From Paenibacillus sp. FSL R5-0623 (GTDB taxonomy: Bacteria > Bacillota > Bacilli > Paenibacillales > Paenibacillaceae), in assembly GCF_037974265.1 (NCBI RefSeq), contig NZ_CP150233.1:1612001-1676000 (forward strand): a DNA stretch of 64,000 bases, given 5' to 3'. The translations under genes and the position numbers were made by a program. A model generated the notes under the pieces. It did no database searches. It saw nothing but the letters and a program-made list of their open reading frames with translations, and was not told the DNA's origin. Positions 1 to 64,000 of this stretch are shown here, one piece after another (the stretch's first letter is position 1; each line of letters starts with the position of its first letter).

Positions 1-1
1 C

Positions 2-568
2 AAAGATAGCCTTGGAGGTAAAATATTGCGGATTGGTCTCGACGGATCGATCCCGGCAGACAACCCATGGCCGAATTCACCTGTATACAGTATGGGACAC
101 CGTAACGCACAAGGACTTGCCTGGAACCCGGACAACGGCTATCTGTATTCTACCGAGCATGGGCAGCGGAATCATGATGAGATTAACCGGATTGTAGCTG
201 GAGAGAATTATGGCTGGCCTGAGGTGGAGGGAGACGACGATGACAACGGCGCATATCAGGCTCCGCTTGCACATAGTGAGAATGATACATGGGCGCCGTC
301 TGGTGTAGCTTTTGTTGAAGAAGGACCTTGGGCTGGATCATTGATTGCTGCAAATCTGCGAGGAGAGCAGTTGCTGAAGGTTACTCTTTCGGAAGATGGC
401 ACACAGGTGGAGAAGGTGGAACCCCTCTTCGAAGATGAATGGGGTCGAATTCGCAATGTGAGTGCTGGCGAAGACGGCAAGTTGTACGTGCTTACGAACA
501 ATCGGGATGGACGAGGATCGCCACGAGATGGAGACGACAAGCTGATTGTACTTACTCCGGAGAGTTAA
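2..568 (+). CDS. PQQ-dependent sugar dehydrogenase (glucose/sorbosone type), C-terminal part
   Basis: The reading frame is open from the window edge, so the N-terminal half and the start lie outside. The visible 188 residues carry hallmarks of the GSDH beta-propeller family: LGGKILRI near the edge, then VYSMGHRNAQGLAW, then TEHGQRNHDEIN, then NYGWPEV. Enzymes of this family oxidise aldoses with PQQ and usually act outside the membrane; the signal peptide cannot be seen here. The C-terminus, with LYVLTNNRDGRG followed by LIVLTPES, is the normal last blade, so the 3' end is intact. A bidirectional hairpin terminator follows about 165 bp downstream. Family assignment is firm; substrate is not known. 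Confidence 0.85.
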   Translation, partial: KDSLGGKILRIGLDGSIPADNPWPNSPVYSMGHRNAQGLAWNPDNGYLYSTEHGQRNHDEINRIVAGENYGWPEVEGDDDDNGAYQAPLAHSENDTWAPSGVAFVEEGPWAGSLIAANLRGEQLLKVTLSEDGTQVEKVEPLFEDEWGRIRNVSAGEDGKLYVLTNNRDGRGSPRDGDDKLIVLTPES

Positions 569-733
569 GTCTGGGGTCAGGGGATATAAAATCAGTGTTA
601 CAGGACAGCGTCGAACTGAATTGGTCTCGCCGGTAAGGTTTAGGTGGAGTTAGTTTAAAACGAACGGTTGCCGCTTAACTTGAGTCAAAGCCCTGAAGTG
701 CCCTGAATCGCTCTAAATAAAATTTTTTAATTA

Positions 734-784
734 ATCAAAGGAGCTGTCCCCGTCAAGTTCATGACATTTGGGACAGCTCCTTGA
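734..784. terminator. Bidirectional hairpin terminator
   Basis: AAGGAGCTGTCCC (738-750) pairs perfectly with GGGACAGCTCCTT (770-782), and a short GTCA/TGAC stem sits in the loop. A T-rich flank lies on the left side. It separates the convergent sugar dehydrogenase and MBL-hydrolase genes. Confidence 0.75.
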
Positions 785-845
785 TTGTAATGTATGTTTC
801 ATCCTAATCTTGAATGAGCTACAACGCACAATGCCGCGTTCTTTC

Positions 846-1577
846 CTACTCTGCGCTCTCCGCGAGTGTGGCAATACGCTGAGCCGGATCATTCGTGTAC
901 TCTCCACCGTGATAACAGAGAACCTTATTGAGCTTAAGGTTGGTCAGTTTCTTCAGGCTTCGCAGCGCTTCAGGCATGTCCGGTGTCGCTTGCGGTGCAG
1001 GGCCAACCAGTTCATCATCGACCACACGAAGTTCATCGGCAGCGAGCAGGAACTGTTGCTCCCTGAAATACAGGCAGATATGACCTGGCGTATGTCCCGG
1101 TGTATGAATGACCTGTGTACCACCTTGAAGGGGTAACAAGTCTCCGTCTGCCAGAGTTCTACTGATGTTCACTTCAGGCAGCTGCAAGAGCAGTTGGTCT
1201 GCCAGTGCCAAAACGGGCGCGGGCAGCAGAGCACGACGTTCAGGCGTGAATTTGATCAAAGGTTTCTCACCGGTTAGATATGGAATCTCATCGGCATGTG
1301 CCCAGATTTCCAGATCTGGGATGGCATCCAGAAGAGCACCCAAGTTACCGATATGATCGATGTCCTGATGAGTAATAATCACACGTTTGACGTCCGAGAG
1401 CTGTACGCCCTCTTGTTCCAATGCGGATTGAAGTTCAGCGAATTGTCCAATCATGCCTGTATCCACCAGGGTAACGCCATCTACATCACGAAGCATGACG
1501 GGGAATATGGGGCTGTTCCCAGAAGGCGTAGGAATCTGAAGATTTAGTACAGTAATCGAAGTTGTTGGATGGCTCAT
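846..1577 (-). CDS. MBL-fold metallo-hydrolase
   Basis: A 243-residue metallo-beta-lactamase-fold protein. The metal-binding signature is seen as THQDIDHIG (about residue 78), followed by HTPGHTPGH and a conserved late histidine in LCYHGGEYTND. Family members are glyoxalase-II-like hydrolases; no transmembrane segment or signal is visible, so it is probably cytosolic. I chose the ATG at 1577. A GTG 27 bases upstream overlaps the AAGGAGG ribosome site itself and cannot use it. The ribosome site is about 26 bases from the chosen ATG, with a small hairpin (CGGAC/GTCCG) between them. Substrate unknown. Confidence 0.85.
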   Translation of the reverse strand: MSHPTTSITVLNLQIPTPSGNSPIFPVMLRDVDGVTLVDTGMIGQFAELQSALEQEGVQLSDVKRVIITHQDIDHIGNLGALLDAIPDLEIWAHADEIPYLTGEKPLIKFTPERRALLPAPVLALADQLLLQLPEVNISRTLADGDLLPLQGGTQVIHTPGHTPGHICLYFREQQFLLAADELRVVDDELVGPAPQATPDMPEALRSLKKLTNLKLNKVLCYHGGEYTNDPAQRIATLAESAE

Positions 1578-1633
1578 GGTTATTCGGACCGTAGTCCGGT
1601 ACACCTCCTTATATTTTTTAGAAATGATTGTTG

Positions 1634-2176
1634 TTATTCAGGGCGATTATATTTCAAGTGTTTTCTATATTTTTTTACTGTATGGAGCAGTGCTTCGAAC
1701 GTTTCTTCTTCATTACTGCCATCCTTAACGATGCTGACAAACGAGAAGTTATCATGAACAAGTTTGTTTCTCGTCTGAAACACCAGACTAAGGGCTTCAG
1801 CGAAGTGTTCCTTTTCGGATTCCAGAGCAATGAACTCTTTACTGAGTTCGGACTGAATAATCTCCATGTTGGAGCGTGCACGGTAGGCAGGAGTTTTCAT
1901 CAGCTGGGTCGAATTAAACTTTTTCTGATATACGTCTCTGTACAGTTGATGTAACATTTGTTCAATAATGGCGCATAATTCGATGACCAGTGAAGCATAT
2001 CTTCGGTTTTTGCGTTTACGGGTAAGCTCGCGTGTTTCTTCTTTGTCCAAAATACCGTATTTTTCATACAGCGTAGAGTCAACGTTCTGCAAGATTTCCT
2101 GATATTCCTGTTCGAGTAGTGCGATTTCAAGTTTGGCTTGTTTTTTAACTTTTTTAAAATCTTCTTTGGTCAGCAT
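1634..2176 (-). CDS. Hypothetical protein with HEPN-like features
   Basis: 180 residues, mostly helical and rich in Lys/Glu. The N-terminal third (MLTKEDFKKVKKQAKLEIALLEQEY...) looks like a coiled coil. The middle helix IELCAIIEQMLHQLY is followed about 70 residues later by QTRNKLVHD, an R-x4-H arrangement as in HEPN RNases and HEPN-like fold proteins. ATG at 2176 is preceded by GGGAGGACAAGT, better than the upstream in-frame start at 2215. It lies in tandem behind nothing obvious and diverges from the SDR gene. I do not recognise a named family; HEPN membership is inference. Confidence 0.6.
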   Translation of the reverse strand: MLTKEDFKKVKKQAKLEIALLEQEYQEILQNVDSTLYEKYGILDKEETRELTRKRKNRRYASLVIELCAIIEQMLHQLYRDVYQKKFNSTQLMKTPAYRARSNMEIIQSELSKEFIALESEKEHFAEALSLVFQTRNKLVHDNFSFVSIVKDGSNEEETFEALLHTVKKYRKHLKYNRPE

Positions 2177-2280
2177 ACTTGTCCTCCCATGGAAACAGAG
2201 ATGTGATCCTATCATTATCTCATATTGTCCGTCGTTGCGCCTCTAATTTCGGAACCTCAGGTTCAGAAGGGAAGTACCTC

Positions 2281-3144
2281 ATGTCCAATCAGACAGCAAT
2301 TGTAACAGGAGCTAACTCAGGTATGGGGTTGGCAACCACCATTGAACTTGCAAGACAAGGATATCGCGTAATCATGGCATGCCGCAGTGAGAAGCGCGGA
2401 CAGGAGGCTCTTCAGGAAGCTGTGCGTCAGTCCGGCTCTTCTGCGATTGAATTGATGCTGTGTGACCTGGGTTCACTCGAAAGTATACGCCAGTTTGCCC
2501 GCACATTCCGCGAGCGTCATGATCGCCTTGACGTCCTGGTTAATAATGCGGGGGTGGTGATGGTCAAGCGGAAGGAAACCTCAGATGGGTTCGAACAGAG
2601 TATCGGCATTAACCATCTGGGGCATTTCCTGCTGACCTTACTTTTGATAGAGCCTCTGAAAGCCGCGAAGCAGGGACGGGTTGTAAACGTTTCGTCAGGT
2701 GCTTACAAGGCCGGCAAAATCCACTTCGAAGATCCACATCTGCACAAAGGTTATAATCCGATCAAAAGCTATGCTCAATCCAAACTGGCGAACGTGCTGT
2801 TCACTCGTGCACTGGCTCGCAAACTGTCAGGTACGTCTGTCACAGTGAACTGTCTGCACCCTGGTGCAGTGGGAACGAGTATTGGCGTAGATCGCAATAC
2901 CGGATTTGGCACACGCATTATGGCGTTTGCAGGTAAACTACCATTCTTTCTGTCCCCTGAAGAAGGGGCGCGAACGGCTGTTTATCTGGCCGCAAGCCCT
3001 GAAGTCGTCGGCATCACCGGGCGTTACTTCTATCAACAGAAAGAGCAACAGCTGAAGGCACATGCCGTTGATGATGCTTCAGCTGAGCGTTTCTGGATAT
3101 GGAGCGAAGAACAGGTGGGGCTAAGAGATGACGAGAAGTTGTAA
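2281..3144 (+). CDS. Short-chain dehydrogenase/reductase
   Basis: 287 residues with a full classical SDR pattern: TGANSGMG cofactor loop near residue 9, NNAG near residue 90, VNVSSG with the catalytic serine, and YAQSK with the catalytic Tyr and Lys. The overall sequence is closest in character to the retinol-dehydrogenase/WW-domain-oxidoreductase-like SDRs that use NADP(H); the R-S after the first beta unit (MACRSEKRG) fits NADP preference. ATG 2281 has GAAGGGAAG upstream; longer in-frame starts lack a site. It stands alone, convergent with thrS. Substrate unknown. Confidence 0.88.
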   Translation: MSNQTAIVTGANSGMGLATTIELARQGYRVIMACRSEKRGQEALQEAVRQSGSSAIELMLCDLGSLESIRQFARTFRERHDRLDVLVNNAGVVMVKRKETSDGFEQSIGINHLGHFLLTLLLIEPLKAAKQGRVVNVSSGAYKAGKIHFEDPHLHKGYNPIKSYAQSKLANVLFTRALARKLSGTSVTVNCLHPGAVGTSIGVDRNTGFGTRIMAFAGKLPFFLSPEEGARTAVYLAASPEVVGITGRYFYQQKEQQLKAHAVDDASAERFWIWSEEQVGLRDDEKL

Positions 3145-3191
3145 TTCAGCACAAGCTGATGAGTGACCCATGAATAGAGTCGTTACATCTT

Positions 3192-5192
3192 TTATACTTT
3201 TGCCTTCACCGCTTGTTGGATCATTTCAATAACAGCTTCAATGCGTTGGATGCCTTGATCTCCCTGACCGTATGCACGGACAGAGGCGGATGAGGCATTT
3301 TTCTCATTCTCACCAAGCACGAGCGAATAAGGCACTTTTTCCATCTGGGCTTCACGGATTTTGTATCCGAGCTTCTCGCTGCGTAGATCTGTTTCTACCC
3401 GAATGCCCGCCGCCCGGAGCTCGCTCTGTACTTGGAGTGCATAGTCTGCGTAATGATCTGATACAGGCAGCAGCTTCATTTGCACAGGTGCGAGCCAGAG
3501 TGGAAATGCTCCTGCATAGTGTTCAGTCAGGATGCCGATGAAACGATCGATGGAACCATAGATGGCACGATGGATCACGACAGGACGGTGTTTTAGACTA
3601 TCTTCGCCAATGTAAGTGAGGTCGAACTTCTCCGGCATTTGAAAATCAAGCTGGATTGTTCCGCACTGCCAGCTGCGCTTCAGCGCATCGAGGATATGAA
3701 AGTCAATTTTCGGTCCATAAAAGGCACCGTCCCCTTCGTTAATGCGATACTCCACGCCCCGACGATCCAGAACATTTTGCAATGCACGTTCCGCCTGATC
3801 CCACAGCTCTTCCGATCCCATGGAATCTTCCGGACGAGTGGACAATTCAATCTTATATTCGAATCCAAAGATGTCGTACATACGTCCAATCAGTGAGATT
3901 GCCTGATTAATCTCGTCCTCGATCTGCTCTGGCATGACGTAGAGATGGGCATCATCCTGGCAGAATGTCCGCACACGCATCATGCCGTTCAGGGCACCTG
4001 AGAATTCGTGGCGGTGAACCTGACCAAATTCCATCATGCGAATTGGCAATTCGCGATAGGAATGGAGTGTATTTTTGAAGATCAGCATGTGCCCGGGACA
4101 GTTCATCGGTTTCAGTGCAAAAGTGGCATCGTCCACTTCCGAGAAATACATGTTGTCCTTGTAATGCTCCCAATGGCCGGATTGCTCCCACAGCCGGTTG
4201 TTCATCATGAGAGGAGTCCGAACTTCCTGATAACCTTCCTGTAATTGCAGCTCACGGGAGAACTGCTCCAGTTCAGTGCGAACAGTCATGCCTTTGGGCA
4301 GATAAAAGGGCATGCCGGGCGCTTCTTCGGAGAACATGAACAGTTCAAGCTCTTTGCCAAGTTTACGGTGATCCCGTTTCTTCGCTTCTTCGAGCATGTG
4401 CAGGTGTTCATCCAGTTGGGCTTTGTTCGGGAAAGCAGTGCCGTAGATGCGTTGAAGCATCTTATTATCCGAGTTGCCACGCCAGTACGCACCAGCCACA
4501 TTTAACAGCTTGAACGCTTTGATTCGACCAGTGGATGGAAGATGGGGACCGCGACACAGATCGAAGAACTCTCCTTGATCATAGATTGAAAGTTCGGCGT
4601 CCTCTGGCAAATCCTGAATGAGTTCAAGCTTATAGGGGTCCTGGATCTCTCCGAAGATCCGGAGGGCTTCCTCCCGGTTAACGACCCGGCGACTGATCTT
4701 ATGATTCTCCTGAATGATTTTGTTCATTTCCCGCTCGATGGCAGCCAAATCACTGATGGACAAGGCATGTTCCAGATCAACATCGTAATAAAAGCCATCT
4801 TCAATAACTGGGCCGATACCCAGTTTCACTTGTTCTGCACCGTAGATGCGTTTGAGTGCCTGTGCGAGCACATGTGCTGCGCTGTGACGATAACGATACA
4901 GACCTTCCGCACTGTCCAAAGTAACGATAACAAGTTCGCAATCTTGCTTGAGCACCCAATCGAGATCGACATTTTGACCATCTACAATACCGCCAATGGC
5001 CTGTTTTCCCAGGCTTGTGCTGATGGATGAGGCAACCGCACCTACAGTGATGCCTGCTTCGTAAGAACGTACCGCGCCACCTTGCAGACGGACCTCGATG
5101 GAATGACTGGATGGTTGCAGATCATTTGCTCGGTTGTTTATTTCGTTACCTGATTTGTTGCTTGCTGAGTTGCTATTTTCCTGTTTGCTCAT
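3192..5192 (-). CDS. thrS: Threonine--tRNA ligase
   Basis: 666 residues, class II aminoacyl-tRNA synthetase that charges tRNA-Thr. An N-terminal TGS domain (IEVRLQGGAVRSYEAGITVGAVA) is followed by the editing domain with HSAAHVLAQAL. The catalytic core shows NCPGHM zinc ligands, motif 2 (MMRVRTFCQDDAH) and motif 3 (GSIDRFIGILTEHY), then the anticodon-binding domain. The first 28 residues are a polar Ser/Asn-rich extension that typical ThrRS lacks. Start ATG 5192 has GGAGAG upstream. Expression is controlled by the adjoining T-box leader. Bacillota may carry two paralogues (thrS, thrZ); which one this is cannot be told from the window. Confidence 0.95.
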   Translation of the reverse strand: MSKQENSNSASNKSGNEINNRANDLQPSSHSIEVRLQGGAVRSYEAGITVGAVASSISTSLGKQAIGGIVDGQNVDLDWVLKQDCELVIVTLDSAEGLYRYRHSAAHVLAQALKRIYGAEQVKLGIGPVIEDGFYYDVDLEHALSISDLAAIEREMNKIIQENHKISRRVVNREEALRIFGEIQDPYKLELIQDLPEDAELSIYDQGEFFDLCRGPHLPSTGRIKAFKLLNVAGAYWRGNSDNKMLQRIYGTAFPNKAQLDEHLHMLEEAKKRDHRKLGKELELFMFSEEAPGMPFYLPKGMTVRTELEQFSRELQLQEGYQEVRTPLMMNNRLWEQSGHWEHYKDNMYFSEVDDATFALKPMNCPGHMLIFKNTLHSYRELPIRMMEFGQVHRHEFSGALNGMMRVRTFCQDDAHLYVMPEQIEDEINQAISLIGRMYDIFGFEYKIELSTRPEDSMGSEELWDQAERALQNVLDRRGVEYRINEGDGAFYGPKIDFHILDALKRSWQCGTIQLDFQMPEKFDLTYIGEDSLKHRPVVIHRAIYGSIDRFIGILTEHYAGAFPLWLAPVQMKLLPVSDHYADYALQVQSELRAAGIRVETDLRSEKLGYKIREAQMEKVPYSLVLGENEKNASSASVRAYGQGDQGIQRIEAVIEMIQQAVKAKV

Positions 5193-5226
5193 GTGAACCA
5201 CTCTCCATTTCTTAAAATGAAAGCGC

Positions 5227-5545
5227 AAAAAACACCCGTCCCGGAAAAGGGACGAGTGCGCTTGGCTCGTGGTTCCACCCTAATTTGGTTATGGTGCACC
5301 CTGATCTCGACCAGCCGTCGTGAACAGGAAACATCATAACCCTCATTGGAATCCGTTATCGGGGATCAGGCGGTGGACTCTACTGGCAACATGCCGAACA
5401 TCAGAAGGAGGTCCGAAATGCTGAGGTTGGAGGTCACGGCTGCAGAGGGGTAATTCCGGTCCGTTCGCTGAAGAAGGTTTCACCAATCCCCTCTCTCTCT
5501 GGGCAGCACGCAAACGAAATCATGTCTCTGGTCATCGCCAAATAT
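5227..5545 (-). promoter_or_regulatory. T-box leader of thrS, threonine-specific
   Basis: On the minus strand the leader contains the canonical T-box AGGGTGGAACCACG (5268-5281) and then a terminator stem CACTCGTCCC/GGGACGGGTG (5233-5258) followed by six Ts. Upstream, Stem I elements AGAGAGAGGGG and GGTGAAAC are visible. A plausible specifier loop GGAATTACCCC puts the Thr codon ACC at 5449-5451. Uncharged tRNA-Thr would bind the specifier and the T-box and favour the antiterminator. The exact 5' end was not determined. Confidence 0.9.
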
Positions 5546-5664
5546 GTTAGATCAACTCACTCAAATTATTCTGAAATATGTTGCATTCAATATCAATATA
5601 TTGGAACAGGTGTTGTTGAGTGTCGATTATATAGACTGAAAATGGAAAGGTCAAGTGGAACATT

Positions 5665-7425
5665 TTAATTGGTTTCGGACGGCCCATCCCATATTAAGCG
5701 AATGATCGTTCCTTCACCAGGGGTGGACTGTACCTCAATACAACCATTCATGGCTTCGATCAAACCTTTGGTTACCGCCATGCCCAGCCCTGATCCGACG
5801 TCCGATGTACCAGTATCTGTACCGCGATAGTATCGTTCAAATAACTTCCATACCGTCTCGGGGTCCATGCCTCGTCCATTATCGGCAAACTGAATGCTGA
5901 ATTCATCTGCCTGCTTACCAGAATGCACACTGACAACCAAGATAGACTCGGGCGGATTATGAAGAAGGGCATTGGCAGTCAGATTATCCACAATTCGTTC
6001 AAACGACGGAATATGGACAAATCCATACACAGGCACTTCGGAAGGTTGGAATATGATGCGACCTTCCCCATATGCCGGATTCCGTTCGGCGCGCTGGATC
6101 AGATCACGAAGCAACGCATTTACGTCAGTCTCTTCCACTACAGGTTGATATCCACCACTGCGTAGTCGATAGGTCATGGCAAGGTCGTTGACAAGCCTGT
6201 CCATATACATGGACTTATCGAGCATTATGCCTGCGAATTCCCTGACTTCCTCCGCGGTCCAGCTATACTTATCCGCCTCAAGCATATGAGCATATCCCTG
6301 AATGGAGGAGAGGGGTGTCTTCAGGTCATGTGTTATGCCAGCGATCCACTCCTCGCGCAGAGAATCGGTCTGTTTCCGAAGTTCTTCATCTTGCTTCAAC
6401 GTGTGAGACAGGGCCTGCATGGAGCGAAGCACTTCAGCATACACGTTGTATTTTCGCTTCCACTTTCCGTTACGACGCTGACTGCGAGGAACTCCAAAGG
6501 CTCCGGCAGGTTCCTCGTAATGTCCTCGTTCCAGACGCTGTAACCATTGGAGCATATGCAGCATGGGTGAACCGAATCGGTTGGCATACCAGAAGGCAAG
6601 CAAAATGAGCAGAATGATGATGGACACGATCAATACGACCAATGCCGGTTCCAGGATAAAATTGTAGGGATTTTGATTTCCGGTCGCCAATGGATCACTA
6701 GGTATGCTAATCAGCCAGGTAGTTTCATTCTGTTCGTCGTACCACGTTGCAACAGACATACCTGATCGACTCGGATAGCGAACTTGCAGAACGAGTTCCT
6801 GAATGGTGTATTCGCTAGGTACGCCCATGGCCGGTTTGTTATAGGAGGAGAGCTCGCGTCCTGACGCGTCCAATACTTGAAGATAAGCATTGGCGGCACG
6901 GAGGGCCTCCTGTTGGTCGGGCTGAAGATCAAGCTTCCCGTTGGTGAAAGCAAGGTCTGAACGAATCTTATTCATTAAGGACTTGGCCGGGTTACTCTCA
7001 CCATATAACAAGGTGAATTCCTTCCCGTTTTTCTCCCGGATTAGCATGACAATCTGATAAGGGAACGGCTTCTGGCTTTCCCAGTATGCAATCAATTCCC
7101 CCGGTTTATAGTGAGTAGGAACATCGGCAGGTGTGTGATATTCATCAATGGCGTAACCTTGTTCATCCAGAACCTGGAGCCAGCCTTGATTTTTGTCCAC
7201 TTGCTTCAGCAATTCTGGGTCATATTGGATCGTATTATCTGGCAGAATCTCTGCTGTATTGATCAATTGGTCCAGACCATTAACAGCAAAATCATCTACC
7301 AGATTCACTTCATTTACCTTTTGCACGACCCAGTAGGTGGCTACAGACCCAAGCAGGATGATAAGTACGACTGCACCGGCAAGCATCCCGATAAACCGGG
7401 TCATTAACCTGCGACGAATACTCAT
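5665..7425 (-). CDS. Two-component sensor histidine kinase
   Basis: 586 residues. Transmembrane segments lie at about 12-34 and 258-281, enclosing an extracytoplasmic sensor region of roughly 220 residues. The H box GITHDLKTPLSS (His near 364), N box DNLTANALLHNP, G1 FADNGRGMD and G2 GSGLGMAVTKG give a complete HisKA-HATPase_c core. The kinase start overlaps the response-regulator stop by 4 bases, so the two are translationally coupled. No clear HAMP domain is visible between TM2 and the kinase core, and that linker is basic (RSQRRNGKWKRK). The signal is unknown; the divergent lipoprotein M23 gene suggests a cell-envelope role, which is inference. Confidence 0.92.
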   Translation of the reverse strand: MSIRRRLMTRFIGMLAGAVVLIILLGSVATYWVVQKVNEVNLVDDFAVNGLDQLINTAEILPDNTIQYDPELLKQVDKNQGWLQVLDEQGYAIDEYHTPADVPTHYKPGELIAYWESQKPFPYQIVMLIREKNGKEFTLLYGESNPAKSLMNKIRSDLAFTNGKLDLQPDQQEALRAANAYLQVLDASGRELSSYNKPAMGVPSEYTIQELVLQVRYPSRSGMSVATWYDEQNETTWLISIPSDPLATGNQNPYNFILEPALVVLIVSIIILLILLAFWYANRFGSPMLHMLQWLQRLERGHYEEPAGAFGVPRSQRRNGKWKRKYNVYAEVLRSMQALSHTLKQDEELRKQTDSLREEWIAGITHDLKTPLSSIQGYAHMLEADKYSWTAEEVREFAGIMLDKSMYMDRLVNDLAMTYRLRSGGYQPVVEETDVNALLRDLIQRAERNPAYGEGRIIFQPSEVPVYGFVHIPSFERIVDNLTANALLHNPPESILVVSVHSGKQADEFSIQFADNGRGMDPETVWKLFERYYRGTDTGTSDVGSGLGMAVTKGLIEAMNGCIEVQSTPGEGTIIRLIWDGPSETN

Positions 7426-8183
7426 GGGCGTGACACATGTTCCGGCTGAATCAGTTTGTAACCCAGACCCCGGACGTTGACGAGAAACACCGGATTGGAA
7501 GGATCGGCTTCAATGCGCTCCCGAATGCGGTGAATATGAACCATCACGGTATTATCATCACTAATGGCTTCAGAGCCCCAGACCCGCTCATATAGGTCTG
7601 ATTTGGTGAAGATTCGATTGGGATGTTTGCAGAAAAAGAGTAGCAGTTGAAACACAAGTGCCGGACAGGGTACGGGCTCACCTTCAACCCGAAGTTCACC
7701 AGCCCACTCCAGTACCTGGAATCGTCCAAAATCGTACACGCCTTCCGATGTGCTGCGAGATGACGTATTTACGTTAGATGGGTTGTGATCCGAGATCGCT
7801 GCGGTTTTAGAAGGTAAATAACGCTTCAGTAATGATTTAATTCGAGCAACCACTTCCAGAGGATTAAAGGGTTTGGCAACATAATCGTCGCCCCCAACGG
7901 CGAACCCGGTTAATTTGTCATAATCCGTTGTTTTGGCCGTCAGAAACAGGATGGGCGCATCGGTGACCTGCCGTAGAAAAGGACAGATTTCCAGTCCGCT
8001 TTTGCCAGGAAGCATGATGTCGAGCACGATGCAATGATACGTCTTGTTGTTGCAGGCATCAATGGCAGCTTCGCCTGTTGTAACGGTATCAATATCGAGA
8101 AACTGCTCTTTGAGCAGAACGGTTTTGAGCATATGCAGAATAGCCTGTTCATCATCCACAAGCAGTAATGAGACGTTATCCAT
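7422..8183 (-). CDS. OmpR-family response regulator
   Basis: 253 residues. The receiver domain shows the acidic pair VDDE near the N-terminus, the phospho-acceptor in VLDIMLPG (about residue 56), LTAK and the KPF lysine. The C-terminal winged helix ends with NTVMVHIHRIRERIEADPSNPVFLVNVRGLGYKL, typical of OmpR/PhoB DNA-binding domains. It precedes the kinase with a 4-base overlap. A direct repeat TCTTAA-N5-TCTTAA with 11-bp phase sits in the divergent upstream region and is a natural candidate binding site. Start ATG 8183 follows a weakly placed AGGAGGTC. Confidence 0.93.
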   Translation of the reverse strand: MDNVSLLLVDDEQAILHMLKTVLLKEQFLDIDTVTTGEAAIDACNNKTYHCIVLDIMLPGKSGLEICPFLRQVTDAPILFLTAKTTDYDKLTGFAVGGDDYVAKPFNPLEVVARIKSLLKRYLPSKTAAISDHNPSNVNTSSRSTSEGVYDFGRFQVLEWAGELRVEGEPVPCPALVFQLLLFFCKHPNRIFTKSDLYERVWGSEAISDDNTVMVHIHRIRERIEADPSNPVFLVNVRGLGYKLIQPEHVSRP

Positions 8184-8247
8184 AGTTTAAAAATGACCTC
8201 CTGATCCTTCCGTTGTGTGTATTGCTAATCATACCATCCAAGAGGCC

Positions 8248-8276
8248 TGTATAGCTTGCGAGCTATCTTAACGGAA
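8248..8276 (-). promoter_or_regulatory. Candidate promoter of the two-component operon
   Basis: On the minus strand TTCCGT (8271-8276) and TATACA (8248-8253) are separated by 17 bp. The -35 is poor and lies between and within the TTAAGA direct repeats, as expected for an activator-dependent promoter. Confidence 0.35.
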
Positions 8277-8282
8277 TCTTAA
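8266..8282. promoter_or_regulatory. OmpR-type direct-repeat operator candidate
   Basis: TCTTAA (8266-8271) and TCTTAA (8277-8282) repeat exactly with 11-bp periodicity, the usual spacing of tandem OmpR/PhoB half-sites. It lies between the response regulator and the divergent M23 lipoprotein gene, so it could serve autoregulation, control of the lipoprotein, or both. Confidence 0.4.
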
Positions 8283-8402
8283 TTATGCAGCCTCAAAAGG
8301 CGTTGCAAGTTTAACTACATGTAAGATGGGGTTAGACGAAGGATAAGACTCATTCTGTACACTTAACTGGAAAGTATAACGATAACAGAAGGGATGTTGA
8401 GA

Positions 8403-9506
8403 ATGAATAGAAAAGGTTATCTGGAATCCGAACAAAATACATACTCGAAATTACAGAATAAAAGGGGCTGGAAGGTGCTTGCGATTACCCTTGGAGCTTG
8501 CATGATATTGTCTGCTTGCGGTAACAGTAACTCCATTACTTCCGAACAGGCGGAGCAGCAGTCAGCCGAACAGACGTCGAATACAAATCAAGAGGGCGAG
8601 AACACTCATCAGGAACAGAATTCCGCTTCAGAAGGAACTGCAATGGTTACACCCGACACTTTTGTTGATACCCTCATGAAGGGTTCCAGTGAAGATATTT
8701 ACCGTCAGTTGAGTCCTCAAATGAAGGAAGCGATCACACTTGAAAATCTTAAAACGTCTGCTGACGAGTTCCTGGAAGGAGTAACTTCCCTGGATCAAGT
8801 GTTCGCAGCTGAGATGAACAATCTGACCGAATTCGCCTGGAAGGATCAAACAGGGACAAAAGGGATTCGAGCCTATTTTACTGAGGCCAATCAGATTGAT
8901 GGTCTGTTGATCCAGCCGCTGGAAACACATAAGAATACAGATCAAAAGTTCACCAAAACCGAATTCCATTTCCCTTTAAAGGGTGAATGGTATGTGTTCT
9001 GGGGAGGCAACGATGTGATGTCGAACTATCATTATGAGCATGAAACACAGCGCTATGCGCTGGATATCATTCGGTCAAAAGAAGGTTTTAGCTATAACGG
9101 GGATGCCAAGGTGAACGCAAGCTACCATGCCTTTGGTCAACCACTCTATGCTGCTGCGGACGGAACAGTTGTCGATATCAAAAATGACATACCAGACAAT
9201 ATACCCGGCGTCATGAATCCGGAAGAACCGGCGGGTAACTATGTTGTGATCGACCATGGCAACAGTGAATACAGCATCACAGCACACATCAAGGAAGGCA
9301 CTGTCTCGGTCAAAAAAGGAGATAAGCTCAAGCAGGGAGACCCTATCGGTGAGCTTGGTAATTCGGGGAACTCGAGTGAAGCTCATCTGCATTTCCAGGT
9401 GTCGAACGGCCCGGATCTGTTCACATCTCGCTCAATTAACATTCGTTGGGCAGACCAGACTCAGCAGTTAACTCGTGGGAACACAATTCAAGGACTTCCA
9501 GAGTAA
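8403..9506 (+). CDS. M23-family peptidase-domain lipoprotein
   Basis: 367 residues. A lysine/arginine-rich start leads to a hydrophobic stretch and a lipobox (MILSAC), so the mature protein should be lipid-anchored outside the membrane. Residues about 80-180 form a DUF3887-like domain, and the C-terminal half is a LytM/M23 peptidase with HETQRYALDI, VIDHG, TAHIKEGTVSVKKGD and the HLHF zinc motif. Family members cut peptidoglycan cross-links. ATG 8403 has AAGGG at good distance; ATG 8394 is too close to it. Divergent to a two-component operon that may control it. Confidence 0.88.
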   Translation: MNRKGYLESEQNTYSKLQNKRGWKVLAITLGACMILSACGNSNSITSEQAEQQSAEQTSNTNQEGENTHQEQNSASEGTAMVTPDTFVDTLMKGSSEDIYRQLSPQMKEAITLENLKTSADEFLEGVTSLDQVFAAEMNNLTEFAWKDQTGTKGIRAYFTEANQIDGLLIQPLETHKNTDQKFTKTEFHFPLKGEWYVFWGGNDVMSNYHYEHETQRYALDIIRSKEGFSYNGDAKVNASYHAFGQPLYAAADGTVVDIKNDIPDNIPGVMNPEEPAGNYVVIDHGNSEYSITAHIKEGTVSVKKGDKLKQGDPIGELGNSGNSSEAHLHFQVSNGPDLFTSRSINIRWADQTQQLTRGNTIQGLPE

Positions 9507-9613
9507 TGATTGAGTAATTCTCTGTCAGAATGTTAGAGGTGACGAAGGCTTCTATTTTCCATTATAATATCCTCTATGATAATAGAACGATCTGGAATGA
9601 TGGAGGAATAGTG

Positions 9614-10117
9614 ATGAAACTGGAAGATGTGCAGATTGAATATGCGCGCCTGGAGGACTTGCCAAGGATTGTGGAAATTTATAATTCTACCATTGAGGGC
9701 CGTATGGCAACAGCGGATTTGGAGCCGGTGACGGTGGAGCAACGTTTGCCTTGGTTCGAGGAACATACACCGGATCATCGTCCGCTTTGGGTGATGAAGC
9801 AAGCAGGACAGGTGGTAGCTTGGGCAAGTCTCAGCTCGTTCTATGGACGCCCTGCGTATAACGGAACGGTGGAAGTCAGTGTATACGTCGATCAGCAATG
9901 CCGCGGAATTGGGGCTGGCGGACGTTTGCTTGAAACGGTATTTGAGGTGTGTCCTGCACTTGGGATTACGACCATTCTCGGATTTGTCTTTGGGCATAAC
10001 GAACCGAGTCTGGGGTTATTGCGCAAGCATGGTTTTGAACAGTGGGGATATTATCCCGAAGTTGCCGTACTGGATGGTGTGAATAGAGATCTGGCGATTT
10101 TGGGCAAAAAAATATAA
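9614..10117 (+). CDS. GNAT acetyltransferase, phosphinothricin-acetyltransferase-like
   Basis: 167 residues. The N-terminus YARLEDLPRIVEIYNSTIEGRMATADLEP is characteristic of the PAT/bar-like GNAT subgroup. The acetyl-CoA loop is QCRGIGAGGRLL near residue 98, and the C-terminus has the usual GHNEPSLGLLRKHGFEQWG. Such enzymes acetylate small amines, including phosphinothricin or methionine sulfoximine; the real substrate is not known. ATG 9614 has GGAGGAA upstream; the frame extends 28 codons upstream without a ribosome site. A terminator-like hairpin follows. Confidence 0.85.
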   Translation: MKLEDVQIEYARLEDLPRIVEIYNSTIEGRMATADLEPVTVEQRLPWFEEHTPDHRPLWVMKQAGQVVAWASLSSFYGRPAYNGTVEVSVYVDQQCRGIGAGGRLLETVFEVCPALGITTILGFVFGHNEPSLGLLRKHGFEQWGYYPEVAVLDGVNRDLAILGKKI

Positions 10118-10148
10118 GTGGCGTTCTTATTCGTAGAAAAGAACATTG

Positions 10149-10187
10149 AAAACCTTCAACCTAAATTAATAGGATTGGAGGTTTTTT
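10149..10187 (+). terminator. Intrinsic terminator after the GNAT gene
   Basis: An imperfect stem between AACCTTCAACCT and AGGATTGGAGGTT is followed by seven Ts. Confidence 0.6.
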
Positions 10188-10232
10188 TGTCGTTCGACTA
10201 TATTCTATGCTATGTGAAAGTGTAGGTTGTGC

Positions 10233-10724
10233 TTACACGCCAAGCTGCTTTTTAATCTCTTGAATCTGTCCCAGATGACGTTCCTCATGATAACTTGTAA
10301 AGTCAATCCATTGGATAAGATCCATCTCACCAAATACGGGATGAGGAAAGGACTTGCTGCGCAGCAGGTCAGGATCATGATCCAATGCAAAGTTGTTTAA
10401 CGCATGGTGAGATTCGTCCAGATCACTGCGTACGTCTGCGAGTGCTTCAGGCGCTGCTGGAGGCTGAAGATGGGGTGGTGCCTCGACGGAGCGGCTGCGA
10501 TCCAACGATAATTCATATGGTTTTTTGTCCACAGACACCGTTTGTTCCTTCTCGAGGGCCAGGCGGGCTTGTTTTCCAATGGCATTTTCCATCAGATTCA
10601 GATGACGTAGTACTTGCATAATACTCCACTGTTCGGGTGAAGGTTTTTGGTTCAATTGTTCTTCTTCGAGCCCTGAGATGGCTTCCCAGATTTGGTTGCG
10701 TATACCGTCATTACGAGTAAACAT
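10233..10724 (-). CDS. DinB/YfiT-family putative metal-dependent hydrolase
   Basis: 163 residues of a four-helix-bundle DinB-like protein. The three conserved histidines expected to bind a metal are visible: LRHLNLMEN near residue 40, and TSYHEERHLGQI near the C-terminus. Several DinB proteins are thiol (bacillithiol) transferases; whether this one is cannot be seen. Start ATG 10724 follows AGGAGAGG. A minus-strand hairpin with a T-run lies about 50 bp upstream of the start and could attenuate it. A second DinB gene occurs at 13883. Confidence 0.8.
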   Translation of the reverse strand: MFTRNDGIRNQIWEAISGLEEEQLNQKPSPEQWSIMQVLRHLNLMENAIGKQARLALEKEQTVSVDKKPYELSLDRSRSVEAPPHLQPPAAPEALADVRSDLDESHHALNNFALDHDPDLLRSKSFPHPVFGEMDLIQWIDFTSYHEERHLGQIQEIKKQLGV

Positions 10725-10773
10725 TGTGCAATCCTCTCCTTATATACGGGTTCTGATGTGATCTGTGCCAAAT

Positions 10774-10800
10774 AAAAAAAGCCGTTCTCCATGAACGGTT
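10774..10800 (-). terminator. Orphan intrinsic terminator upstream of dinB-like gene
   Basis: On the minus strand ACCGTTC-loop-GAACGGC is followed by seven Ts, ending about 50 bp before the DinB-like start. No minus-strand gene lies upstream within the divergent region, so it may be a leader attenuator or the end of a small RNA. Confidence 0.5.
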
Positions 10801-10831
10801 CATTTAAATCCATCCCAAGTCCAAAAAAAGA

Positions 10832-10860
10832 TTGACGGGCAGACCCCGGCAATCTATAAT
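10832..10860 (+). promoter_or_regulatory. Sigma-A promoter of the amtB operon
   Basis: TTGACG (10832-10837) and TATAAT (10855-10860) are separated by exactly 17 bp. Transcription would start near 10867, about 34 bases before the first gene. Confidence 0.8.
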
Positions 10861-10879
10861 CGGTACAAGTAACTTGATA

Positions 10880-10896
10880 TGTAAGGAGTCCTGACA
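10880..10896. promoter_or_regulatory. GlnR/TnrA-type nitrogen box
   Basis: TGTAAGGAGTCCTGACA matches the GlnR/TnrA consensus TGTNA-N7-TNACA at every fixed position. It lies downstream of the transcription start and overlaps the ribosome site of the first gene, a position suited to repression when nitrogen is plentiful. The downstream ammonium transporter gene supports the reading. Confidence 0.55.
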
Positions 10897-10900
10897 TGAT

Positions 10901-11314
10901 ATGTTAGTAATCGACGAGGTGTATCACCATACAGCATTGCAAATATCATCGTCCGATTTATTGTACCTTATCGAACGGCTGAAGGTCAAAAAAGAAAATG
11001 AGATCCAAACGCTCAAGCAGAAGATCGAACAGTTCGAACAGAAGCGTCGAGCGGAAGAGGTTGCTTATCAATCGATGTCGCCCGTACGCAAATGGTTTGC
11101 GGGGCGCCCCGCATCCCATCATCAGGCTGTAGAGTATATGGTGCAGGTGAAGGAACGTTTTCGCAAGATGGAACAGATTCGCAGACGCATACGTGAATTG
11201 GATCAGATCGCAGAACGAATTAAGCATCCGGACAGCATTGAGCGGGACGAGATTGAGCTTGCGCCCGATACAATCCGTGAACTCAGACAGCTTAGTGAAA
11301 CGGAGGATGTATAA
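10901..11314 (+). CDS. Hypothetical coiled-coil protein in the amtB operon
   Basis: 137 residues, strongly charged. Residues about 20-55 (LLYLIERLKVKKENEIQTLKQ...) and 80-120 are heptad-like helices, with a short proline/glycine break between (SPVRKWFAGRPASHH). There is no signal or membrane segment. It sits 2 bases upstream of amtB behind a promoter and a nitrogen box, so it should be co-expressed with the transporter. It is in the position where a PII protein gene (glnK/nrgB) is often found, but shows no PII T-loop signature. I do not recognise the family. Confidence 0.75.
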   Translation: MLVIDEVYHHTALQISSSDLLYLIERLKVKKENEIQTLKQKIEQFEQKRRAEEVAYQSMSPVRKWFAGRPASHHQAVEYMVQVKERFRKMEQIRRRIRELDQIAERIKHPDSIERDEIELAPDTIRELRQLSETEDV

Positions 11315-11316
11315 GC

Positions 11317-12606
11317 ATGACTTTGGAGACGTTAAGCACCGGGATCGATACGGTCTGGGTCGTACTGAGTGCAGCGATGATTTTATTGATGGAGGGGGGA
11401 TTCGCCCTGCTCGAGGCTGGCTTTGTGCGTTATAAAAATAGTGTGAACATTATTATGAAGGTTTTTGCTGACATTACGATTGGAACGTTGTTGTTCTATG
11501 CTATCGGTTTTGGACTGATGTATGGTTCGGACGTTGGCGGTTTTGCGGGAGTAACGGGGTTTTTCCTGAATGGTGATTTGTCTCACCTGGACGTACCGGT
11601 ATCTCTGGAGACATTCTGGTTGTTCCAGGCTGCCTTTACCATTGCTGTTATTTCCATCGTTTCAGGAGCGGTAGCCGAGCGGATCAACTTCCGTGCCTAC
11701 CTGTTGTATATCATATTGATGACGGCGATTATCTATCCAATTGGTGGACACTGGGCATGGGGCGGCGGCTGGCTTAGTCAGCTGGGGATGCAGGACTTTG
11801 CCGGTTCGGCTGTCATCCATGCACTCGGCGGATTCTCGGCACTGGCGGCTGCGATTATCATTGGCCCGCGTAAAGGCAAATACACGCCACTTGGCGTAAG
11901 TGCCATTGCACTCCCGAGCAATCTGCCACTGGCATCTGTAGGTGCATTTCTGTTATGGTTCGGCTGGTTTGGCTTCAATGCTGGTAGTACACTCAGTGCG
12001 ACGGATGTAAGAATTGGTCACATTGCGATTGTCACGATGTTATCTGCGGCTTCGGGTGGTGCGGTTACGCTGTTGTATACGTTATTCCGCTTCAATCGTT
12101 CAGATGCGCCATCGGTCATTAACGGTTCACTCGCGGGACTCGTCGGCATTACGGCAGGCTGTGCTTTTGTTGGTGATGTAGCAGCGATATTCATTGGGGC
12201 AGTATCCGGCTTGTTGATGATGGCTGCCACTAACTGGCTGGACCGTCGGCAGATTGATGATCCAGTTGGTGCTTTCCCGGTGCATGCTGCATCCGGAATG
12301 TGGGGCACGATTGCTGTAGGTCTGTTTGCCACGGATGGGGGATTATTCATGGGCGGCGGCTGGAGGTTGCTGGGTGTTCAAGCACTTGGCCTTACAGCCC
12401 TGGTCATCTGGGGATTCGCCATGACTTGGATCGGGTTAAAGTTGATTGGCAAAATTGTGCCTGTACGTTCGACAGAGGAAGAGGAAGATTTGGGTCTGGA
12501 TATCAGCTATCATGGTGTGATGGCAGCCCATCAGGCCCATGAATTCCTAGATGGTGAGGAGCATATGCGTGCTTACCAGGAAAAGTCTTCTGATCCAAAT
12601 CGTTAA
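11317..12606 (+). CDS. amtB: Ammonium transporter
   Basis: 429 residues with about eleven hydrophobic segments, the Amt/Mep/Rh fold. The paired pore histidines are seen in AVIHALGGFSA and FPVHAASGMWG. The first segment GGFALLEAGFVRYKNSVNI is a typical Amt signature. It imports ammonium across the cytoplasmic membrane. The start lies 2 bases after the upstream stop, with GGAGG inside the end of that gene. The C-terminal tail (TEEEEDLGLDISYHG) is the usual cytosolic regulatory tail bound by PII proteins. A terminator follows directly. Confidence 0.95.
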   Translation: MTLETLSTGIDTVWVVLSAAMILLMEGGFALLEAGFVRYKNSVNIIMKVFADITIGTLLFYAIGFGLMYGSDVGGFAGVTGFFLNGDLSHLDVPVSLETFWLFQAAFTIAVISIVSGAVAERINFRAYLLYIILMTAIIYPIGGHWAWGGGWLSQLGMQDFAGSAVIHALGGFSALAAAIIIGPRKGKYTPLGVSAIALPSNLPLASVGAFLLWFGWFGFNAGSTLSATDVRIGHIAIVTMLSAASGGAVTLLYTLFRFNRSDAPSVINGSLAGLVGITAGCAFVGDVAAIFIGAVSGLLMMAATNWLDRRQIDDPVGAFPVHAASGMWGTIAVGLFATDGGLFMGGGWRLLGVQALGLTALVIWGFAMTWIGLKLIGKIVPVRSTEEEEDLGLDISYHGVMAAHQAHEFLDGEEHMRAYQEKSSDPNR

Positions 12607-12628
12607 ATGGAATATAGGATAAAGAAGT

Positions 12629-12659
12629 AGACTGACAGGGGATGTCAGTCTCTTTTTTT
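12629..12659 (+). terminator. Intrinsic terminator of the amtB operon
   Basis: AGACTGACA (12629-12637) pairs with TGTCAGTCT (12643-12651), followed by a run of seven Ts. Confidence 0.9.
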
Positions 12660-12755
12660 GCTAGAAGCAGGGAAAGACGTCCGGGCGGAAGAATATACAG
12701 GTGTGAACCTGAATATGTCTCAGCATAGGTGTATTGTCAAAAGGGGAGGATCTAT

Positions 12756-13697
12756 ATGATTAAGCCAGAACAATGTGAACGTCTGACCAGAAAAGCCCGT
12801 AAAACACTTGAGGAATATGGTTTGGGAGTTGCTGCCGATCTGCTGTTGTCTTCAAGCCGCTGGGGAATTCGCCTCGATGTATCCACACTGGACGAATATC
12901 GCAGAACAGGAAACTCACGTGTGGGTGGACATCCGGATTTGCCAAGTCGCATGGAATGGCCCGTAACACAAGAAGGAGTCCCGATGACTTTCCTGGCCCA
13001 ACTGAACCTGGTGGACTTGTCGCCGTATACGCCGAATGATGGGCGCGGGACTTTGCCTGAACGTGGCATGTTATACTTTTTCGTTGGCAAGGATGAATCT
13101 GCTTGTCCCATTGAACATCGTGTGATTTTTGAGCCGAGTTCTCATAACCTGATAAGGCGAGAGCCTGAAGGTGATACCGCGCTGGATGGAGCCCCGTTTG
13201 TTGCACATTCAGTGACCGTGCTGCCTAATCTTGAGTTTCCTACATATGCATATATTGACGCCAACGCGCTGAATGAGCTCTCGCCGCTTCGGCTTGAGAC
13301 GGATGAGGCCGAAACGGAAGTAAGTCTGTATGACCGATACCTTGAATTCGAGTCGAGCTGGAATCATCCGAGTACGCTGAATTGGGGTGGGATGTTTGGA
13401 TATCCTGACGGGCAGCATCCGGATGCCGAGCATCGTGCCTTGTTACAGATCGCACTGGGAGAAGAGTACAATTATAATGAGCAGGAATGTGAGAAGAAGC
13501 TGACCAAGCATTACGGCGGTGATGAGGAACGGACATGGCAGGAACTATCCGATACGCTGCTGCTGTTGAAGATAGATACACATGATGCTATTGGTTTCCA
13601 ATGGTGGGATTGCGGGGAACTGCAATTTTTCATTCGCAAGTCTGACTTGGAGGCTGGACGATTCGAGCAAACGTATTGTTCGTTTTACTCAAGTTGA
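12756..13697 (+). CDS. YwqG-family (DUF1963) protein
   Basis: 313 residues. The order of blocks SRVGGHPDLPSRMEWP, FLAQLNL, GMLYFFVG, then MFGYPDGQHPDAEHRALLQI and FQWWDCGELQFFIRKSDL matches the DUF1963/YwqG family. The family is widespread, soluble and of unknown function. ATG 12756 follows GGGGAGGATCTAT; the upstream in-frame start has no site. It stands alone between two hairpins. Confidence 0.85.
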   Translation: MIKPEQCERLTRKARKTLEEYGLGVAADLLLSSSRWGIRLDVSTLDEYRRTGNSRVGGHPDLPSRMEWPVTQEGVPMTFLAQLNLVDLSPYTPNDGRGTLPERGMLYFFVGKDESACPIEHRVIFEPSSHNLIRREPEGDTALDGAPFVAHSVTVLPNLEFPTYAYIDANALNELSPLRLETDEAETEVSLYDRYLEFESSWNHPSTLNWGGMFGYPDGQHPDAEHRALLQIALGEEYNYNEQECEKKLTKHYGGDEERTWQELSDTLLLLKIDTHDAIGFQWWDCGELQFFIRKSDLEAGRFEQTYCSFYSS

Positions 13698-13729
13698 ACA
13701 AAGATTTGAAAACAAATAGGCAACAAAAT

Positions 13730-13769
13730 GTCCTGAATCCCGTCTATAAGAAGGAGGAAGGACTTTTTT
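13730..13769 (+). terminator. Probable intrinsic terminator
   Basis: GTCCT pairs with AGGAC around an interrupted TCC/GGA stem, followed by seven Ts. The stem is imperfect. Confidence 0.5.
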
Positions 13770-13830
13770 TGTTCGTAGATTGATAGATTTGGGGTATAAC
13801 TTGTTTATATATTAAGGAGGGATATCTTGG

Positions 13831-13859
13831 TTGATAACCGATCATATGTTCTGTATAAT
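13831..13859 (+). promoter_or_regulatory. Sigma-A promoter of the second DinB gene
   Basis: TTGATA (13831-13836) and TATAAT (13854-13859) are 17 bp apart. The start site would be near 13866, leaving a leader of under 20 bases before the gene. Confidence 0.75.
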
Positions 13860-13882
13860 GGGATAAAAAGGAAGTGTATCTG

Positions 13883-14341
13883 TTGATTCAATCTGCGTTC
13901 AAACATATTGACGTAGCTGTAACATCGTTAATTGATATATGTGATCAGTTGTCGGAAGAAGATTTGGCTTTGACTCCAATTGAAGGTAAACGGCCTGTTG
14001 GAGAACTACTAGCTCATCTGTCTGTGATCTGCCGGGCGGATGTTTATATTTCCGAAGGTGCATCGGAGGAAGAGATGGCTCAATTCTATGCAGAGAATCA
14101 GGTGCATTCGCTCCGTGAGATCAAGCAGGCTTTGATTGATAACCAGATGTATCTATACCAACGGTACAGGCAGTTTAACACGGAAGAGTTACTACATGTG
14201 ACGGATTCGTACTGGGGAGCTTCCTATAGTCGGCTGGAGTGGTTACTTGAGATTATGGGGCATGTATATCATCACAGAGGACAATTGTATACGATGCTGA
14301 CCCTGACGGGCAAAGAACCCGAATCAGTACTTTTCAAATAG
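13883..14341 (+). CDS. DinB-family protein
   Basis: 152 residues, four-helix DinB fold. Conserved histidines are seen in LLAHLSVICRAD near residue 47 and in GHVYHHRGQLYTML near the C-terminus. Probable metal-binding enzyme of unknown substrate. The start is uncertain: GTG at 13874 sits directly on the AAAAAGGAA ribosome site, so TTG at 13883 at normal spacing is preferred. A strong promoter lies immediately upstream. Followed about 110 bp later by an APH-type gene that has its own site. Confidence 0.75.
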   Translation: MIQSAFKHIDVAVTSLIDICDQLSEEDLALTPIEGKRPVGELLAHLSVICRADVYISEGASEEEMAQFYAENQVHSLREIKQALIDNQMYLYQRYRQFNTEELLHVTDSYWGASYSRLEWLLEIMGHVYHHRGQLYTMLTLTGKEPESVLFK

Positions 14342-14448
14342 AAACGGATAGAATACATATAAGCATGTTATAGGAAACATCATGGGTTAAAGTGGGAATA
14401 CACCGACGATACTACACGCTATACTTGAAATAACGGGGGATTCGGGAC

Positions 14449-15402
14449 GTGGAACAACACGATACATGGAATGCATCGATAGACAATACGTTGAATGACA
14501 GGTTAAAACAGATTCCTGAACTTGGTCAGGCTACGCGGATTGAACCTGTTATGAAGGGGTATTCAGCAGATGTTAAATTCAAAATGTTTGTCCCTGGCCA
14601 AGGGCATGTGCTGGTGAGGGTGTATGATGTTGCTGAGGAATGGATGAAGCAAAGGGAATATCAATGTTTGCAGAGCATGCAACAATTAGGCGTACTGTGT
14701 CCAGCAACGTTGGGCACTGGTAGATTGGATGAGAAGCAGGGTTATATGATTCTTAGCTACATTGAAGGCGAAGATGCTTCTGAGAGACTGCCTCGGCTGA
14801 ATGAACAGCAGCAGTGGGCGGTTGGCTTGGAAGCTGGAGCGCAGCTACAGCTGATTCATCAGTTGCCGATGGAGGAACAGGTCGAATCATGGTACATACG
14901 CAAGAGCACAAAGCATCAACGTTATGTGGAGCGCTATAAACAGTGCCCTATCGTGATGAAAGAGGATCATGCTATTTTAACGTTTATTGCAGACCATCTT
15001 GGTTGGATGAAAAATCGTCCAGATGGATTTCAGCATGATGACTTTCACCCGAGCAATCTTGTCGTTAAGCAGGACAAACTCGCAGGAGTGATTGATTTTA
15101 ATCGTTATGATCAAGGTGATCCCATTCATGAATTTTTGAAGTTGGGTTTGTTTGCTTCAGAGATCAGTATTCCGTATTCCATGGGTCAGATTCAGGGCTA
15201 TTTCGATGGCAATGAACCGGATGAGTTATTCTGGAGATTGTATTCACTGTATACGGCTATGGCGCTGGTGTCTTCTGTGGTGTGGATTCAGCAGGTCAAG
15301 CCGGAACAGACACATGAGATGATGACCAAGATCGAACGTGTACGTGAAGATCATGATGATTTTCGCAGTTTCATCCCTCGGTGGTATACTTTGAACAGGT
15401 AA
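14449..15402 (+). CDS. Aminoglycoside-phosphotransferase-family kinase
   Basis: 317 residues, APH/choline-kinase fold. The catalytic (Brenner) motif is QHDDFHPSNLVV near residue 199 and the metal-binding DFN block is GVIDFNRYDQGDP. The N-lobe includes HVLVRVYDV and the hinge LSYIEGED. Members phosphorylate aminoglycosides, homoserine or other small molecules; nothing here fixes the substrate. The start is GTG 14449, preceded by GGGGGA at 9 bases. It precedes a broken DUF2569 gene by about 150 bp. Confidence 0.82.
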   Translation: MEQHDTWNASIDNTLNDRLKQIPELGQATRIEPVMKGYSADVKFKMFVPGQGHVLVRVYDVAEEWMKQREYQCLQSMQQLGVLCPATLGTGRLDEKQGYMILSYIEGEDASERLPRLNEQQQWAVGLEAGAQLQLIHQLPMEEQVESWYIRKSTKHQRYVERYKQCPIVMKEDHAILTFIADHLGWMKNRPDGFQHDDFHPSNLVVKQDKLAGVIDFNRYDQGDPIHEFLKLGLFASEISIPYSMGQIQGYFDGNEPDELFWRLYSLYTAMALVSSVVWIQQVKPEQTHEMMTKIERVREDHDDFRSFIPRWYTLNR

Positions 15403-15547
15403 GGAATTGGGGAAGGAAAAGCATAGCCAGCAGATTATGCTAAGGTATACCCGGATCAGAATTTATTTGAGGCCAGGCAACGAAGTGGAACTTAGGCACA
15501 AGCGCTTATTACTGGAGAAGTTTAATATTCGGTATGAGGAGGATGAA

Positions 15548-16053
15548 ATGAACAATAGACACATGAATTCGGATGGAGAGCTGTCTGGCATCTCCGGATT
15601 AGGCGGCTGGCTCATTTTAATCCAGATCAGTCTTTGGCTTGCGCTGGTGTTTCTCATCTCGGATGTATCGCAGGTGAATGTCATCATGGACCCTGCCAGG
15701 TGGAAGTAGGCCGTGGTGTCGATCCTCAGATTTACACGGAGATGATCCGTCCACTCCTTTGGTTTGGTTTCATAAGCAGCATTGTTCTATTGATGATCGT
15801 TATCGTGAATCTCATTCTTTTATATAAACGGAAGAGACAGCTTCCACGTATGATGATGGTGATGTACCTGATGAATGTGATCATAGGCATCGTGACGTGG
15901 ATTCTGATTGCGCGAAATGAAATCCCAAGAGAACAGCATGTGCTTGATGCAACTCCGGCTTTTCAGTTGATCGTACGATCACTTCTGACATGTTGTATTT
16001 TTATCCCGTATTTCCTAAAGTCGGTACGTGTGAAGAATACGTTTGTGAAGTAA
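15548..16053 (+). pseudogene. DUF2569-family membrane protein, frameshifted
   Basis: Two overlapping frames together make one DUF2569-like protein. The first part from ATG 15548 (after GAGGAGG) gives SGISGLGGWLILIQISLWLALVF and then stops at TAG 15707. The second part continues one frame back with MIRPLLWFGFISSIVLLMI, VMYLMNVIIGIVTWIL and ends FLKSVRVKNTFVK at 16053. A single-base loss near 15690-15720 explains it. No slippery heptamer is seen there, so programmed frameshifting is unlikely. It could be real decay or a sequencing error. Four hydrophobic segments are expected. Confidence 0.7.
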
Positions 16054-16105
16054 ATAGACTGCTTTGATTGTCTCACTGAACTATAGTGCTCTATAGGATA
16101 GTGAT

Positions 16106-16160
16106 ACGTAAGGCCCGTTATTATACAAGAGCTCATCCTGTATGCTAACGGGCCTTACGT
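16106..16160. terminator. Long hairpin between convergent genes
   Basis: ACGTAAGGCCCGTTA (16106-16120) and TAACGGGCCTTACGT (16146-16160) are perfect 15-bp arms, with an ATACA/TGTAT inner stem. There is no strong T-run, but the convergent position suggests a bidirectional terminator. Confidence 0.65.
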
Positions 16161-16184
16161 GTGCTGAATATGTGAAAAGAACGA

Positions 16185-16640
16185 TTATTTCGATGGTTTT
16201 TCCCGAATTGAGGCGGGAATTCGGCGTATCATCTGGTTTAATACCTCGGATAACACCAAGCCTACGGCAATAGCGCCGGATAACATGAGTGCCTTGGCGG
16301 CCATCTCCATAGCGGCACTGTAGTCATTTTGCACAAAACTTCGCATCGCATTATACGCCAGTCCACCAGGAACCAGAGGAATGATGCCTGCGACGCTGAA
16401 GATGATGACAGGTGCACGAAACATTCGAGAGAATACCTGGCTGATGACACCTACGGCTATGGTTGCTGCAAGTGTAGCAGGAACCGCATCAGCTGCATAT
16501 TCAAGCACGATATAGATAATCCAGCCGATCATGCCGACAAATCCACCATGGAGCAGCATGCGCCGTGGTGCGTTGAAGATGATCCCAAACGCGGCTGAAG
16601 CGACAAAACTAGTTAAGGCTTGTTCAATAAAATGGAGCAT
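16185..16640 (-). CDS. Threonine/serine exporter family protein, small subunit (ThrE_2/YjjB-like)
   Basis: 151 residues with four or five hydrophobic helices. The pattern FNAPRRMLLHGGFVGMIGW near the start and AGIIPLVPGGLAYNAMRSF in the middle is diagnostic of the ThrE_2 (DUF3815) half. It works with the ThrE_1 half encoded just upstream to export threonine, serine or dicarboxylates, depending on the homologue. The start at 16640 gives a ten-base gap from GGAGG; ATG 16649 is too close. Gap to the upstream partner is under 20 bases, so the two are one operon. Confidence 0.85.
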   Translation of the reverse strand: MLHFIEQALTSFVASAAFGIIFNAPRRMLLHGGFVGMIGWIIYIVLEYAADAVPATLAATIAVGVISQVFSRMFRAPVIIFSVAGIIPLVPGGLAYNAMRSFVQNDYSAAMEMAAKALMLSGAIAVGLVLSEVLNQMIRRIPASIREKPSK

Positions 16641-16658
16641 ATCCTGCATTCCTCCGTC

Positions 16659-17492
16659 TTACATAAAAAGTGAAAATACAACTGCAATGCCAGTACCTAT
16701 GGCAAAAGCAGTCAGAAATGCCTCCGCTCCCTTGGATAATCCGGATACGAGATGCCCGGCCATCAGGTCGCGTACAGCATTAGTAATCAGCAGCCCCGGA
16801 ACCAGCGGCATAACCGAACCGATGATGATTTTGTCCCGTTCATGACCGACTCCCATATAGATCAGGAGAAAAGCGAGTAAGCCAATAACAAAGGATGCCG
16901 TAAGCTCGGCAAAGAATTTGACCCGCACCAACCGGTGAAAGGCAATAACGGCAGCATAGCCTATGCCTCCGCAGATTAGCGCCGGAAGAAAGTCGCTCCA
17001 GCCCCCGCCAAACATAATGGTAAAACAACCACTGGATAACGCTGCGGCCGTAAGCTGCACAGCCGTTGAATAGGAGGAGGGCTTGCCTTCGATCTGTACC
17101 AACAGATCATGGGCTTCCTGAGCGGATAGCTCACCTTGGCCGATGCGACGGGAGACCGCATTCACCTCAGACACCTTGTCCAGATCCGTCGTACGTTCGG
17201 AGATACGAATCAGCTTGGCGGGTTCGGTTGCATCAACAGAGAAGAAGATGCCTGTCGGAACAACGTAACTGTGCGAATGGGGTAAACCAAGCGCAGCCGC
17301 CATACGTTTCATCGTATCTTCCACACGGTAGGTTTCACCACCGCTTTGCAGCATGATTTTGCCTGCGAGCAGACAGATTGCAATCACGCGGGATTGTTCA
17401 GTAGGGTTGTTGCCAATCATCCCCGTCTCGGCTTGTGATACGGGTGATGAATCATGACGTATGTATTCCAACCGGATCAAGCTCCGTTTCAT
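16659..17492 (-). CDS. Threonine/serine exporter family protein, large subunit (ThrE_1/YjjP-like)
   Basis: About 277 residues. A soluble N-terminal half contains MLQSGGETYRVEDTM and GIFFSVD, and the C-terminal half has four or five helices with FGGGWSDFLPALICGG and VMPLVPGLLITNAVRDL. This split architecture with the small subunit next door is the usual YjjP/YjjB arrangement. The start is not certain: MKRSLIRLEY (17492) has no clear ribosome site, a TTG seven codons later has CGGAG at ten bases, and longer in-frame starts exist to 17552. Confidence 0.83.
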   Translation of the reverse strand: MKRSLIRLEYIRHDSSPVSQAETGMIGNNPTEQSRVIAICLLAGKIMLQSGGETYRVEDTMKRMAAALGLPHSHSYVVPTGIFFSVDATEPAKLIRISERTTDLDKVSEVNAVSRRIGQGELSAQEAHDLLVQIEGKPSSYSTAVQLTAAALSSGCFTIMFGGGWSDFLPALICGGIGYAAVIAFHRLVRVKFFAELTASFVIGLLAFLLIYMGVGHERDKIIIGSVMPLVPGLLITNAVRDLMAGHLVSGLSKGAEAFLTAFAIGTGIAVVFSLFM

Positions 17493-17578
17493 ATGAGATA
17501 TGGGGTGGTGCGACACCATTGTATCATATTTCACACGCTCGCAAGGAATCATACCGCACCATCACCAAGACGATAAAT

Positions 17579-17620
17579 AAGCTTCGTTCCCAAGACTCGA
17601 AGATCTCAGGAGCGAAGCTT
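17579..17620 (-). terminator. Hairpin downstream of the 17656-17961 gene
   Basis: AAGCTTCGTTCC (17579-17590) pairs with GGAGCGAAGCTT (17609-17620), one G-U pair. On the minus strand it is followed by a T-rich stretch. Confidence 0.55.
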
Positions 17621-17655
17621 CTTGGAACAGGTTCGGATATAGAAGTACAATACCC

Positions 17656-17961
17656 CTACATCAAGAGTGTGATAACCAACAATTCATACAGCACAAGTGG
17701 CAAAATCGTTGGTCCAAACAAGGCGCGCGGTTCAGGGTATCCGTGCATCGGGGTAACCTGAAGATACAGAATTCCCCGGTCTGCACTAATAATGACGCCT
17801 TCCCATACCTGCCCATCGATATTCTGCACTTGTACCTTCTTGCCTACATGCTGCCGAGCTGTATGATGAAGCATATTCCGCACACTTTGCACGGATTGAA
17901 GCATCGGTTGATTGGCTTGATACACGACACGCGTGGATGGCGTGGATGTGGATTCAGACAT
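17656..17961 (-). CDS. Hypothetical protein, small-barrel-like
   Basis: 101 residues. The central part VGKKVQVQNIDGQVWEGVIISADRGILYLQV has the alternating pattern of an Sm/SH3-like small barrel. The C-terminus is hydrophobic (ILPLVLYELLVITLLM) and may insert in a membrane. The start at 17961 follows GGAAGGG at nine bases. I do not recognise a named family. It stands alone, with a hairpin terminator downstream. Confidence 0.65.
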   Translation of the reverse strand: MSESTSTPSTRVVYQANQPMLQSVQSVRNMLHHTARQHVGKKVQVQNIDGQVWEGVIISADRGILYLQVTPMHGYPEPRALFGPTILPLVLYELLVITLLM

Positions 17962-18025
17962 GATGCACAACCCTTCCTCAAAATAAGTTCTTACTTCAAT
18001 GTATGCATCTGCCTATAAAAGGTGA

Positions 18026-19069
18026 CTACACAAACGCCATCTCAAGGCTCCCGCGTCCATTTTCATAAGCCACTTTGCCCAGTGCTCCATTCACAAAGGT
18101 TAACTGAGGCGGAAGATGGCCGAGATCCACATCGTACAATACAGGGACATCCAGGTCCCCCAGTGCAGCGGAGAGGGCGTCGGTGAAATTGAAATCCTCT
18201 GTATCGGAATAACCCGCAGGTCGTCCAATCAAGAAGCCTTTCACACCTGCAAACCAGCCTGCCTGTTTCATCTGCCACAGAAGACGGTAGATATCCCCTG
18301 CGTTCATCGCACAGCTCTCCAGATACCAGATGGTACCTTCGACTGCACAGTATTGCTCCAGATAGGATGCAACAGGTGCATACGGCGTGTCAATCAGACT
18401 GGAGATCGTATCCATGCAGTCGCCGATCAGCCGACCGGAGAACGATACTGAGGTGTCTGTATCCTCAAGTTGCCCGAGCTGTTTCCAGCGGGAGGGTGTA
18501 TCCAAATTGAATCCAGGTAGATCCGGTTTCCATTCAGATTGGTAATGTGTGGAAGACGATTGTTTGATCTGTCCGCCGTATTTGGTCTGTAACACATCAA
18601 TCCAACGAGCGGTCACCGGATCGAGTTCGCTTGATCTTAGATCCACATAATTGGTGCCATGCGCTGATGCTGTTCCAGTGAGCAGGGTATAGGCGAACAG
18701 GAAGGTACTGATATCCGAATAACCCAGAATCCATTTGGGCGGTAATGTTTTCAAAGCTTCCCAATCCAGCAGGGGGAGGATATCCATCAGAAATTCCCCG
18801 CCCCATGGAGGGATAATGGCTTGAATATTTGGATTGCGGAAAAATTCATTCATCTCTGCAGCGCGTTCCTCTTTGGAGGCACTCACACATTTGGTGTTGT
18901 GGCGGAGCGATGGGCTTTCCAGCACGCCAAAACCAAGGCGCTCCATATTGCGTTTGCTCTCCTCGAGATAATGGTATAGGGATTCGCCTACACCGCTGGA
19001 GGGGGCTGCCACACCGATCATGTCCCCTTGCGCGAGTGGTTGCGGATAACGGATAGAACGATTATTCAT
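18026..19069 (-). CDS. S66-family LD-carboxypeptidase / MccF-like peptidase
   Basis: 347 residues. The N-terminal GDMIGVAAPSSGVGES, the middle PPWGGEFLMDILPLLD and LGYSDISTFLFAY (nucleophile serine region), and a C-terminal GHLPPQLTFVNGALGK with the conserved histidine define the S66 family. Members either trim peptidoglycan tetrapeptides (LdcA) or hydrolyse microcin C-type antibiotics (MccF). The GYSD block rather than an LdcA-type sequence leans toward MccF, but this is not decisive. No signal peptide is seen. Start ATG 19069 has AAAGGG at ten bases. Confidence 0.88.
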   Translation of the reverse strand: MNNRSIRYPQPLAQGDMIGVAAPSSGVGESLYHYLEESKRNMERLGFGVLESPSLRHNTKCVSASKEERAAEMNEFFRNPNIQAIIPPWGGEFLMDILPLLDWEALKTLPPKWILGYSDISTFLFAYTLLTGTASAHGTNYVDLRSSELDPVTARWIDVLQTKYGGQIKQSSSTHYQSEWKPDLPGFNLDTPSRWKQLGQLEDTDTSVSFSGRLIGDCMDTISSLIDTPYAPVASYLEQYCAVEGTIWYLESCAMNAGDIYRLLWQMKQAGWFAGVKGFLIGRPAGYSDTEDFNFTDALSAALGDLDVPVLYDVDLGHLPPQLTFVNGALGKVAYENGRGSLEMAFV

Positions 19070-19180
19070 TGTGGAAACACCCTTTCCGGTGAACATATCG
19101 ATTTAATGTAGTTGTTTAATATTTTCATTATAGTGCATGACTACGTCGTGTGGCTTGCAATTATCGTTGTTACATTCTCT

Positions 19181-20497
19181 TTAGGGAGTCACAGGAATTT
19201 CAATAGAGAACGGTGCACGAATTTGATCAGGGTAAGAGAATATCTCCATTGTCAGATTTCCTTTGGCTGCGGCTCCATTTTTAATGACAACTCTTGATTC
19301 AAAGACGGAAGGGCTCCAGCTTACTTCATTAATGTCGAAAGGGTTTCCTTTACTGTCCTCTATATTGGTAAATGATAGCCCGGAAGTAGCATTTTGAGCA
19401 TCTGCAATTGAAAACTCGAGGATCAGATTTTTGCCCTGGACCGTGCTTTGCAGCAATTTCAAACTCGATGGACCACCTTGTATTTCACCTGAAGAGGGAT
19501 CGATGCTGATAACCAGTTCATCCTTATCCACTGCTGAAAGGCCAGACCCTTGCAAAGTCAGTTTTTCCGGAGTGGAGAAGTACATGCTTTCGAAAAAGAC
19601 GGAACTTCCAGAGCCTCCGATGGAAGATGAATCGGTTCTCCATGCTCGGCCTTGCTCATCTACCAAGTGCAGATCACGAATGCCAAAGATTTTTTTGGTG
19701 TTGTTCCGATCATATTCAATATCAAGTACAAGACGAGTGGGATACAGAACGGCCTGTTTCACATGGATACGCTGCTCGTCCACGGTCATAGTTTGGTTTA
19801 CGGGAATGATTTTTTTCATGCCTTTTGTTAAGCTGTGATCCACGGGGAAGGTGACCTTCCACTTATTATTCGGGTCCTTACCTCGTTTCTTAAATACAAC
19901 GGTCAGCTCTTGTGGCGGTAAAGATTCTGTGAATGAGACATCGATTTTGTCCTCGTAAACACCACTTTCTGAATCTGGATTAGGAGAGAAATAACTAAAT
20001 CCAACCGGAAGATCTTTACCGTGATCATCCAGCAAATCGATGTCATATCTACCCTTCTCGGGATCTTTCATGCCTTTCATCGTGTAAAAAATGACCATAC
20101 GTGACTCGTCTGTGATAATGCCTTCAACGGTCAAGGAAGCACCATCATGCTCGTCGGTGACACCGACCTTCTGTAAGAGGGACTGATCAATCGCCATCAT
20201 TAATCCTTTGTCCTGGCGAATCATACTCACAATGCCCTCCATACCTGGCAATTGCTCCACGAAGGACGCAAAAGCGGGAGAGACACGGATACATCCGGTA
20301 AACAGCAGGATGAGGGCCGCTGCCGAGATGGAACTCATATACCAGCGCAGCCGGGACTTACGTTTGTGGGCAGCCTGGCGGATTCCGGACTGAACAGCCT
20401 GATAGGAAGCATCCGGTACAGGCATGGTTTCATATTCCGTCTTGCGAGCATTCAGCCGTTCTTCCAATGCGTCAAATGAGTTGTGTTCATCTGTCAT
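19181..20497 (-). CDS. DUF4179-domain membrane protein, putative anti-sigma factor
   Basis: 438 residues. A cytosolic N-terminus of about 50 residues (NSFDALEERLNARKTEYE...) is followed by one membrane helix (MSSISAAALILLFTGCI) and then a DUF4179 region beginning VSPAFASFVEQLPGMEGIVSMI. The extracytoplasmic remainder is beta-rich. Its start overlaps the stop of the ECF sigma gene by 4 bases, the standard arrangement for a sigma/anti-sigma pair. The anti-sigma role is inferred from position and topology; no ZAS-type motif is visible. Confidence 0.82.
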   Translation of the reverse strand: MTDEHNSFDALEERLNARKTEYETMPVPDASYQAVQSGIRQAAHKRKSRLRWYMSSISAAALILLFTGCIRVSPAFASFVEQLPGMEGIVSMIRQDKGLMMAIDQSLLQKVGVTDEHDGASLTVEGIITDESRMVIFYTMKGMKDPEKGRYDIDLLDDHGKDLPVGFSYFSPNPDSESGVYEDKIDVSFTESLPPQELTVVFKKRGKDPNNKWKVTFPVDHSLTKGMKKIIPVNQTMTVDEQRIHVKQAVLYPTRLVLDIEYDRNNTKKIFGIRDLHLVDEQGRAWRTDSSSIGGSGSSVFFESMYFSTPEKLTLQGSGLSAVDKDELVISIDPSSGEIQGGPSSLKLLQSTVQGKNLILEFSIADAQNATSGLSFTNIEDSKGNPFDINEVSWSPSVFESRVVIKNGAAAKGNLTMEIFSYPDQIRAPFSIEIPVTP

Positions 20498-21009
20498 AAG
20501 GATACATCTCCTTTCGTTTCAAGTTGATCACGGAGCTGTCCGAGTGCCCGATGTAATCGGGATTTTACGGTTCCGGTCGGGATTTCGAGAATATCGGCAA
20601 CTTCAGTTAAGGAGAAACCTTCGAAATAACTCAGAATAATAATCTGTTTGCAATCCCGGTCAAGGGTGGATACGGCGGCAGCAAGATCGGGGTCCGAAGG
20701 ACGATCCCAACTGCTGGATTCAATAATCTCGGTGACGGGACTGAACCGACTTTTACGTTTGCGTTCGTCCGCACAGTAGTTGAGCAGAATGCGGATGAGC
20801 CAAGTGCCAAAGTAGGAGGGCTCTTTTAATTTTTTGAGTTTGCGGAACGCCCTGAAGGTTGATTCCTGAATCGCTTCGAGCGCATCACCTTCGTTATGCA
20901 GGTAGGCATAGGCGATACGGTACAGTTGGCTCTGATGTAATTCCATTAAGGCTGCAAAGGCCTCGGCATCCCCTTCTTGTGCGGCGATGGTGAGCTGGAT
21001 AGGGGTCAC
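20494..21009 (-). CDS. ECF-family RNA polymerase sigma factor
   Basis: 171 residues with only regions 2 and 4. Region 2 shows AYLHNEGDALEAIQESTFRAF and region 4 shows FEGFSLTEVADILEIPTGTVKSRLHRALGQLR. It is closest in style to the SigV/SigM/SigW group. It starts with GTG (21009) after GGAGGAG at five bases. The partner DUF4179 protein overlaps by 4 bases. A candidate self-recognised promoter lies upstream at 21044-21067, so autoregulation is likely. Confidence 0.93.
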   Translation of the reverse strand: MTPIQLTIAAQEGDAEAFAALMELHQSQLYRIAYAYLHNEGDALEAIQESTFRAFRKLKKLKEPSYFGTWLIRILLNYCADERKRKSRFSPVTEIIESSSWDRPSDPDLAAAVSTLDRDCKQIIILSYFEGFSLTEVADILEIPTGTVKSRLHRALGQLRDQLETKGDVSL

Positions 21010-21043
21010 GTGGCTCCTCCTTTCCTGGATATGTTGAATATTA

Positions 21044-21067
21044 GACCGCGTAAGGCACCAAACGGTT
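21044..21067 (-). promoter_or_regulatory. Candidate ECF-type autoregulatory promoter
   Basis: On the minus strand AAC (21065-21067) within AAGAACCGTTT is followed by 16 bases and CGGTC (21044-21048). This is the AAC-N16-CGTC layout of ECF promoters, with one deviation in the -10. Confidence 0.35.
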
Positions 21068-21103
21068 CTTACTCCCTGGAAAAAATATGATGTATCGCGA
21101 TTT

Positions 21104-21297
21104 CTATATAAGTTGAACTATATTTACACGAGAACGTAGAGGACTGAAATAACCTGAAAAAGCGGAGCGTTCGCCTTTATCGCCAGATTTTCACCTTTGT
21201 AAAAGTGAATTAAAAAAATCTGGGGATAACAGCGATCGGAAGGTTGTTCTGTCATCGGAGTGGCAAGTGTAAATATTCTTTAGCTCAACTTATATAG
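21104..21297. mobile_element. MITE-like palindromic element, about 194 bp
   Basis: The left end CTATATAAGTTGAACT...ATATTTACAC (21104-21129) reappears inverted at the right end (21267-21297) with a short insertion. Inside are further inverted repeats, notably CCAGATTTT (21183-21191) with AAAATCTGG (21215-21223). It has no coding capacity. It sits just upstream of the sigma-factor promoter. No target-site duplication could be recognised. Confidence 0.55.
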
Positions 21298-21328
21298 CCT
21301 CTCGATAGAGTAATGTAAACGAACAACA

Positions 21329-21380
21329 AATAACCGCCAGACCTTCTCTTTGTACTCCAAAAAGAGTCCTGACGGTTATT
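21329..21380. terminator. Large hairpin downstream of the ankyrin gene
   Basis: AATAACCGCCAG (21329-21340) pairs with CTGACGGTTATT (21369-21380), and CTCTTT with AAAGAG inside. It is most likely the terminator of the minus-strand ankyrin gene. Confidence 0.6.
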
Positions 21381-21407
21381 CGCTGTATTACTCACGTTAT
21401 CTAATCA

Positions 21408-21935
21408 TTATTGCTGATGCGCTGTAACGGCTGCTCGCAGACATGAAGCTGTAGACGTGTTACCACGTTCAAGTGAAATATCCAGTGCGGTCTGGCCAGC
21501 TGAGTTTAGCGCGTTTGGATCAGCTCCATGCTGAAGTAACATCTCGATAAGTTCGATCTGATCGGTATGAAATGCTGCGGAGTGCAACGCATATTGTCCA
21601 TCGCTGTCCAGAATATTCGTGGATGCCCCATGTTCGAGTAAAAGTTGGATAACTTCTGGTGAACGTTCTCCGGCAAGTGCGGCATGCAGTGCAGTATTGG
21701 ACGGGATGAAGGAAATCTTGGAATGAGAAAGGGTGTTAACATCTGCTCCATGCTCCAGAAGGAGACGAACTGCTTCTGCTTGTCCATAATGAGAGGCATA
21801 TCCCAGCGGAGTTAACCCATCCTGATTTTCAATATTGGTGAGTTCCTGGTGAGAAGCGAGCAATAATTGCAGATTGGCCACATCTCCAACCTGTGCAGCC
21901 TGAAATAGTTGATTAATCTGTTCTGCATGATTCAT
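21408..21935 (-). CDS. Ankyrin-repeat protein
   Basis: 175 residues made of about four to five ankyrin repeats. Clear units include DGLTPLGYASHYGQAEAVRLL, NTALHAALAGERSPEVIQLL, DGQYALHSAAFHTDQIELI and AGQTALDISLERGN, each ending in LLEHGAD or LLQHGAD. The protein is soluble and probably a binding scaffold. Start ATG 21935 follows GGAGG at eight bases. Partner unknown. It lies in tandem with the GNAT-Nudix fusion gene upstream. Confidence 0.88.
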   Translation of the reverse strand: MNHAEQINQLFQAAQVGDVANLQLLLASHQELTNIENQDGLTPLGYASHYGQAEAVRLLLEHGADVNTLSHSKISFIPSNTALHAALAGERSPEVIQLLLEHGASTNILDSDGQYALHSAAFHTDQIELIEMLLQHGADPNALNSAGQTALDISLERGNTSTASCLRAAVTAHQQ

Positions 21936-21968
21936 AAGGAATACCTCCATCTGATGGAATATTAGAAT

Positions 21969-23072
21969 TTACAGGGATTCATCATATAACTTCTTCGCAG
22001 CTTCCAGCCCAGGCACGGCAAAGCAGGCGAGTGGAGAGGGCAGATCATGGAGCGGAAACCAGCCAATCTCACCGATGGCTCCGCCTTCTTCCAGATTACG
22101 AGCATGGCCGCCAATCACCTTGGTGGAATAGAGCACGGATATCCAATGTTCCTTCTGTTGTGGATGGATCGTCTCCGCCGTGCAGAGCAGACTATCAATG
22201 GCGATATCCAGACTCACTTCCTCCTTGATTTCACGGATGACGGCAGTCTCCAATGATTCATAGGGATCTACTTTCCCGCCAGGAATACTCCAAGTGTGCT
22301 GCTCGGGCTGACGATTCCGCCAGGCGAGAAGCACTTCGCCCCGTTCATTCAGGATGACCGCACCTACGCCGATGCGAGGTGAAATTTCAGATTCACCTTT
22401 TGGAACAGAACTTAATTCCGACATTGACAGCGCAGCTTGTTCGTTCCCATTAGGTTGTGCAAAACCACCCGCGTCCATATCCCCAGATTCAGGAGTACGA
22501 TTAGAACGGAATGATAAGGGAAGCCCAGACTGTGCCGACCATTCTTCCGCAAGGATACTCATCGAGATCAGGTCATAATGCATGCCATCCCGCAAAACTG
22601 CAGAACGCTGGCGACCCTCTTCCCGGAATCCGGCTTTCAGGTATGCACGTCTAGCAGCTTCATTGTATTCGATGACTTCCAACGCAATCCGGTTCAGGTT
22701 CAATTCATGGAAGCCATACCGAAGAATCAGAGCAAGGGCATCACTGCCGTATCCTTTACCCCGATCATTTTCTTCGCCGATACCAATGGCCAGACGAGCA
22801 GAGCGATTGTTCCATTCAATCCGGTAGAGGGCTGTGAATCCAATGAAGCGGTTACCCTCCAGCGTACGTAATGCAAATTCAAATCCGTTGTCGCGGCGGA
22901 CAGAGGAGGACCCTGTCTCATCCGGCGTTAACGGGATTGCGATATCGGTATCCATGTTGCGCAAATATTCATAATCGTCTGTGAAGCGGGAGAGACGCAT
23001 GCAATCTTCCGGGCATGGGGCCGCTAATCTGACTTTGGAACCTTGAAATCCATTTAAATGACGTGGAGACAT
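21969..23072 (-). CDS. GNAT acetyltransferase fused to a Nudix hydrolase
   Basis: 367 residues with two enzymes in one chain. Residues about 10-175 are a RimJ/RimL-type GNAT domain (GIGEENDRGKGYGSDAL, NLNRIALEVIEYNEAARRAYLKAGF). After a linker of about 55 residues, residues 230-360 are a Nudix domain. Its Nudix box reads GGKVDPYESLETAVIREIKE followed by EVSLDI, so the usual glycine after EEx is serine, while the catalytic REI.EE residues are kept. The start ATG at 23072 has GAGGTG at seven bases. The substrate pair is unknown; the fusion suggests linked steps in salvage or repair of modified small molecules. Confidence 0.87.
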   Translation of the reverse strand: MSPRHLNGFQGSKVRLAAPCPEDCMRLSRFTDDYEYLRNMDTDIAIPLTPDETGSSSVRRDNGFEFALRTLEGNRFIGFTALYRIEWNNRSARLAIGIGEENDRGKGYGSDALALILRYGFHELNLNRIALEVIEYNEAARRAYLKAGFREEGRQRSAVLRDGMHYDLISMSILAEEWSAQSGLPLSFRSNRTPESGDMDAGGFAQPNGNEQAALSMSELSSVPKGESEISPRIGVGAVILNERGEVLLAWRNRQPEQHTWSIPGGKVDPYESLETAVIREIKEEVSLDIAIDSLLCTAETIHPQQKEHWISVLYSTKVIGGHARNLEEGGAIGEIGWFPLHDLPSPLACFAVPGLEAAKKLYDESL

Positions 23073-23223
23073 GTTGCACCTCTTTTATTCGATATGAAAT
23101 CAATCGTTTCTCCCCATTATACTACGAACAGAAGCGGATACCGAAAAATGGCACCAAACGAGCTATACTCAGTGGAAAAGAACCATAAAAAAAAGCAGCC
23201 GTTTCAGGCTGCTTGTACATTCA

Positions 23224-23634
23224 TTATTTCAGATCATTCAATAAATTCTTCATTTTTTTGTAATGTCCACTGACCCGATCAACCATGTAGTTATACATGA
23301 GCTGGTTCTCTGAAAGGTCCGCCATTTCCTTGTCAATGTCAACGTTATTGTTGTTATTGTTCATCGTAGTTTCGTTGTTCTCGACAATTCGGTACTGTAC
23401 GATGGAAGAGTTGGGATCACTGACAGGGAAGTGTTTGTTATGAGTCCGCTTCATGGCGAGCTGATCTGTTTTGCCATTTTCAACGATACGTCTCAGCTCT
23501 TCCTGAAACTCTACCGTTTTCTTTTTGTAGTTGGGCGTGTCTGCATTGGCAATGTTGTTGGTAATGGCATTGTGCTGTGCAGTAAGCGCTTGTAACAGTG
23601 ATTCGTTACGTCTTGTCGTATTCGTTTCGATCAC
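23224..23634 (-). CDS. flgB: Flagellar basal-body rod protein FlgB, isolated copy
   Basis: 136 residues. LLQALTAQHNAITNNIANADTPNYKKKTVEF is the conserved FlgB/FlgC N-terminal signature, and the C-terminus ENQLMYNYMVDRVSGHYKKMKNLL is the paired helix of rod proteins. Between them is a run of six asparagines (NNNNNN). It belongs to the proximal rod of the flagellum, outside the membrane and exported by the type III system. It is isolated: none of flgC, fliE or other fla/che genes are near. Start GTG 23634 follows AAGGAG at nine bases. It may be a second copy. Confidence 0.8.
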   Translation of the reverse strand: MIETNTTRRNESLLQALTAQHNAITNNIANADTPNYKKKTVEFQEELRRIVENGKTDQLAMKRTHNKHFPVSDPNSSIVQYRIVENNETTMNNNNNNVDIDKEMADLSENQLMYNYMVDRVSGHYKKMKNLLNDLK

Positions 23635-23674
23635 GGGCTCAGTCTCCTTCACTGTAGATTGTACAGTTACTTCT

Positions 23675-23704
23675 ATAATAAGAAATAAAGTTGCACACTG
23701 TCAA
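23675..23704 (-). promoter_or_regulatory. Sigma-A-type promoter of the isolated flgB
   Basis: On the minus strand TTGACA (23699-23704) and TATTAT (23675-23680) are 18 bp apart. This looks like the vegetative consensus rather than a sigma-D (flagellar) promoter. Confidence 0.6.
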
Positions 23705-23817
23705 CATAACAAAGAAAAAGACAAGCACATGCCGGAGGTTCCCCGATAAGAAGAACCCTGCCTTCATGAAATCTTGTCTTAGACCTTGTCCTTATGGATC
23801 AGCGTTAAACAACCTCT

Positions 23818-24633
23818 TTAAGAGGGACGATTAATATTTTTGCCGTAATAGATCTCGTCCATCTCCAGCTTCAGCCACTCCGTAATCTCCTGTTGTTCCT
23901 TTTTGCTGAGCTTATCCTTGGTGTACCCAAACAGATAATTGTCGAGATCAAATTCCCTCAGTTTACATTTGGTGTGAAAAATATTCTCCTGATAGACGTT
24001 CACGTCAATCATGTCAAAGCTGCTCTTGATCTCATCCGGAATATAATTCTGAATCGAGCCGATCTCATGGTCAATGAACAGCTTGCGTCCGCTCGTATCC
24101 CGCGTAAAACCACGCACCCTGTAATCCATCGTCATAATGTCCGTATCAAAGGAGTGGATCAGATAATTCAGTGCCTTAAGCGGTGAGATCTCACCGCAGG
24201 TGGAGACATCAATGTCCGCACGGAAGGTACTGATACCTTCACTAGGATGAAATTCAGGGTAGGTGTGCACAGTGATATGGCTTTTATCCAGCTGCATGAC
24301 AACGTTATCCGGCAGAGGGCCGGGGGATTCGTCAAGAGATTCCTCGGGGATCTCCACGATTGGACCCTCCGAGACAAGCATCGTCACACTCGCACCTTGA
24401 GGCACGTAATCCTGCTGGGCAACATTAAGAACGTGGGCTCCGATGATATCGGAGACGTTGTTCAGAATTTTGCTCAACCGGTCGGCATTATACTGTTCAT
24501 CAATATATTCAATGTAAGCTTCGCGTTCATCTTTGGTTTTGGTATAACAGATATCGTACATATTAAAGCTCAGCGACTTGGTCAGGTTGTTAAATCCATG
24601 CAGTTGAAGACGCTGCTCTGGCGTAATTGTCAT
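23818..24633 (-). CDS. speD: S-adenosylmethionine decarboxylase proenzyme
   Basis: 271 residues, the length of the E. coli-type (class 1A) enzyme rather than the short 120-residue Bacillus SpeH type. The autocleavage site is in [13 protein letters not shown]: the serine becomes the pyruvoyl cofactor of the alpha chain. [23 protein letters not shown] follows with the catalytic cysteine. It makes decarboxylated SAM for spermidine synthesis in the cytosol. I take ATG 24633 (MTITPEQ), preceded by AAGGGGA at about nine bases, over the longer start at 24663. No other polyamine gene is adjacent. Confidence 0.93.
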
Positions 24634-24790
24634 GGTTGCAGTTCCCCTTATCCCATACGACATATCATCGCAGTTATAATACTACTTATACCCAACCTGC
24701 CTCGAAAAAAAACATATGTACGTCATTCGAAATACGATTCTCCTCTGATCACAGCTATGCATGAAAGGACTTCAGATGATCTACATTTTT

Positions 24791-25369
24791 TCAGAATGAA
24801 GAATCGTCAAAGTCTATAACATCGTTCATGCGCTCATCCTCAGCTACAGATTGAATATCCTCTGAAGTGACGCTGATGATCGTATAATCCTCGTTCTGCT
24901 GTTTCTTCACGGCTTTTTCCTTCACAAAACGGGGACTGCCTTCCCCGGCATCTTCATCATAGACGAGCAGAAGACCGTCGCTTTTACGCAGCAACAGGTC
25001 ATCCCGTGCAGTGAACTGCCACGGCCCGATATAAGGTTGATTGCTAATCGCACCGTAATAGTCCACACCCGAGAGGATGGAACGGTAATACTCCTGCTTG
25101 TCTTCTTTCCATTGCTCCTCCGGGTTCTGAAAGGCAGTGATGATCGACAGTTTCAGATGTGGGTAAGTCTTCTTCAGATCAATCACCACTTCGCAGGCCC
25201 ACAGGTCCACACCGTATTGTCCCGGCGTCAGCACCCATTCCAGACCATCTTCGACAAGGGGAGTAAGACGGGAGGAGATGGCTTTTTTGATAAAAGGAAT
25301 ACCTTCATGCTTTTGTCCAAAAATCTGCAATTCATGTGCCCGGTAACCGGTAATTAACAGGTTTTTCAG
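24791..25369 (-). CDS. YpsA-like SLOG-family protein (DUF1273), apparent CTG start
   Basis: 192 residues. The reading frame gives LKNLLITGYRAHELQIFGQK at the start and LEWVLTPGQYGVDLWACEVVIDL further in, the Rossmann-like SLOG fold of B. subtilis YpsA. DGLLLVYDEDAGEGSP is also conserved. Homologues begin M-K-x-L-x-I-TGY, which places the start at the CTG at 25369. AAAGGAGG stands eight bases upstream. No ATG, GTG or TTG exists in frame until a TTG 13 codons later, which would remove the TGY loop. YpsA is implicated in cell division or nucleotide-related signalling. Confidence 0.82.
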   Translation of the reverse strand: MKNLLITGYRAHELQIFGQKHEGIPFIKKAISSRLTPLVEDGLEWVLTPGQYGVDLWACEVVIDLKKTYPHLKLSIITAFQNPEEQWKEDKQEYYRSILSGVDYYGAISNQPYIGPWQFTARDDLLLRKSDGLLLVYDEDAGEGSPRFVKEKAVKKQQNEDYTIISVTSEDIQSVAEDERMNDVIDFDDSSF

Positions 25370-25428
25370 TGTCCGTTCCTCCTTTCAGGCATGATCAATC
25401 GATCAGTCGATTCTATATAACGATGCTG

Positions 25429-26577
25429 TTATTTCGCAGGTGGAGCATCTGCGCGGAACGGATACAGGAATGGCTTTGGAATATCCGTTTCGAATGACAT
25501 TAACTCATCCGTTGTGGGATGAATAAACGAGAGTATACGTGCATGAAGTCCGAGACGGCCGAGGTCTCTCGTACGTGCACCATATTTTCTGTCACCGGAA
25601 ATCGGATGTCCGAGATCTTCCATATGCACACGAATCTGATTTTTACGCCCTGTCTCCAGACGCACTTCCAGCAAGGAGAACTCACGGTTCGACTTCAGAC
25701 GTTTGTAATGTGTAATGGCGTGTTGTCCATCATTCGGACGAGAGCTGGAGTACATTTTCAGCGTTTTGGTTTCCTTCAGCCAGGAAGAGATGGTGCCTTC
25801 TTCTTTGGCTACTGAACCTTCAACAAGGGCAACATAGACGCGGTCCTGCACATTTTCTTTCCAGTTGTTTTGCAGCTTTTGCTGCACCTCTTCACTTTTG
25901 GCAAACATCATCACACCCGATGTATCCCGATCGAGACGATGGACAACAAAGATCCGATTAAGCGGGTTGGTGCGGCGTACATGCTCTGTCAGTTGGCGAT
26001 AAGCCGTGAGGTCATCTGTCTTGTCTGCGGCAATGGACAACAGTCCGGCTTCCTTGCGGATCACAATGATATCATCGTCTTCATGCAAAATGTTAATACC
26101 CGTTAAGGACGGAGCAGCGACTGCACCTTCTTTTCGAATGTAGACAATCTGACCTGGCGTCAGCGCTTCATTAAACTTGGTTACGACCTTCTGATCCACG
26201 GATACCTGTCCACGACCCAGAATGGACTTCACTGCGTTCCGTCCGGATTTCAAATGCTGCAACAGGAAGTTCAACAATTCATCCGGTTCGGTCACTTTGT
26301 ACTGGCGTGGTGGTTCCTGCTTGCGATAGTAGGAATTGCCTGGTCGTTTGGATGCGCTGGCATTTTTGGGTTTGTTGCCTCCAGCTTTCTTGGGTGCACC
26401 CGATGATTTCGCGGTTAATGGCTTCTTATTCTCCTCCGTATTGCGTGATGCAGAAGCACCTGATGATTTTGCAGATGAGAAGTTGGACTTGCCGGAACGT
26501 GCTGAAGATGAACCTGCATAAGATTTCCCCTTGGCCGAGGCCGATGTTTTGCTTGTTGGACGTTTGCGTTTATTCAT
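25429..26577 (-). CDS. RluA-family RNA pseudouridine synthase
   Basis: 382 residues. A basic, low-complexity N-terminal region of about 85 residues (Lys/Ser/Ala-rich) precedes an S4-like RNA-binding domain (LLNFLLQHLKSGRNAVKSILGRGQVSVD) and the catalytic domain with VHRLDRDTSGVMMFAK, where the Asp is the catalytic residue. ETGRKNQIRVHMEDLGHPISGD is the usual second signature. It converts uridine to pseudouridine in rRNA or tRNA. The site modified is not known. Start ATG 26577 has AAGGAG at ten bases. The tail is typical; the long basic extension is unusual in length. Confidence 0.9.
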   Translation of the reverse strand: MNKRKRPTSKTSASAKGKSYAGSSSARSGKSNFSSAKSSGASASRNTEENKKPLTAKSSGAPKKAGGNKPKNASASKRPGNSYYRKQEPPRQYKVTEPDELLNFLLQHLKSGRNAVKSILGRGQVSVDQKVVTKFNEALTPGQIVYIRKEGAVAAPSLTGINILHEDDDIIVIRKEAGLLSIAADKTDDLTAYRQLTEHVRRTNPLNRIFVVHRLDRDTSGVMMFAKSEEVQQKLQNNWKENVQDRVYVALVEGSVAKEEGTISSWLKETKTLKMYSSSRPNDGQHAITHYKRLKSNREFSLLEVRLETGRKNQIRVHMEDLGHPISGDRKYGARTRDLGRLGLHARILSFIHPTTDELMSFETDIPKPFLYPFRADAPPAK

Positions 26578-26728
26578 GAATAGTAATCTCCTTCTGAACA
26601 GCCTGTACCGCTTGTGTGCATACGATCCGTTCATTTTCGTTATGCAGTTCAATATACCATTAACAGTCGACAAATAAAAATAGGTTCATGCAATCTGCTA
26701 TACATCCAATCATAAGAGTAGTGAGATT

Positions 26729-26737
26729 CATAGGATA
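26729..26737 (+). promoter_or_regulatory. Sporulation-type -10 element candidate (CATANNNTA)
   Basis: CATAGGATA lies 30 bases upstream of the start of the 26768 gene and matches the sigma-K -10 consensus CATANNNTA. A matching -35 AC at 16-17 bp was not found, so support is weak. Confidence 0.25.
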
Positions 26738-26767
26738 GGGTATCCCATAGCATTGGAGGTGTTACTC

Positions 26768-27175
26768 ATGGGCGTGTTTCTCGATATGAGAACTTCGATG
26801 AACTCGGCAACCGTAGGACAGCCCGGTTTGTCACTGTCAGAATCCCCGACAGCTTTTGGCACCATTGGTCTACAGACGCAGGGTGTGGTGAATCCCATTA
26901 TTACGTTGAACGGGACAGTAGGTGTTACGGGAGAACTGGGAGATACCTTTGTTGTGGAGCTTGTGCGGGGTTTTTTATATGATCCTTTCTATATCATCTA
27001 CCGTGCTGAAGGTACGATTGGACAGAACGGAGGTGCCGAATTTCATTCGTTCACAGCTCAGGATCTAGCTGCACCACCAGCATTGGAAAGTGTGTATACT
27101 TCGTTCATCTCGGGGGTGTCCACAGCAGTAAGAACCGGGCCGGAGATGTTATACGGTATTGCAGCCACCGGTTAG
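26768..27175 (+). CDS. Hypothetical beta-rich protein
   Basis: 135 residues with few charges and many Gly, Thr, Val and Ser. LNGTVGVTGELGDTFVVELVRG and YIIYRAEGTIGQNGGAEFHSF suggest a beta sandwich. There is no signal peptide or membrane helix. The composition resembles spore-surface or exosporium tip domains of Bacillota, but no family signature is recognised. ATG 26768 follows GGAGG at eight bases. It lies immediately upstream of a sugar-biosynthesis cluster and has a CATANNNTA element, which makes a glycosylated spore-surface protein a reasonable guess only. Confidence 0.65.
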   Translation: MGVFLDMRTSMNSATVGQPGLSLSESPTAFGTIGLQTQGVVNPIITLNGTVGVTGELGDTFVVELVRGFLYDPFYIIYRAEGTIGQNGGAEFHSFTAQDLAAPPALESVYTSFISGVSTAVRTGPEMLYGIAATG

Positions 27176-27307
27176 TAGTGAAAGGCGAAATATTACAGGC
27201 AGAGTGCTTCGTCATCACTTCTGTTGACGGCAGAGTTCGCTTCATACCCCAGAAACCAGAAGTGTCAGACCTATGTTGCGATATGTTTCGATTGACGCTC
27301 AGCAAGA

Positions 27308-27337
27308 AACCCCCGGCTCAAGGAGTCGGGGGTTTTT
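27308..27337 (+). terminator. Intrinsic terminator
   Basis: AACCCCCGGCTC pairs with the later GTCGGGGGTT (one G/A mismatch near the loop), followed by five Ts. It ends the 26768 gene's transcript. Confidence 0.8.
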
Positions 27338-27401
27338 GTCATACAAGCATATGCATGTTTCGCTGCAACTCACTGATTCGAGGATGAAGGTGTCCTGAAA
27401 A

Positions 27402-28112
27402 TCAGTTGGCACGCCCTTTCAGAATGATGTTGTTGGCTTTGCCAAAGTCGATGGCGACTTTGCCGGCCAGTGCAGCTGTACGCTCAGCAAGAATAACCGC
27501 ATTGACGCCACAGGAGAAGAGAGCGACATCAAAGGTATCTTGATTCGTCTGAATCCACTCGAGTGTTTCATGCATGTGATCATAGCTGTCGAAGGGTAGC
27601 GCAGTCACGATGTTTAAATGATACGGCTCACGTTCGAGCGTGGCACGCAGTGGCTCGATCTCACGGGTAACGAGAAGCACACGCTTGCCTGCAAGCATCC
27701 GCCAGAAACGCGGGTTCTGCACCAGTTCCCGATTAACACAGGCGTGACAAGTCAGTGGAGGGGAGATCCCAAAGTGTGCAAACACCATATCGGTCAGGGG
27801 TCTTTTGAGATAATCGGGAGCATTAATGGTGCTGTCACCACGAGGAAGAATGCCCACGATATCCGCCCGCTGCAAGGAAGCGGCGACTTCATCCCGTAGC
27901 TGCAGGTTGGGAAGGCTTAGTCCTTTTTGCCCTAAATTGGCCTTAATGGCCCAACGTTCCTGAAGAACCTGTTCCGTAGTCCACACGGTTTCTTGAGACA
28001 TGACGATATTCTCGCCATCACCGACTCGAACAAGAGAGAGAGGGCGCTGATCAAGCAGCGCCGCTTCAAGCTGATCAAGCACACCATCCATTTCAAGATA
28101 GATTGAATCCAT
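27402..28112 (-). CDS. GT-D-fold (DUF1792-like) glycosyltransferase
   Basis: 236 residues. PLSLVRVGDGENIVMSQE near residue 25 matches the SLxRxGDGE nucleotide-sugar motif of GT-D glycosyltransferases. The ending DVALFSCGVNAVILAERTAALAGKVAIDFGK has the conserved CG-x-lineage and D-G blocks. Such enzymes attach glucose or other hexoses in protein O-glycan or polysaccharide pathways. It is divergent to the rest of the glycan cluster. Start ATG 28112 has AAAGGGGG at about ten bases. A CATANNNTA element lies upstream on its strand. Confidence 0.75.
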   Translation of the reverse strand: MDSIYLEMDGVLDQLEAALLDQRPLSLVRVGDGENIVMSQETVWTTEQVLQERWAIKANLGQKGLSLPNLQLRDEVAASLQRADIVGILPRGDSTINAPDYLKRPLTDMVFAHFGISPPLTCHACVNRELVQNPRFWRMLAGKRVLLVTREIEPLRATLEREPYHLNIVTALPFDSYDHMHETLEWIQTNQDTFDVALFSCGVNAVILAERTAALAGKVAIDFGKANNIILKGRAN

Positions 28113-28147
28113 TTCAGTGGTTTCCCCCTTTGAAAATTGAACTGCTC

Positions 28148-28156
28148 TATTCTATG
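28148..28156 (-). promoter_or_regulatory. Sporulation-type -10 element candidate (CATANNNTA)
   Basis: On the minus strand CATAGAATA lies 36 bases before the GT-D gene start and matches the sigma-K -10 consensus. The -35 is not convincing. Confidence 0.22.
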
Positions 28157-28252
28157 TCGCAGCTACAGTAACGATATGTACGTTCGACCCGCAGGGCACC
28201 ATCTTCAAGTGTATATCAATCTATTTCGTTGAAAATCAGTGCATTCGTCCGT

Positions 28253-28280
28253 ACCGCTTCTATTAACATTTCATACCTTA
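28253..28280 (+). promoter_or_regulatory. Sigma-K-type promoter candidate in the divergent 319-bp gap
   Basis: AC (28253-28254), 17 bp, then CATACCTTA (28272-28280) matches AC-N17-CATANNNTA. It lies about 150 bases upstream of the first plus-strand glycan gene. Apart from this and the element at 28148, I see nothing in the 28113-28431 gap. Confidence 0.28.
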
Positions 28281-28431
28281 TAGAGTCGGCAGGATTGGTA
28301 AGCGAAACCCGGATGGATTTTCAACTACCAGACAGCCGGAACTTGTGTTTCGTATGAAAACGACTGATGAAACTATGAAAATGGTCGGTATCCGCTGAAA
28401 GAAGATGGCAGAGTTCATGAGGAGGAATGTT

Positions 28432-29121
28432 ATGTCCAGGAAAGTAGTTATTGAGATTAACTTCAACAATTATGGGCTCGACCCGCAGCGATTGACTAGA
28501 GAATGGCTGGAGCGGCGGATGAGCATTTTCCGCACATTTACATTGCACTGCCTTAAAGCTCAGACGAATCAGGATTTCCTGACGGTAGTGAAGTTATCCA
28601 AGGAATCAGGAGAAGTGATGCAGGAGATTCTCGCGGAACAGGAGCCGCTGCCTGCCAACATTCGTTTTGGAACCCATATTGAGAGTGTGCGGGCGATTTT
28701 GGCATTTGCTGAAGGGGCGGAGCACATCTATATTGCCCGTCTGGATTCGGATGACCTTTATCACCGGACTTTTGTACAGCAGCTATATGACGTGCAGCCA
28801 CAGCCGCAGACGATGGCTCTGATTAACCAGAACGGCTATCTCTGGGATAGCGTGAACAACGAGATGGCACCTGCATTTCATCGTTCTCCGCAATTCTATG
28901 TCTACCTGTATAAAACAGCGGAGTACGCCTCCGGGTATCGGGTGAAGCTGCCGGGCCGAGGTACGCATGGCAATGTCATTGATCTGCCGCATGAGCTGCT
29001 GGCTCCGCGCAATTACGTGAATATCGTCCATTCGAGCAATACTTCGGTCAAAAAAGTACCAGCTAAAGACCGGTTAAGCCAAGATGAGATGGCAAAGGTA
29101 CTACGCGAATTCATGATCTGA
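28432..29121 (+). CDS. Putative glycosyltransferase, rhamnosyltransferase-like
   Basis: 229 residues. The pattern WLERRMSIFRTFTLHCLKAQTNQDFLTVVKL, then IARLDSDDLYH with a D-x-D metal-binding motif, resembles the putative rhamnosyltransferase family (DUF3118). It has no membrane segment. Start ATG 28432 follows GAGGAGG; an earlier in-frame ATG at 28405 lacks a site. It is the first gene of a run of co-directed sugar genes, 18 bases before a nucleotide-sugar dehydratase. Donor and acceptor are unknown. Confidence 0.75.
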   Translation: MSRKVVIEINFNNYGLDPQRLTREWLERRMSIFRTFTLHCLKAQTNQDFLTVVKLSKESGEVMQEILAEQEPLPANIRFGTHIESVRAILAFAEGAEHIYIARLDSDDLYHRTFVQQLYDVQPQPQTMALINQNGYLWDSVNNEMAPAFHRSPQFYVYLYKTAEYASGYRVKLPGRGTHGNVIDLPHELLAPRNYVNIVHSSNTSVKKVPAKDRLSQDEMAKVLREFMI

Positions 29122-29139
29122 TCAGGGAGGGGTATATGC

Positions 29140-30129
29140 ATGATTAAAGGACAAACGATTCTGGTTACCGGGGGCACAGGCTCCTGGGGTCAAAAGCTGA
29201 CCGAGGTGCTTCTGGAACAGGACCCGGCAGAGATTCGCCTCCTGTCTCGTAACGAATATGCTCAGATTGCGATGCAGCGTGAGTTCAACCATGACCCGCG
29301 TCTGCGATTCATCATTGGGGATATCCGGGATTATCGGGCAGTGGAAGATGCGTGCAAAGGCGTGGATGTACTTTTTCATCTGGCTGCGCTGAAGCATGTA
29401 CCAGTGTGCGAGGACCAGCCGGATGAAGCGTTCAAGACGAATGTGATCGGGACGCAGAATATTATTCGGGCTGCAATTCGGATGCAGGTTCCCAAAGTCA
29501 TTGATGTGTCCACCGATAAGGCGGTAGATCCGATTAACGTATATGGCATGACAAAGGCCTTGGGTGAAAAAATGATGATCCGTGCCAACTGGCTAAGTGA
29601 AGGTACCCGGTTTGTCTGTATCCGTGGGGGCAATGTGCTTGGAACCAGCGGTAGTGTTGTACCCTTGTTCCGTCGTCAGATCGATGAAGGCAAAAGCCCG
29701 ACCATTACGGACAAAGGCATGACCCGTTTTTTTCTGACACGTACCGAAGCTATACATTTACTGCTTAAGGCGGCTGAGGCGGCTGTGGGCGGGGAGACAT
29801 TTGTGATGAAAATGAAAGCTTGCAAGATGACGGATCTGGCATCCGTCATGTTGGAACAGGCAGGTCGTCCATCCTTCGATTATAAGGTGACGGGCATACG
29901 TCCAGGCGAGAAATTGCATGAAGTGCTGATCTCGCCCTTTGAAGCACCACGCACTCGTCAATACGATGCGCAGTATTATGTGATCCTGCCGGAGCACCCG
30001 GACAAGGGGCTGACAGATCAGTACAGCAGCCTGCCTCGTGTGAACTTCTCCGAGTATCGCTCGGACAGTGCCATGATGAACAAGCCAGCGATTGCCCGGT
30101 TTTTGCGTGCAGGCGGCTATATCGATTAG
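29140..30129 (+). CDS. UDP-GlcNAc 4,6-dehydratase-like (PseB/FlaA1/CapD type)
   Basis: 329 residues, extended SDR. The N-terminal Rossmann loop is TGGTGSWGQKL, followed by DIRD, HLAALKHVPVCEDQPDEA and the catalytic region VSTDKAVDPINVYGMTKALGEKM. RPGEKLHEVLIS is the usual C-terminal mark. The family includes soluble inverting and retaining UDP-GlcNAc dehydratases that start routes to pseudaminic acid, bacillosamine or capsular sugars. Start ATG 29140 follows GGGAGGGG. Its stop is at the base of a hairpin that separates it from the next gene. Confidence 0.88.
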   Translation: MIKGQTILVTGGTGSWGQKLTEVLLEQDPAEIRLLSRNEYAQIAMQREFNHDPRLRFIIGDIRDYRAVEDACKGVDVLFHLAALKHVPVCEDQPDEAFKTNVIGTQNIIRAAIRMQVPKVIDVSTDKAVDPINVYGMTKALGEKMMIRANWLSEGTRFVCIRGGNVLGTSGSVVPLFRRQIDEGKSPTITDKGMTRFFLTRTEAIHLLLKAAEAAVGGETFVMKMKACKMTDLASVMLEQAGRPSFDYKVTGIRPGEKLHEVLISPFEAPRTRQYDAQYYVILPEHPDKGLTDQYSSLPRVNFSEYRSDSAMMNKPAIARFLRAGGYID

Positions 30130-30169
30130 GGAGTGTCTCAAAACTCGTTCGGAGTTTTCAGACACTCCC
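30129..30169 (+). terminator. Intergenic hairpin within the glycan operon
   Basis: GGGAGTGTCT (30129-30138) plus AAAACTC pairs with GAGTTTT plus AGACACTCCC (30160-30169), a 17-bp stem with one bulge per side and a five-base loop. No T-run follows, so it may be a processing or stability element rather than a full terminator. Confidence 0.45.
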
Positions 30170-30204
30170 ACCGAAGGGAGGCGGAGCGTTTGGAGGTGGA
30201 AGGA

Positions 30205-31716
30205 ATGGAAGAGAATCATCGGCACAACCAGCACGAAGGAAATGAAGAGTTACAGCAACGTACCCTAATACAACATATTAATGATCGCTCCCTGAAGGCT
30301 GTTGTCATCGGTCTCGGCTATGTTGGTTTACCTATGGCCGTAGAGATGGCACAAGCAGGTTACCAAGTCCACGGGATTGACATCGATACTTCCAAGGTAG
30401 CTAAGCTGCGTGCCGGGCATTCGTATGTCATAGGTATAGAAGATGATGTTGTGCAGTCGCTTATGCAGGCTGGATTATTCACGGCAAGCACCGATTATGC
30501 AGCGGTGAGACAGGCGAATGTCATCGTGATCTGTGTGCCCACTCCGCTGACTGCCGATCATCAACCGGATATCTCGTATATCTCGGCGGCGGTGGATGGC
30601 ATGACTCCGTATTTGCAGGAAGACAGCCTGGTTATATTGGAAAGCACGACCTATCCGGGCACAACGGAGGAACGCGTGAAACAACCGATTGAAGTGGCAA
30701 ACGGCTGGCGAGCTGGAGAACAGTTCTACGTCTGTTATTCTCCGGAGCGGGTAGATCCGGGCAGTGTTCATTATGGTGTGAAAAATACCCCGAAGATTAT
30801 TGGTGGTTCGACACCCGCTTGTCTGAATTATGGTAAACAGTTCTACGGCTCATTCCTCAACGAAGTTGTTCCGGTTAGTTCAACAACGGTAGCGGAGACG
30901 GCAAAATTGTTCGAAAATACATTTCGTAGTGTCAATATTGCACTCGTGAATGAGTTGACCCCGGCCTGTGAACAGATGGGTGTAAACATCTGGGAAGTAC
31001 TGAATGCGGCGGCAACCAAGCCGTTTGGTTATATGCCATTCTATCCCGGTCCCGGCATCGGCGGACATTGTATCCCAATCGATCCGATCTATCTGTCCTG
31101 GGCAGCAAACCGTCAGGGATCGGAGCTGCAGTTCATCCAGCTGGCGGATACAACCAATCGGCAAATGCCAGAGAGAGTGGTTAAGCGTGCCGCGGAGCTG
31201 CTGGAGCAGAATGGTGTATCTATTCGGAGAGCGCGCGTTGTACTCGCTGGTATGGCTTACAAAAAGGACATTGACGACTTGCGCGAATCACCAGCACTGG
31301 ACGTCTTCCGGCTGCTGAGCGCAGCGGGGGCAGAAGTGGTTTTCACCGATCCGATGGTGCCTGTCTTCCGTAAGGATGACGGTATGATGCTCCAGTCTCG
31401 GCCTGCTGTGCCGGAATTGTGGACAGGAGCTGATCTGGTGATCATCACAACGGATCATTCGGGATTTGATTATCAGGAGATGGCAGATCATGCGAAGCTG
31501 ATTTTCGATACACGTAACGCCACTGCCGGATGCCGCGGAGGAAATATTGTAGTGCTGGGCCAGCCTGTACGGCCTGAGGTGAAGGGAGTTCGCGAGCAAC
31601 AGGAGAGTGTAGCATGGGTAGGACAAAAAGAAACGGCAGTCGAGGATAATGCAGATCACCATGAAGTTGCCATCGATCCCGACAAGGATCAGGGAGATGC
31701 CCATGGCAAATCATGA
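30205..31716 (+). CDS. Nucleotide-sugar dehydrogenase (UDP-GlcNAc/ManNAc or UDP-glucose 6-dehydrogenase family)
   Basis: 503 residues. VVIGLGYVGLPMAVEMAQAGYQVHGIDID is the NAD-binding loop, NAAATKPFGYMPFYPGPGIGGHCIPIDP holds the substrate and hinge part (the family cysteine lies in GGHC), and AYKKDIDDLRESPALDV is the C-terminal signature. It oxidises C6 of a UDP-sugar to a uronic acid. GPGIGGHCIP fits the WecC/WbpA subgroup. An unusual Lys/Asp/Glu-rich tail of about 50 residues follows the core. I chose ATG 30205, which has GGAGG at eight bases. It overlaps the methyltransferase start. Confidence 0.88.
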   Translation: MEENHRHNQHEGNEELQQRTLIQHINDRSLKAVVIGLGYVGLPMAVEMAQAGYQVHGIDIDTSKVAKLRAGHSYVIGIEDDVVQSLMQAGLFTASTDYAAVRQANVIVICVPTPLTADHQPDISYISAAVDGMTPYLQEDSLVILESTTYPGTTEERVKQPIEVANGWRAGEQFYVCYSPERVDPGSVHYGVKNTPKIIGGSTPACLNYGKQFYGSFLNEVVPVSSTTVAETAKLFENTFRSVNIALVNELTPACEQMGVNIWEVLNAAATKPFGYMPFYPGPGIGGHCIPIDPIYLSWAANRQGSELQFIQLADTTNRQMPERVVKRAAELLEQNGVSIRRARVVLAGMAYKKDIDDLRESPALDVFRLLSAAGAEVVFTDPMVPVFRKDDGMMLQSRPAVPELWTGADLVIITTDHSGFDYQEMADHAKLIFDTRNATAGCRGGNIVVLGQPVRPEVKGVREQQESVAWVGQKETAVEDNADHHEVAIDPDKDQGDAHGKS

Positions 31717-32449
31717 TCGTGTAAGTGAACGCTACTATGGCGAGATAAACTCGGAAGATTCTCATGAAGCGACGAGAACACGTATCCACTGGATGTGCCG
31801 TGAAGCGACAGGCAAACGTATCCTGGATATCGGGTGCAGTCAGGGTATTACGTCAATTCTGCTGGGCCGTGAAGGATTTCGTGTCACTGGCATTGATCTG
31901 GAGGAAGAGAGCATTAAGTATGCACAAGAAGAGCTTGCCAAAGAATCCAGACCCGTCAGGAACAATGTGGATTTTCGGATGCTGGATATTACGCAATGGA
32001 AAGTAAGAACGACTTTTGACACGGTACTGCTTGGAGAAGTGCTGGAGCACTTTGCTCATCCAGAGACTTTATTGATTCAGATTCATCGGTTATTGCAAGA
32101 AGAGGGAACCCTGGTTGTAACCGTGCCATATGGATATCATCCGTTCTATGATCACAAGCAGACCTTCTATGCAGGAAATCTGGCGATGTGTCTAATGCCA
32201 TATTTCGAAGTCTTGAAACTGGAAGTTCATCATAAATATCTATGTTGCGTGGCCCGCAGACGGCGGAGAACACAGCTGCATATGTCGCCAACGTTAGATC
32301 AACTGATGGAGTGGATGGAGCTGGATCATGCACATTTTGCCGAGGTGGAGCAACAGCATCTCCGCGTAATGAAACAGCGCAAGAAGGCACTGGACAGTGC
32401 GGTGGAGCAGGTGAAACGTCTACGTCGTCAGGAGAGTGGAGAGGTGTAA
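31703..32449 (+). CDS. Class I SAM-dependent methyltransferase
   Basis: 248 residues. ILDIGCSQGITSILLGREGFRVTGIDLEEESIKYAQ is a clear SAM-binding motif I-II, with MLDITQWK and LGEVLEHFAHPETLLIQIHRLLQEEGTLVVTVPYG following (UbiG/Methyltransf_11 type). A charged helix ends the protein. It overlaps the dehydrogenase gene by 14 bases, so both are co-translated. ATG 31703 has CAGGGAG at six to seven bases; ATG 31697 is too close. Probably methylates a sugar in the pathway of this cluster; the acceptor is inferred from context. Confidence 0.83.
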   Translation: MANHDRVSERYYGEINSEDSHEATRTRIHWMCREATGKRILDIGCSQGITSILLGREGFRVTGIDLEEESIKYAQEELAKESRPVRNNVDFRMLDITQWKVRTTFDTVLLGEVLEHFAHPETLLIQIHRLLQEEGTLVVTVPYGYHPFYDHKQTFYAGNLAMCLMPYFEVLKLEVHHKYLCCVARRRRRTQLHMSPTLDQLMEWMELDHAHFAEVEQQHLRVMKQRKKALDSAVEQVKRLRRQESGEV

Positions 32450-32612
32450 CATGGGGTACGAGTGTAGCAGGATAGGATATAAGAGGGCATGTGCCTGAGA
32501 GATTAAAATTATTGCAGATACACCGGAACTATGGAATTGAGTTAGTTAGAAAATAGGGGAACTTGCATGATCGACATTTGCAATACGCGTACGACAGGAA
32601 GGGGCTCAAAAC

Positions 32613-33743
32613 GTGATCACCATCAGTCTGTGCATGATTGTGAAGAACGAGGAACGCATGCTGGCGCGCTGTCTGGACTCGGTTGCCGGCATCGCGGACG
32701 AGATCATCATTGTGGATACCGGTTCATCGGATCGCACGATGGATATCGCTGCGCAGTATACCGAACATGTCTACACGTATGAATGGAAGGAAGACTTTGC
32801 CGCAGCGCGGAATGAGTCATTCGCCAAGGCCACGCAGGAGTATATCCTGTGGCTGGATGCGGATGATGTGCTGCTGTCCGCGGAACGGGCGAAGCTGGAG
32901 GTGTTGAAGCAGCAGCTTCCGTCCGGGGGGAAGACGGAAGCTGTGATCTTGAACTACACGCTGGCCGAGGGAGCGGAGGGAAGTCCACTTGTGACGGACC
33001 GACGCCTTCGCCTGGTCAAGCGGGATGCCGGGTGCCGCTGGCATGGCCGGCTGCACGAGCAGCTTAGCTTCCCGCGGGGCGAGGTCATTACGGCAGACAT
33101 TGCCGTCACGCACCGCCGCGAAGCGGGACATCATTCGGCGCGGAACGTGCGCATTCTGCGCAAATGGATCGCCGAAGAGGGCGTAGCCCAAGGCCGCCTG
33201 CTGTTTTATTATGCAGGCGAATGTTATGACCGCCAGCGTTATGCGGCGGCGGCACGCGGATACACAAAGCTGCTGGAGCAGCCAAGCGGTTACCGCGAGG
33301 ATCGCCTCATTGCCTGCACGCGGCTGGCGGAATGTTATGAACGACTGGGTGAGCCGGGTCGCAAGCTCGGTGCATTGCTGCAGTCGTTCCAGTATGACCT
33401 GCCACATGCCGATTTCTGCTGTGCCATTGCGGCCTGTTTTCATGAGCGGCAGGAACCCGTCTCGGCGATCTACTGGTATATGCAGGCGGTAGACGTGAGT
33501 AGCCGCGATCCGGGTCTGCGCCCGGTACCAGAGGCCTGCCGCACTTGGCTACCACATGCCCGTTTATCCCTTTGTTATGCTCATCTGGGCAACTGGGAAC
33601 AGGCATTGCTGCATAACACCAAAGCCCGTGAGTACTTGCCCAACGATCCCGGATTGCTTGCGAATCGGCAGAAGCTCGAAGTTGTGGTACGCAAAGAGAT
33701 GAAGGAGCGGGAAGAACGTGGCGAAGTGTCACCGCGTAAATAG
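32613..33743 (+). CDS. Family 2 glycosyltransferase with TPR-like tail
   Basis: 376 residues. The GT-A domain occupies about 1-180 (ISLCMIVKNEERMLARCLDSV, IIIVDTGSSDRTMDIAA, WLDADDVL with the D-x-D). Residues 190-360 are helical and repeat-like (LFYYAGECYDRQRYAAAARGYTKLLEQ, ARLSLCYAHLGNWEQALLHNTKA), i.e. TPR units. The combination is that of SunS-like and other protein-modifying glycosyltransferases. The start is GTG 32613 with AGGAAGGGG at seven bases. Base composition is more GC-rich than its neighbours. It ends the cluster just before the microsatellite. Confidence 0.88.
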   Translation: MITISLCMIVKNEERMLARCLDSVAGIADEIIIVDTGSSDRTMDIAAQYTEHVYTYEWKEDFAAARNESFAKATQEYILWLDADDVLLSAERAKLEVLKQQLPSGGKTEAVILNYTLAEGAEGSPLVTDRRLRLVKRDAGCRWHGRLHEQLSFPRGEVITADIAVTHRREAGHHSARNVRILRKWIAEEGVAQGRLLFYYAGECYDRQRYAAAARGYTKLLEQPSGYREDRLIACTRLAECYERLGEPGRKLGALLQSFQYDLPHADFCCAIAACFHERQEPVSAIYWYMQAVDVSSRDPGLRPVPEACRTWLPHARLSLCYAHLGNWEQALLHNTKAREYLPNDPGLLANRQKLEVVVRKEMKEREERGEVSPRK

Positions 33744-33920
33744 GGAGATGAACTGGGACAGATGAGGACAGAAGAGTTTGAAGTGGGAGTAGAGATAGAG
33801 AAAATAGATTGAAATAGAAGTGAAATAACAAAGAAACTAATCCGTTGCTGGTAGGATGCGATAGGATGGATCAGTGAAAATAAGGGTTGATTGGAAATAG
33901 AGTGTAAGGCACAATTGCAA

Positions 33921-34166
33921 GCAGAAGCAGAAGCAGAAGCAGAAGCAGAAGCAGAAGCAGAAGCAGAAGCAGAAGCAGAAGCAGAAGCAGAAGCAGAAGC
34001 AGAAGCAGAAGCAGAAGCAGAAGCAGAAGCAGAAGCAGAAGCAGAAGCAGAAGCAGAAGCAGAAGCAGAAGCAGAAGCAGAAGCAGAAGCAGAAGCAGAA
34101 GCAGAAGCAGAAGCAGAAGCAGAAGCAGAAGCAGAAGCAGAAGCAGAAGCAGAAGCAGAAGCAGAA
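33921..34166. repeat. Perfect hexanucleotide microsatellite (GCAGAA)x41
   Basis: The unit GCAGAA is repeated 41 times without a single interruption over 246 bp. Read on the plus strand it extends a 92-codon frame from a TTG at 33891 as (Ala-Glu)41 ending in TAG at 34167. On the minus strand it reads as (Phe-Cys)n in a 133-codon frame, which is not credible as a protein. The purity implies recent expansion. Whether the Ala-Glu frame is translated is unknown; only a weak AAGGG lies four bases before the TTG. The remaining parts of the 33744-34454 gap hold a terminator and nothing else I recognise. Confidence 0.95.
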
Positions 34167-34241
34167 TAGATATGATAGATAAATTATAATGCTGTCATAT
34201 GTTTTAAGTCCGATAGATACGAAGTTGTTAGTGAACAAAAG

Positions 34242-34283
34242 AAGCCCCGCTTGACCGAAAGAGTCGGTGAGCGGGGCTTTTAA
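34242..34283. terminator. Strong hairpin terminator
   Basis: AAGCCCCGCT (34242-34251) pairs with AGCGGGGCTT (34270-34279), with a GACCGA/TCGGT inner stem and a T-run after it. It lies downstream of the microsatellite. Confidence 0.85.
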
Positions 34284-34454
34284 TGCTTCTCGTGCCGCGT
34301 GTATCTCCTGCCATGGTGTAATGAAAGTAGCATTTGGTGAGATTTCTCACAAGGCATATGCATCGTGGAACTTCTGATGTGAGATGCAGTGAGTATTACG
34401 CGTCAAGATGAGACCTTCATTGCTTAGGGTCGTCATTTTAGCTGTTAAGTTGTT

Positions 34455-34979
34455 TTACTTTTCGGGTGCCAGGCATCGCAAAGACTGATCTTTCATCCGT
34501 AAGCTCTTACACGCCCAGCCCCATCCATCATATATTTCGTCATCGATATTGAGGGTCATGGTCTCATCCGTATATTCATTCCAGTTTTCAATCCGGAGTG
34601 TGTTTTCACTTTCCCATTCGAGATGGTTATTTCCGTGGTGCTTGGCACGATAGATCGTTTTTACCGTGGCGTCCTCAGGGGCATTTGTCTTCTTTACATC
34701 GACCCAGATTGTAACGCCGCCTGCCGCACCACCATAGGGCACACCGTAGATCTCGGCAGTATACTCACCATTCCTTGAAGGCATGGAATAACTCAATTCA
34801 CCCAGCTCGGAACGGTCGAACGTAGAGAAATAAGGACGGAGCCAGAAATACAGGAATACAGCGGCAAACAGTACAAGAATCAACAATGTAAATGTAGTAA
34901 GAATAGGGTGTCTACGTATCCAAGGTTTGCGAGAATCTGTATGGGATGAATTTGAATTAGCTTGAGTATTTGAGTCCAT
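34455..34979 (-). CDS. DUF5412-like membrane-anchored protein
   Basis: 174 residues. A polar N-terminus of about 25 residues precedes one membrane helix (LTTFTLLILVLFAAVFLYFWL). The outside part has SRNGEYTAEIYGVPYGGAAGGVTIWVDVKK and ends in LNIDDEIYDGWGWACKSL, resembling DUF5412 proteins of Bacillota, whose function is unknown. Start ATG 34979 follows GGAGG at nine bases. It is 23 bases downstream of the AraC-type regulator gene and likely co-transcribed with it. Confidence 0.7.
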   Translation of the reverse strand: MDSNTQANSNSSHTDSRKPWIRRHPILTTFTLLILVLFAAVFLYFWLRPYFSTFDRSELGELSYSMPSRNGEYTAEIYGVPYGGAAGGVTIWVDVKKTNAPEDATVKTIYRAKHHGNNHLEWESENTLRIENWNEYTDETMTLNIDDEIYDGWGWACKSLRMKDQSLRCLAPEK

Positions 34980-35002
34980 AAGGTTGAACCTCCATTTGCA
35001 GC

Positions 35003-35896
35003 TTACAGTGAAATTTGCTTTGCAGGAATATAAATGTCCAACTCTCCGTAGTGGTCCTGAGCCAGGCTGCCATCAATTCTTTCAAAATAGTAGGGATCAC
35101 TCTTCTCGTACCCCGAATGGCTCTGCCAATATTCATCGATAAATGTCCAGACACTGTCCAGATGATCAATATTGATGAGACTTGGATGGAAATCACAGAC
35201 GAATTTGAATACGGCATACTGGTTGGCCGGGACCTCAATTCCGTCCAGTTCTTCAGGAATATGATCCAGACTGGTGACCTCTACAGACGGCTGATATGTA
35301 CTGTAATCTTCGTTAATTTCATTGGTGAATCCGATATATACGTTGGGTTGCAGCACGTTAGGAATCGAATGAAAGTGTTTTTCAAAAAAGTCGTTGCCTG
35401 CTGAATTAGCTTCATAGTGTTCTTCATTGTCTGCATACCGAATGTGGGATCGTTGTCCAATGAGTTTCATGGCCGGTTTTCGTACATACGTTGGTTTGAA
35501 AATATATCCATATGGAAGCGTTGTGATCATGGACGAAGTCATGCGGGCTGTGAATTCAAGGTTTCCAGCTCCCTGTTTGCGATACTGCAGGGGTGTAATG
35601 CCGAAGGCTTGTTTGAAAGCACGTATGTAGGATTGTTCATGTTCAAAAGCGTAATGGCCGCTGATATCGATAATCTTCCAGTTCAGATTCACCAATTGCT
35701 CCAGGCTGCGTGCCAATTTGCGTGAACGAATGTATTCTCCAGGCAATTGTCCGCTGACATGTTTGAACATGCGATGCAGGTGGAATTTGGATATATGAGT
35801 CACAGATGCCAGATGATCCAGCGTTAATTTGTCTTGAATATGGTCTTCTATGTAGTCGAATAGCTTATCCAGTGTGTCTAGCAGATCGTGTTGCAT
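35003..35896 (-). CDS. AraC-family regulator with GyrI-like effector domain
   Basis: 297 residues. Two helix-turn-helix units sit at the N-terminus (LTLDHLASVTHISKFHLHRMFKHVSG and IIDISGHYAFEHEQSYIRAFKQAFGITPLQYR). The C-terminal half is a GyrI-like small-molecule-binding domain (NVYIGFTNEINEDYSTYQPSVEV and YAVFKFVCDF). This is the Rob/SoxS-like architecture used for multidrug or envelope stress responses. It is divergent from the ABC exporter genes, with about 115 bp between, so it may control them. Start ATG 35896 follows GGGAG. Confidence 0.9.
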   Translation of the reverse strand: MQHDLLDTLDKLFDYIEDHIQDKLTLDHLASVTHISKFHLHRMFKHVSGQLPGEYIRSRKLARSLEQLVNLNWKIIDISGHYAFEHEQSYIRAFKQAFGITPLQYRKQGAGNLEFTARMTSSMITTLPYGYIFKPTYVRKPAMKLIGQRSHIRYADNEEHYEANSAGNDFFEKHFHSIPNVLQPNVYIGFTNEINEDYSTYQPSVEVTSLDHIPEELDGIEVPANQYAVFKFVCDFHPSLINIDHLDSVWTFIDEYWQSHSGYEKSDPYYFERIDGSLAQDHYGELDIYIPAKQISL

Positions 35897-36010
35897 ATCA
35901 ATCTCCCTACTTCTAATAGTACTTACAGCAATAAATGTTCATTTTTTCCTTATCACCGATGATATCATAACCAAGTACATAATTTAATGACAAGATTGGA
36001 GAAAGCATCC

Positions 36011-37831
36011 ATGTTTGCTGACAAAAAAAATTATACAACGATAGGCATGTTAACTCGATTATGGACACTAACGGGCAAGTACCGTATGTTCATCATTCTG
36101 TTACTTTTCGCCGCATGTTTGGTCTCCCTGATTGAGGTCGGTTATTTGGAATCGATCCGAAGACTGGTCAAAGGCGCGACTGAAGCACAGTTTTCATTAC
36201 TCTACTCAGGGTTGATCATAGGCGTTAGCATTGTAGTATTACGATTGATTGTAACCGCATTCATGACGAGGGTCGAGACGTTATTCCAGCAAAAGACATT
36301 ATTGTCTGTGCAGTCTCTACTGCTCTCATCCTTTAGCAACACAGAGACACGCGATCTGGCACATTATCATACGGGTGACCTAACCTCTAGGGTCTGGACT
36401 TCAGCCAAGGAAGCACAGAAGGGGATAAACCAACATGGCATTGAACTCGCGAAAAATATTATTCAGCTGATTCTTGCCTTTGCTTACTTCAGCTGGGTGA
36501 ACTTGCCGCTGTCGTTAGCTATCATTGCATTCACATTGATCTATCCTCTTGTAACGGTAGGACTTGGTAAACGTCTACAAAGACGGCATGATCAGTTGAA
36601 TGCCAGCGCAGCGTCAAGAGATGAGATACTGACTGAAATCATCCAAGCCCCGGTTGAGATCCGAAGTTACGGACTCGCGGGTTATGTACACCATCAATTT
36701 AAAGGTCGAATGGATCAGGTGTTCAGGCATACGATGTCTGTATCTGTATTACAACGTCTTTCGGAGGCAGCCGGACGGGTTTCTACGTATGGTGGCATGA
36801 TTCTGATTCTCTATCTAGGCGGCATGCAGGTCCTGAATGGACGTATGGATGTAGGAGGACTAGCAGCTTTTTTGGTGGCAAGCAGTCAGTTAACTCGTCC
36901 GATTGAATCGTTATCTGGGTTGTGGAATGATTTTATTGGTTCGGCTTCTCATGCGTCCAGAATCTTTGAGGTATTGGATTTGGAGAGAAAGAACACGGTT
37001 GTTAATACCAGTACAAATACATATGTATGGTCCGAACCGGGTTCAGGTGAAATTGAAAAGCAATCTAAACCGGCTGGCATCAACGTGCAGCATGTGTCTT
37101 ACAGGTATGCGGAGCAAGAAGAAGTGTTAACAGATATTTCTTTTGAAGCCAAGAAAGGAAAGCTTACTGTAATCACAGGGCCAAGTGGATGTGGAAAGAC
37201 CACGTTATTGAAATTAATAGCCGGATTAGATACATCTGTTACTGGTTCGATCCAGGTCATGAATCAGAAGAATTCACTGAAGGATATGCACGAAGTTCAG
37301 ACAGGGAATGTCAATCAGGTATATGTTCCGCAACAAGCCTTTATTTTCACAGGTACAGTGGAAGAGAATATTGTTTTTGGACAAGAGGAGATGTCTGCCG
37401 ATCAAGTAGAGGTTGCGGCCCACATGACGCATGCACATGACGCGATTATGCGTCAATCGCTCGGCTATGGGACAGAGCTTCAGCCGCAAGGCGGGACGAT
37501 GTCGGGTGGTGAGCTTCAGCGTATTAGTTTAGCCAGAGCAATGCTGAGGAACCCGGATATTCTTTTGTTGGATGAACCGACGTCATCTCAAGACCCGTGG
37601 CATGAGCAGCGATTGAATGATCTCTTTGCCCGAATCACTGCTGACAAAGGCACAACGGTTATTGCAGTTACTCATCGATTATCGCTGATAGAACGGGCGG
37701 ACCAGGTCATCTATATTCAGAAGGGACGCGTCGAAGATACGGGAACTCATCGTGAATTGCTGGATCGTCCAAACGGATATCGAAGCTATATTGCGGAGCA
37801 GGATACGGAAGTGGAGGAACAGCATGAGTAA
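36011..37831 (+). CDS. ABC exporter half-transporter (subunit 1)
   Basis: 606 residues. An N-terminal six-helix ABC membrane domain (about 1-310) is fused to an ATPase with Walker A GPSGCGKTTLLKL, signature MSGGELQRISLARAML and Walker B DILLLDEPTS. The residue after Walker B is Ser (TSSQD) instead of Glu-type, a degenerate catalytic site as often seen in one half of heterodimeric exporters. Start ATG 36011 has GGAG at nine bases. The partner gene overlaps its end by 8 bases. Divergent to the AraC-type regulator. Cargo unknown. Confidence 0.9.
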   Translation: MFADKKNYTTIGMLTRLWTLTGKYRMFIILLLFAACLVSLIEVGYLESIRRLVKGATEAQFSLLYSGLIIGVSIVVLRLIVTAFMTRVETLFQQKTLLSVQSLLLSSFSNTETRDLAHYHTGDLTSRVWTSAKEAQKGINQHGIELAKNIIQLILAFAYFSWVNLPLSLAIIAFTLIYPLVTVGLGKRLQRRHDQLNASAASRDEILTEIIQAPVEIRSYGLAGYVHHQFKGRMDQVFRHTMSVSVLQRLSEAAGRVSTYGGMILILYLGGMQVLNGRMDVGGLAAFLVASSQLTRPIESLSGLWNDFIGSASHASRIFEVLDLERKNTVVNTSTNTYVWSEPGSGEIEKQSKPAGINVQHVSYRYAEQEEVLTDISFEAKKGKLTVITGPSGCGKTTLLKLIAGLDTSVTGSIQVMNQKNSLKDMHEVQTGNVNQVYVPQQAFIFTGTVEENIVFGQEEMSADQVEVAAHMTHAHDAIMRQSLGYGTELQPQGGTMSGGELQRISLARAMLRNPDILLLDEPTSSQDPWHEQRLNDLFARITADKGTTVIAVTHRLSLIERADQVIYIQKGRVEDTGTHRELLDRPNGYRSYIAEQDTEVEEQHE

Positions 37832-39788
37832 CAAGATCGAAGATGCAGCATATGCCGATGACGTTGAAATGAAAAGCAGTCATGAGAAGAGTAGAGCATA
37901 TGAGATAAATGAAAATGATGAGAGTAATGAAAATAATGAAATAGAAGTTCATTATCATATGAACGAAAGTCATGTTCCAGATGAACCAAAGCAAGCTGTA
38001 TCACTGGCAACGGTGTGGCACGTTATTTTTTGCTGGATGAAGCCTTATGGATTAGCTGTAGCGATCTTGCTCATTTTTATTGCAGCAGATGCGGTCTTCG
38101 ATTGGGGACTTGCCTTTGTACAGGGATTTTTCGTGGATGCTATTCATGATGGGGGACAGGAGCAGTTAAACGTTACAGCGTTGTTCTTTATCGCCATTCT
38201 GGCAGGGTTTATCGTATTGCTCGCGATGCATCGTTACGTGCTGGTATGGCTCAAAGAATCGATGCAACGGGATATGTCCATGGATCTGTTGAGACTGTTA
38301 AATCGGATGCCCTATTCCTGGGTGCGCAGACAGAAGTCCGGGGATGTGATGCTTCGAATCAAGGAAGACACCAAGCATGGTGCAGAAGTTGTGGAGGCTA
38401 TTGCAGAGGGTGTTACGGTTGTATTCATCATTGCTCTATCGCTGGGATACTTGTACAGAGCAGACGCATGGGTTGCGGTTATTGCCTTGGTAAGTGCAGG
38501 GGCAATCTGGTTCACGGCAAGATTGTATGATCAGCGAATTGTACATCTGTCCGATGAGGTCGAATCCAGGGAAGGCGAGTCCCAAGAACAGATCCAACAG
38601 TATGTTGAAGGGATACCGGTGATTCAGATGTATAATGCTTCACCGTGGTTTCTCGCTCGTTTTCGGACACAACAGCAATCACTGAATCGTGTTCAGGCTA
38701 AGTTGCAGATGACCCTGAGCATGTCGGATAACGTGGCGATGGCGGTGTTTGGTCTGGCTCAATTGGCAGCGTTGTTCCTTATTGCTTTGTCAGCGGCTAG
38801 GGGAACTTTGTCTCCGGGCATGGTTGTTGCAAGTAGTCTGCTGTTTGAACTGGTGGTGTGGCCAGTACTCGGCTTGTCCAGCCAGTGGAGTCAGATGCAA
38901 GCCAGCGTGGGTGCATTTGGACGTATCTCTACATGGTTGAAATTGGCGGAGAACAAGAAGACAGACGCATCCAACACTAAGCACGAGGAGCTTGCACAGG
39001 GAAGTTATGACCAAAATCAAGGGTATACACAACAAACAGCATATCAAGAAAAAGAAATTGCTATGCTATGTCTTCAACAGGTTACATTAACCGATGAAGA
39101 CAGTGGTCGGAAGATTTTGGATCAGATTACGCTTAATCTGGTTCCTGGTGAACTGGTTGCGGTAGTTGGCGCCAGCGGTGCTGGCAAATCTACACTGTGC
39201 CAAGTGTGTGCAGGGCTGATCGAGCCAACAAACGGAAGCGTATTGCTGGGGGATAAACATGTTGCAGATTATATAGAGATGGATGACCAGTCCAGACTCA
39301 CGTATATGCCGCAGACACCTACTTTATTTACAGGAACGATTGAAGATAATATTCGTCTGAGTTCAGACGCTACATTGGACAGAGTGAAGCTTGCGGCAAA
39401 GCAGGCAGGTTTGCATGAATATATAGAGGCACAGGAAGGACAATACGCAGCAATGTTGCATGAGAAAGGAGCCAATCTATCTGGAGGCCAACAACAGCGA
39501 CTGTCGCTTGCCAGACTCTTTATGAGGTCATCCGATCTATATATTCTGGACGAACCAACGTCATCACTGGATATTCAGACAGAACAGAACGTGATGAATC
39601 ACTTGCTGAACTTTATGAAAGGCAGGATAGGATTGCTTGTCACACATCGCATGGAGGTTGCTCGTCAGTGCTCTCGCATCCTTGTGATGGAACATGGCCG
39701 AATTGCCGAAGATGGAACGCATGAACAACTGATGCATAGGAAAGGATTGTATTATCGTATGAATGCAAGAGTTGGTGATACAACATGA
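37824..39788 (+). CDS. ABC exporter half-transporter (subunit 2)
   Basis: 654 residues. A highly charged cytosolic leader of about 60 residues (many Asn, Glu and His) precedes the membrane domain. The ATPase has Walker A GASGAGKSTL, signature LSGGQQQRLSLARLFM and Walker B LYILDEPTSSLD. It overlaps the first subunit by 8 bases, with GGAGG inside it, so the pair should form a heterodimeric exporter such as BmrCD or YheHI. A repeat-like insertion (ENKKTDASNTKHEELAQGS) sits between the membrane domain and the ATPase. Cargo is unknown. Confidence 0.9.
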   Translation: MSNKIEDAAYADDVEMKSSHEKSRAYEINENDESNENNEIEVHYHMNESHVPDEPKQAVSLATVWHVIFCWMKPYGLAVAILLIFIAADAVFDWGLAFVQGFFVDAIHDGGQEQLNVTALFFIAILAGFIVLLAMHRYVLVWLKESMQRDMSMDLLRLLNRMPYSWVRRQKSGDVMLRIKEDTKHGAEVVEAIAEGVTVVFIIALSLGYLYRADAWVAVIALVSAGAIWFTARLYDQRIVHLSDEVESREGESQEQIQQYVEGIPVIQMYNASPWFLARFRTQQQSLNRVQAKLQMTLSMSDNVAMAVFGLAQLAALFLIALSAARGTLSPGMVVASSLLFELVVWPVLGLSSQWSQMQASVGAFGRISTWLKLAENKKTDASNTKHEELAQGSYDQNQGYTQQTAYQEKEIAMLCLQQVTLTDEDSGRKILDQITLNLVPGELVAVVGASGAGKSTLCQVCAGLIEPTNGSVLLGDKHVADYIEMDDQSRLTYMPQTPTLFTGTIEDNIRLSSDATLDRVKLAAKQAGLHEYIEAQEGQYAAMLHEKGANLSGGQQQRLSLARLFMRSSDLYILDEPTSSLDIQTEQNVMNHLLNFMKGRIGLLVTHRMEVARQCSRILVMEHGRIAEDGTHEQLMHRKGLYYRMNARVGDTT

Positions 39789-40067
39789 ATGAATCTGGGG
39801 TTAAGAAAGTAATGGATACCCTGGAGTTCTTGAGTCAGGATCGGGAAGCACGTCGTTTGTATGAAGAGCGCCAGAAATATTTACATGACGAAGCTTCTAT
39901 GGTTGAGTGGGCTACGGAAAAGGGCATAGCTTAGGGATTATTAGAAGGGGAAAAAAGAAAGGCGATTGAGATTTGCAAGAAACATGCTCTCATTTGGAAT
40001 TGAAGTTTCAGTTATTGCCAAAACAAGTGGTCTAGCTGTGTCTGAAGTTGAGGCGTTGAAAGATTAG
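39785..40067 (+). pseudogene. Rpn-family (PD-(D/E)XK recombination-promoting nuclease) C-terminal remnant
   Basis: The frame from ATG 39785 reads VMDTLEFLSQDREARRLYEER, LHDEASMVEWATEKGIA, then a TAG, then GLLEGEKRKAIEICKK, then a frame change to FGIEVSVIAKTSGLAVSEVEALKD before the stop at 40065-40067. This is the tail of Rpn/PD-(D/E)XK transposase-like proteins (A..KG..QGLxEGEK...IA..L...G.S.E.IAK.TGLS..EI..L). The nuclease core is absent, a Gln codon has become TAG, and a frameshift follows. It overlaps the ABC stop by 4 bases. Dead fragment. Confidence 0.75.
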
Positions 40068-40377
40068 AAGCGCATCCATTACAAAACAGTCGCTGGATGG
40101 CTTAGGGTTTGTAAAGTTTAAAGCAATCGTTTTGTCCAACTAGGGCAGGACGGTTGTTTTTATTTTAATGAAGAAGCTTCAAACGTTTTACAGTAAAACG
40201 CGGTTGCTCATTCGGGGCTGGACCGTTAAACTAAAGGGAGCGGCGTTTGCTTGACGGACAAGTCATGAGAACGCCATTTTGTTGTCAAGGATGCGGGATA
40301 TGTGCCGCTTTCGGATGTCAGAATCGGATCGGACCAAGCTGGTGGAAAAACACCGGTGATAAGTAAGGAGTCTTTAC
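40068..40377. other. 310-bp gap between the Rpn remnant and recQ
   Basis: Only a weak hairpin near 40124-40160 (GTCC/GGAC with a T-rich tail) and a GGCGTT/AACGCC pair near 40242-40276 are visible. No promoter stands out. AAGGAG lies just before the recQ start. Confidence 0.5.
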
Positions 40378-42258
40378 ATGAGTGTGCAAACACCTACATT
40401 AGAAGAAGCGCAGGGTCTCCTGCAAAAATATTACGGCTACCCCGACTTCCGTGAGGGACAGAAAAAGATCGTAGCCAGCCTGCTCGAACGAGAAGATACG
40501 TTGGGTATTATGCCAACCGGGGGCGGTAAATCGATCTGTTATCAGATCCCCGCTCTGTTATATTCGGGACTGACACTAGTTGTCTCCCCGTTGATCTCAT
40601 TAATGAAGGACCAGGTCGATGCGTTGACGACCGCCGGAATTGCTGCCGCGTATATTAATAGTACACTTAGCGGCAAAGAAGTGAATGATCGTATCCGCGC
40701 GGCGCAGCGCGGTGAGTTGAAGTTGCTCTATGTCGCGCCTGAGCGACTGGAGCTGGATTGGTTCCGCGAGGAGATGGGCTATTTGCCGATCTCGTGCGTT
40801 GCCGTGGATGAGGCCCACTGTGTGTCACAGTGGGGGCATGATTTTCGGACAAGCTACCTGGCGGTAGCGCCGTTTGTGGATAGTTTGCCGGAACGGCCGG
40901 TGGTTGCGGCCTTTACGGCTACAGCGACGCCCGAGGTCATGGGCGATATTCTGCGGCTGCTGCGTTTGCAGGACCCGCAGACGTACGTGACCGGACTTGG
41001 GCGGGATAATCTGGCGTTTAGTGTGCTACGCGGCGAGAGCAAGAAGGACTTTGTCCTGAATTATGCGCGCGAGCATGCCAGCGAGCCAGGTATTATATAC
41101 GCCGCGACTCGTAAGGACGTGGACGATCTGCATCAGCGTTTGTTGCAAGCGGGATTGCCCGCAGGACGCTACCATGCCGGGATGACGGACGATGAACGAT
41201 CCCAAAGCCAGGAAGCTTTTTTGTACGATGATATCCGAGTGATGGTGGCGACTAATGCGTTCGGGATGGGGATTGATAAGTCGAACGTGCGTTACGTTAT
41301 TCATAACAGCATGCCGAAAAATATGGAGGCATACGTGCAGGAAGCCGGACGTGCAGGCCGGGATGGAGAGCCAAGCCAGTGTATTCTGTTATTCGGGGCA
41401 CAGGACATTATTACCCAGAAGTTCCTGATTGAGCAGAATCCGATGGACGGCGACCGCAAACAGAACGATTACCGGAAGCTGCAACAGATGGTGGATTACT
41501 GTTACACAACGCGTTGTCTGCGCAGTGCGCAACTGGATTATTTCGGTGAGGTGCATGACGATACACCTTGCGGTACGTGCAGTTCCTGTACGGACGACCG
41601 CGAGTTGGTAGACATGACGATTGATGCACAGAAAATATTCAGCTGCATTCACCGCATGCGTGAACGGTATGGTGTATCGCTGGTCGCTTCGGTGCTCAAA
41701 GGCTCCCGTGCCAAAAAAGTGCTCGATTACGGCTTCAACTCTCTGCCAACCTACGGCGTGATGGGTAACCGGACAGAGCGCGAGATATCGGAGATCATCA
41801 ACGTGATGGTGTCCGAAGGATATCTGATGCTGTCTGAGGGACAGTATCCGGTTGTGCGTCTGCAACCACTGGCGGTGGAAGTGCTCAAAGGCCAGCGTGA
41901 AGTGATGCAACGTGTCGTCCGCAAAACAGCAGCAACAGCTTCGGGTACGAATTATGGCGGACGCCGCGGACGCGATGCAATGCCATCTGCGGTTAATGAG
42001 ACGGTATTTGAACAGCTTCGTCTGATCCGGCGTGATCTGGCGGCGAAAGAGCATGTACCATCGTACATTATCTTCAATGATGCGACCCTGCGTGAGATGA
42101 GTGTGGTATGCCCACAGACAGAACGTGACATGCTGGATATCAAAGGGGTCGGTGAAGTCAAGTATCGCAAGTACGGACTGCCGTTCCTGGAGTTTTTCCA
42201 GAAGCAATCGGGCGAAGAAGTGGATACGGATGATGATGCGTTTTACGAGTATGAGTAG
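40378..42258 (+). CDS. recQ: ATP-dependent DNA helicase RecQ
   Basis: 626 residues. Walker [19 protein letters not shown] box [15 protein letters not shown], motif [15 protein letters not shown], the RQC zinc cysteines (CYTTRCLR...CGTCSSC) and an HRDC domain at the C-terminus ([23 protein letters not shown], then [16 protein letters not shown]) make a complete RecQ. It unwinds recombination and repair intermediates 3' to 5'. Start ATG 40378 follows AAGGAG at seven bases. The stop lies in a 10-bp tandem repeat. Confidence 0.95.
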
Positions 42259-42300
42259 GTATGAGTAGGTATGAGTAGGTATTAGTAAGTATGAGTGAGT
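42251..42300. repeat. 10-bp tandem repeat at the recQ stop
   Basis: The unit ATGAGTAGGT is present three times exactly and then twice in degenerate form. The recQ stop TAG is inside the first unit. Confidence 0.8.
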
Positions 42301-42621
42301 TATGATCAATTATGAGCGCGTTTGGCTGGATGGGATGAAGTGAGGATTGTTGTTGCGTTCGCGCTTTCAGGTCTTTCAAGTTCATGGCGCGTAAAGCTTA
42401 ATTGATTAAAAGTTGATATATATGCTTCGTGCAAGTCGATGATTTATCCATGATACGGGGAAAGTGTTTGGCACTGGTTCGACGCTAGAGTCTCAAGCTT
42501 CAAAGATCAAGACAGTAAGATGTGGATATCGAATTTTGGATGGAATGCGAATGAGGTCTTTTACAAGTTGAAGTTGAAGTTGATTAACGTGTCTCTATAT
42601 TGTGGACAAAAGAAGGTGAAA

Positions 42622-42776
42622 TGTCTTTCAAAGGGTGGACATTGTCGTTAGGAATGGCTGACCGTATCGTATACAGCATGTAGTTTTATTATATGGGTTT
42701 CATACTGTATGTTGTGATTTTTATATGGCGGGGTGTATATGTCTTTTTGAAAAGAGTGTCCACTCTTTGAAAGACA
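42622..42776. repeat. 155-bp inverted-repeat element
   Basis: TGTCTTTCAAAGGGTGGAC (42622-42640) and GTCCACTCTTTGAAAGACA (42758-42776) are inverted, with one mismatch. An inner pair (ATACAGCATG with CATACTGTAT) nests inside. It has no coding capacity and lies in the 42259-42915 gap, whose remainder shows nothing I recognise. It may be a small palindromic element. Confidence 0.5.
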
Positions 42777-42915
42777 AAAGTTGGGTATGTCCATGAGACA
42801 TGGAATGACTAATTCAAAAGAGGTTTAGATGAACAGCATCCGGGGCAGGATGGCTGTGCAGCTTTCTTTCTACCAAAAAAATATGGTCTGGGTGTCCAGG
42901 CAAAGGTTGTGAACC

Positions 42916-44958
42916 ATGAAGGTTATTCTTTCTACATTAAATGCAAAGTACATCCATACCTCCTTGGCCTTGCGTTGTCTGAAGGCGTACAGTGAGAAGG
43001 ATTTTGATATTGACCTGGCGGAGTATACAATCAAGGACCCGGTGATGAACATTGTGTCTGATCTGTATCAGCGTGGGGCGGACGTGATTGGTTTCTCGTG
43101 TTACATCTGGAACATTGAAGAGACAATCAAGGTCATTGATAACCTGAAAAAGGTTATGCCGAACGTGAAAATTTTGCTGGGCGGGCCGGAAGTGTCCTAC
43201 GACACGGAATATTGGATGAATCGGATTCCCAATGTGGATTTCATCGTGATGGGTGAAGGGGAAGAGACGCTGCATCAGCTGTTGACAGAGCTGGAAGGAA
43301 GCAAGAAGTTCCACTTCGTGTATGGACTGGCGTATCGCAAAGGGGAAGAGATCATTCTCATGCCAGGACGGCCAAAAGCGGATCTGAACGATCTGCCGTC
43401 ACCGCATCGATTTGAAGAGGATATCCCGGATCTCGGGAAGCGTGTGGTTTATTTTGAGACCAGTCGGGGCTGTCCGTTCAGTTGTCAGTTCTGTCTGTCC
43501 AGTATTGAGGTCGGCGTGCGGTATTACGATATTGAGCGGACAAAGTCGGACATTCTGTACCTGATTGAGAAGGGTGCAAAGCTGATCAAGTTTGTGGACC
43601 GGACGTTTAACATCAAGCGAGATTACGCGCTCGAAATGTTCAAATTCCTAATTGAGAATCATCAGGGGACGGTGTTCCAGTTTGAAATTACAGCGGATAT
43701 TATGCGCCCTGAAGTACTGGACTATCTGGCAGAGAATGCGCCGCCGGGCACATTCCGGTTCGAGATCGGGGTTCAGTCCACCAATGATCCGACAAATGAA
43801 CTGGTGAAACGCCGTCAGAACTTTACGAAGCTGAGTCGTACCGTGAACAAAGTTAAAGCCAGCGGCAAAATCGACCAGCATCTGGATCTTATCGCCGGAC
43901 TGCCGGAAGAAGATTACAATACGTTCCGCAAAACGTTTAACGATGTGTTTGCATTGGGACCAGAAGAACTTCAGCTCGGATTCCTCAAAATGCTGCGTGG
44001 TACGGGTCTGCGTCTGGATGCGGAAAAGTACAACTATACGTATATGGATCACGCGCCTTATGAGATTCTGGGTAGTGACGTGTTGCCGTTCAGCGACATC
44101 GTGCGCCTGAAGCGTCTGGAAGATGTGCTGGAGAAATACTGGAACGCACACCGGATGGACCATACGCTGAAGTATCTGATGGAGCAGGAGTTCAATTCGC
44201 CATTTGATTTCTTCCAGGCGTTTGGGGACTACTGGGAAGGTCAGGGTTGGCAGAAGATTGGTCACCAACTCGAGGATCTGTTCACTCGTCTGCACAGCTT
44301 CCTGGAGTCGCGGAACACGCCGCATATGGATATCGTGCTCGGCCTGATGAAGCTGGACTATTTCCTCGGCCACAAATACAAACCACGCAAAATCTGGTGG
44401 GAAGATCCGCTCCAGAAAGACCAGTGGGCGGGTTATATGAAAACGTTGGCTGAACGTCCGGAAGACGTTCGTCTGCCACGTGTTGCCGGCGCCGCAGGCA
44501 CGGCATGGCTGGAAAGCAGCGGCACGGGCCCGAGTGTCGCTGGAGCAAGTTCGGCTGCTGCCGGGGAAGACGCTGCCGCAGATGCGGCGGGTGTGAACGG
44601 CAGCGAAGCCGGGGGTGCAGCGTCGCTCACTTCGGGCGACGCAACCGGGTCCGCCGCGGATGGAGCGGCGGACATGGTGGACGGTAACGCTTCGCGTGCG
44701 TTGCCGATGACCTCGGCCATGACCGCACAGACGGTCATGGGTGCCCGTGCTTTCGCCGACCTTGGTCTCGGCGAAAAGGAACTGCAGAAGCACACCGTAT
44801 TGGATGTGCTTCCGTTCCGGCTTGAGCGTGTGCTAGCTGGCGCCAGCCCGCTTGCCGCGAAAGGCCGGACGCTGCTGGTCGTTGTGTACCAGCAGCATGA
44901 AGGGCAGCAGGCGCAGTATTACATGCTGCCGCTGGGAGAAGAAGCCGCTGCCATGTAG
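42916..44958 (+). CDS. B12-binding-domain radical SAM protein (DUF4080 type)
   Basis: 680 residues. An N-terminal B12-binding domain (ADVIGFSCYIWNIEETIKVIDNLK, ILLGGPEVSYD, VMGEGEETL) is followed by the radical SAM core with CPFSCQFC (cluster cysteines near 189-196), FVDRTFN and HLDLIAGLP, then a DUF4080-like region. Residues about 522-600 are an Ala/Gly/Ser-rich low-complexity insertion encoded by GC-rich DNA, which typical relatives lack. The last 12 codons (MLPLGEEAAAM and stop) lie in a 40-bp sequence repeated exactly at 62428. Substrate unknown. A strong terminator follows. Confidence 0.87.
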   Translation: MKVILSTLNAKYIHTSLALRCLKAYSEKDFDIDLAEYTIKDPVMNIVSDLYQRGADVIGFSCYIWNIEETIKVIDNLKKVMPNVKILLGGPEVSYDTEYWMNRIPNVDFIVMGEGEETLHQLLTELEGSKKFHFVYGLAYRKGEEIILMPGRPKADLNDLPSPHRFEEDIPDLGKRVVYFETSRGCPFSCQFCLSSIEVGVRYYDIERTKSDILYLIEKGAKLIKFVDRTFNIKRDYALEMFKFLIENHQGTVFQFEITADIMRPEVLDYLAENAPPGTFRFEIGVQSTNDPTNELVKRRQNFTKLSRTVNKVKASGKIDQHLDLIAGLPEEDYNTFRKTFNDVFALGPEELQLGFLKMLRGTGLRLDAEKYNYTYMDHAPYEILGSDVLPFSDIVRLKRLEDVLEKYWNAHRMDHTLKYLMEQEFNSPFDFFQAFGDYWEGQGWQKIGHQLEDLFTRLHSFLESRNTPHMDIVLGLMKLDYFLGHKYKPRKIWWEDPLQKDQWAGYMKTLAERPEDVRLPRVAGAAGTAWLESSGTGPSVAGASSAAAGEDAAADAAGVNGSEAGGAASLTSGDATGSAADGAADMVDGNASRALPMTSAMTAQTVMGARAFADLGLGEKELQKHTVLDVLPFRLERVLAGASPLAAKGRTLLVVVYQQHEGQQAQYYMLPLGEEAAAM

Positions 44959-44962
44959 GTGC
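44923..44962 (+). repeat. 40-bp direct repeat, copy 1 (candidate attL)
   Basis: This exact 40-bp sequence, starting ATGCTGCCGCTGGGAG, contains the end of the radical SAM gene. It recurs in the same orientation at 62428-62467. The tyrosine recombinase starts 128 bases downstream. Confidence 0.9.
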
Positions 44963-44986
44963 TGCGACCATATTTCCGAAAGCATC

Positions 44987-45036
44987 GGAAGATCACTAGA
45001 TTCCCTTACGGGATGAAGATGATCTTCCTTTTTTAT
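44987..45036 (+). terminator. Intrinsic terminator after the radical SAM gene
   Basis: GGAAGATC (44987-44994) pairs with GATCTTCC (45021-45028), with a CCC/GGG inner stem, followed by a long T-rich run. Confidence 0.88.
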
Positions 45037-45089
45037 TTTTTTAATTTTATAGAACTCATAAATCCAATTAAGCTGAAGGGAGAGTTTTT

Positions 45090-46199
45090 ATGAAAGATAA
45101 AGCAGAAAACACCATCATTTTAACCAAAGGTTCTGATGATAAGTTGTATGTGCAAATTCCGTATAATACGGTGCATTTCCAGCGCATTCGTCAGGTAACA
45201 GGAAGAAGGTGGGAGCCTGACACGAAACGTTGGGTCATCCCCTATTCAGACACATCTCTTCAGGAGTTTACAAAGCACTTTGATGCGCGAGATGTAGAGA
45301 TTTCCCCGGAGCTGTGGGTGGAGAGTGATATATTGAGAAAATGGAAGTTACATGGAGAGAAAACACAATGGAGAAGAGATGAGTTGCAACAAGCTCTAAA
45401 ATTGAGAGGGTACAGTCGCAAAACGATGAAAGCATACTGTAATCAGATTGAACGATTTGTGACCAGTCTTCCTCAGATCGATACAGAAATTCGTGCATCT
45501 CATGTCCAGACATATTGTTTGAGATTGCTTGAGCGAGGAGTCTCCCATTCCAGTGTAAATCAGACGATTAGTGCGATCCGATTCTATTGTAAACATGTGT
45601 TACTTCATCCTGCCGAGTTTCAATATATACGTCCTAAAAAACAAAATAAGTTGCCCAATGTCATGTCCGAAAAAGAAGTCACCCAATTGCTGAAAGCTGT
45701 GACTAATCTCAAACACAAAACAATTCTTTATCTAACCTATTCGGCAGGGCTTCGTGTCGGCGAAGTCGTTCGTCTACGCTGTAGTGATCTGGACATTGAG
45801 CGTCAGACCATTATCGTAAGGCAGGGAAAAGGTCAAAAGGATCGAAGAACTCTTCTCTCCCATCTTGCTTGGGAGATTGTACAGAAGTACATCGCCGAAT
45901 ATAAAACCGATCGTTGGTTGTTTCCGGGACAGTCTTCAGATCGACATCTTACGGAGCGCAGTGTACAAAAGGTTTTTGAAGAAGCTAGACAAAGAGCGGG
46001 TATTGTAAAAAAATGCAGCATTCATGCTTTGCGGCACTCTTTCGCTACACATTTTCTGGAAAATGGAACAGACCTGCGCTATATTCAGGAGCTTCTTGGT
46101 CATACGAGTGCACAAACAACACAACGATATACGCATGTGAGCACGAAAAATATTCAGCGTATTCAGAGTCCACTGGATCGTATGGACATGGGAGATTGA
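45090..46199 (+). CDS. Tyrosine recombinase, candidate cassette integrase
   Basis: 369 residues. The catalytic set is complete: Arg222 (SAGLRVGEVVRL), Lys247 (RQGKGQKDRR), His312 and Arg315 (HALRHSFATH), His338 (LLGHTS) and Tyr347 (TTQRYTHVS). A SAM-like core-binding domain covers about 95-180. Residues 1-80 form an extra module (IPYNTVHFQRIRQVTGRRW, then RWVIPYSDTSLQEF) not found in XerC/XerD. Between Lys247 and His312 the chain is short and Xer-like, without the extra IntI patch of classical integron integrases. It is followed in the same direction by six cassettes with attC-like sites. Start ATG 45090 has AAGGGAGAG. It is the natural enzyme for these sites and, alternatively, for the 40-bp repeats. 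Confidence 0.9.
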   Translation: MKDKAENTIILTKGSDDKLYVQIPYNTVHFQRIRQVTGRRWEPDTKRWVIPYSDTSLQEFTKHFDARDVEISPELWVESDILRKWKLHGEKTQWRRDELQQALKLRGYSRKTMKAYCNQIERFVTSLPQIDTEIRASHVQTYCLRLLERGVSHSSVNQTISAIRFYCKHVLLHPAEFQYIRPKKQNKLPNVMSEKEVTQLLKAVTNLKHKTILYLTYSAGLRVGEVVRLRCSDLDIERQTIIVRQGKGQKDRRTLLSHLAWEIVQKYIAEYKTDRWLFPGQSSDRHLTERSVQKVFEEARQRAGIVKKCSIHALRHSFATHFLENGTDLRYIQELLGHTSAQTTQRYTHVSTKNIQRIQSPLDRMDMGD

Positions 46200-46326
46200 G
46201 TATCTCAAATCTCTCCCTTTTTCACCAAATTTTTCTTCGCATATATCGCCTCATAGGTTATCATATACGTAGTTCAGATATTACTTTGGAAGTGTGGTAT
46301 TTACGAAGTACATAAATTAGATGTTA
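46200..46326 (+). other. Candidate attI region
   Basis: This stretch separates the integrase stop from the first cassette. The cassette junction is placed at GTTATATGC (46323) because those bases and the ten after it are complementary to the end of cassette 1 (14 of 17). No convincing cassette promoter was found here; TTTACG and TATATG are too far apart for a normal promoter. Confidence 0.5.
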
Positions 46327-46370
46327 TATGCAGTGGGGGCAATGATTTTTTACAAATCAATGAAGAAAGG

Positions 46371-46916
46371 ATGAAAAATTTGAATATTTCTGAAGTGATT
46401 ATAAATCCTGTATTCAATCATTTATTTCTAACAATTGAACATCCTGAAGGGCAGTACCAGTACATAGGTGATGCTTTAGGTAGAGATTGCATGATAACCA
46501 GATTCAAAGATGGATGGATGCGAATGTATGATGGTGACGGTAGGCTCAATGAGGATTGGTATACATGGGGGGCTGATGTACTAGCTCCATTTGATGGAGT
46601 TGTGAAATCTATATTTATAAATCGAATAACTAATAATCCTGGGACTTTTACACCGGGAAGGGCGAGTTCTATAGTATTTGCAAGAGAAGATGGTGTTCTT
46701 GTTACTTATGCCCATGTAATGGATATAAGTGTAGAAGAAGGTGACATCATTACGACTGGTCAAGTAGTTGCGAAAGCTGGGAACAATGGATATTCCAGAA
46801 ATCCACATATTCATGTGGGTGCATGGATTGGTGATACTCCATTACAAATCCGATTTGACTTGCAGAGAATGGGAACACAGATGAAGGAATTTGGAGAAAG
46901 ACTTTATTTATGTTAA
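46371..46916 (+). CDS. Cassette 1: M23-like metallopeptidase-domain protein
   Basis: 181 residues, no signal peptide. The LytM fold is visible as WYTWGADVLAPFDGVVKSI, FAREDGVLVTYAHVMDISVEEGDIITTGQVVAKAGNNGY and the HxH motif NPHIHVGAW. The first zinc ligand of the family (His in HxGxD) is replaced: the sequence is TWGAD, so activity is doubtful or different. The start is unsure: ATG 46371 touches the AAAGG site, while TTG 46380 has better spacing. It fills the first cassette and is nearest the integrase, so most exposed to any promoter there. Confidence 0.75.
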   Translation: MKNLNISEVIINPVFNHLFLTIEHPEGQYQYIGDALGRDCMITRFKDGWMRMYDGDGRLNEDWYTWGADVLAPFDGVVKSIFINRITNNPGTFTPGRASSIVFAREDGVLVTYAHVMDISVEEGDIITTGQVVAKAGNNGYSRNPHIHVGAWIGDTPLQIRFDLQRMGTQMKEFGERLYLC

Positions 46917-46940
46917 CTCAAAGATGGCCCCAACAGTATA

Positions 46941-47097
46941 TAACAACGTATTCACGCATCATGGCATCCGCCCCTCGGTCCGACAGAGGAATTTTGGGGA
47001 AGTGATGGCAGCCGGACAACCCTGCACTGGCTAAGTCCGTCGGACCCGCGCGCTTACGCGCTTAAGCCAGTGAGGGTTCATGAATACAGGAACGTTA
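46941..47097 (+). other. attC-like recombination site 1
   Basis: TAAC-AACG-TATTCACG opens the site and CATGAATACAGGAACGTTA closes it, giving paired L boxes (TATTCA/TGAATA) and R boxes (TAAC/GTTA). Between them is a large hairpin built on AACCCTGCACTGGCT with AGCCAGTGAGGGTT. Length 157 bp. Confidence 0.85.
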
Positions 47098-47142
47098 TCG
47101 GAAATACCACTAAAGAAGTTTTATAGAAAGGAACGAAATTAT

Positions 47143-47649
47143 ATGACAATAATTCAAGAAGCTAAAATACAATCAAAAGTGATTTTTTCAAAAGACAAAA
47201 GGCACAGATACTTGCTTGAGAGAGTTTGGGACAATGAGAAGAAAAAAGCGACTGTGATTATGATTAATCCGAGCTTTGCAGATGAATTAAAAACGGATGT
47301 GAGTGTTTGTAAATTGATGAATTTTCTAATAGATAATGATTTTGGGACACTTAGGATAGTAAACTTATATGCATTTATTTCAACAGACCCTTCTGCTTTA
47401 TCGAACAATTCAGAGGCCGTAGGTGAATTAAATGATCAATATATTGAAAGTTCTATAGCAGATACTGACTTGATCATTATTGGTTGGGGAATTGAAAAAT
47501 CAAAATACACCAAAAGAAAAGCATACATAAGGAATCTATTAAAGAAAACTAATATAGAAATTAAAGGATTCATTGATAATGAAGAGCGTATAGGGAGACA
47601 TCCAAGTAGGATAAACCAATTTATATTGAGTGATTATCCTCTGGAGTAA
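47143..47649 (+). CDS. Cassette 2: DUF1643 protein
   Basis: 168 residues. ATVIMINPSFADELKTDVSVCKLMNFLI, then RIVNLYAF and LIIIGWG, mark DUF1643, a soluble family of unknown function that is common on mobile DNA. ATG 47143 follows AAAGGAA at nine bases. The frame is open back through the attC-like site to an ATG at 47080 whose first codons read MNTGTLSEIP, so an N-terminally extended form is possible. Strongly AT-rich compared with chromosome genes on either side. Confidence 0.8.
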   Translation: MTIIQEAKIQSKVIFSKDKRHRYLLERVWDNEKKKATVIMINPSFADELKTDVSVCKLMNFLIDNDFGTLRIVNLYAFISTDPSALSNNSEAVGELNDQYIESSIADTDLIIIGWGIEKSKYTKRKAYIRNLLKKTNIEIKGFIDNEERIGRHPSRINQFILSDYPLE

Positions 47650-47661
47650 TGGTACTACCCA

Positions 47662-47769
47662 TAACATAATATTCAAGCAGCGGCTCAATGGAGCCTTGGT
47701 CTGCGGGAAGAATTTCGGAGAGGGATTTCAGCAGCAACCCCGTTGGGGTTCATGAATACAGGAACGTTA
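47662..47769 (+). other. attC-like recombination site 2
   Basis: TAAC-ATAA-TATTCAAG opens and CATGAATACAGGAACGTTA closes the site. Inner hairpins GGCTC/GAGCC and AACCCC/GGGGTT are visible. Length 108 bp. Confidence 0.85.
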
Positions 47770-47808
47770 AGTGAAATTCCTGAAAATTAGAAAGGAAGTA
47801 GTAGAAAT

Positions 47809-48503
47809 ATGCAAACCCAATTATATTTTTGGAATCCTTCTAGATACAAAAATGAATTGAAGATTGTATTAGATTATTTCAATAAAACAAAAACTTATTT
47901 TGAGAATATTGAAAAAGAAGCAAAAGAGTATGGTAACAATTTGTATAGTAATTATAGAGGTAATGAAGATACTGATTATTCTGCAGTAGCTGAATGGGCA
48001 GAAGAAGAAAGTGTAGAGATGTATCAGAATTTGTTAAGGATGAAATCTAACCACCTTCTTATGACTATTTCACTTCTGTATCATACTTGGGAACAGCAAT
48101 TAATAAAATTTACTATTTCTGAACTGAGTCATGATATTCATTTTCCAAAGAAAGCTTTGCATTTTGGTCATGTACAATCAATTTTTCAATTACATAGAGT
48201 TAGTATTTCGAGGCATGGGGAAAAATTCGAGAACTCAAACAATTAACAAATACAATTAAACATGGTGATGGGGAATCGGCTGATAAGTTGAGAAAACTAA
48301 GACCCGATTTTTTTCAAAGTGAATTTTTTAATGATAGTGATACTTTAGAAATATTGGGATCAGTGTTGTTGGAGGGATATATACTTAGAGTAAATGAAAA
48401 TGATTTAATAGAATATGTTAATGCAACCATATCATTCTGGGATGAAATGCCTGAGAGAGCTTACGCAGATATAGATTTAGTATTAGAAGCATTAAATAAA
48501 TAG
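47809..48503 (+). pseudogene. Cassette 3: hypothetical protein gene with a poly-A frameshift
   Basis: The first frame (MQTQLYFWNPSRYKNELKIVLDYFNK...) is open to 48246, but homology-like continuity (IRELKQLTNTIKHGDGESADKLRKLRPDFFQ) carries on in the next frame to 48503. The switch lies at the GGGGAAAAATTCG tract near 48220-48228; one more A would restore a single frame of about 230 codons. The protein would be helical and soluble; I do not recognise it. It is decay, phase variation or a sequencing error. ATG 47809 has AAAGGAAG upstream. Confidence 0.7.
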
Positions 48504-48539
48504 GATTCTTAAGTTATTCTTCGATGGAAGGACTTCACG

Positions 48540-48649
48540 TAACATAATATTCAAGCAGCGACTCCTTTGGAGCCTTGATCCGCTGGAGGGATTCCGGAGA
48601 GGGATTTTAGCAGATAACCCCTTTGGGGTTCATGAATACAGGAACGTTA
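48540..48649 (+). other. attC-like recombination site 3
   Basis: TAAC-ATAA-TATTCAAG opens and CATGAATACAGGAACGTTA closes the site. Much of it is close to site 2 (AAGCAGCG, GGAGCCTTG, CAGATAACCCC), which suggests a recent common origin. Length 110 bp. Confidence 0.85.
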
Positions 48650-48679
48650 TGCGAAACCAAATAAGATTTTAAAGAATGG

Positions 48680-49144
48680 GTGATTAAATTGAATAATATT
48701 GAGCTAGAAAGCTGGATCGGTACATATAAAATTATGGATAGAACTTTAGAAGGTTTTTGGGTAGCATTCAATAATTACTTGAAAGAATGCCCAGAAGAAG
48801 TCAGTTTGTTTTTTGATGAATTGAATTTGGAAGATATTAAGCCTTCAATAGATACAATAGAGTATAAAACTATTTTTCATCCTGATTATCAGATCGCAGA
48901 CAGTTACTATTCTCAGAGGGTTATATCTACGTTAGACATTTACTACAAAAATAATAGAATAGGTTATTATAGTATGTTTTTTTATACCGATGGAGAATGC
49001 TTTGACGATAGCCTAGTTACAGAATGGACAGGCTGGTATATAACATTGAAACTAGAAGCATTAATTGACCTTCAACAAGAAATTAAAAATGAATTGGCAA
49101 AAAACAAGATAAAAGAAGATGAAATCGAAAAAATCATAACTTAA
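48680..49144 (+). CDS. Cassette 4: hypothetical protein
   Basis: 154 residues, acidic and soluble. It begins LNNIELESWIGTYKIMDRTLEGFWVAF, has a beta-rich middle (STLDIYYKNNRIGYYSMFFYTDGECFDDS) and a charged C-terminal helix. The pattern is of small immunity-like or scaffold proteins, but no family is recognised. The start is GTG 48680 or TTG 48689; GGTGAT upstream of the TTG could act as its ribosome site. It fills one cassette. Confidence 0.65.
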   Translation: MIKLNNIELESWIGTYKIMDRTLEGFWVAFNNYLKECPEEVSLFFDELNLEDIKPSIDTIEYKTIFHPDYQIADSYYSQRVISTLDIYYKNNRIGYYSMFFYTDGECFDDSLVTEWTGWYITLKLEALIDLQQEIKNELAKNKIKEDEIEKIIT

Positions 49145-49225
49145 TAGATAAACAAATTTCTAAAATCAAATCTCAAATCCATAACTAATTGTAGGTGGAT
49201 AGTTCGAAGAAGATGTGGCATCACA

Positions 49226-49315
49226 TAACATAATATTCACGCTGCGGACAATAGTCCTTGGTCCGGCATTCGCCGGACACTCAGCATGTACTGAGTCGTG
49301 AACACAGGAACGGTA
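49226..49315 (+). other. attC-like recombination site 4
   Basis: TAAC-ATAA-TATTCACG opens the site. The closing arm is CGTGAACACAGGAACGGTA, so the R box reads GGTA instead of GTTA and may be impaired. The inner hairpin is GTCCGG/CCGGAC. This is the shortest site, 90 bp. Confidence 0.82.
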
Positions 49316-49374
49316 TAGGAAATCAGCGTTAGAGCATAAAGACGAAAATTCTTTAGTAAGAGCAGGTGAAGACT

Positions 49375-49953
49375 TTGAACATCGATTTTATTATTCTCCA
49401 CGGTTCGCCTGGGAATGGAAAGACAACATTGTGCCAGAGATTACATGAACATTTTAGGACTCCATATTTTGAGTTTGGTTGGATTCCAGAATTTCGCTCT
49501 CTAGCACCTTCAGTTCAGATCACTCAAAAAGAAGAAGAACAATTAGCATTTGAGAATTTGATGTTAGTCGTAAAAAACTATAGTCGTCATGGGTTTAAGC
49601 ATATTATTATTACAGATCTTAATGATATTAGAATGTTGGATATTCCTAAAGAATTTGAAGGATATAACTATACTATTTTGACACTTTGTAGTGAACAAGA
49701 TGAAGTGATTAAATATAGAATTCTAAATAGAGATAACGGGAATAGTTATACTGATTGGGAAACGTCTATAAAAATGAACTCCCTCATTAGGGGAAGGAAC
49801 AAACTTCCGAATGAATATCGAATAATAAATTCAAGTAGTGATGTAGAAACTACATTTCAAGAAATATTGAAAGTGTTGGAAAACCATATGCCATCAAGAA
49901 CTAATAAGATTGATGTGAGAGAAGATGATTTTTATAGCTATATTAACAATTGA
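49375..49953 (+). CDS. Cassette 5: P-loop kinase-like ATPase
   Basis: 192 residues. The Walker A motif is HGSPGNGKTTLCQRL near the N-terminus. The chain continues with IIITDLNDIRML (Walker B-like) and a lid region with arginines (KYRILNRDNG, LIRGRNKLPNEY). It resembles AAA_33-type small-molecule or nucleic-acid kinases. TTG 49375 has AGGTG at six bases; a GTG start nine bases upstream is also in frame. No partner is visible in the cassette. Substrate unknown. Confidence 0.75.
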   Translation: MNIDFIILHGSPGNGKTTLCQRLHEHFRTPYFEFGWIPEFRSLAPSVQITQKEEEQLAFENLMLVVKNYSRHGFKHIIITDLNDIRMLDIPKEFEGYNYTILTLCSEQDEVIKYRILNRDNGNSYTDWETSIKMNSLIRGRNKLPNEYRIINSSSDVETTFQEILKVLENHMPSRTNKIDVREDDFYSYINN

Positions 49954-49993
49954 ATGAATCTGTGGGTGAATTAATCAAGACGCTGACATCCTA

Positions 49994-50158
49994 TAACAAT
50001 ATATTCACGTATCGGGCATATGCCCTCGGTCCGGCAGAAGTTAGAAGTGGATTCGAAGGGGCATTTCAGTTTCGAGGAAGCATAGACAGCCAGACATATC
50101 GATCCCCTAAGATAGGAGCTATCTAGGGGAGGAGGACGTCGTGAATATAGGAACGTTA
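49994..50158 (+). other. attC-like recombination site 5
   Basis: TAAC-AATA-TATTCACG opens and CGTGAATATAGGAACGTTA closes the site. The inner hairpin is ATCCCCTA/TAGGGGA near the right arm. CCTCGGTCCGGCAGAAG, shared with site 6, lies near the left arm. Length 165 bp. Confidence 0.85.
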
Positions 50159-50213
50159 GCTGAAATTAATGAAGAAACGTTATAACCATTACTAACTTCC
50201 AGAAAGGATAAAC

Positions 50214-50768
50214 ATGTATAAGTTAATAACTTTATTGATTTTAGTAGTTCTGTTGGGCTGTTCGGATAATACGCGAAGGAGCTCCGAACAAAATGATGTA
50301 ATAAATGATCGTACTTTGAATGAGGAGCTTAATGAAATGTATTCCTATAAAGCTATTACTGAAGAAGATGAAACATTAGGATCCTCAAAATTTCTGGATA
50401 CAGGCATTATTGCGGGTGAAGAAAGTGCGAAGTTTAGAGGATCGCTTCTTACTTTGTTTGGTGAACCGTTATATAAGTCAGATAATGCTGAAGATGCTTA
50501 CTATTATTTAATAGAAGTAAGCGATGATACGAGTAAGTGGTACTTTGCTGTTTATGAAGGTCCTTCAGGACCTGCAATTGGTTATGATGAAAAGGAAAAT
50601 CAAACAAACGCAAGGGAAGCCTCCAAAGCTTTGCTAGAGAAAATTAAAGGAACCACACCTGCTGATTTTAATGAAGTCATATATTACGAAGACTTTGACT
50701 CGAAAATTACATATGGATGTAAGAATGGAGAATGTTTTTATAAGGAGGAAAACGAAGAAGGTCGTTAG
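50214..50768 (+). CDS. Cassette 6: lipoprotein
   Basis: 184 residues. A short signal peptide with lipobox (LITLLILVVLLGC) predicts lipid anchoring outside the membrane. The rest is acidic and soluble, with SAKFRGSLLTLFGEPLYKSDNAEDAYYYLIEV and KWYFAVYEGPSGPAIGY. No family is recognised. Start ATG 50214 follows AAAGGA. It is the last complete cassette of the array. Confidence 0.75.
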   Translation: MYKLITLLILVVLLGCSDNTRRSSEQNDVINDRTLNEELNEMYSYKAITEEDETLGSSKFLDTGIIAGEESAKFRGSLLTLFGEPLYKSDNAEDAYYYLIEVSDDTSKWYFAVYEGPSGPAIGYDEKENQTNAREASKALLEKIKGTTPADFNEVIYYEDFDSKITYGCKNGECFYKEENEEGR

Positions 50769-50807
50769 AACTCGAAGGCATATTTCATGGGAGTCATTAA
50801 CTCCAGC

Positions 50808-50990
50808 TAACATAATATTCACGCTTCGGGCCATTCGGCCCTCGTTCCGGCAGAAGATAAATGAGGAATCGAAGAAGAAATTGGCAGCAGCAGAAAAGCG
50901 AAATCAGTCGGACACATCCGCACCAGCTAACCGCATCGCGGCCGCCTTTCGGGCTTAAGGTAGTGAGACGTCATGAATACAGGAATGTTA
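50808..50990 (+). other. attC-like recombination site 6
   Basis: TAAC-ATAA-TATTCACG opens and CATGAATACAGGAATGTTA closes the site, the longest of the six at 183 bp. GGGCC/GGCCC and CCGCATCGCGG inner stems are visible. Confidence 0.85.
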
Positions 50991-51023
50991 GGTGAAATTC
51001 CAGTGAGAGTTATAGGCATGAGA

Positions 51024-51032
51024 TGGTATAAT
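51024..51032 (+). promoter_or_regulatory. Extended -10 promoter
   Basis: TGGTATAAT is an extended -10 (TGnTATAAT) about 30 bases before the 51062 gene. No good -35 is seen. It gives the genes after the last cassette site their own promoter. Confidence 0.5.
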
Positions 51033-51061
51033 ATAACCATCAAATTAGAGGAGGGACAATG

Positions 51062-51304
51062 ATGAAATGGCAAGAAGTTCAACAAATCTTTCCGAATCAA
51101 TTCGTCAAATTCGAAGTTCTTCATTCTGAAGAAACCGACAATCAAGAGATCATTGATGATGTGGCTGTGATTGGCCCGATCAGTGATGAAGAAGCGACTC
51201 GTGAATTATTGAACAGTAGAGACAAGACTTTGGTTTATCATACTTCCAAAGATCAAATCGTTGTGAAAGTACGGAAAAATATAGGATTAAGGAGAAATCT
51301 TTAA
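51062..51304 (+). CDS. Hypothetical small protein
   Basis: 80 residues, acidic, beginning KWQEVQQIFPNQFVKFEVLHSE and with VAVIGPISDEEATRELLNS. It resembles the small proteins often found just ahead of retropepsin-like proteases in Bacillota, but I have no name for it. GAGGAGG lies six bases before ATG 51062. Its stop touches the start of the protease gene, so the two are one operon. Confidence 0.75.
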   Translation: MKWQEVQQIFPNQFVKFEVLHSEETDNQEIIDDVAVIGPISDEEATRELLNSRDKTLVYHTSKDQIVVKVRKNIGLRRNL

Positions 51305-51682
51305 ATGAATATTGAATATAGAGACGGACTGTTATTTACGGAAATAACAGTCCATTTTAATAAGCAAAAGAAAGTGATATCGAACATTGTGATCGATACA
51401 GGAGCCAGTCACAGCTTGATTTCACAGGATGAAGTAGATGAGATTGGGATACAAGTGAGTATGGACGATGAAATCATAACCAGCTACGGGATTGGAGGTA
51501 AAGAGCATTCCTTCAGTAAGCGAATCGAGGAAATACAGGTAGGGGATTTTATTTTAAAGGATGTATACATAGATTTTACTTCATTTAAATATCACAACAT
51601 TAACGGACTTTTGGGACTCGATATACTGACGGAAGGAGAATTTGCTATTGATCTAAAGGAATTTAAATTACTTCGTTCATAA
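51305..51682 (+). CDS. Retropepsin-like aspartic protease
   Basis: 125 residues. The catalytic motif is IDTGASHSLIS near residue 31, and the hydrophobic-hydrophobic-glycine block is INGLLGLDIL near residue 100, typical of single-domain retropepsin-like proteases that work as homodimers. There is no signal or membrane segment. The start directly follows the stop of the upstream gene, with AAGGAG inside it. Substrate unknown. It lies after the last attC-like site in the position of a seventh cassette, but no closing site is visible. Confidence 0.85.
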   Translation: MNIEYRDGLLFTEITVHFNKQKKVISNIVIDTGASHSLISQDEVDEIGIQVSMDDEIITSYGIGGKEHSFSKRIEEIQVGDFILKDVYIDFTSFKYHNINGLLGLDILTEGEFAIDLKEFKLLRS

Positions 51683-51905
51683 GAGATAAAAGACGTATTG
51701 AATCTGAATCTATGAGAACGTTTACACTAGAAAGGAAGCCTGTACAATCATCAAGCCTCTAGGAGGCATTCGACCTTCTTCAAGGAAATTCACCACCATC
51801 ATATCCACAAGATAAACGGGAATGAGCTGTAGACTAAGGGCCTTTTATTCCGTGCTACAGAAGTTCGTCGGTATTCTCAGTAACTTTGCGAATTACTTCT
51901 TGTGT

Positions 51906-51922
51906 AATATACTTAGTATATT
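51906..51922. promoter_or_regulatory. Palindromic operator, copy 1
   Basis: AATATACTTAGTATATT is a near-perfect 17-bp palindrome 25 bases upstream of the regulator gene. The same core appears at 53420-53436 before the sugar transporter genes. Confidence 0.65.
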
Positions 51923-51947
51923 AATATTATGATGTCAGGGTGGTTTT

Positions 51948-53072
51948 GTGGAATTGCATTTATACGAGCAGATATATAGCTATATTGTACAAGAGATTAA
52001 AGAAGGTCGTTTAAAAGAAGGTGACCGGGTCTCTTCTGAAAAAGAGTTGGCTGAAAAATTTGGCGTCAGTCGTATAACATCTAAAAAGGCTCTGGAGAAA
52101 TTGGCAGATTCTGGAGTTATTAAACGAATACAAGGAAAAGGTTCATATGTAGCCGATGGTATCATTGGAGGACAAGAACCGAAGCATTATTCAGAAGTAA
52201 GAACAACTTTGATTCCTGAGGACGATAAGCGGGTGATCGGGTTTATTATACCGAATTTTTCTGACGAGTTTGGCCTGCAACTTCTTAGATCGATGGAAAA
52301 GCGGAGTGCTGAGCATAATTATCAACTCATTATCAAGCGAACTTGCGGGGATCGGGATGAGGAAAAACGTGCGATCGACTTATTTATTGGTTTAGGCATC
52401 AAAGGATTAATCGTGACCCCCATTCATGGTCAACACTATAATTCTGAACTGCTTCGACTTGTATTAGATCGGTTTCCAATTGTTTTGGCCGATAGATATC
52501 TAAAAGGAATTCCGGTTTGTTCGGTATATACAGACAATAAGAAAGCAGCCATGGATCTTACACGTCATCTGATTAGCAAAGGTCATAAAAAAATTGCCTT
52601 TTTATCTCCGCCGGAAGAGAACACTTCAACATTGGAGGAAAGGCTGCTCGGATATACGTTTGCCTTCACCCAGGAAGGAATGAATTTGAACAAAAACTAT
52701 GTATTGACGAACTTGAAGGGCACCCTTCCCAAGAACATAAATGGAACAGCGATTGAAAGTGATAAAGAAACAGTAAAGCACTTTTTGAAACAACACCCTG
52801 ATGTAAAGGCGTTTGTCGCATCGGAATTTCTAATAGCTACCATGCTGGCTCAAGTCATCCACTCGATGGGGAAATCTCTGGAGGAATTCGAGATCGTTTG
52901 TTTCGACTCCATGAACGATCACCTGGGTCAACCCATCTTCACTCATATTAAGCAGGATGAGAAGCAGATGGGTGAATTGGCAGTGGATATGTTAATCTCT
53001 CAATTGCATGGAACAGCAGTTCCCGAGCTGAACATTATTAAACATCGTATGGTCGTGAAAAATAACGGGTAG
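51948..53072 (+). CDS. GntR/LacI-type hybrid transcriptional regulator (AraR-like)
   Basis: 374 residues. A GntR winged helix at the N-terminus (EKELAEKFGVSRITSKKALEKLADSGVIKRIQGKGSYVA) is joined to a LacI-type sugar-binding domain (VIGFIIPNFSDEFGLQLLRSME, HKKIAFLSPPEENTSTLEERLLGY). This is the architecture of B. subtilis AraR. It starts with GTG (51948) after a weak AGGGTGG. It probably represses itself and the adjoining ABC transporter through the shared palindrome, with a sugar as inducer. Confidence 0.9.
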   Translation: MELHLYEQIYSYIVQEIKEGRLKEGDRVSSEKELAEKFGVSRITSKKALEKLADSGVIKRIQGKGSYVADGIIGGQEPKHYSEVRTTLIPEDDKRVIGFIIPNFSDEFGLQLLRSMEKRSAEHNYQLIIKRTCGDRDEEKRAIDLFIGLGIKGLIVTPIHGQHYNSELLRLVLDRFPIVLADRYLKGIPVCSVYTDNKKAAMDLTRHLISKGHKKIAFLSPPEENTSTLEERLLGYTFAFTQEGMNLNKNYVLTNLKGTLPKNINGTAIESDKETVKHFLKQHPDVKAFVASEFLIATMLAQVIHSMGKSLEEFEIVCFDSMNDHLGQPIFTHIKQDEKQMGELAVDMLISQLHGTAVPELNIIKHRMVVKNNG

Positions 53073-53115
53073 GGTCTATACAAGTGCAGCTAAACAAAAG
53101 CAAGGATATTGTTCA

Positions 53116-53156
53116 AAGTGTCGAGAAGTCCCAAGGGGCTTATCGGCACTTTTTTT
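53116..53156 (+). terminator. Intrinsic terminator of the regulator gene
   Basis: AAGTGTCGAGAAGTCCC pairs with GGGGCTTATCGGCACTT (G-U and one mismatch), followed by seven Ts. Confidence 0.8.
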
Positions 53157-53394
53157 GATATCAGAGATATAAACTTCGAAGCAGGGACCTTCCTGACCTG
53201 ATACTGAAAGAAAAACCTTTTTTAGACGCGGTCTGTCTTCTATGAAGTATGTCGATAGGCGGTTTTCTTATGGTAAAGCCTGTTTCACATCAGGGAATTG
53301 GTTAGGAGACCGAAAATTTAACCAACCTTGAAACGCGATTTCTATATCTAAATTATAGCCATAGATCATGAATAGTGATGTCGTAATATTGCAA

Positions 53395-53436
53395 TTGACA
53401 TGTTTTATGATGTCATATTAATATACTTAGTATAAC
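53395..53436 (+). promoter_or_regulatory. Promoter with overlapping operator, copy 2, of the sugar transporter
   Basis: TTGACA (53395-53400) and TAATAT (53419-53424) are 18 bp apart. The palindrome AATATACTTAGTATAAC (53420-53436) covers the -10, a standard repressor position. The rest of the 53073-53602 gap holds the regulator's terminator, the cre site and nothing else I recognise. Confidence 0.65.
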
Positions 53437-53505
53437 TAGTGGTTTCCTATAACAAATTCACGGTGTTCATCATTTTCTGATTTTAATAGTTCATATCACC
53501 AAAGT

Positions 53506-53519
53506 TGTTAGCGCTTACA
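53506..53519. promoter_or_regulatory. CcpA cre site
   Basis: TGTTAGCGCTTACA matches the cre consensus TGWAANCGNTNWCA with one deviation. It is downstream of the promoter, suitable for carbon catabolite repression by roadblock. Confidence 0.6.
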
Positions 53520-53602
53520 TAAGTTGTGGATGATCAGAAAATGAAGTGGATTCTATAGGAATTCAAGTTAAACGAATTCATTTAACTTAAGGGGGACTTT
53601 GA

Positions 53603-54904
53603 ATGAGGAGATCCAAAAGATTCGCATTTCCAATTCTTGTTTGCTTTCTGGTTATGTTACTACTTGTAACGGCTTGTTCAACGAAGGGAGGCTCTAGCGA
53701 TCAGGCCGGAGAGGGGATTACAACGGTTACGATGTGGCATGGTCTTACCTCAATTGATTTAGATAATATGAATAAAGTCGTGAAGGCATTTGAAGAGAAA
53801 AACCCTACGATCAAAATGAATTTGGTTTATACAGAATCCAACGAGGGATCCGACCAGAAGCTGCTGACTGCAGTCGCAGGCGGTAATCCTCCTGACGTTG
53901 CACTTTTCGATAGGTTTAAGGTCGGTACTTGGGCTGCGCAAGGTTCTCTGACTGACTTATCCTCGATGGCAGCAGAATCCGGAATACGTAAGGAAATGTA
54001 TTATCCATTTGCATGGGAGGAGTCCAGTTATCAAGGAAAGCTTTATGCAATGCCGATGGATACGGACTCTCGCCTGCTATTTTACAATAAGGACCATTTC
54101 AAAGAAGTAGGGTTGGATCCCAACAAACCACCACAAACGATCGCCGAGCTTGAAGCGGCCGCCGATAAGTTAACCATCAAGGAAGGTAAACGTTTCAAAC
54201 GGATCGGGTTCATCCCATGGTATTCGCAAGGCTGGCTGTATACTTGGGGATGGGCATTTGGAGGAGAGTTCCAGGATGCTGCCACCGGCAAAATTACCGC
54301 AAATGATCCTAAAGTCGTGGAAGCGCTACAATGGATGACCGACTTCGGCCAAAAATACAATGTCGAGGATATTGCCGGATTCACAAGTGCAGCGGGTACG
54401 GAGGAAATGGATCCGTTCATTTCCGGTCAAGTCAGCATGAAGATAAGTGGAAACTTTACGGTGAAGGGTATCGAAAAATTTAAGCCGGATTTAAACTACG
54501 GTGTTGCACCCATACCGACCCCAACAGGTACTAATTTTACGACATGGTCGGGAGGCGGGTCCGCCATTATCCCTAAAGGCGCCAAGAACGTCGCTGCTGC
54601 TTGGGAATTCCTCGAATTCTTAGGGAAAGAAGAGGGGCAAACGTTATTAAACGCTGACTCTCAAATTTCCGTTATCGATTCGGTTAACGACAAATACGGT
54701 TACAAAGACGATCCGATTATGAAGGAATTTATAAATATTTTGCCCAATTCACATAACCGCCCAGTTATTCCTGAAGGACAACTGCTGTGGAATGAGTTAG
54801 CTTCCGCTACGGAAAAGGCTACCCGCGGTAACGGTACTCCGAAAGAGAACCTGGATAGAGTAACAGAGACTGTTAATAAGGCTTTAGAAAAATACGACAA
54901 ATAG
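53603..54904 (+). CDS. Sugar ABC transporter substrate-binding lipoprotein
   Basis: 433 residues. The signal peptide with lipobox (VTACS) at about residue 25 anchors it outside the membrane. TTVTMWHGLTSIDLDNMNKVVKAFEEKNPTIKMNLVYTES, then GGNPPDVALFD and a late GGGSAIIPKGAKNVAAAWEFLEFL, are typical of family 1 solute-binding proteins for oligosaccharides. Together with the two permeases and the AraR-like regulator it resembles AraNPQ of B. subtilis, which imports arabino-oligosaccharides. No ATPase gene is adjacent, as with AraNPQ, which uses a shared MsmX. The sugar is inferred from context only. Confidence 0.9.
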   Translation: MRRSKRFAFPILVCFLVMLLLVTACSTKGGSSDQAGEGITTVTMWHGLTSIDLDNMNKVVKAFEEKNPTIKMNLVYTESNEGSDQKLLTAVAGGNPPDVALFDRFKVGTWAAQGSLTDLSSMAAESGIRKEMYYPFAWEESSYQGKLYAMPMDTDSRLLFYNKDHFKEVGLDPNKPPQTIAELEAAADKLTIKEGKRFKRIGFIPWYSQGWLYTWGWAFGGEFQDAATGKITANDPKVVEALQWMTDFGQKYNVEDIAGFTSAAGTEEMDPFISGQVSMKISGNFTVKGIEKFKPDLNYGVAPIPTPTGTNFTTWSGGGSAIIPKGAKNVAAAWEFLEFLGKEEGQTLLNADSQISVIDSVNDKYGYKDDPIMKEFINILPNSHNRPVIPEGQLLWNELASATEKATRGNGTPKENLDRVTETVNKALEKYDK

Positions 54905-54974
54905 GGTGCTCGGTAGGCAGGGAGCGAACTATCTCCTTGCCTATTCATGAATGACAATTGGAAGGAGAATGTAC

Positions 54975-55910
54975 ATGGCGAAACTGGCCGATCCAGTTCA
55001 AGTAAAAGCAATTCCATCGGCAAGGAAACGAGCACTCCACAGAACTAACGTGATTGGGTGGCTGTTTGCTTCACCTTGGGCTATAGGGCTGCTATGCTTT
55101 TATGCAATTCCCATGCTAATGTCCATCTACTTCAGCTTCACGACTTACAGCATTCTACAGCCTGGTGAATTTATCGGAATGAATAATTATAAAGAGCTTT
55201 TTCATGATCCTTTGTTTTGGAAATCCATATACAACACGATTTATTTTACGGTATTTTTTGTTCCATTAAGTATATTTTTCGGTGTGGCACTCGCTATGAT
55301 GTTGAATATGAAGGTCAAGGGTATGGCTGTATTCAGAACGATCTTTTTCTTACCTACTCTCGTGCCACAAGTGGCTCTGGCTGTTCTGTGGATGTGGCTG
55401 TTACATCCAAACTTCGGATTGGTGAACGGGATGTTAGCGAATATCGGTATCGATGGGCCCGCTTGGCTTGGTGGTGAGTCGTGGTCCAAGCCCTCTCTCA
55501 TTCTGATGTCGCTTTGGGGTATTGGGCAAGCTGTCGTTATCTACCTTGCAGGATTAGGAGACATCCCTGAGGAGTACTATGAAGCGGCGCAAATCGATGG
55601 AGCTAACTGGTTTCAGAAAACGAGAAAGGTAACCCTGCCTTTGCTCACTCCCGTTATTTTCTACAACCTTGTCATGGGAATGATTGGTGCATTCCAACAG
55701 TTTACTCTTCCCTATACATTGACCAAAGGGCAAGGAACTCCTGCAAATTCCATGACTTTTTACGTCATGTATTTATATGAGAACGGCTTTAGGTATTTCA
55801 AAATGGGTTATGCCTCCGCAATGGCCTGGATCTTATTTATTATCGTTATGGCATTAACCGGAATTATTTTTATTACGTCTAAACGCTGGGTTCATTATCA
55901 AGGGAAATAA
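54975..55910 (+). CDS. Sugar ABC transporter permease (MalF/AraP-like)
   Basis: 311 residues with six transmembrane segments. WLFASPWAIGLLCFYAIPMLMSIYFSF opens the protein, and the EAA-loop for the ATPase is EEYYEAAQIDGANWFQKTRKVTLPLLTP near residue 205. I take ATG 54975 (MAKLADPV), preceded by AAGGAGAA at six bases, over a frame open to 54951. It forms the membrane channel with the next gene. Confidence 0.92.
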   Translation: MAKLADPVQVKAIPSARKRALHRTNVIGWLFASPWAIGLLCFYAIPMLMSIYFSFTTYSILQPGEFIGMNNYKELFHDPLFWKSIYNTIYFTVFFVPLSIFFGVALAMMLNMKVKGMAVFRTIFFLPTLVPQVALAVLWMWLLHPNFGLVNGMLANIGIDGPAWLGGESWSKPSLILMSLWGIGQAVVIYLAGLGDIPEEYYEAAQIDGANWFQKTRKVTLPLLTPVIFYNLVMGMIGAFQQFTLPYTLTKGQGTPANSMTFYVMYLYENGFRYFKMGYASAMAWILFIIVMALTGIIFITSKRWVHYQGK

Positions 55911-55924
55911 GGAGGAAGTAAGGG

Positions 55925-56761
55925 ATGAATCCTACCGCTATCAAAAGAATCAATCGTGCGTTAGCCTATGTATGTCTAACTGTTGCTTCTGCATTTTTCA
56001 TGATTCCGTTCATTTGGCTGCTTTCGACTTCTCTTAAACCACTCACACAAATCTTTACATTCCCACCAGAGTGGATTCCGCGTCCAATTCTGTGGAGTAA
56101 TTATTCCCGTGCTGTTGAGTACATCCCTTTCTGGACATATCTGAAAAACACGGCGATTATAACAATCGTTAGTACGCTTGGTGTAATCATATCCTGTCCC
56201 TTGGTTGCATATAGTTTTGCCAAGTTAGAGTACCGTGGGAGAGGTATACTTTTCTTTGTTACCCTTGCTGTTATGATGATCCCCGGACAGGTGACAATGA
56301 TTCCTCTATTCCTGTTGTTTACTAAATTAGGTTGGGTAGGAACACCTCTTCCCCTGATTGTACCCCAATTTTTTGGAGTGCCCATTTACATTTTTCTATT
56401 GCGGCAGTTTTTCATGGGACTGCCTGATGCCCTGCGCGAAGCGGCCCGCTTAGACGGCGCTAGTGAGTTCCGCATATATTTACAGATCATGTTTCCACTA
56501 GCCAAATCCGCCGTTTTAGCGGTGGCATTGTTTCAATTTATGGGGAGCTGGACTGATTTCATGGGCCCCTTGCTCTATTTAACCAATGAACCATCTTACA
56601 CGGTTTCGCTCGGATTGCAGCAATTTCAGAGTCAAAAAGGATCCGAATGGGGTCTATTAATGGCCGTATCCACCTTGATGACATTACCTATTATCGTTTT
56701 GTTCTTTTTTCTTCAAAAGACGTTTATTAGCGGCATTACATTTAGCGGTATAAAAGGTTGA
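55925..56761 (+). CDS. Sugar ABC transporter permease (MalG/AraQ-like)
   Basis: 278 residues with six transmembrane segments (FMIPFIWLLSTSLKPLTQIF at the start). The ATPase-contact loop is ALREAARLDGASEFRIYLQIMFPLAKSA near residue 165. It starts at ATG 55925 after AAGGAGG, 14 bases after the previous stop. It completes the transporter. No glycosidase or ATPase gene follows; the next 600 bp hold hairpins. Confidence 0.92.
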   Translation: MNPTAIKRINRALAYVCLTVASAFFMIPFIWLLSTSLKPLTQIFTFPPEWIPRPILWSNYSRAVEYIPFWTYLKNTAIITIVSTLGVIISCPLVAYSFAKLEYRGRGILFFVTLAVMMIPGQVTMIPLFLLFTKLGWVGTPLPLIVPQFFGVPIYIFLLRQFFMGLPDALREAARLDGASEFRIYLQIMFPLAKSAVLAVALFQFMGSWTDFMGPLLYLTNEPSYTVSLGLQQFQSQKGSEWGLLMAVSTLMTLPIIVLFFFLQKTFISGITFSGIKG

Positions 56762-57047
56762 ACATCATTTGTATGAATTAAGCTCCAGCGATGCGGAACC
56801 CCAGGGATGTTAGGACGGACCATTCCGCGACATGGATCGGCTGTTATGGACCCACAGGTATCAATGGCATTATCGATCAGATCGCTCAGGCTCTGTTGGC
56901 TTGAGAGGCAGCTTTTAGATGAGGAGAAACATCCAGCTCGTGTTCTGTACCCTAAGTCGTAAATGATTAGCATAGCCCCATTGTTAAAATTGTAAAATCG
57001 AAAGAAAACGTTATGCTGCACCTATGGGACGCAGTAGCGTAACAAAA

Positions 57048-57249
57048 GCTGCATGGCCGATTGGCTTATGCAGCAGGAGGAAGCGCCACGACGATGAGGT
57101 CGCGGCGCTTTTTTCGTGCATCACGGCGTAGCTATCGTGATGCACCAAGTGTTGCCATCATGAGAAAGTGAGCTCGTGATGGCAGCATGACACCGCGCTA
57201 ATGCACGCGGTGCAACCCCATAAGGTGCTGCCCATTGGGCGCAGCACCT
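57048..57249. other. Chain of six consecutive hairpins
   Basis: Perfect or near-perfect stems follow each other with short gaps. They are GCTGCAT/ATGCAGC (57048-57074), AGCGCC/GGCGCT (57082-57109), TGCATCACG/CGTGATGCA (57117-57144), TGCCATCATGAG/CTCGTGATGGCA (57153-57184), CACCGCG/CGCGGTG (57191-57212) and AGGTGCTGC/GCAGCACCT (57223-57249). The region is GC-rich beside AT-rich genes and holds no credible ORF. It belongs to the 56762-57383 gap, whose other parts show nothing I recognise. Confidence 0.8.
57082..57114 (+). terminator. Intrinsic terminator, one of the hairpin chain
   Basis: AGCGCC-CGAC pairs with GTCG-GGCGCT and is followed by six Ts. It is the most likely end of the sugar transporter transcript. 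Confidence 0.7.
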
Positions 57250-57337
57250 CATCCTGACGAGGCGTGCCATTGCACAAGCCGCGCTCCGTTTACCTTTTAC
57301 CACATTAAAAGCATCATTTAAATCGGAGAAAGCAACA

Positions 57338-57346
57338 TGATATAAT
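57338..57346 (+). promoter_or_regulatory. Extended -10 promoter of the DUF3024 gene
   Basis: TGATATAAT is an extended -10 about 38 bases before the start. TTTAAA lies near the -35 position. Confidence 0.5.
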
Positions 57347-57383
57347 CAAAGTAAAACGGATCAAGGCAGGAGAGTTAAAGATC

Positions 57384-57713
57384 ATGGATGATTTTACGAA
57401 AAAACGCATTCAAAAGATTATGGACCATTACACCGAGAATGCTGTACCCGAGCATGTGAAAAGTCAGATAAAGATTAGTTATAAAATCAGAAGGAAAAAT
57501 GTGACGTTAATTGAAGAAAGACAAGCCTTTCAAAGTGATCAATGGGTACAGATGCCGGTAGCGCAGTTCAGATTGGATGAGAAGGCATGGAAAGTGTATT
57601 GGCAGGACAGTAAAGGCAAATGGCATTTCATCGATGATATCGAACCGAACGAAAATTTTGAAACACAACTCAGGATCGTTGACGAAGGTCATAACGGAAT
57701 GTTCTGGGGTTAA
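57384..57713 (+). CDS. DUF3024 protein
   Basis: 109 residues. FTKKRIQKIMDHYTENAVPEHVKSQIKISYKIRRKNVTLIEER and FRLDEKAWKVYWQDSKGKWHFIDDIEP mark DUF3024, a small soluble family of unknown function. It starts with ATG 57384 after AGGAGAG. A diverged partial copy of its last 30 codons lies at 62504-62626. It precedes the DUF3885 gene by 48 bases. Confidence 0.85.
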   Translation: MDDFTKKRIQKIMDHYTENAVPEHVKSQIKISYKIRRKNVTLIEERQAFQSDQWVQMPVAQFRLDEKAWKVYWQDSKGKWHFIDDIEPNENFETQLRIVDEGHNGMFWG

Positions 57714-57761
57714 TTTTTCATATGTCAAATCGGCAACTATTGAAGAGACGGAGGCCACAGA

Positions 57762-58406
57762 ATGGACCCGAAGACATACCTGGCAGAGCATTTTCCAAAC
57801 CTGACCTTAGAACCGCCTCTTTTTTATAATTGGGAAGTTGCAATACGATTCGAACTTGGCAATTCTCTGATGTTTGGAATGAGTACGGAGCATTACATGG
57901 AACAAGTTTATCATCGATCACTTGAATTATTTAAGGCTCTTCATGATCAAGAAGATGAAGTCCTCTTAATAACTCAAGCTTATTTTGCAGATAAGCCTAA
58001 ACACAAAGTGAAGAAGTTGAACCTGTACAGGAAATATATCAAGAAGAAAGAGCCGATTAGAGCCTTGAGCCTTGAGAAATTTCCAGGTTTGGATTGTGAA
58101 CCGGATGACATCCTAGACCCAAAGGACAACATGTATAGGTACTGGACTAAATGTAGAGTTGAGGACTTGAAATATAATCAGTTAATCAAAGCTATATGTA
58201 ATCATGATGTTGGAATTAAGCCAAGGATTTATCATAGGGTGTATTTCATTAATATAAGTAAGAAAACGATATTTCAGATCTATGATGATAGAGGTTGCGA
58301 TGTTATTTCAGCATCAAGGGAAGAGCTAATGGATATTTATACAGAATATAACGATTGGATTTTAGATTATGATAGAGACAGAATTAACAATGTATTTCTA
58401 GGATAA
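57762..58406 (+). CDS. DUF3885-like protein
   Basis: 214 residues. YLAEHFPNLTLEPPLFYNWEVAIRFELG at the start and YHRVYFINISKKTIFQIYDDRGCDVIS near the end resemble DUF3885 proteins, which occur as immunity-like proteins in Bacillota polymorphic-toxin loci. No toxin gene is next to it. Start ATG 57762 has GGAGG at eight bases. Possibly co-transcribed with the DUF3024 gene. Function unknown. Confidence 0.75.
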   Translation: MDPKTYLAEHFPNLTLEPPLFYNWEVAIRFELGNSLMFGMSTEHYMEQVYHRSLELFKALHDQEDEVLLITQAYFADKPKHKVKKLNLYRKYIKKKEPIRALSLEKFPGLDCEPDDILDPKDNMYRYWTKCRVEDLKYNQLIKAICNHDVGIKPRIYHRVYFINISKKTIFQIYDDRGCDVISASREELMDIYTEYNDWILDYDRDRINNVFLG

Positions 58407-58567
58407 TGCGGGAAAACCTGAAATTAAATTGATCATAATCCTTAATGGAATGGATGATCGATGATCCAAGACCGTTTTCTGATGTTGATCGCGCAGGGAT
58501 AATGTATTATTTGAAATACAGGTTTGGAAAAAAATTTAAGGGCGTTCAGATGTAAGGAGTAAGAATT

Positions 58568-59047
58568 ATGGATAAAAAAGAAAAGAAGTTAATTATTGCG
58601 GTAATTGTACTTGCTGTAGTTGTATTAGGAATTATATGGTACCTAAAAGTAGGCTATCTATTAAGGAAACCAGAGATGCCCGAAGCAAATATTGCAATTC
58701 AGACCCAAATGGTCGATGGTGGCGCGATCAGTTTACGAAATGCTGATTACACGGAAAATCAAATCAAGGTTGGATATGAAGTGAAAGGGTTCAGTTTGGA
58801 GGAATATAATATTGCTTGTGAGCTTTATCATGACGGACATTTGATTTCAACTTCTGGCTCAACAGGTGGAGGTTTGATAGAACTGGACAAAAAGCATTAT
58901 TACTTCATTGGTCATGAGAATATAACTGAAATGAATCTGCCTGAATCTATACATCTAAACGTGGAGATTAAAGTGATACCCAATGATTTTAGACAAAAAG
59001 CGATAACTTCATCCTTTGACGTTAGTCTTGATAAAGAAGTGCAATAG
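58568..59047 (+). CDS. Hypothetical membrane-anchored protein
   Basis: 159 residues. One N-terminal membrane helix (LIIAVIVLAVVVLGIIWYL) after KKEKK predicts an extracytoplasmic soluble part of about 120 residues, beta-rich (AISLRNADYTENQIKVGYEVKG). No family is recognised. It starts with ATG 58568 after AAGGAG at seven bases. It is convergent with the next gene, which has a similar layout. Confidence 0.65.
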   Translation: MDKKEKKLIIAVIVLAVVVLGIIWYLKVGYLLRKPEMPEANIAIQTQMVDGGAISLRNADYTENQIKVGYEVKGFSLEEYNIACELYHDGHLISTSGSTGGGLIELDKKHYYFIGHENITEMNLPESIHLNVEIKVIPNDFRQKAITSSFDVSLDKEVQ

Positions 59048-59097
59048 ATTGAAGGGGCAGCTACGTCCGCAAAGGTCACCGTTGTTTGATGAAAACC

Positions 59098-59703
59098 TTA
59101 ATTCAAATGGTACTTCTCCATAACGGAGTCACGGAAAGTTTCGTATTCTGATAACTCTTGTGCAGTGGAGGATTGAGGTACACTATATTGAGTTATCCCT
59201 TCAAGGCTGAATTTGCCTAGGTTATAGTTGATTAATCCATAATCACCAAAGGTGTTTTTCATCAAGAAAAGCACACTTTTATCACCCTTCTGCAGTTCTA
59301 CATAGTCATCAACTGTATATTTGACGTCTCCTTCTAGACTAACGGGTTCAATGATCGTCAATTCGTTCTGATCCGAAGGGAAGTCGTTGGGTTTCTTCAA
59401 TATCTTTTCAATCTTGATATTTGTATTGGTGTGATAGGATTGCATGGTTCCATCATCAAATGCAGTAATAACATGCTCTCGATCTCTGAAATCTTCTGTT
59501 GCATAACCAATAACGATCAGTTCAGCAAACGCATCCAGCTTATCTATTTCATGAAATATTAAAGAGTTGGCTGGAAGGTTGACGACTTTATGAATGGGCA
59601 AGTCCGGTTTCGATTGACCATTCATATATGCTAATGTACCAATGGAGACAGCTAGGAATATCAATACAGAGATTATTACAATTTTATTTTTGAAAAGAGA
59701 CAT
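59098..59703 (-). CDS. Hypothetical membrane-anchored protein
   Basis: 201 residues. A short cytosolic start (MSLFKNK) precedes one helix (IVIISVLIFLAVSIGTLAYM); the rest is probably outside and beta-rich, with KLDAFAELIVIGYATEDFRDREHVI and VELQKGDKSVLFLMKNTFGDYGLINYNLGKFSL. It resembles secreted beta-barrel proteins of Bacillota that report on the environment, but this is no more than style. It starts at ATG 59703 with AGAGGATGAG upstream. Single-gene unit. Confidence 0.65.
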   Translation of the reverse strand: MSLFKNKIVIISVLIFLAVSIGTLAYMNGQSKPDLPIHKVVNLPANSLIFHEIDKLDAFAELIVIGYATEDFRDREHVITAFDDGTMQSYHTNTNIKIEKILKKPNDFPSDQNELTIIEPVSLEGDVKYTVDDYVELQKGDKSVLFLMKNTFGDYGLINYNLGKFSLEGITQYSVPQSSTAQELSEYETFRDSVMEKYHLN

Positions 59704-59824
59704 GATCTCATCCTCTCCGTGAAATTGAGTTTTTGCAAGGATTTTACTGCATTTCTACTATACACATATCTGAAAATTATTGTAAATTTAATTGTATAAG
59801 TCAGAAGAGTTCAAGGAGGATCCT

Positions 59825-60391
59825 ATGAAGACCATTGTGTATATGGTTAGGCATGCGGAGTCACCGTATACGGAAGGAACGGAAAGGACCAGAGGACTTA
59901 CTTTGGAGGGCAAGGTGAATGCAGAACGAATAACGGAAATCTTAACGAATGAAGGAATAGACGCCATTGTCTCAAGTCCTTATGCCAGGGCTATTCTAAC
60001 CTTAGAAGGTGTGGCAGCAGCGTTAGGATTAGATATTCAGATCATGGAGGATCTTCGGGAAAGACATTTTTCAGATGATATGATTGCGGATGAAGAGTTC
60101 GAGCCTGCTTCGAAGAAGATGTTTGATGACCCTGATTATGCATTGTCAGGAGGCGAGTCGAACACGGTTTGCCAGAATAGGGCAGTGGGCGTTTTGAAAC
60201 AGATTTTAGAAGAATACAAGGGTAAAAAGGTGACGATCGGCACACACGGACATGTAATGACGTTAATGATGAATTACTTTGATTCGAGTTACGGATTGGA
60301 TTTCATGAATCAAACCAAGAAACCGGACATTTATCGATTACAATTTGACGAGATGGAATTAGAGAACGTGACAAGGCTATGGGGCAAATAG
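59825..60391 (+). CDS. Histidine-phosphatase-family protein
   Basis: 188 residues. The N-terminal RHAE motif (VYMVRHAESPY, His near 9) and the second histidine in TIGTHGHVMTLMM define the branched phosphoglycerate-mutase-like phosphatases; DLRERHFSDD carries a third conserved residue. These enzymes remove phosphate from sugars, nucleotides or proteins. Start ATG 59825 follows AAGGAGG; the frame open to 59792 lacks a site. It is followed by a fragment of a kinase gene. Confidence 0.85.
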   Translation: MKTIVYMVRHAESPYTEGTERTRGLTLEGKVNAERITEILTNEGIDAIVSSPYARAILTLEGVAAALGLDIQIMEDLRERHFSDDMIADEEFEPASKKMFDDPDYALSGGESNTVCQNRAVGVLKQILEEYKGKKVTIGTHGHVMTLMMNYFDSSYGLDFMNQTKKPDIYRLQFDEMELENVTRLWGK

Positions 60392-60401
60392 GGTGAAAGA
60401 T

Positions 60402-60449
60402 ATGGAACGAGGACTCATTATATTTTTGAACATAACGTCAAAGGTTAGT
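60402..60449 (+). pseudogene. 5' fragment of the CPT-like kinase gene
   Basis: The codons from ATG 60402 read MERGLIIFLNITSK, nearly identical in DNA to the start of the kinase gene at 62712 (MERGLIIFLNGTSSSGK). The likeness ends after ACGTCAA, before the P-loop is completed. It is a short duplicated remnant. Confidence 0.75.
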
Positions 60450-60450
60450 T

Positions 60451-61080
60451 ATGAAAGATGGAATACCTATGAATAAAGATAATTCCAAACCAACTTTAAT
60501 GATTATACTTCACGAGATTTATGGAATAAACGATCATATTAAGTACTTTAGTGACATGTTGATCATGAAAGGTTTTGATGTCGTAATTCCAAATCTCATT
60601 GGTCGGGAGTCATTTACATATGATGAAGAGGATAGGGCATATCAACATTTTTATAACAAAATTGGATTAACCCAAGCATTATCTAAAGTAGTAGATGTAG
60701 TAAATCTTAAAAGAGATAAGTATGAATATATTTTCATTATAGGTTTTAGCGTAGGTGCAACAATTGCATGGATGAGTAGCGAGCATGGAGTCGATGGAAT
60801 TATTGGATTTTATGGATCGAGAATAAGAAATTATTTAGAGATAGAACCAAGTTGTCCAACCTTGTTAATTTTCGCAAGACATGAGGAATCAGTGAATGTA
60901 TTAGACTTAGAAGCAAAATTACGGGTTAAAAAGCATACGAATATAAAAGTTATAGAAGCCGAACATGGATTTATGAACCCATATTATAGTGCATACAATA
61001 ACCATGAGTGTTTGGAATGTATAGAGAAATGCAAGGAATTTCTTATGCAAATCGTCGAAGAAGACACAGTCATCCGATGA
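60451..61080 (+). CDS. Dienelactone-hydrolase-like alpha/beta hydrolase
   Basis: 209 residues. LMIILHEIYGINDHIKYFSDMLIMKGFDVVIPNLIG opens the fold, IIGFSVGATIAWM supplies the nucleophile (Ser in place of the usual DLH Cys), and EAEHGFMNP the histidine. The expected acid loop reads LLIFARHEESVN, lacking the usual Asp. The family hydrolyses small esters or lactones. Its stop overlaps a half attC-like site (61078), so it was probably once a cassette gene. ATG 60451 has AAAGG at six bases; ATG 60469 is an alternative. Confidence 0.78.
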   Translation: MKDGIPMNKDNSKPTLMIILHEIYGINDHIKYFSDMLIMKGFDVVIPNLIGRESFTYDEEDRAYQHFYNKIGLTQALSKVVDVVNLKRDKYEYIFIIGFSVGATIAWMSSEHGVDGIIGFYGSRIRNYLEIEPSCPTLLIFARHEESVNVLDLEAKLRVKKHTNIKVIEAEHGFMNPYYSAYNNHECLECIEKCKEFLMQIVEEDTVIR

Positions 61081-61099
61081 CAATGTATTCACGCTGCGG
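61078..61099 (+). other. Degenerate left half of an attC-like site
   Basis: TGACAATGTATTCACGCTGCGG matches the opening arms of the six sites (TAAC-N4-TATTCACGCTGCGG), with TGAC for TAAC. The closing arm is missing. Confidence 0.6.
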
Positions 61100-61166
61100 G
61101 TTATCAGAACAATTAGTTCTAATTTACGCTGTTTACTCTTTACTTATTGAGAAAGGAAGTGATCGT

Positions 61167-61403
61167 ATTAGTAATATTGACAAGCGAAATAGACTTAGTG
61201 AAGAAGTGTTCACTTATAAAACTGCTAAAGACAATAAAGTATTCATTTACTGGAAGGGAAAGCAAGTTACTATACTCTCTGGTAAGGCGAGTGATAAATT
61301 TTTAAAAGCAATAGAAGGAAAGGATCATAAGGGTACCCAATTAGTAATGGCCAAAATTACTGGAAATTTTAAACGCGGCAATGAGAAAGATAATAAATCA
61401 TGA
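61167..61403 (+). CDS. Small conserved-type protein with unclear start
   Basis: About 78 residues. The chain NIDKRNRLSEEVFTYKTAKDNKVFIYWKGKQVTILSGKASDKFLKAIEGKD...AKITGNFKRGN is compact and looks like a small Bacillota protein of unknown function. No ATG, GTG or TTG lies in a good place: AAAGGAAG stands nine bases before an ATT at 61167, while the frame is open further upstream through the half site. It may be a cassette gene whose 5' end was lost. A second half site follows its stop. Confidence 0.5.
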   Translation: MSNIDKRNRLSEEVFTYKTAKDNKVFIYWKGKQVTILSGKASDKFLKAIEGKDHKGTQLVMAKITGNFKRGNEKDNKS

Positions 61404-61407
61404 GTAA

Positions 61408-61424
61408 TAAACAGCATATTCACG
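61408..61424 (+). other. Second degenerate half attC-like site
   Basis: TAAACAGCATATTCACG resembles TAAC-N4-TATTCACG with one inserted A. It directly follows the 61403 stop. The closing arm is missing. Confidence 0.5.
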
Positions 61425-61508
61425 AGAGGCTCAACAGTATGGACTGCAGATGTATTAACAACGATCATGGAACCGGGCAGTGAAACACTAAGAAATAGGA
61501 GGGTTCAT

Positions 61509-62426
61509 ATGAAAGCTGTGATTTGCACCAATTACGGACCGCCAGAAGTGCTGCAGATGAAAGAGATGGAAAAGCCTAAACCGAAAGACCATGAGGTTTT
61601 AATTAAAGTTTTTGCAGCCACTGCACATATTGGTGATACCCGTATTCGAAGAGCGGATCCATTCTTGGTGAGACTTGTATTTGGCATGCTGAAGCCCAGG
61701 AAAAATTTAATACTTGGCCTGGAAATATCCGGTGTGATTGAGTCGGTAGGGAAAGACGTACAATCCTTTAAGGAAGGAGACAAGGTCTTTGGGCTTACAG
61801 GCTTTTGTGGGGGTTATGCCGAATACATTTGTTTACCTGAAAAAGTGAAAAAAGGAACCGGAGAAAAAAAGGGAATGGTTGCAATAAAGCCCAACAATCT
61901 ATCCTACGAAGAAGCTGCGGCCGTTCCATCGGGAGCACTTACAGCTTTGAAAAATTTGCAAAAAGCAAAAATCAAGCCAGGTCAGAAAATATTGATCTAT
62001 GGAGCATCCGGTAGCCTTGGGACCTATGCAATCCAACTTGCGAAATACTATGAGGCAGAAGTCACAGCGGTGTGCAGTAAAAGTAATTTTGGATTGGTAG
62101 AATCTATAGGAGCGGATAAAGTAATCGATTATACCGAAGAAGACTTTACGCAATCAGAAACTAAATACGATATCGTTTATGATGCCGTAATAAAAGCCGA
62201 ACCCTCACAATGCCAAAAAATCCTAACACCCAATGGTGTTTTTCTAAACAACAGTCGCCTTCCGAAAATGGAAGAAGCCGATTTACTCTTTCTCAAAGAG
62301 TTGATCGAGGAAAACAAACTAAAACCAATCATCGATCGAACCTATACTTTGGATGAAATTGTGGAGGCCCACCGATATGTGGATACCGGGCGTAAGAAAG
62401 GCAATGTGGCAATAACGGTCAGATAG
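61509..62426 (+). CDS. Zinc-independent MDR-family NAD(P)H quinone oxidoreductase-like
   Basis: 305 residues. MKAVICTNYGPPEVLQMKEMEKPKPKDHEVLIKV opens the MDR fold; LGLEISGVIESVGKDVQSFKEGDKVFGL and ILIYGASGSLGTYAIQLAKYY (nucleotide loop) follow. Zinc ligands of alcohol dehydrogenases are absent, as in quinone oxidoreductase-like members. It reduces an unknown enone or quinone using NAD(P)H. ATG 61509 follows GGAGGG at five bases. Its stop is directly followed by the 40-bp repeat copy. Confidence 0.87.
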   Translation: MKAVICTNYGPPEVLQMKEMEKPKPKDHEVLIKVFAATAHIGDTRIRRADPFLVRLVFGMLKPRKNLILGLEISGVIESVGKDVQSFKEGDKVFGLTGFCGGYAEYICLPEKVKKGTGEKKGMVAIKPNNLSYEEAAAVPSGALTALKNLQKAKIKPGQKILIYGASGSLGTYAIQLAKYYEAEVTAVCSKSNFGLVESIGADKVIDYTEEDFTQSETKYDIVYDAVIKAEPSQCQKILTPNGVFLNNSRLPKMEEADLLFLKELIEENKLKPIIDRTYTLDEIVEAHRYVDTGRKKGNVAITVR

Positions 62427-62427
62427 A

Positions 62428-62467
62428 ATGCTGCCGCTGGGAGAAGAAGCCGCTGCCATGTAGGTGC
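62428..62467 (+). repeat. 40-bp direct repeat, copy 2 (candidate attR)
   Basis: Forty bases identical to 44923-44962, the end of the radical SAM gene including its stop. Outside these 40 bases the two loci do not match beyond a few bases. Same orientation, 17.5 kb apart. Confidence 0.9.
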
Positions 62468-62503
62468 AGCGGCCGATTAGAGTAGGACAGTAAGGGCAGA
62501 TGA

Positions 62504-62626
62504 CATTTCATCGATGATATCGAACCGAATGAAGAGTTTGAAACACAGCTAAAGATCGCGGACGAAGGTCATAAAGGAATGTTCTGGGGTGAACTGAATT
62601 ACAGAAGAATGACGAGTAAGAAATAA
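62504..62626 (+). pseudogene. 3' fragment of a DUF3024 gene
   Basis: The frame reads HFIDDIEPNEEFETQLKIADEG and then HKGMFWGELNYRRMTSKK before a stop. It parallels the last 31 residues of the DUF3024 protein at 57384 with several substitutions and a longer tail. The 5' part and start are missing. It lies between the 40-bp repeat and the kinase gene. Confidence 0.75.
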
Positions 62627-62711
62627 ACGGAATGATGGAGAGATTCATTGATACATTATAGACAGAATGCCGGTAAACGAACTGCCAATTTCATAGATAA
62701 GGGTGATGAAT

Positions 62712-63308
62712 GTGGAACGAGGACTCATTATATTTCTGAACGGTACGTCAAGTTCGGGTAAGACCAGTATCGCGGTGGAAATAAAAAATCAGGGAGACAT
62801 TCCATTTCATCATCTATCTGTAGATCAATTTCTGCATAATTATGATCAATTTATCGACAATACATATCCAGATATGAAACCAACAAGAGAAGTGGAACAC
62901 CATGTGATGACCGATATCCTGTTCGACCCCATCAATTCGTTGTACTGTGCAACCATTAAACTGTTTTCGGAGATGGGTCTGAATGTCATCGTGGATACGG
63001 TCATCAGTAATGACAAGTGGTTTAACGATTTTTATGAGTTACTATCGGATTATCCGATACTGTTTGTAGGCGTGCAGTGCTCGAAAGAAGAACTCACCAG
63101 AAGAGAGCAGAGCAGGGGAGATCGCGAGATTGGACTTGCCCATTCCCAGTTCGACTACATCTACTCTTATGATGAATATGATCTGGAAGTGAATACGGAA
63201 GAGCTTAGCTCAGCTGCATGTGCGGAAAAGATATTAAGTTATATGAAGTCTGATCAGGAATACTTGGCATTTAAGAAGTTAAGCAGAGGAGAGGTAAAAA
63301 CACCGTAA
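62712..63308 (+). CDS. Chloramphenicol-phosphotransferase-like kinase
   Basis: 198 residues. The P-loop is FLNGTSSSGKTSIA at the N-terminus. HHLSVDQFLHN and GLNVIVDTVISNDKWFNDFYELL, then VGVQCSKEELTRREQSRGDREIGLAHSQ, match the CPT-like/AAA_33 family that phosphorylates small molecules such as chloramphenicol. Resistance cannot be inferred from sequence alone. The GTG 62712 start is supported by AAGGGTG at six bases and by the duplicated fragment at 60402, which begins at the same codon as ATG. Confidence 0.82.
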   Translation: MERGLIIFLNGTSSSGKTSIAVEIKNQGDIPFHHLSVDQFLHNYDQFIDNTYPDMKPTREVEHHVMTDILFDPINSLYCATIKLFSEMGLNVIVDTVISNDKWFNDFYELLSDYPILFVGVQCSKEELTRREQSRGDREIGLAHSQFDYIYSYDEYDLEVNTEELSSAACAEKILSYMKSDQEYLAFKKLSRGEVKTP

Positions 63309-63463
63309 AAGAAATGAATTCAAGACCAAGGCTGGTAAGGTGGTCAAAAAATTGGAGATGGAGGATCAGACCTCAAGACAAAGTCTGTATTATGCAAACA
63401 AATTTGGATATAGTTCGCTTGAAGTAGTTTATAATCAGTTTAAGGAGCAAGGAGGAGTCGAGC

Positions 63464-63973
63464 ATGATTATTTTCAAAGCAACCCAACTCACATTAAAAG
63501 ATCTTCATGCCAAACCGGAAATCAGCCAAGACAGCGATGCCTTCTTTAGTTGGCATGTAAACTTCTTCACGTTGTATGGCAGAAAACACTATGTGTTTAT
63601 GAATGATTTGTCCAGGTTAAGCTTAACGATCTATGGGATTAGAGCAAATCAGGCGAGTAAACTGGCAGGAATCTTTAAAAAGAATTTAGAGGACTATTTG
63701 GCCGTTGAGAAGCTTCCTGATCACCTGGTGAACTATTATTTGGAAAAATGTAACGTGAGCACGATCACCAAAACGGATAGTCGAAGTGTTATAAGTACCA
63801 TGAATGAAATCATGCTTGTGATGAAGACGCTTGAAGTTGAAGATAATGATTTTCGTGATAAAGATGAACGGCATATGTGGAATAATAGATCCATGTATAA
63901 ACCCATTGACTATAAAGAACCCATCGAGGTATTTGTTAAAGAGCTTCAAACACGGTTTGAAATGGAGAGTTAG
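63464..63973 (+). CDS. DUF6933-like protein
   Basis: 169 residues. IIFKATQLTLKDLHAKPEI and WHVNFFTLYGRKHYVFMNDLSRLSLTIYG near the start resemble DUF6933, a soluble family of unknown function common in Bacillota and often on accessory DNA. The C-terminal half is helical and charged. Start ATG 63464 has AAGGAGG at eight bases. The 155 bp before it holds only an overlapping short frame that I do not count as a gene. The window ends 27 bases after its stop. Confidence 0.75.
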   Translation: MIIFKATQLTLKDLHAKPEISQDSDAFFSWHVNFFTLYGRKHYVFMNDLSRLSLTIYGIRANQASKLAGIFKKNLEDYLAVEKLPDHLVNYYLEKCNVSTITKTDSRSVISTMNEIMLVMKTLEVEDNDFRDKDERHMWNNRSMYKPIDYKEPIEVFVKELQTRFEMES

Positions 63974-64000
63974 AGAAACTGGATTTTCATAGGAGACCTC

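Follow-up and report, generated by a model that had tools for sequence, protein, structure and literature searches.

A putative integron-like cassette platform with an I2-less tyrosine recombinase in Paenibacillaceae

Integrons are gene-capturing platforms known mostly from other bacteria, and the array of short gene units that follows a tyrosine recombinase gene in Paenibacillus sp. FSL R5-0623 raises the question of whether a platform of this kind exists in Paenibacillaceae. The window analysed is a stretch of 64,000 nucleotides (contig NZ_CP150233.1, positions 1,612,001 to 1,676,000 of the forward strand), whose features are collected in Table 1. The available text of the IntegronFinder 2.0 paper gives one complete Firmicutes integron (Limnochorda pilosa) and a few CALIN (PMC9024848). 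Our partial literature search (bioRxiv and most subscription journals lay outside its scope) returned no report of Paenibacillus integrons; papers that name Paenibacillus (PMC4909258, PMC7691350, PMC3382206) offer, in their accessible parts, homology matches or one isolate scoring 0 for integron parts. As suggested by our sequence analysis, the locus is very probably an integron-like platform with cassettes between G|TTA junctions and a fixed entry point, likely inserted and exchanged by the adjoining recombinase. With a recombinase other than IntI, it would be a platform of a new type, and by its sites it is widespread in Paenibacillaceae.

Table 1. Recombinase gene, attI-like point and cassettes, in window positions.
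Feature	Position	Strand	Basis or site
Tyrosine recombinase gene	45090..46199	+	intact ORF, 369 aa
N-terminal extension (near aa 1-90) whose predicted fold is weakly HARP-like	45090..45359	+	AF2 models, Foldseek
attI-like end of the platform, with insertion at G46323|TTA	46197..46326	+	aligned loci, R'' match
Candidate cassette promoter TTCGCA-17-TATCAT	46236..46264	+	scan match 9/12
Cassette 1, M23 peptidase domain protein	46324..47094	+	site 46941-47097
Cassette 2, DUF1643	47095..47766	+	site 47662-47769
Cassette 3, ORF pair in different frames, no Pfam match for the first	47767..48646	+	site 48540-48649
Cassette 4, 154 aa, without Pfam match	48647..49312	+	site 49226-49315
Cassette 5, 195 aa, AAA/kinase-like (weak Pfam matches)	49313..50155	+	site 49994-50158
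Cassette 6, 184 aa, start resembling that of a lipoprotein by eye	50156..50987	+	site 50808-50990
Cassette 7, a pair of small genes, one of 81 aa and one, aspartyl-protease-like, of 125 aa	50988..51695	+	site lost

The initial annotation had described six foldable sites of 90-183 bp, one ending each of six units, and this was confirmed by a two-sided weight matrix, which called exactly six sites in the window with lengths, in order, of 157, 108, 110, 90, 165 and 183 bp. The right-hand motif TGAATAYAGGAAYGTTA, with up to 3 mismatches allowed, matched the window 7 times against 0.72 expected, a number reached in none of 100 shuffles; six matches fell on the plus strand at the six sites and one, weak, on the minus strand. 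By itself, the left-hand motif was at chance level in the window (13 matches, 9.03 expected). The annotated layout TAAC-4-TATTCA...TGAATA-7-GTTA holds, although site 4 deviates from it with TGAACA and GGTA. The sites resemble attC in that their R and L boxes pair, their spacers stay unpaired, their interior varies and they can fold. Fifteen of 23 cloverleaf pairs were changed on both sides, which none of 500 shuffles reached, and the two strands were alike in predicted folding (mean energies -22.6 and -23.2, 120 sites).

Folded, covarying elements that recur between genes might also be self-spreading RNA or REP-like repeats, with the units moved by homologous recombination between them. This explanation is scarcely credible, as an Rfam scan of positions 45000-51100 matched nothing at E values up to 1, 24 sites are spread over three regions of the 7 Mb genome, the variable R'' bases described below match the cassette start and not their own site, and the entry point is fixed. 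The second site-bearing region of the genome carries a broken recombinase copy, and no recombinase stands beside the sites of the third. These two further regions, the attI-like point and the seventh cassette are additions to what the initial annotation had recorded.

The array is headed by an intact recombinase ORF as annotated, and the window ORF list bears out one long ORF apiece in units 1, 2, 4, 5 and 6. Unit 3 had been called frameshifted; it does hold two shorter ORFs in different frames, with which a frameshift is consistent. Cassettes lie head-to-tail, each spanning the stretch from TTANNNGA to the G in the right box that belongs to it. Among 254 non-redundant cassettes from this and other arrays, the longest ORF points forward in 236 and in reverse in 14, and the remaining 4 have none of 70 aa; the GC content of cassette bodies is 32.6% (window 45.5%). 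Cassette 6 has a relative at 82.8% DNA identity in the second array locus of genome G041. Comparison with other arrays extends the window array by a further cassette, which reaches to about 51,695 and has lost its recombination site; the weight matrix calls no site at the end of cassette 7, and a homologous unit is flanked by sites at loci L067, L071, L107 and L115.

The three variable bases of the left R box (R'') match the start of their own cassette in 81/77/73% of 254 non-redundant cassettes, against 51/32/32% after permutation (z 11.7/15.3/15.6), and the right R box of their own site in 52/35/39% (z 0.8/1.1/2.3). The set was reduced from 290 to one cassette per 85% cluster and covers strands that carry two or more called sites; shuffles were mononucleotide. 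Other genera gave 94/82/90% against 56/37/43% when permuted within locus, with z of 10.5/11.0/13.3 for the cassette start and -0.7 to 0.5 for the own site. These values come from 119 adjacent pairs at 12 loci, one from another family, and rest on the best 150 of 190 matches, so that a weaker site was skipped in some pairs. Shared cassettes form 23 clusters, with a pair differing in its upstream flank in 17 and in its downstream flank in 18; the bases just after TTA track the cassette on the left and no longer match on the right, and the homology break falls in the conserved stretch containing G|TTA. The initial annotation had proposed looking for the movement of whole units among close strains, and the comparison, made between species, found such units next to differing neighbours; their junctions fell in the end of the site that bears GTTA. 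Its proposal of arrays with differing cassettes behind homologues of the window recombinase was likewise substantiated (20 loci centred on recombinase matches, several genomes having been chosen knowing that they held sites). The arrays thus appear to consist of different, mostly co-oriented, exchangeable cassettes, as integron arrays do. The crossover probably lies between G and TT, with the left R box paired with the start of the same cassette, again as in integrons; conservation of ACGTTA in most sites prevents its assignment to a single base.

Such sites could be recombined as double-stranded DNA in an Xer-like manner, the palindromes serving another purpose. We regard this as unlikely, since the variable R-box triplet matches the cassette start as an inverted complement within one cassette and the inner hairpins covary away from the crossover, both of which suit a folded strand. 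Single-strand use, as of attC, would agree with the site covariation and with the R'' match. For the integron-like platform we infer both recombinase activity and single-strand chemistry: a cassette would leave as a circle, and its site would be used as a single strand, folded so that the R and L boxes pair and three inner hairpins form. As in integrons, the recombinase would join this site either to attI in double-stranded form or to a further site, the product being resolved by replication.

About 124 nt separate the stop codon of the recombinase from the start of the first cassette, which lies at an attI-like point (46323/46324) that is conserved between loci and is matched at 8 of 9 bases by the R'' of this cassette. 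A partner of the first R box (8/9 or 9/9) was found within 500 nt of 27 of 30 recombinase ends (29 loci), and in 23 of the 30 at exactly +123/124, compared with a mean of 5.1 and a maximum of 12 when R boxes were permuted among loci (1000 rounds). At some ends a further 8/9 match lies elsewhere, and three ends (L065, the first end of L110, and L120) have no good partner; 18 ends with no weight-matrix site behind them were left out of this set, and 11 of those were examined in the set that follows. At loci of other genera, 9/9 matches to the attI-like point occurred in 9 of 11, with no good partner in L140 and L145; these 11 were drawn from 13, L133 and L146 having no recognised recombinase end. 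An alignment of 23 loci, its rows selected for G/ATTA at the point, is conserved up to the insertion point and variable past it. All 134 sites examined at 11 loci centred on recombinase matches lie downstream, on the recombinase strand. Hence, an attI site appears to adjoin the recombinase gene, as it adjoins the integrase gene in integrons. The first cassettes would be expressed from the candidate promoter that lies between the recombinase gene and attI. Inspected by eye, almost every row of the 23-locus alignment keeps it; the number of matches in the scan was at chance level.

The recombinase matched Pfam Phage_integrase (2.4e-41) and holds the residues R222, K247/K250, H312, R315, H338 and Y347. 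TIGR02249 matched it in two pieces (profile 3-177 and 231-315) with a whole-protein score of 203 against a cut-off of 265, and the best NCBIfam score was that of XerA / NF040815 (215.7, cut-off 220). The I2 position is a gap in the profile alignment, the 2a3v alignment and the multiple alignment. The distance from KDR to HxLRH is 58-62 aa in 109 measurable of 120 relatives, and has a median of 100 (range 48-139) in IntI1-like matches (109 measurable of 120). The enzyme thus lacks the IntI-specific I2 domain that belongs to IntI-type integrons. In a tree with narrow IntI sampling and several long branches, the IntI clade (8 rows) was supported at 100/99, a group of Bacilli and Bacteroidota at 98/92 and the two joined at 99/94, with two archaeal XerA falling outside them (88/84); the I2 columns would have been dropped under a 30% rule, the insert being present in 7 of 36 rows. 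This phylogeny places the recombinase in a sister lineage of IntI and not within the IntI clade. The integron reading of the initial annotation is therefore sustained as integron-like, but with an enzyme that lacks I2 and stands outside the IntI clade this would be no ordinary integron.

According to the accessible text of one study, IntI needs I2 to capture cassettes (PMC7790495), which counts against the integron-like reading of an array whose enzyme lacks it. The AF2 models of the N-terminal extension contain five strands plus helices; the top Foldseek match was weak, to the HARP domain of SMARCAL1 (4o66, E 0.075, prob 0.92), and Pfam HARP was weakly found in 7 of 54 relatives (best 1.5e-5). 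This HARP-like domain would replace the hairpin recognition that I2 provides in IntI. We see an even chance that Paenibacillaceae possess a full integron, with folded single-stranded sites and an I2-less IntI-sister enzyme whose HARP-like N-terminal domain reads the hairpin, and that integron recombination is therefore older than I2 or has arisen twice, I2 being dispensable.

The covariance-model search suggested in the initial annotation detected sites in 199 of 295 Paenibacillaceae genomes and in 74 of 75 genomes of the genus. No recombinase match at E<=1e-60 was found in 29 of these 75, and 28 of the 29 keep at least one site, so an intact enzyme is not always present where arrays are. Recombinase fragments persist in G002 and G010, and G052 and G142 have no recombinase at E<=1e-40. 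These 28 genomes, together with a general layout that is that of integrons, could mean that a classical integron made the arrays and its IntI has since gone, the adjoining recombinase being a bystander. This is very improbable: no IntI scored above cut-off in the window's own genome, the one searched, and the recombinase family heads arrays in other genera and in G343, shortly before an attI-like point.

Sites of the integron-like platform were present class-wide in 30 of 348 genomes, five of them outside the family. Among the latter, G620 and G343, which belongs to another order, have sites and a recombinase relative, and G562 and G371 have single sites and no recombinase at E<=1e-40. G406 has 11 sites; the recombinase found there was rejected as a platform enzyme, since it overlaps a transposase gene, IS91-like by eye. 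The phylum-wide site search (R1) had matches in 8 of 348 genomes. Three of these belong to the genus of the window; the other five have one match each, at E 5e-7 to 1e-4, and were taken as chance. At most 46 candidates per genome were scored for the genus, 11 for the family and 10 each for class and phylum, and sites per genome are lower bounds.

Compared with known systems, the platform shares with IntI integrons a recombinase next to an attI-like point, cassettes arranged head to tail, sites whose R and L boxes pair, a crossover in GTT and, as in mobile and sedentary chromosomal integrons, arrays both with and without recombinase. Unlike in IntI integrons, the recombinase has no I2, bears a weakly HARP-like N-terminal domain, falls outside the IntI clade and is co-oriented with the cassettes; the R box is longer (GTTANNNGA and beyond), and the 90-bp class has a cloverleaf interior. 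XerA / NF040815 recombinases likewise have a catalytic core without I2, and we know of no cassette arrays for them. pdif sites are short XerC/XerD sites. According to the available text, genes in Acinetobacter plasmids lie as Xer pdif modules between recombinase sites (PMC7399989), whereas the sites here fold, measure 72-209 bp and have a recombinase family and an entry point of their own. Tyrosine recombinases are also used by the strand-biased circularizing elements (SE) of Vibrio, which form circles of one strand; in the accessible parts of their description they are single elements (SE-6945, 7.1 kb) unlike integron cassettes (PMC9345347), in contrast to the cassette arrays of Paenibacillaceae. 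The platform would be a major route of gene exchange in this family that searches built on I2-bearing IntI may overlook, and it makes testable both the need for I2 in single-strand cassette recombination and the way in which IntI arose from Xer-like enzymes.

In a plasmid search with the recombinase, the best 5000 records all fell below 60% identity, IntI1 making up much of that list. The crossover signature was sought and not found in Chryseobacterium plasmid repeats behind a relative of the recombinase. Viral contigs yielded one distant relative, which carries an I2-like insert.

Sequence comparison gives good support to the reading that the locus is a cassette platform which would work like an integron. 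The tyrosine recombinase and, behind it, six palindromic sites closing six AT-rich units were present in the window as the initial annotation had described them. The genome is a single contig of 6.97 Mb, and the nearest named relatives by recombinase were P. amylolyticus (92%), P. polysaccharolyticus (89%), P. barcinonensis (88%) and P. taichungensis (81%). Scanned with a weight matrix from which the variable R-box bases were left out, the first 27 loci yielded 172 sites, compared with 0 in one-strand shuffles; under looser limits, 47 loci yielded 352 sites on strands that carry two or more, compared with 2 in both-strand shuffles. The consensus of the sites was TCNNNTAAC-ATAA-TATTCACG...CGTGAATA-CAGGAAC-GTTANNNGA. 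In a sequence-based alignment of 35 sites of the 90-bp class, the L boxes form a closing stem that has three hairpins inside it. Changes on both sides were seen in 15 of 23 pairs, a value reached by 0 of 500 shuffles, and this covariation was lost when the partner was slid along the alignment.

Coordinates of the recombinase, of the site regions and of two further features
Feature	Coordinates	Remarks
Tyrosine recombinase (window)	45090-46199	369 aa
Two-gene cassette (window)	50988-51695	81-aa protein and aspartyl-protease-like protein; without its site in the window
Site region 1 (own genome)	1658933-1662998	
Site region 2 (own genome)	1688455-1702669	second recombinase, broken; one outlying site, 9 kb from the others
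Site region 3, L102 (own genome)	G000:C1:2551316-2563628	12 sites, no recombinase
L098 (Chryseobacterium plasmid NZ_CP041688.1)	8968-17855	recombinase relative with similar N-terminal extension, then four copies of a 280-nt palindromic repeat

The crossover of integrons falls within GTT. With the crossover there, a site's left R box is expected to pair with the first bases of the cassette to which it belongs; in an array, the preceding site supplies these bases as its right R box. Among 254 non-redundant cassettes, the three variable bases of the left R box matched the own cassette start in 81, 77 and 73% (permuted 51, 32 and 32%), and all three matched in 153 of the 254, whereas all three matched between the left and right R boxes of one site in only 28; single positions of the own-site right R box were at permutation or little over it (z 0.8, 1.1 and 2.3). 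In other genera (119 pairs from 12 loci), the match to the own cassette start was 94, 82 and 90%, compared with 56, 37 and 43% when permuted within the locus, and the match to the own site gave z of -0.7 to 0.5. These pairing data are best read as the mark of a putative folded-strand mechanism. The position one beyond the R box was an almost constant mismatch, matched in 6% of the 254 cassettes and 1% of the 119 pairs, and is possibly a mark of polarity.

An attI-like entry point was revealed among 30 recombinase ends with a called site behind them (29 loci): for 27 of them the first cassette's R box had a partner matching at 8/9 or 9/9, placed 123 or 124 nt past the stop codon in 23 of these, while R boxes permuted among loci reached a mean of 5.1 and a maximum of 12 at that distance (1000 permutations). 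The remaining partners lay at 97 nt (two), 116 nt and 50 nt. The end of the platform, ...GTGGTATTTACGAAGTACATAAATTAGAT, was conserved as far as G|TTA and variable beyond. For 9 of 11 loci from other genera the match was 9/9, 24-126 nt away, including that of a genome of another order (G343); in locus L140, weaker sites closer to the recombinase fell outside the 150 matches used. The entry point is preceded by the promoter-like TTCGCA-17-TATCAT, kept in nearly all alignment rows, with the promoter scan as a whole at chance; some other genera carry, by eye, TTCGCC-17-TATACT at this place. Direct repeats like GAAGTTCGTGAATA-N-ACG, resembling by eye the right arm of the sites, were observed in the platform behind the recombinase in loci L135, L147 and L149, and recall the direct repeats of attI1.

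Clustering at 85% identity reduced 290 cassettes to 254 clusters, and out of 23 clusters with at least two members, 17 had a pair of members differing in upstream flank and 18 a pair differing in downstream flank. The exact exchange point is hidden because the final 20 nt are conserved across all sites. At the left junction the variable bases directly after TTA go with the cassette (0.76-0.82, background 0.28-0.46), and at the right junction they cease to match (0.50, 0.39, 0.17). One cassette is common to genomes G033 and G036 at 98.8% identity, two arrays of G053 hold relatives of one cassette (84.9%), and the final cassette with a site in the window has an 82.8% relative in G041, at its second array locus. 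Array loci from several genera also contain the two-gene cassette, at DNA identities as low as 67%. The cargo comprised 52 Pfam families in 80 cassette proteins picked at random from 231 outside the window, most commonly GNAT acetyltransferases (4) and APH-like kinases (3); a few cassette proteins match candidate defence families.

The covariance model of the sites (R1) matched 74 of 75 genomes at genus level and 199 of 295 at family level, the latter spread over 16 of the 19 genera. Across the class, 30 of 348 genomes matched, five of them not belonging to the family; across the phylum, 8 of 348 did, namely three of the window's genus and five marginal single matches. Recombinase relatives were present in 46 of the 75 genus genomes (E<=1e-60) and 83 of the 295 family genomes (E<=1e-70). 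Twenty loci centred on recombinase matches held 260 site matches, and 23 control loci with other tyrosine recombinases held none; all 134 sites examined, in the 11 orientable loci of the 20, lay downstream of the recombinase on the same strand. A recombinase match in G406 was set apart, as it overlaps a transposase gene, IS91-like by eye. Many loci from related species have the platform's upstream radical-SAM gene as their neighbour too, which is in line with a sedentary platform.

Judged by its enzyme, the platform is not an IntI integron. The window recombinase retains the catalytic residues, and its best Foldseek match, at E 2.3e-15, was 2a3v, the integron integrase of Vibrio. By Z, XerA structures were as near or nearer (5hxy, Z 21.1, rmsd 12.4, 250 aligned; 4a8e, 19.6, 8.3, 252; 2a3v, 18.4, 6.3, 256). 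Unlike IntI, its family is without the additional helix I2, the KDR-to-HxLRH distance being 58-62 aa, compared with a median of 100 in IntI1-like matches. In a tree with narrow IntI sampling, 2a3v without its insert and several long-branch rows, the IntI clade (100/99) was sister (99/94) to a group (98/92) made up of recombinases from Bacilli and Bacteroidota, and the archaeal XerA fell outside both (88/84). According to an eLife 2020 paper, I2 is needed for cassette capture and absent from other proteins (PMC7790495), and the archaeal integron paper names the additional domain as one of the features that define IntI. A 2008 survey had chosen genes with the additional domain or the intI patch and gives no integrons among 103 Firmicutes genomes; IntegronFinder 2.0 gives one complete integron and a few CALIN for Firmicutes (PMC9024848).

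Weak evidence, pointing one way, likens the N-terminal 90 residues to HARP domains; these, according to PMC4666394, consist of a sheet of five strands plus two helices and matter for fork reversal. A distant integrase on a viral contig (L122, IMGVR_UViG_3300012895_000001) carries an I2-like insert and falls with IntI in the tree. Shorter recombinase relatives adjoin tet(X3) in L097 (Acinetobacter plasmid) and erm(F) in L124 (Flagellimonas plasmid). The L098 repeats are spaced by 2.1-3.1 kb and end in GTTA or ATTA, with the bases that follow differing from copy to copy; the locus is perhaps a Bacteroidota counterpart of the platform, but the crossover signature was looked for in the repeats and not found.

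The window's own genome carries 24 sites in three regions. The upstream flank of L102 is kept at 92-96% in loci L103, L105, L113, L114 and L115, and a transposase pair, IS3-like by eye, is inserted in the L102 region.
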